From positions 1 through 11,473 of the forward strand of contig JABMQR010000155.1 in assembly GCA_013202335.1 (NCBI GenBank): DNA of 11,473 nt, written 5' to 3'. How positions within the stretch are numbered: the stretch's first letter is position 1; every line of letters starts with the position of its first letter. The stretch is from Bacteroidota bacterium (lineage in GTDB: Bacteria > Spirochaetota > Spirochaetia > JABMQR01). Below, one piece after another: positions 1-11,473 of the stretch. Position numbers and translations under genes: made by a program. The notes below the pieces were generated by a model that did no database searches, was not told where the DNA came from, and was given only the letters and a program-made list of their open reading frames with translations.

Positions 1-135
1 CGTTGTTATACTGTACATCACCCTAGCTGGCTAGGGCTTCGTATTCTTCCTTGCATCTCCCTGCCGGGTACTGCCTGAGAACCTGTAAGTTTAAGCTGTA
101 CTGAGTACTAGGTCCCATCAATTTGCGTACTATTC
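1..135. other. Unassigned leading segment with a hairpin and a short minus-strand ORF
   Basis: No gene is recognised here. A perfect hairpin lies at 21-36 (CCCTAG, loop CTGG, CTAGGG) without a U-rich tail. GTACT/AGTAC repeats near 68-108 could pair, so the segment may be the 3' part of an upstream noncoding RNA ending in the terminator that follows. On the minus strand a 31-codon ORF (118 down to 23) has a YSxxLxVLRQYxxG pattern faintly like the first helices of transposase HTH domains, but it is too short to assign. A plus-strand frame ending in TAG at 32-34 could equally be the tail of an upstream protein. Confidence 0.2.
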
Positions 136-164
136 ATGCGGGTCTCAGGACCCGCATATTTTTT
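136..164 (+). terminator. Intrinsic terminator of the upstream unit
   Basis: A perfect 9-bp stem (ATGCGGGTC at 136-144 with GACCCGCAT at 149-157) closes a TCAG tetraloop and is followed by ATTTTTT. This is a standard rho-independent terminator reading rightward. It separates asnA from whatever lies to the left. Confidence 0.8.
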
Positions 165-200
165 GATTCTACTGTTAAATACTTGTGAAAAATTTCAGGC

Positions 201-229
201 TTGGTTCTCTTTAATTTTCATTGTATACT
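201..229 (+). promoter_or_regulatory. Candidate sigma-70 promoter of asnA
   Basis: TTGGTT at 201-206 and TATACT at 224-229 are separated by exactly 17 bp. Transcription would start near 236, giving a leader of about 40 nt before the asnA ATG. The position just after a terminator supports an independent transcription unit. It also argues against the upstream in-frame TTG at 201 being the start codon, since that TTG lies within the -35 element. Confidence 0.55.
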
Positions 230-275
230 TCTCTCTGATACATACAACAAACCAAAATACAAAAGGAAAATCATA

Positions 276-1316
276 ATGGGTGCTCAATATTATTATCCGA
301 AAAGCTATAAATCAATCATCTCCCTTGAGGAGACAGAGAAAGCGATTGCTGATATCAAGACATTTTTTCAGACTTATTTGTCTGCTCAGCTAAAATTACG
401 CAGAGTTACTGCACCCCTGTTTCTTGAGGCCGGAACCGGGGTAAATGATGATTTGAACGGCATAGAAACACCGGTATCCTTTATGCCTAAGGGAATGAAC
501 GGAATTAAAGCGGAAATCCCCCATTCACTGGCAAAATGGAAACGAATGATGCTCGGAGATTATAACATTAAGCCTGGATACGGCCTGTATACAGATATGA
601 ATGCAATTCGCCCGGATGAGGATCCTGATAACCTTCACTCTTATTATGTTGACCAGTGGGATTGGGAGATGGCTATTACTGAAGAGAAACGGAATCTGGA
701 TTTCCTACAGAACGTTGTGAAAAAAATTTATTCCACTTTGGTTGCAACTGAATTTTTGGTGTATGAAAGTTTTCCGGAGATCACTCCCATACTTCCAGAA
801 GAGATAACATTTCTTCAAACTGAGGATCTTTGTAGAATGTACCCGGACATGACTCCGGTTGAACGTGAATCAAAAGCAGCTGAAAAATATGGTGCAGTAT
901 TCATTATAGGAATTGGCGGTAATTTGTCTGATGGAAAATCACATGACGGCAGGGCTCCTGATTATGATGACTGGAGTTCCCCTACCGAGGGTGACTACAA
1001 AGGGATTAACGGGGATATTATTCTCTGGAATCCGGTCCTGGGTAGAACATTCGAACTCTCATCAATGGGTGTTCGTGTAAATAAAGAGGTGCTTTTACGA
1101 CAATTGTCCCTCAAGGGCGCAGAAGAACGCCTCAATCTGTATTTTCATAAAAGACTGATAAATGGTGATTTCCCGGAATCTATCGGGGGTGGAATTGGGC
1201 AGTCAAGGCTGTGTATGTTCCTGCTGCGAAAAGTTCATATTGGTGAAGTGCAGGCTAGTTTGTGGCCGAAAGAGGTCAGGACAGCTTGTAAGGAGATCGG
1301 CATTCAGCTTATGTAG
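276..1316 (+). CDS. asnA: Aspartate--ammonia ligase (AsnA-type asparagine synthetase)
   Basis: This cytoplasmic enzyme makes asparagine from aspartate, ammonia and ATP through an aspartyl-AMP intermediate. The 346-residue product is close to the usual length of about 330-345. AsnA is related to the class II catalytic core of aspartyl-tRNA synthetase. Family signatures are visible in order: RRVTAPLFLEAGTGVNDDLNG (about 42-62), DQWDWE (126-131), IGIGGNLSDGKSHDGRAPDYDDW (about 211-233), ELSSMGVRV (260-268) and the glycine-rich class II motif-3-like GGGIGQSRLCM (304-314). The ATG at 276 is chosen because conserved sequence (MGAQYYYP) begins there and AAAAGG lies just upstream. The frame stays open to a TTG at 201, but those 25 residues look untranslated. 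It appears monocistronic, and nothing suggests damage. Confidence 0.95.
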   Translation: MGAQYYYPKSYKSIISLEETEKAIADIKTFFQTYLSAQLKLRRVTAPLFLEAGTGVNDDLNGIETPVSFMPKGMNGIKAEIPHSLAKWKRMMLGDYNIKPGYGLYTDMNAIRPDEDPDNLHSYYVDQWDWEMAITEEKRNLDFLQNVVKKIYSTLVATEFLVYESFPEITPILPEEITFLQTEDLCRMYPDMTPVERESKAAEKYGAVFIIGIGGNLSDGKSHDGRAPDYDDWSSPTEGDYKGINGDIILWNPVLGRTFELSSMGVRVNKEVLLRQLSLKGAEERLNLYFHKRLINGDFPESIGGGIGQSRLCMFLLRKVHIGEVQASLWPKEVRTACKEIGIQLM

Positions 1317-1482
1317 CTTAACTTAATATAAACTGACTAGTACCACACTAAAAAAAAGTTGATTTAATTGTGTTTTTTTTCACAATCAATATTGACGGAA
1401 CAATGTATTAGTACTTGAGGCAATTTCAAAAATAGAATATTTTTAGGAAAATAGTCTGATTTAAATCACAGATGTAAATATG

Positions 1483-1504
1483 AAGTTTGCTTTGCAAACT
1501 TTTT
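1483..1504 (+). terminator. Weak intrinsic terminator, probably of asnA
   Basis: AAGTTTGC (1483-1490) and GCAAACTT (1494-1501) form a perfect 8-bp stem over a TTT loop, followed by TTTAT. The stem is only moderately GC-rich, so termination may be partial. It lies about 165 nt after the asnA stop and before the candidate promoter of the next gene. Confidence 0.45.
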
Positions 1505-1562
1505 ATTATGCGGGTGATTCAGAATTTTTATTATGTAATATATTTATTGCATGCTACACTGA

Positions 1563-1599
1563 TTCATGCATAAAAAAGGATTGGGGAATCCTGCATGAA
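1563..1599 (+). promoter_or_regulatory. Compound inverted repeat in the leader of the NDK-like gene
   Basis: TTCATGCA (1563-1570) is repeated inverted as TGCATGAA (1592-1599). Between the arms, GGATT (1578-1582) and AATCC (1587-1591) close a GGGG tetraloop. The inner hairpin abuts the right outer arm, leaving an A-rich bulge (TAAAAAA) on the left only. A further GCATG copy lies at about 1549-1553. The structure would sit at the very 5' end of the mRNA if the extended -10 at 1552-1560 is used. It could be an mRNA stability or regulatory fold, or a protein operator. It matches no riboswitch class that I recognise. Confidence 0.35.
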
Positions 1600-1644
1600 C
1601 ACAGATTAGATTTTCGGCTAGGGTTATAGAAGAAGGAGAGCAAC

Positions 1645-2835
1645 ATGCCTAAAGACGACCTCTCATATGTGCTGGTCACACCGTATACAATCGCAAAAAG
1701 CAGAACTGGTGGTGTAATATCACGACTGCTGTCAAGAGTAGAGCTGGAATTAGTGGGTGCGCAAATGTTTGCCCCGACTGCAGAATTTGCTGAAGAATAT
1801 GCTGCATCAGTACTTTCAACCTACGAAGGTGATGGAGTTAAAGGAGCAAAACTTCTGCAGGAATATATTATAGAAGCCTTTTCTCCAAGCGGAGGCAGAA
1901 AACACCGAGTGCTGCTGCTTCTTTTTAAGGGTGAAAATGCCTGTAGTAAACTTGCTGAAATTGCCGGACCATTATATAAGGAAGAGGTTCATCTGGAACA
2001 ATTAACAGGTGAAACAATCCGTGATACCTATGCAGATTTTGCTACTTCCCATGAAGATCCCGATAAAGTTCTCTATTATGAACCCGCTGTATTAACACCG
2101 CGGAGTCCCATAACAGCTGTACAGCATCTTAAAATGTTAAGTGAGTTCATAAAGGGTGAGGAAACAATCATAAATAATATGGTATACCCCGATCCCAGTG
2201 AAATAGAGAGAACTCTGGTTATTATAAAACCGGATAACTGGAAATTTGCCAGCTCCAGACCTGGAACAATTATTGATATGTTCAGCCGCACCGGACTACG
2301 TATTATCAGCAGTAAAGTTCAGCAGATGAGTGTTGCTCAGGCTCTTGAATTCTACGGACCGGTCAAAGATGTCCTGCGAAGAAAACTCTCACCAGTTTTT
2401 GCTGAAAGAGCAGGACGCCTTCTTGAAATGGAGTTTGGGGTTAAGCTGAGTGAAAAAACTATCAGTAATCTCTCTGATACATTTGGACAGGATATGGCGA
2501 TTGATCAGTTTGACCAGATCATTGAGTTTATGACCGGACATCGACCGGAAAATTGCACTTCTGAAGAAGAAATGCGTAAGCCCGGAAAAGTTAAGAGTAT
2601 GGTTCTTGTGTATGAGGGGAAAAATGCTATCAATAAAATCCGGGAGGTTCTCGGGCCAACAGATCCCACAAAAGCACCCGGTGGTACAATCAGAAGAGAA
2701 TTCGGTCAAAATGTAATGGTCAACACCGCGCATGCATCAGATTCAGTTGAGAATGCACTTCGTGAAATGAAGATTATAAATATTGAACATAGCAACTGCA
2801 GCAGTATTATGCAGGAATATCTTAACAATTTGTAA
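1645..2835 (+). CDS. Two-domain nucleoside diphosphate kinase-like protein, first domain degenerate
   Basis: NDK transfers the terminal phosphate between nucleoside triphosphates and diphosphates through a phospho-histidine. Single-domain bacterial enzymes have about 140-150 residues; this one has 396. The second half (about 187-375) carries the signature: ERTLVIIKPD (K195, P196, D197), EGKNAINKIREVLGPTDP (324-341), TIR (R350) and NTAHASDS with N360 and catalytic H363. A roughly 70-residue insertion separates FYGPVKD from the EGKNA segment. The first half (about 5-155) repeats the fold pattern (LVTPYTIAK, GGVISRLLSR, FKGENACSKLAEIAGP), but KPD has become TPY and the NxxHxSDS loop reads EPAVLTPRS, so the catalytic His is missing. 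Inference: an active C-terminal kinase with a non-catalytic N-terminal domain for regulation or assembly. A strong Shine-Dalgarno (AAGGAGAG) fixes the start, and a terminator follows the stop. Confidence 0.85.
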   Translation: MPKDDLSYVLVTPYTIAKSRTGGVISRLLSRVELELVGAQMFAPTAEFAEEYAASVLSTYEGDGVKGAKLLQEYIIEAFSPSGGRKHRVLLLLFKGENACSKLAEIAGPLYKEEVHLEQLTGETIRDTYADFATSHEDPDKVLYYEPAVLTPRSPITAVQHLKMLSEFIKGEETIINNMVYPDPSEIERTLVIIKPDNWKFASSRPGTIIDMFSRTGLRIISSKVQQMSVAQALEFYGPVKDVLRRKLSPVFAERAGRLLEMEFGVKLSEKTISNLSDTFGQDMAIDQFDQIIEFMTGHRPENCTSEEEMRKPGKVKSMVLVYEGKNAINKIREVLGPTDPTKAPGGTIRREFGQNVMVNTAHASDSVENALREMKIINIEHSNCSSIMQEYLNNL

Positions 2836-2857
2836 AAAAGATGGTTGTATTTATCAG

Positions 2858-2888
2858 ACCGGCAGAGATGAAGATCTGTCGGTTTTTT
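2858..2888 (+). terminator. Intrinsic terminator of the NDK-like gene
   Basis: ACCGGCAGA (2858-2866) pairs with TCTGTCGGT (2875-2883), with one G-U pair, and runs into T6. It begins 22 nt after the stop codon. On the opposite strand the same stem has no U-tract, so it serves the plus strand and is at best a weak barrier for queH transcripts. Confidence 0.85.
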
Positions 2889-2901
2889 GTTTTACCAGGG
2901 T

Positions 2902-3468
2902 TTAAGATTTTTCTGTTTTCTTTGCCAAACTAAATTCACATCCGCAGTAGTCCTGCCGATAGAGATCCAGTTCATCACTAAGCTCGAGACTTCTCCTGAA
3001 GCCATTCTTTTTTTTGAAGTTTTCCTCGACAAAACCATCCAGAGTCCGTCCCGAATCAAAGATTGCTGCAGAGATTTTATGAGGACTAAGTGTCAGGGTC
3101 GTAGTAAATCTATTTAATCCAAGTTCATCAGCCTTATCTTTTGTCCTTTTTAAATTGAAGGCAAAACAGGAATTACATCTGGCCCCTCTCTCGGGTTCAT
3201 GTTCCAATCCCCTGACTGATTCCAGCCAGGCATCATGATCCCAGGTATCTTCAACTACTTCAATGTTGAAATGATCAGCTAGTTTTCTCACGTTATCAAG
3301 CCGTTTTTTATACTCTTCATGTGGAAAAATATTTGAGTTTGAAAAAAACAACAGTACCGTATCCCCATTCTTAATTAAACGCTCACTGGAGGGAGCAGCG
3401 CAGGGGGCACAGCAGGAGTGCAGGAGAATACGGGGATCTGTAGGTTTTTCATCAGTTTTTTGCATCAT
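2902..3468 (-). CDS. queH: Epoxyqueuosine reductase QueH
   Basis: QueH performs the last step of queuosine synthesis, reducing epoxyqueuosine to queuosine in tRNA wobble position 34. It is an Fe-S protein unrelated to cobalamin-dependent QueG. The 188-residue product matches the usual length of about 190-200. Conserved features (numbered from the ATG at 3468): the N-terminal HSCCAPC (Cys19, 20 and 23), the PP-loop-like LFFSNSNIFPHEEYKKRL stretch, ARCNSCF (Cys98 and 101), TTTLTLSPHK, and the C-terminal YRQDYCGCEFS (Cys175 and 177). The start is uncertain. ATGATG at 3468-3463 fits the family but has no Shine-Dalgarno, and it overlaps the stop of a tiny upstream ORF. An in-frame TTG at 3492 would add MWILLFLL. 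It is divergent from the FAD protein gene. Confidence 0.92.
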   Translation of the reverse strand: MMQKTDEKPTDPRILLHSCCAPCAAPSSERLIKNGDTVLLFFSNSNIFPHEEYKKRLDNVRKLADHFNIEVVEDTWDHDAWLESVRGLEHEPERGARCNSCFAFNLKRTKDKADELGLNRFTTTLTLSPHKISAAIFDSGRTLDGFVEENFKKKNGFRRSLELSDELDLYRQDYCGCEFSLAKKTEKS

Positions 3469-3572
3469 AAGCAGGAACAATAATATCCACAAAAGTGGGG
3501 AACATCAAGTATTTGATTTAGATGATATATAATTTCATCAAAATTTGAGGCACCGCAAGAGAGGCACCGCAT
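3465..3572 (-). CDS. Possible 35-residue Cys-rich leader peptide upstream of queH
   Basis: This is a tentative small ORF. It begins MRCLSCGASNFDEII and ends HFCGYYCSCL, with a CxxC near each end as in a small zinc-ribbon. Its TGA (3467-3465) overlaps the tandem ATGs of queH (ATGATG), the arrangement expected for translational coupling, and queH lacks a Shine-Dalgarno of its own. Against it: there is no strong ribosome binding site, the length is minimal, and its first codons share bases with the possible start of the divergent FAD gene. It could be chance or a leader with no independent function. Confidence 0.25.
   Translation of the reverse strand: MRCLSCGASNFDEIIYHLNQILDVPHFCGYYCSCL
3547..3570. 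repeat. Tandem 10-bp direct repeat in the queH/FAD divergent region
   Basis: GAGGCACCGC occurs at 3547-3556 and again at 3561-3570, separated by AAGA (period 14). The second copy supplies the GAGG that acts as Shine-Dalgarno for the ATG at 3571. A TATAAT hexamer sits just upstream at 3528-3533 without a good -35. The repeats may be an operator, but 14 bp is not a whole helical turn, so side-by-side binding on the same face is not obvious. Confidence 0.4.
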
Positions 3573-4899
3573 GATACTTGCAGTTTTTCGGTTAATCAGG
3601 TATATTCCATGCGGTATGAAAACATATGATGTAGTAATAATCGGCTCCGGTCCTGCTGGAATGGGCGCGGCATTTGAGCTTAAACAGCAGAAAAACAGCA
3701 CTTCACTACTGATTCTTGATCAGGAAAAATATTCCACAGGTGGAATGCGAAATGACTGCAAGATGAATTTCACTTTCCCTATTGGTTTTCCTCTCGAGTA
3801 TTGGGAAGAGTCTCAGGCAAAAAATTATCTTGAAAAAGTATCAGCATTTCTCAAACCGGCGATCCTGGAAAAAAAACAGCTTGAAATTTATCAACAGCGT
3901 TCAGAAAGACTCGATGTAAATCTGATAGAAATTGAGCAGACACACCTGGGAACTGACGGCGGATTGGCTTTAATTAAGAACCTGCTTGCCGAGCTGCGTG
4001 CCAGAGGGGTGGAATTGTCTCTTGGAGAAGAGATGCAGGATGTTGATAATATTAATAAAACTATAACAACTTCCGACAGAACTATCGGTTATAAAACTCT
4101 GCTGGTTGCTCCTGGAAGAAAAGGATTTAGATTCCTGCAGAAGATAATGGATACCCTGGAGGTTCAGTATCTTGATAATATAGTTGATATTGGCATTCGG
4201 GTTGAGACCAGAATTGAACATTACCCCATAGTACGTGATTATTATGATCCGAAATTTCATTTTCCTGAAAAAGTACGAACGTTCTGTACAAACAGTGGAA
4301 ATGCTCATGTCGTAAAGGAAAATTACACAACGGTCCATGGCGAACCCTATTGTTCAGTAAATGGACATGCCTATTCCACAAGTCATGGAAAAGAAAATGG
4401 ACTGGTAAATTTTGCGATTCTTAAAACGGTGGGGTTAACTGAACCTCTTGCCAGCGGACAGATGTTTGCTGAGAATTTGGGTGTCCAGGCTATGTTACTG
4501 GGCGGCGGGAAACCGCTCATGCAGCGAGTTGGTGATTTCAGGATGGGATCCAGATCAAAAGAACACAGCTTTAATGATGATCTCTATGATTTCAAACCCA
4601 GTCTTAGAACATGCTGTCCCGGAGATATCAGCCTTGCAATGCCTGCGCGGATACTAAGGGCAATTTGGAAAGCTATGAAAAAACTTGATACTATTGTTCC
4701 CGGGGTACTGCATCCTTCAACTATCATGTATTACCCTGAAATCAAACTATATGCAAATAAGCCTCACTATCTGGATGAACACTTCAGAGTGAATGGTTCG
4801 GTGTTCTTTGCCGGTGACGGAGCCGGAACAAGCCGTGGTATAACTGCAGCTTGGGGAAGTGGAATCAGGGCTGCTGAAGGTATGCGAAAATATCTCTGA
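3571..4899 (+). CDS. FAD-dependent dehydrogenase/oxidoreductase (COG2509-like)
   Basis: A soluble two-dinucleotide-fold flavoprotein of unknown substrate. The N-terminal Rossmann motif YDVVIIGSGPAGMGAA (19-34) binds the ADP part of FAD. GGMRNDCKMNFT (57-68) resembles the conserved GG...DGK.N segment of the COG2509 family. The C-terminal VFFAGDGAGTSRGITAAWGSG (411-431) closes the FAD site. A mid-region with several His, Tyr and Cys residues (about 230-280) may contact substrate. At 442 residues it is slightly short for the family. The start at 3571 has GAGG 6 nt upstream; an ATG at 3616 (MKTYDVV) fits homologue N-termini better but has no ribosome binding site. Its stop lies only 3 bp from the stop of the convergent gene. 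The reaction cannot be named from sequence. Confidence 0.8.
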   Translation: MILAVFRLIRYIPCGMKTYDVVIIGSGPAGMGAAFELKQQKNSTSLLILDQEKYSTGGMRNDCKMNFTFPIGFPLEYWEESQAKNYLEKVSAFLKPAILEKKQLEIYQQRSERLDVNLIEIEQTHLGTDGGLALIKNLLAELRARGVELSLGEEMQDVDNINKTITTSDRTIGYKTLLVAPGRKGFRFLQKIMDTLEVQYLDNIVDIGIRVETRIEHYPIVRDYYDPKFHFPEKVRTFCTNSGNAHVVKENYTTVHGEPYCSVNGHAYSTSHGKENGLVNFAILKTVGLTEPLASGQMFAENLGVQAMLLGGGKPLMQRVGDFRMGSRSKEHSFNDDLYDFKPSLRTCCPGDISLAMPARILRAIWKAMKKLDTIVPGVLHPSTIMYYPEIKLYANKPHYLDEHFRVNGSVFFAGDGAGTSRGITAAWGSGIRAAEGMRKYL

Positions 4900-4902
4900 C
4901 TA

Positions 4903-5583
4903 TTATAAACGTTTCCCGCTAAAAGTTTCTTTTCTTCCCGGGCAATTTTCCCGTTCACAATATTTACAGCTGGTGAAAGTAGTTTCTGATTCATAGAACA
5001 TTCCGGAAATAGTTTTATTCGGTACCATGAGGGAACTGGGAGTAAGCTGAACTCCGATAGGGGTTCCCTGATCAAGAAGATCGAATATACCGCCTAATTC
5101 CTGAACCGGCCAAATATCTACATTACCCGAACCCGGATTGACGCTGCTGACCTTTTCAATTCCATAAGTATCCTTAACATACTGTGCTGTATGCAGTCTT
5201 ACAGCACCAAGGGCCATGGTTTTTAGCGTATCCAGCCAGAAAGAGGCAAGCATATCCAGGGAAGAGGTGTCATAGGTCTCCATTTCATTTCCACAGGTTG
5301 CAATATAAGGAAAAAGACGGTGTACATTATCAAGCTCAGATAGGACTTTTCCCCTGAATGTACTTGTTCCTACCTGGAGAACCATCTCAGAGTCCTCTTT
5401 GGATCTACTCTCAATATATGCTGCAGCAATAAGGCTTTTTGGCTGCAGTTTTTCAACGGTTTTATCAAACAGGATTCGTGCTGCTTCTTCAGCATCCGGG
5501 TAGGCATCAAGCCGTATTAGCTTTATATATTTGTTATATGAAGGAGTGAAGGGTACATCAAGTTTTACATATTTCGGATTCAT
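4903..5583 (-). CDS. Stand-alone MetH-type reactivation (B12-dependent methionine synthase activation) domain protein
   Basis: The fold resembles the C-terminal reactivation domain of MetH, which binds AdoMet and helps return inactive cob(II)alamin to methylcobalamin. Free-standing versions exist, as in Thermotoga maritima next to a MetH lacking that domain. The product has 226 residues from the ATG at 5583, which has GGAG 7 nt upstream. Family-like segments are YIATCGNEME (93-102), SVNPGSGNVDIWPVQELGGIFDLL (147-170) and IGVQLTPSSLMVPNKTISGMF (176-196). A C-terminal CKYCERENC (Cys206, 209 and 214) could bind metal or Fe-S. It lies 20 nt after cobW, so the two are probably co-transcribed. No methionine synthase is in the window. 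Likely partner (inference): the corrinoid protein encoded just upstream. Whether it still binds AdoMet is unknown. Confidence 0.8.
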   Translation of the reverse strand: MNPKYVKLDVPFTPSYNKYIKLIRLDAYPDAEEAARILFDKTVEKLQPKSLIAAAYIESRSKEDSEMVLQVGTSTFRGKVLSELDNVHRLFPYIATCGNEMETYDTSSLDMLASFWLDTLKTMALGAVRLHTAQYVKDTYGIEKVSSVNPGSGNVDIWPVQELGGIFDLLDQGTPIGVQLTPSSLMVPNKTISGMFYESETTFTSCKYCERENCPGRKETFSGKRL

Positions 5584-5603
5584 AATATTCTCCAAATTAT
5601 TTA

Positions 5604-6578
5604 TTAGACGCTGATAAAAGCACCTGTTTCGGTGGCTGTACGCCAATTTTGAAACAACCTCTCTGGTTCTTTGCTGCTTCCTGGAAAGATTACGGTTAAT
5701 CCGGGTTTTGGTTGGGTATCTATATCACTGGTATAAAAAGGTTCGATATGTATCATATCAGCTACACAATCCACGAAAACCAAACCCTTATCTTCAGTTT
5801 CTACAAATCCTTTCAGCCGAAAGGATTTAGGTGCAATTGTTGTTATAAATGATTCCAGAGAATCAAACGAAACAGGTTTTGCAGGTACAATTTTTACCGG
5901 AATAGGTCTCCCTTCATCACCCCATCCCTGATATTTTTCAGCATCAAATTTTTCAATCAATATAGGGGAGAAATCCATATTCAGGAAATCCCGGTCTACT
6001 TCACCAAAACTTGTGAGGGCGATAGCCGCACCAGGCTTTAGTTCTTTTATTCTTTTAGTAATCCGCCCAATTACTTCAGGTTCTACAAGGTCTGTTTTAT
6101 TAATGATAAAGGTGTTGCTGTAACGAATTTGTTCCTCAATAGTAAGAAGAGTCTGGCTGAGAATCTCAAAACGTGAGGCATCAATAACACAAATCATACC
6201 TTTATACTCAATATTTCCCTGTGTTTTCTTATCCGCAAACTGCATGATTTCTATTAAAGGGGCTGGTTTTGCCAAACCTGAAGCTTCGACAAACAGCACA
6301 TCAATATCTTTATCATTATACTCTGCAATAGAATCAATAAATGTTCCGGAAATACAACTGCAGAAAATCTGTCCGCCGTTCAATTCAGTGGTTACTATTC
6401 CTGTTCGCGAAGAGAGTACTGTCCTATCAATTCCCAGTTCCCCGAATTCATTGACTATTACTCCAGGCTTTTTATCCTTATAAAATGCTAACAGAGAATT
6501 TAGCAGGGTAGTTTTCCCTGATCCCAGGAAACCTGTTAACAAGAAAAGGGGTACGGGTACGGGTTTTTTTTCGATCAT
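5604..6578 (-). CDS. CobW/COG0523-family GTP-binding protein
   Basis: This G3E-type P-loop GTPase has 324 residues. Motifs: Walker A TGFLGSGKTT (15-24), the switch region VNEFGELGID (42-51), VEASGLAKP (97-105) in place of the usual ESTG-type segment, and the guanine-specificity NKTD (160-163). A CobW C-terminal-like domain follows (about 225-305, including RLKGFVETEDKG). Family members deliver metals (Zn, Co) or act in cobalamin metabolism. The usual CxCC metal motif is here GGQIFCSC (68-75, Cys73 and Cys75), a variant of the kind I associate with corrinoid methyltransferase clusters. GAGG lies 6 nt before the ATG. It sits between the corrinoid protein and the MetH-like activator, suggesting a role in cofactor or metal loading, or in activation. 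It is separated from the former by a terminator, so it may need its own promoter or read-through. Confidence 0.9.
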   Translation of the reverse strand: MIEKKPVPVPLFLLTGFLGSGKTTLLNSLLAFYKDKKPGVIVNEFGELGIDRTVLSSRTGIVTTELNGGQIFCSCISGTFIDSIAEYNDKDIDVLFVEASGLAKPAPLIEIMQFADKKTQGNIEYKGMICVIDASRFEILSQTLLTIEEQIRYSNTFIINKTDLVEPEVIGRITKRIKELKPGAAIALTSFGEVDRDFLNMDFSPILIEKFDAEKYQGWGDEGRPIPVKIVPAKPVSFDSLESFITTIAPKSFRLKGFVETEDKGLVFVDCVADMIHIEPFYTSDIDTQPKPGLTVIFPGSSKEPERLFQNWRTATETGAFISV

Positions 6579-6621
6579 AGTAAGCCTCTTATCGATTTGA
6601 TTGAAATATGATGATCCGGAA

Positions 6622-6672
6622 GTGATAAAAAATAAAGGGGTCCTCTATTCCAGTTTATCTGGAGGACCCCTT
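6622..6672 (-). terminator. Strong intrinsic terminator after the corrinoid-protein gene
   Basis: AAGGGGTCCTC (6635-6645) and GAGGACCCCTT (6662-6672) form an 11-bp perfect stem. Read on the minus strand it is followed by TTTATTTTTTATC. It begins 38 nt beyond the corrinoid gene stop and precedes cobW by 56 nt. It should cut most transcripts here, making the corrinoid protein far more abundant than the two downstream accessory proteins. Confidence 0.88.
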
Positions 6673-6710
6673 ACTTGCTGTAATCAGAACCTGATAACAT
6701 TAATATCTGA

Positions 6711-7346
6711 TTATGCCTCGCAAATTTCTACAGCAACTTCGGATGCTGATGCAGCATCTGCTGTATAGTAGTCAGCATTAATATTTTCACAGTATGAAGT
6801 TGTAACCGGAGCGCCACCGATCATGATTTTAACATTGTCGCGGATACCGGCACTTTCCGCCTCTTTAACAATATTCTGCATTTCAGTCATTGTTGTTGTC
6901 AACAGTGCTGAACATGCAATAATGTTTGCATTGTTACTAATTGCTGCCTCAACAAATTGTTTGGGAGAAACATCAGTTCCAAGGTCGACAACTTCAAGCC
7001 CTTTCCCTTCCATCATCATACCGACAAGGTTTTTTCCGATATCATGAAGGTCACCTTTTACCGTTCCCAGTATAACCGTACCTTTAGAAACAACACCTGC
7101 ATCAACTAAAAATGGTTTTAGCAGCTCAGTTCCGGCATTCATTGCCCGTGCTGCAATAAGGACTTCAGGAACAAATACTTCGTTGTTTTTGAATTTTACC
7201 CCGATAATACTCATACCACTCATCAACCCTTCTTCAAGGATGATCTTTGCGCTAACACCTTCGTCGAGTGCTGCCTGTACCAGTTCTTTTACTTCTTTTG
7301 CTCTTCCTTTCTGCAAAAATTCGGATAGAGCGTTCATGTCTGCCAT
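6711..7346 (-). CDS. Corrinoid-binding protein of the methyltransferase (MtbC/MttC/MtgC) type
   Basis: A small B12 protein that carries a methyl group on cobalt between a substrate-specific methyltransferase and an acceptor methyltransferase. It has 211 residues, the usual length. The N-terminal helical cap (about 5-85) contains EGLMSGMSIIGVKF and VFVPEVLIAARAMNAG. The Rossmann-like cobalamin domain has the base-off/His-on signature GDLHDIGKN (98-106, His101 as lower cobalt ligand), then SALLTTTM (146-153) and GGAP (177-180). AAAGGAG lies 7 nt before the ATG. A cobalamin riboswitch precedes it and a strong terminator follows, so it is essentially its own unit. No methyltransferase partner is in the window, so the methyl donor cannot be named. 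Confidence 0.95.
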   Translation of the reverse strand: MADMNALSEFLQKGRAKEVKELVQAALDEGVSAKIILEEGLMSGMSIIGVKFKNNEVFVPEVLIAARAMNAGTELLKPFLVDAGVVSKGTVILGTVKGDLHDIGKNLVGMMMEGKGLEVVDLGTDVSPKQFVEAAISNNANIIACSALLTTTMTEMQNIVKEAESAGIRDNVKIMIGGAPVTTSYCENINADYYTADAASASEVAVEICEA

Positions 7347-7402
7347 GACTTTTCTCCTTTTGCATACAGCTCATTCCACGAAGCTTAATAGCGAAATAAA
7401 TC

Positions 7403-7550
7403 TGGTAGGGGCAACCTGGCTCTCTCTTTATTGCTGAAAAACCGAATAATACAAGCAGCAAATAGAAATTACAGTGACGGGCTCGCGGAAGAATTTCACT
7501 TCCTTTCCCCCTCTCTCAGATAGTATTATGATGCTATAACAATACCTTCG
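7403..7550 (-). promoter_or_regulatory. Cobalamin riboswitch in the leader of the corrinoid-protein gene
   Basis: Read on the minus strand the segment follows the cobalamin riboswitch consensus in order. GAAGGTATTG (P1 side) begins at about 7549. GGGGAAAGGAAG then runs into a GGAAG/CTTCC hairpin, GCGAGCCCGTCACTGTAA holds the CACTGT core (7471-7481), and the B12-box-like AGAGCCAGGTTGCC with CCCTACC closes at 7403-7424. GGTA at the 5' end can pair with TACC at the 3' end to close P1. The ATG lies 56 nt downstream. I see no strong GC-rich terminator between aptamer and gene, which points to control of translation or to a weak platform. Confidence 0.85.
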
Positions 7551-7575
7551 AAAATGGTATCAGTCTGTGAAATTT

Positions 7576-7603
7576 TTTATAAAAATTGTATTTTCTTTTG
7601 AAC
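7576..7603 (-). promoter_or_regulatory. Candidate promoter of the riboswitch/corrinoid-protein transcript
   Basis: On the minus strand TATAAA (7581-7576) has a weak -35-like GTTCAA 16 bp upstream (7603-7598). Transcription would begin near 7568, just before the riboswitch aptamer. The same spot is an all-A/T perfect inverted repeat (AATTTTT, TAT, AAAAATT; 7571-7587), which could instead slow or end transcripts from the upstream regulator gene. Confidence 0.3.
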
Positions 7604-7622
7604 TTGAGGGATAAAGCAGTGG

Positions 7623-8939
7623 TTACGTATGGATTTCCTGTTTGCTCCGCTGAATCTTTCCTGAGTTTTCCCGGTACTTGCCGGGGGATATCCCGGCTAT
7701 GCTTTTAAATACCCGGGAAAAATAACTTTGATCCTCAAATCCCACCAAACCGGAAATCTCTATGAGTGTACAGGGAGTGGTGCGGAGCAGAGTTTTTGCA
7801 TGATCGATCCTGATCCTGTTTATGTAGATGGTAAAACTGCAGTTCATCTCTTCTTTAAAAATCTTACTGAAATAAGCCGGACTTAGTGCAGCGTACGATG
7901 CAGCATCTTCAAGGCTGATTTTTTCTGTATAATGGGAATTAATATAATGGAGAGTACGTTCCAACCGGTCAACATGTTTTACCTCCTGCAGGTTGAATAC
8001 CTGCGAAGCAAACCTGTTTAAAACACCGGATAACCAATATGCAAGACTGTCTACATTCGTGAATTGTTCTATCTCACGTAAATAGCGGTAGTTGTATGTC
8101 AGAATATCGTCCGGATTTGCCCCGCCGTCAATCGAAGCACGGGAAAGAAGGATAATTAATTCAAGAATACGGAATTTTATGATCTCAAAATCCCGACCGC
8201 TTGAAAAGAAAACATTTCCCAGTATCTCATTTAACAACCTCTGTGCCTGATCCCGGTTTCCCCGTGATATTGCTGAAAGCAGTTCATCTTCTTTCTCGAT
8301 AGGATATGAAACTGTGGATCTGTCACTGGTAGATCTCTTTAATTCATGAATATATTCTGAGATGTGAGATTGCTGATCCTGATATTCACGGCTTTCAATC
8401 AGCATTAGGTCACTTGTTTCACGTACCCATCCGGCACACATTAACAGCAGTTCTGAGAGGCTTCGTGATCTTTCCGTTGTTATTACCGGTATTTCATCAA
8501 CATATTCTCTGAATACATCTTCGGTAATCGATGGGTACAGTTTTCCCCATTCCTCAACAACTTCATCTTTCGTGACCATCATAGCAGGTCCAGCAATAAA
8601 TGCCCCAATTAGTAAACCATCTTTGATTATAGGACTGCTCCAGTAGAGGAGGAAGGAGGAGCAGAAGTAGATAAAACTACCGCCAAACCGTTCTGCCTGG
8701 CGTGCATTATGTAAGTGATTTCTTCCACATAAGGGGCCTATACGTTTATCAGGATAATCATTTGCAATTTTACAGAAGCAAAAGTTACTTTTTTCATCAA
8801 GAAGTAATGCATCATTTATAATCCGGCACGATATCCCGGTGCTGTGAGAATAATGTGCTGCTATTTCATCAGCTCTTTTCAGAATATATTGGGTAGTGCC
8901 GGGATTTGGCTCTTGTTCGGTTCCCATAGAATAGGTCAT
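7623..8939 (-). CDS. AraC-family transcriptional regulator with N-terminal PocR sensor domain
   Basis: This is a DNA-binding activator or repressor. The N-terminal PocR domain (about 15-180) is proposed to sense small hydrocarbon-like molecules and is common beside B12-dependent pathways. It contains the Cys-rich CFCKIANDYPDKRIGPLCGRNH stretch (Cys54, 56 and 71 from the ATG) and IYFCSSFLLYWSSPI (Cys93). A helical linker (about 185-320) leads to the AraC double HTH (about 328-427), with SLEDAASYAALSPAYFSKIFKEEM and the second-helix signature ISGLVGFEDQSYFSRVFKSIAGISPGKYR. The 438-residue start at 8939 overlaps the RACE stop by one base (TGATG), with GGAG 7 nt before it. It is thus coupled to the activator gene and probably controls this cluster. 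Ligand and operator are unknown. Confidence 0.92.
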   Translation of the reverse strand: MTYSMGTEQEPNPGTTQYILKRADEIAAHYSHSTGISCRIINDALLLDEKSNFCFCKIANDYPDKRIGPLCGRNHLHNARQAERFGGSFIYFCSSFLLYWSSPIIKDGLLIGAFIAGPAMMVTKDEVVEEWGKLYPSITEDVFREYVDEIPVITTERSRSLSELLLMCAGWVRETSDLMLIESREYQDQQSHISEYIHELKRSTSDRSTVSYPIEKEDELLSAISRGNRDQAQRLLNEILGNVFFSSGRDFEIIKFRILELIILLSRASIDGGANPDDILTYNYRYLREIEQFTNVDSLAYWLSGVLNRFASQVFNLQEVKHVDRLERTLHYINSHYTEKISLEDAASYAALSPAYFSKIFKEEMNCSFTIYINRIRIDHAKTLLRTTPCTLIEISGLVGFEDQSYFSRVFKSIAGISPGKYRENSGKIQRSKQEIHT

Positions 8940-10804
8940 CAATAATCTCCAAAATACATTTCTTCGATATAAAATTGCTGAAAATCAGCACGTGCTGAAA
9001 GTTCTATATAAGAACAATGTAACTGTATAACTTGCAGATTGTCAAATTCATTCCTGTCAAGGAGTGCCCAAACTGCTCCTTCACCGGAAGTATTTCCTGC
9101 TGTTTCTGTTTTTTCAGATAGATTTCCGGGAAGTAATCCAATTATACCAGCGCTTTCAGGGTTAATATAGCTTCCAAATCCTCCGGCAAGATATACATGA
9201 TCAACATCCTCAAGGGATATATTGCGTTCTTTTAACAGGGTCATTATGCCCCCGGCAACAGCAGCTTTAGCCAACTGGACTTCCCGAAGATCTTTCTGAG
9301 TAAAAACGATCGGAACGCCGTTTTTAGTCTCTTCAGCACTTGCAAGAAGAAGTGCAGGCAGGTCGTCAAATTCTACAATCCAGGGTGCATTGAAGTCGTC
9401 CTGTGATTCTATTCTTCCGGTATAATCAGCTGCTTCGGAAGAGATAAGCAGAGCTGCTGCATCTATAATCCCGGAGCCGCAGATGCCTATTGGTGGAGTA
9501 TTGCCTATTGTGGTATAGATAACTTTCCCATTCTCAAGTTTCACAGAATCTATAGCACCGGTAACACCGCCCATTCCATACCGGATATTGGCTCCTTCAA
9601 AAGCCGGGCCTGCAGCGGTAGAGCAGCAGATTGCCTTACCGTTATCACCCAATGCCATCTCTCCATTTGTTCCAATATCTAAAAATAGGGTGGGGGATGT
9701 TTTATTGAGAAGATTTGTGACACTAATACCCGCTGAGATATCCGCACCAACATAAGCAGCTATAGACGGAAGAAGTTCAATTCTTGCTTTGGGAATGGAG
9801 AAAAATCCCAGATCGGCTCCGAAAAATGTGAGAAAATCGGTAAAAACAGGAATAAAAGGGGAGGCTGCTATTCCAGAAGTGTCACAGCCGGTAAGAAAGT
9901 GGAGCATTGTGGTATTTCCGGCAATAGTCATAATTTTCACCTGCTGTTCAGTTAAAGCTGACTCTTTAAGCAAATAATTAACCGCGTTGTCGATCTGAGA
10001 AACAATGGTTTTTTGCAGTTTGCCGGTATTCTCTTTTTGTTCCATACTGAACTGAATTCTGCTGATTACATCTGCACCGTAGCGTTTTTGTTCATTCATC
10101 CCTGACCAGGTTCCCATAACTGTACCATTTACAAGGTTTATGAGGTGGATGACAATCGTTGTTGTTCCAATATCTACAGCACATCCATAATAGAGGGTTT
10201 CATAGTTCTGAATCTCTATCAACTCAGATTTGTCCATCAGTACATGCCATTTATTTGAACTGCTGTTATCGGATTTATCTATAGAATCTGATGAAGTACC
10301 CAGAGTCTGCAGGGAAGCAGGAGTGAATGATGTATTAACTGATTTCTGTAATGGAGAAATGCCGGATACCTCAATTTCTGATAATACCTTTGAAAGAGTA
10401 CTCTTCTGATCATCCAAAGATCCTGAATCAATAGTAATATCCTGCATTTGAAATCTTGGGTTATGCTTTTTCATCAGCAGGGCACATGAAGCCTGAATGC
10501 GTAATTCAGCAGCTTCGGGAATATATACAGTAACGGGACTGTTTTCCTGGATGCTGCATCGGCAGGCCATTCTGATACCTTTAGCCATATCCGGGGAATC
10601 AAGCAGTGATTTCTCCTGATCGGTAATTGGATTGAGAATTCCTTCTTTAAGGATAATCCTGCATTTTCCACAGGTTCCCTTACCTCCGCAGGGGGCATTG
10701 AATCCTGGTATTTCTAATTCTTGTATAATATCAAGTAAATTTGTACCGGCTGCAGTTTCCTGTGTATACTCATCCGTTTTATGAATGAGAGTTAATTTGC
10801 TCAT
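8939..10804 (-). CDS. RACE/RamA-like reductive activator of corrinoid enzymes (2Fe-2S plus ASKHA ATPase, DUF4445)
   Basis: These proteins use ATP and a low-potential electron to rescue corrinoid proteins that have oxidised to Co(II). The 621-residue product starts with a plant-type 2Fe-2S domain: CGGKGTCGKC (Cys39, 45 and 48) and MACRC (Cys81, possibly 83). The sequence from about 125 to 190 is an unusually Ser/Thr/Asp-rich linker. The ASKHA-type ATPase domain follows: CAVDIGTTT (208-216), AGNTTML (295-301), FLDIGTNGEM (374-383), STAAGPAFEGANIRYGMG (395-412), GICGSG (440-445) and YLAGGFGSYINP (538-549). A strong Shine-Dalgarno (GGAGG) precedes the ATG. The gene overlaps the PocR/AraC regulator and lies 29 nt after the gamma-carbonic-anhydrase gene. 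The likely client is the corrinoid protein at 6711-7346. Confidence 0.95.
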   Translation of the reverse strand: MSKLTLIHKTDEYTQETAAGTNLLDIIQELEIPGFNAPCGGKGTCGKCRIILKEGILNPITDQEKSLLDSPDMAKGIRMACRCSIQENSPVTVYIPEAAELRIQASCALLMKKHNPRFQMQDITIDSGSLDDQKSTLSKVLSEIEVSGISPLQKSVNTSFTPASLQTLGTSSDSIDKSDNSSSNKWHVLMDKSELIEIQNYETLYYGCAVDIGTTTIVIHLINLVNGTVMGTWSGMNEQKRYGADVISRIQFSMEQKENTGKLQKTIVSQIDNAVNYLLKESALTEQQVKIMTIAGNTTMLHFLTGCDTSGIAASPFIPVFTDFLTFFGADLGFFSIPKARIELLPSIAAYVGADISAGISVTNLLNKTSPTLFLDIGTNGEMALGDNGKAICCSTAAGPAFEGANIRYGMGGVTGAIDSVKLENGKVIYTTIGNTPPIGICGSGIIDAAALLISSEAADYTGRIESQDDFNAPWIVEFDDLPALLLASAEETKNGVPIVFTQKDLREVQLAKAAVAGGIMTLLKERNISLEDVDHVYLAGGFGSYINPESAGIIGLLPGNLSEKTETAGNTSGEGAVWALLDRNEFDNLQVIQLHCSYIELSARADFQQFYIEEMYFGDY

Positions 10805-10833
10805 GTGTTACAAACCTCCAAATGTTCTCTGTT

Positions 10834-11358
10834 TCAATCCTTTGGTGATGCATAAGCTGTAGAATATTCTGCAGCTACAGAGGCATAACGTTCAGTATTT
10901 TTTCTGTTACTTATTAACTCATTATCAGTGAGAACTCGTACCACTTTTGCGGGGGAACCCATGATTAATGAGTTCGACGGAAATGTTTTTCCCGGAGTAA
11001 CCAATGATCCTGCTCCAACCATTGAGTTATCCCCAATTACCGCTTTATCCAGAATAATTGACCCCATACCAATCAGACAGTCATTTCCAACCGTACAGCT
11101 ATGAAGAATTGCACCATGACCTACCGTTACTCTGTCCCCAATAGAAACAGGCAATCCTTCAGTAATATGGACTACACAATTGTCCTGGATATTTGAATTC
11201 TCACCAATAGAGATAGTACCAATATCGCCGCGAATTACGGCATTTGCCCAGACTGATGATCCGGAACCTATAGATACCTGACCGATAATTACGGCACTGC
11301 CAAATACAAATGCACTTTGTGCAATTTTAGGGCTGTTATTCTTATAATCTTTAATCAT
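10834..11358 (-). CDS. Gamma-carbonic-anhydrase-family left-handed beta-helix protein
   Basis: A trimeric hexapeptide-repeat protein of the YrdA/PaaY/Cam-like family; some members are zinc or iron carbonic anhydrases, others have unknown activity. The 174-residue product has hexapeptide turns from about 12 to 125. It keeps VIRGD (Arg43 and Asp45) and the three metal-binding histidines: NCVVH (His64), VGH (His81) and GAILH (His86). GSPAKVVR (134-141) and a C-terminal helix follow. It lacks the long acidic loop of classical Cam. The ATG at 11358 is chosen because the family start (MIKDYKNNSPKI) fits there, but no Shine-Dalgarno is visible. An in-frame TTG at 11394 is an alternative. It is 29 nt before the RACE gene, so probably in the same operon. 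Its link to corrinoid chemistry could be CO2/bicarbonate supply, or none. Confidence 0.9.
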   Translation of the reverse strand: MIKDYKNNSPKIAQSAFVFGSAVIIGQVSIGSGSSVWANAVIRGDIGTISIGENSNIQDNCVVHITEGLPVSIGDRVTVGHGAILHSCTVGNDCLIGMGSIILDKAVIGDNSMVGAGSLVTPGKTFPSNSLIMGSPAKVVRVLTDNELISNRKNTERYASVAAEYSTAYASPKD

Positions 11359-11365
11359 GAAAATT

Positions 11366-11377
11366 ACAGTATACTGT
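11366..11377. repeat. 12-bp perfect palindrome upstream of the gamma-CA gene
   Basis: ACAGTATACTGT is a perfect palindrome whose centre contains TATACT, a plausible -10 for the minus strand (11373-11368), with TTGATT 15 bp further upstream. If used, transcription would begin within a few bases of the ATG, giving a nearly leaderless mRNA. That would fit the missing Shine-Dalgarno. It could also be a repressor site or chance. Confidence 0.3.
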
Positions 11378-11473
11378 GGTAATTTAAAAATCAAGGATTA
11401 TTTCAATTACTACTCTTTTTTGATCACGGTTTTGAATGTGTTTCAACTGACCGGAAGCCGGTGGGATTCTACC

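Follow-up and report, generated by a model that had tools for sequence, protein, structure and literature searches.

Most cobalamin riboswitches govern B12 synthesis, B12 import or genes whose products stand in for B12. The DNA analyzed here (a stretch of 11,473 nucleotides, hereafter the window) raises the question of why such an element should stand in front of a gene whose product uses the cofactor, and which sign its control would then take. A sequence-only reading of the window had proposed a cobalamin riboswitch in the minus-strand leader of a corrinoid-protein gene; the features of this locus are collected in Table 1.

Table 1. Features of the leader and of its neighbouring genes (window coordinates)
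Feature	Position	Strand	Remarks
Gamma-carbonic-anhydrase-like gene	11394-10834	-	
RACo-type reductive activator of corrinoid proteins	8939-10804	-	
AraC-type regulator with PocR sensory domain	7623-8942	-	directly upstream of the leader
AT-rich stretch, candidate AraC-type operator/promoter region	7567-7593	-	between regulator gene and aptamer
Cobalamin riboswitch aptamer, compact, without class-I peripheral domain	7405-7534	-	RF01482 and model R1
GGGGGAAAGG	7511-7502	-	
Hairpin GGAAGTGAAATTCTTCC	7503-7487	-	
Core GAGCCCGTCACTGT with L5 loop AGCCCG	7471-7484	-	L5 assigned through UCCCG/GCCCG in the accessible part of PMC10653944
B12-box-like 3' strand GAGCCAGGTTGCCCC	7408-7422	-	aligned to RF01482 and relatives
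P13 hairpin with L13	7368-7385	-	CGTGG at 7380-7376
Shine-Dalgarno (SD) sequence AAGGAG	7354-7359	-	8 nt past P13
Corrinoid (methyl-shuttle) protein, 211 aa	6711-7346	-	B12-binding and B12-binding_2 domains
CobW-type GTPase	5604-6578	-	next downstream of the corrinoid gene
Methionine synthase activation domain, weak match	4903-5646	-	22.8 bits, cut-off 25

When the window was searched with the Rfam models, as the sequence-only reading had proposed, the AdoCbl family RF01482 matched at 7534-7358 of the minus strand over its entire length (model positions 1-149 of 149), with 40.1 bits and an E-value of 1.2e-4; this is below the gathering score of 50, and the window thus stays under the curated score of clan CL00101. 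The match ends 11 nt from the ATG of the corrinoid gene (7346-6711), on the same strand. A second covariance model (R1), built from ten orthologous leaders with the window and the relatives' leaders L001 and L126 left out, found the window at 7521-7405 of the minus strand with 52.6 bits over model positions 1-135 of 135, at an E-value which, rough as such values are for covariance models of this kind, makes a chance match very unlikely (2.2e-11 in 848,579 bases). The minus-strand motifs named in the sequence-only reading could be located, and the span that it had given (7347-7568) is about right, the leader extending to 7347. The riboswitch class proposed there is supported as well, and the product of the downstream gene, which had been taken for a cobalamin-binding protein, carries two B12-binding domains. 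Folding stability alone does not set the window RNA apart (z 0.39).

In the leaders of ten full-length relatives, 14 of the 31 consensus pairs display double changes with pairing kept, indicating a conserved core with covarying helices in a set to which the window itself does not belong. In addition, every one of the 13 leaders has an L5 and an L13 that are complementary over four or more Watson-Crick pairs, with a single base bulged in 12 of them, as judged by a test that measures complementarity rather than contact and that uses P13 hairpins picked by eye; the L5 sequences and the kissing-loop role follow the accessible part of PMC10653944. Nine leaders pair CCCG with CGNGG, the window among them with CG(T)GG, in each case with one base bulged; in the three leaders with L5 AUCCCG the complementarity reaches six pairs. 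L126 combines CGCG with CGCG, and its L5 pairs poorly with the L13 of the others, an apparent compensatory change that is suggestive only, because the hairpin was chosen after the loop had been noticed. At the level of sequence, covariation and L5-L13 complementarity support a functional RNA. Placement of L5 in another hairpin was ruled out by the L5 sequences in the accessible text of PMC10653944.

Counting the window, 13 distinct leaders of this corrinoid-gene type were found, five of which come from named genomes, all labelled spirochaete. Of the 12 other leaders, ten reach the curated score of RF00174, three of them with a match confined to model positions 45-169, and L126 reaches that of RF01482; the L001 gene, at 39.4 bits, falls below the cut-off like the window. 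R1 finds L001 at 54.3 bits and L126 at 47.2 bits. By locus, four of 12 (L003, L006, L007 and L029) have RF00174 over its cut-off directly upstream of the corrinoid gene. A second set (L116-L127) gave a switch match up to E 0.1 in 9 of 12 loci, namely seven with RF00174 over cut-off, L126 with RF01482 at 53.8 bits and L117 at 39.4 bits (below cut-off), where L117 and L119 duplicate the genes already represented by L001 and L007; no match up to E 0.1 was obtained in L120, L121 and L127, nor any switch match in the seven lower-identity homologues L128-L134. Among the best 80 of 577 loci, from clostridial and other relatives, a switch precedes the corrinoid gene only in L001, L003, L006, L007 and L029, and the operon only in L056, the upstream sequence being too short in L065 and L077 (<250 nt) and in L079 (none). 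Leader DNA used as query matched over short stretches in 15 of the 392 phylum genomes searched, and two of these matches (L106 and L112) are the corrinoid-gene leaders already counted as L125 and L116. A corrinoid homologue at E 1e-50 occurs in 39 of these 392 genomes, and the switch check covers those with loci extracted.

Across 84 sources, R1 found, beyond corrinoid-gene leaders, only L056 from Synergistaceae (59.9 bits; 76.4 bits by Rfam). There, a cobalamin riboswitch (2850-3025) precedes a PocR/AraC-corrinoid gene pair, with no ORF of at least 70 aa contained entirely between the switch and the regulator gene on that strand and with a homoserine O-succinyltransferase gene (5266-6258) 3' of the corrinoid gene.

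The class-I peripheral domain is absent in the window, L001 and L126 and present in the ten other orthologous leaders, so that full class-I and compact aptamers both occur before orthologous genes. Together with the window's 40.1 bits against a gathering score of 50, this absence is what would be expected if the element were a degenerate, non-functional relic of a class-I riboswitch. We regard such decay as improbable, given that GTCACTGT and AGCCAG as well as the L5-L13 complementarity are retained in all three compact leaders and that the compact form requires at least two changes on the protein tree. This tree comprised 32 corrinoid proteins (13 carriers and 19 selected others) and placed all carriers in one group of 16 rows (support 84/88), drawn open and with three non-carriers inside (L026, L054 and L121), for which reason a single gain with losses is plausible, not shown. 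Taken together, the two models, the covariation and the recurrence among relatives make it very probable that the leader contains a real cobamide riboswitch acting on the corrinoid-protein gene. The placement of a B12 riboswitch before a corrinoid shuttle gene is conserved in relatives and unusual.

On the minus strand, the locus runs from the carbonic anhydrase-like gene through the RACo gene, the PocR/AraC gene (4-nt overlap between these two genes) and the leader to the corrinoid protein, CobW and the activation-domain-like protein. The 211-aa product belongs to the corrinoid proteins with two domains, of the MtgC/MtbC/MtaC type, and is MtgC/MtbC-like while scoring under the cut-offs of those families; none of the full-length corrinoid families matched it at its cut-off. 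Among the best 120 of 7997 homologues, the closest named one belongs to Spirochaetales (86% identical), and five further ones are 94-96% identical.

Six relatives (L146, L001, L007, L147, L149 and L152) carry a gene for a URO-D (MtaA/CmuA-like) methyltransferase in the interval from the corrinoid gene to cobW, and the C-terminus of its product gives a weak thioredoxin match in five of these six (none at E 1e-5 in L147). The window has only 132 nt at this place (6579-6710, minus strand), so that its methyltransferase partner is missing or lies elsewhere. In L003 and L150 an aldose epimerase gene is found 3' of the corrinoid gene, and L151 has an ORF of similar length and position, which implies that the switch acts on the corrinoid gene itself there. 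Nearby genes encode electron-transfer flavoproteins in L006 and L148 and methylenetetrahydrofolate reductase in L029, and the genomes of L148 and L006 (G267 and G003) have a MetH-like pterin-domain match within 3 kb of the corrinoid gene. This setting fits a one-carbon shuttle to tetrahydrofolate. A role as the main methionine synthase is less likely because MetH is present in the relatives' genomes, scoring above its cut-off in eight of 12 and occurring as a nearly full-length or fragmented match in the remaining four, with a MetE-type match in two of 12 (one strong). Use of glycine betaine or trimethylamine was also considered and set aside, MttB-family genes occurring in only 4 of 12 genomes.

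The first 12 genomes contain 24 places that match RF00174 at E 0.001, five of which are corrinoid-gene leaders and 19 others. Ten of these 19 other targets were profiled and comprise two CbiK, four periplasmic binding proteins, one CbiA-type protein, one TonB receptor, one anaerobic ribonucleotide reductase and one without match. Such genes are the kinds of target that are usually repressed. In the accessible part of a 2013 survey of 535 sites, cobalamin regulons fall into four classes, none of them for B12-using enzymes (PMC3766115). The sequence-only reading was thus fair in calling a B12 user an odd target, yet a precedent exists: the accessible part of PMC9600662 describes the leader of Veillonella parvula mutA, which likewise precedes the gene of a B12-dependent enzyme, as a working cobalamin riboswitch. 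That enzyme is a mutase and not a methyl-corrinoid shuttle, and the assay was one of repression.

A terminator scan of the window leader (7300-7700) detected none on the minus strand, the sole match being on the plus strand, in line with the earlier statement that no strong terminator separates aptamer and ATG; an intrinsic terminator as in a cobT-type platform was thus not found on this strand, and control in the window is probably translational. Alternatively, the leader might work via a distinct small RNA or at the level of transcription (for example through Rho), as the eut AdoCbl aptamer does by sequestering a regulator; for this, EutX/Rli55 offers a precedent (accessible part of PMC5821096), and we give it very little credence here, the aptamer match ending so close to the ATG on the same strand and no terminator having been found.

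With respect to the sign, an OFF switch, in which the bound aptamer, the kissing loop and P13 would crowd the ribosome site and so limit apo-protein or spare cobamide, is a serious contender that we place somewhat under even odds. Most corrinoid riboswitches that have been assayed are repressors: 38 of 86 reporters were repressed, that of V. parvula mutA included (PMC9600662, accessible part), against one activator (PMC10653944). Why a cofactor should shut off a gene whose product depends on it is hard to rationalise, which speaks against OFF. In the window, only 2 nt separate the end of an extended P13 (7392-7362) from the SD at 7359, and in L104, the anaerobic ribonucleotide reductase leader of a relative, the SD overlaps the end of P13; both points are in keeping with an OFF switch. 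A weak P13 is also present in a tested repressor riboswitch, which counts against ON.

We compared the platforms of the corrinoid leaders with those of the 19 other switch loci, omitting L093, L094, L101 and L103 (no P13 assigned), which left 15 controls for SD position, and additionally L086 (P13 probability 0.00, SD paired), which left 14 for P13-arm pairing; P13s and SDs were assigned by eye with the L13 motif as guide, a possible source of bias in the P13/SD, pairing, shuffle and L5-L13 tests. The SD lies within P13 in 7 of 15 controls and in 0 of 12 corrinoid-protein leaders, which speaks against OFF, whereas the P13-SD gaps of the eight other controls (5-65 nt) and of the corrinoid leaders (8-53 nt) overlap, which speaks for it. 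P13 is predicted to form unaided (P >=0.5) in 3 of 13 corrinoid leaders (L001, L116 and L126) versus 10 of 14 controls, and its median predicted cost is 4.1 versus 0.0 kcal/mol (Mann-Whitney p 0.002, with related leaders that are not independent and a negative cost of L126 that is an artefact of a mismatched stem). In 8 of 13 leaders, representing about three clades and not including the window, the P13 hairpin is predicted to pair with the ribosome-binding site or the initial codons (mean 0.20-0.68); the corresponding values in controls are at most 0.03 in the seven with the SD outside P13, and 0.11 over all 14, a measure comparable in these seven only because the SD lies within P13 in the other seven. 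After shuffling of the 3' part, this pairing was clearly above chance in only 2 of 13 leaders (L123 and L125, fraction 0.01); six others gave fractions of 0.09-0.19 and the remaining five, which include the window, 0.46-0.93; a duplex test gave fractions of 0.04-0.82 over 12 leaders (L126 left out).

In the window, the P13 arms are predicted to pair upstream and not with the ribosome site. The predicted fold joins the leader 5' end (7542-7528) to the P13 3' arm (7374-7360, minus strand), nearly to the SD, a pairing whose counterpart was not seen by eye in L001. SD accessibility is 0.36 with and 0.36 without P13 (0.58 with another choice of ends), and window thermodynamics alone were therefore dropped as uninformative for the sign. 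Two further approaches were likewise abandoned: pairing of the SD with the aptamer 3' strand as an ON design appears in L001 and clearly in no other leader, and a P13 truncation series gave no common pattern.

Among the controls, by eye, the periplasmic binding protein leader L084 shows a hairpin (CAUAUCC/GGAUAUG) that covers the start codon and, past P13, a GGGUAUGG segment that competes with it, which look like a sequestor/antisequestor pair of presumed OFF sign; L087, also a periplasmic binding protein leader, has a similar layout.

Overall, the predicted platforms of the relatives lean modestly towards ON, and the window itself does not decide. An ON switch thus appears slightly likelier than an OFF switch, at about an even chance; neither estimate goes further because of the shuffle result in 2 of 13 leaders, the roughly three clades, the P13s picked by eye and the position of the window outside the eight leaders.

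Regarding a second input, 12 of the 13 carriers have a PocR/AraC homologue that ends just upstream, and none was found in L029. The sequence upstream of the aptamer in the 13 leaders contains a repeat with a period of 20 (mean best match 9.62 of 16, versus 7.49, sd 0.39, in shuffles, 0 of 200 being as high). Of the 20 periods tried, this one scored highest, and 19 and 21 were raised too. In 11 of 13 the best-matching position of the repeat ends 83-94 nt upstream of the core (possible range 55-104), L003 and L123 contributing little upstream sequence, and the repeat of the window itself is weak (8 of 16 positions). The 20-bp period suggests two half-sites of an AraC-type regulator, and hence a candidate operator. 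No sigma-70-type promoter matched on either strand of the window leader region. According to the accessible part of PMC9768040, small hydrocarbons are the proposed signal for a PocR domain in a corrinoid methyltransferase cluster.

These observations suggest a model in which the cobalamin-clan riboswitch in the 5' leader would set translation of the corrinoid protein by free cobamide, with the PocR/AraC regulator probably controlling transcription of the same leader. Binding of cobamide and the kissing loop would stabilise P13, whose arms would then leave the ribosome-binding region and so turn translation ON, and the shuttle protein would be made when methyl-donor signal and cofactor supply coincide, as in an AND gate of substrate and cofactor. 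We consider this combination of a translational cobamide switch, slightly favouring ON, with PocR/AraC control of transcription to be the best explanation, at a probability of about 0.5. Its extension to a family of corrinoid riboswitches, translational, activating and conserved in spirochaetes, which would form such a gate with PocR/AraC and would have lost the peripheral domain more than once while L5 and L13 stayed complementary, is a tentative proposal, to which we give distinctly less than an even chance.

The element resembles members of clan CL00101 (RF00174 Cobalamin and RF01482 AdoCbl) in its core, CACTGT, B12-box-like strand, L5-L13 complementarity and P13, and differs in its target, a corrinoid shuttle protein. 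The one activating corrinoid riboswitch that we found in print, that of A. halodurans cobT, uses P13 itself as antiterminator (accessible part of PMC10653944); the relatives' predicted alternative pairing similarly involves the P13 arms, so that P13 itself would be the permissive structure, whereas cobT control is transcriptional, with a terminator that has no equivalent found in the window leader, and precedes a biosynthesis gene. EutX/Rli55 also couples B12 supply and a substrate sensor to a B12-using catabolic pathway, and acts in trans on a response regulator, unlike the cis-acting aptamer of the window (accessible part of PMC5821096). If ON, the switch would be the first translational activating corrinoid riboswitch found in print among open-licence papers and would explain an aptamer before a cofactor-using gene; even if OFF, corrinoid shuttle proteins join the targets, and the 13 orthologous leaders offer material on the evolution of sign and aptamer class.

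Elsewhere in the window, a plus-strand gene (1645-2835) encodes a 396-aa protein with two separate nucleoside diphosphate kinase matches, the family profile having 135 positions.
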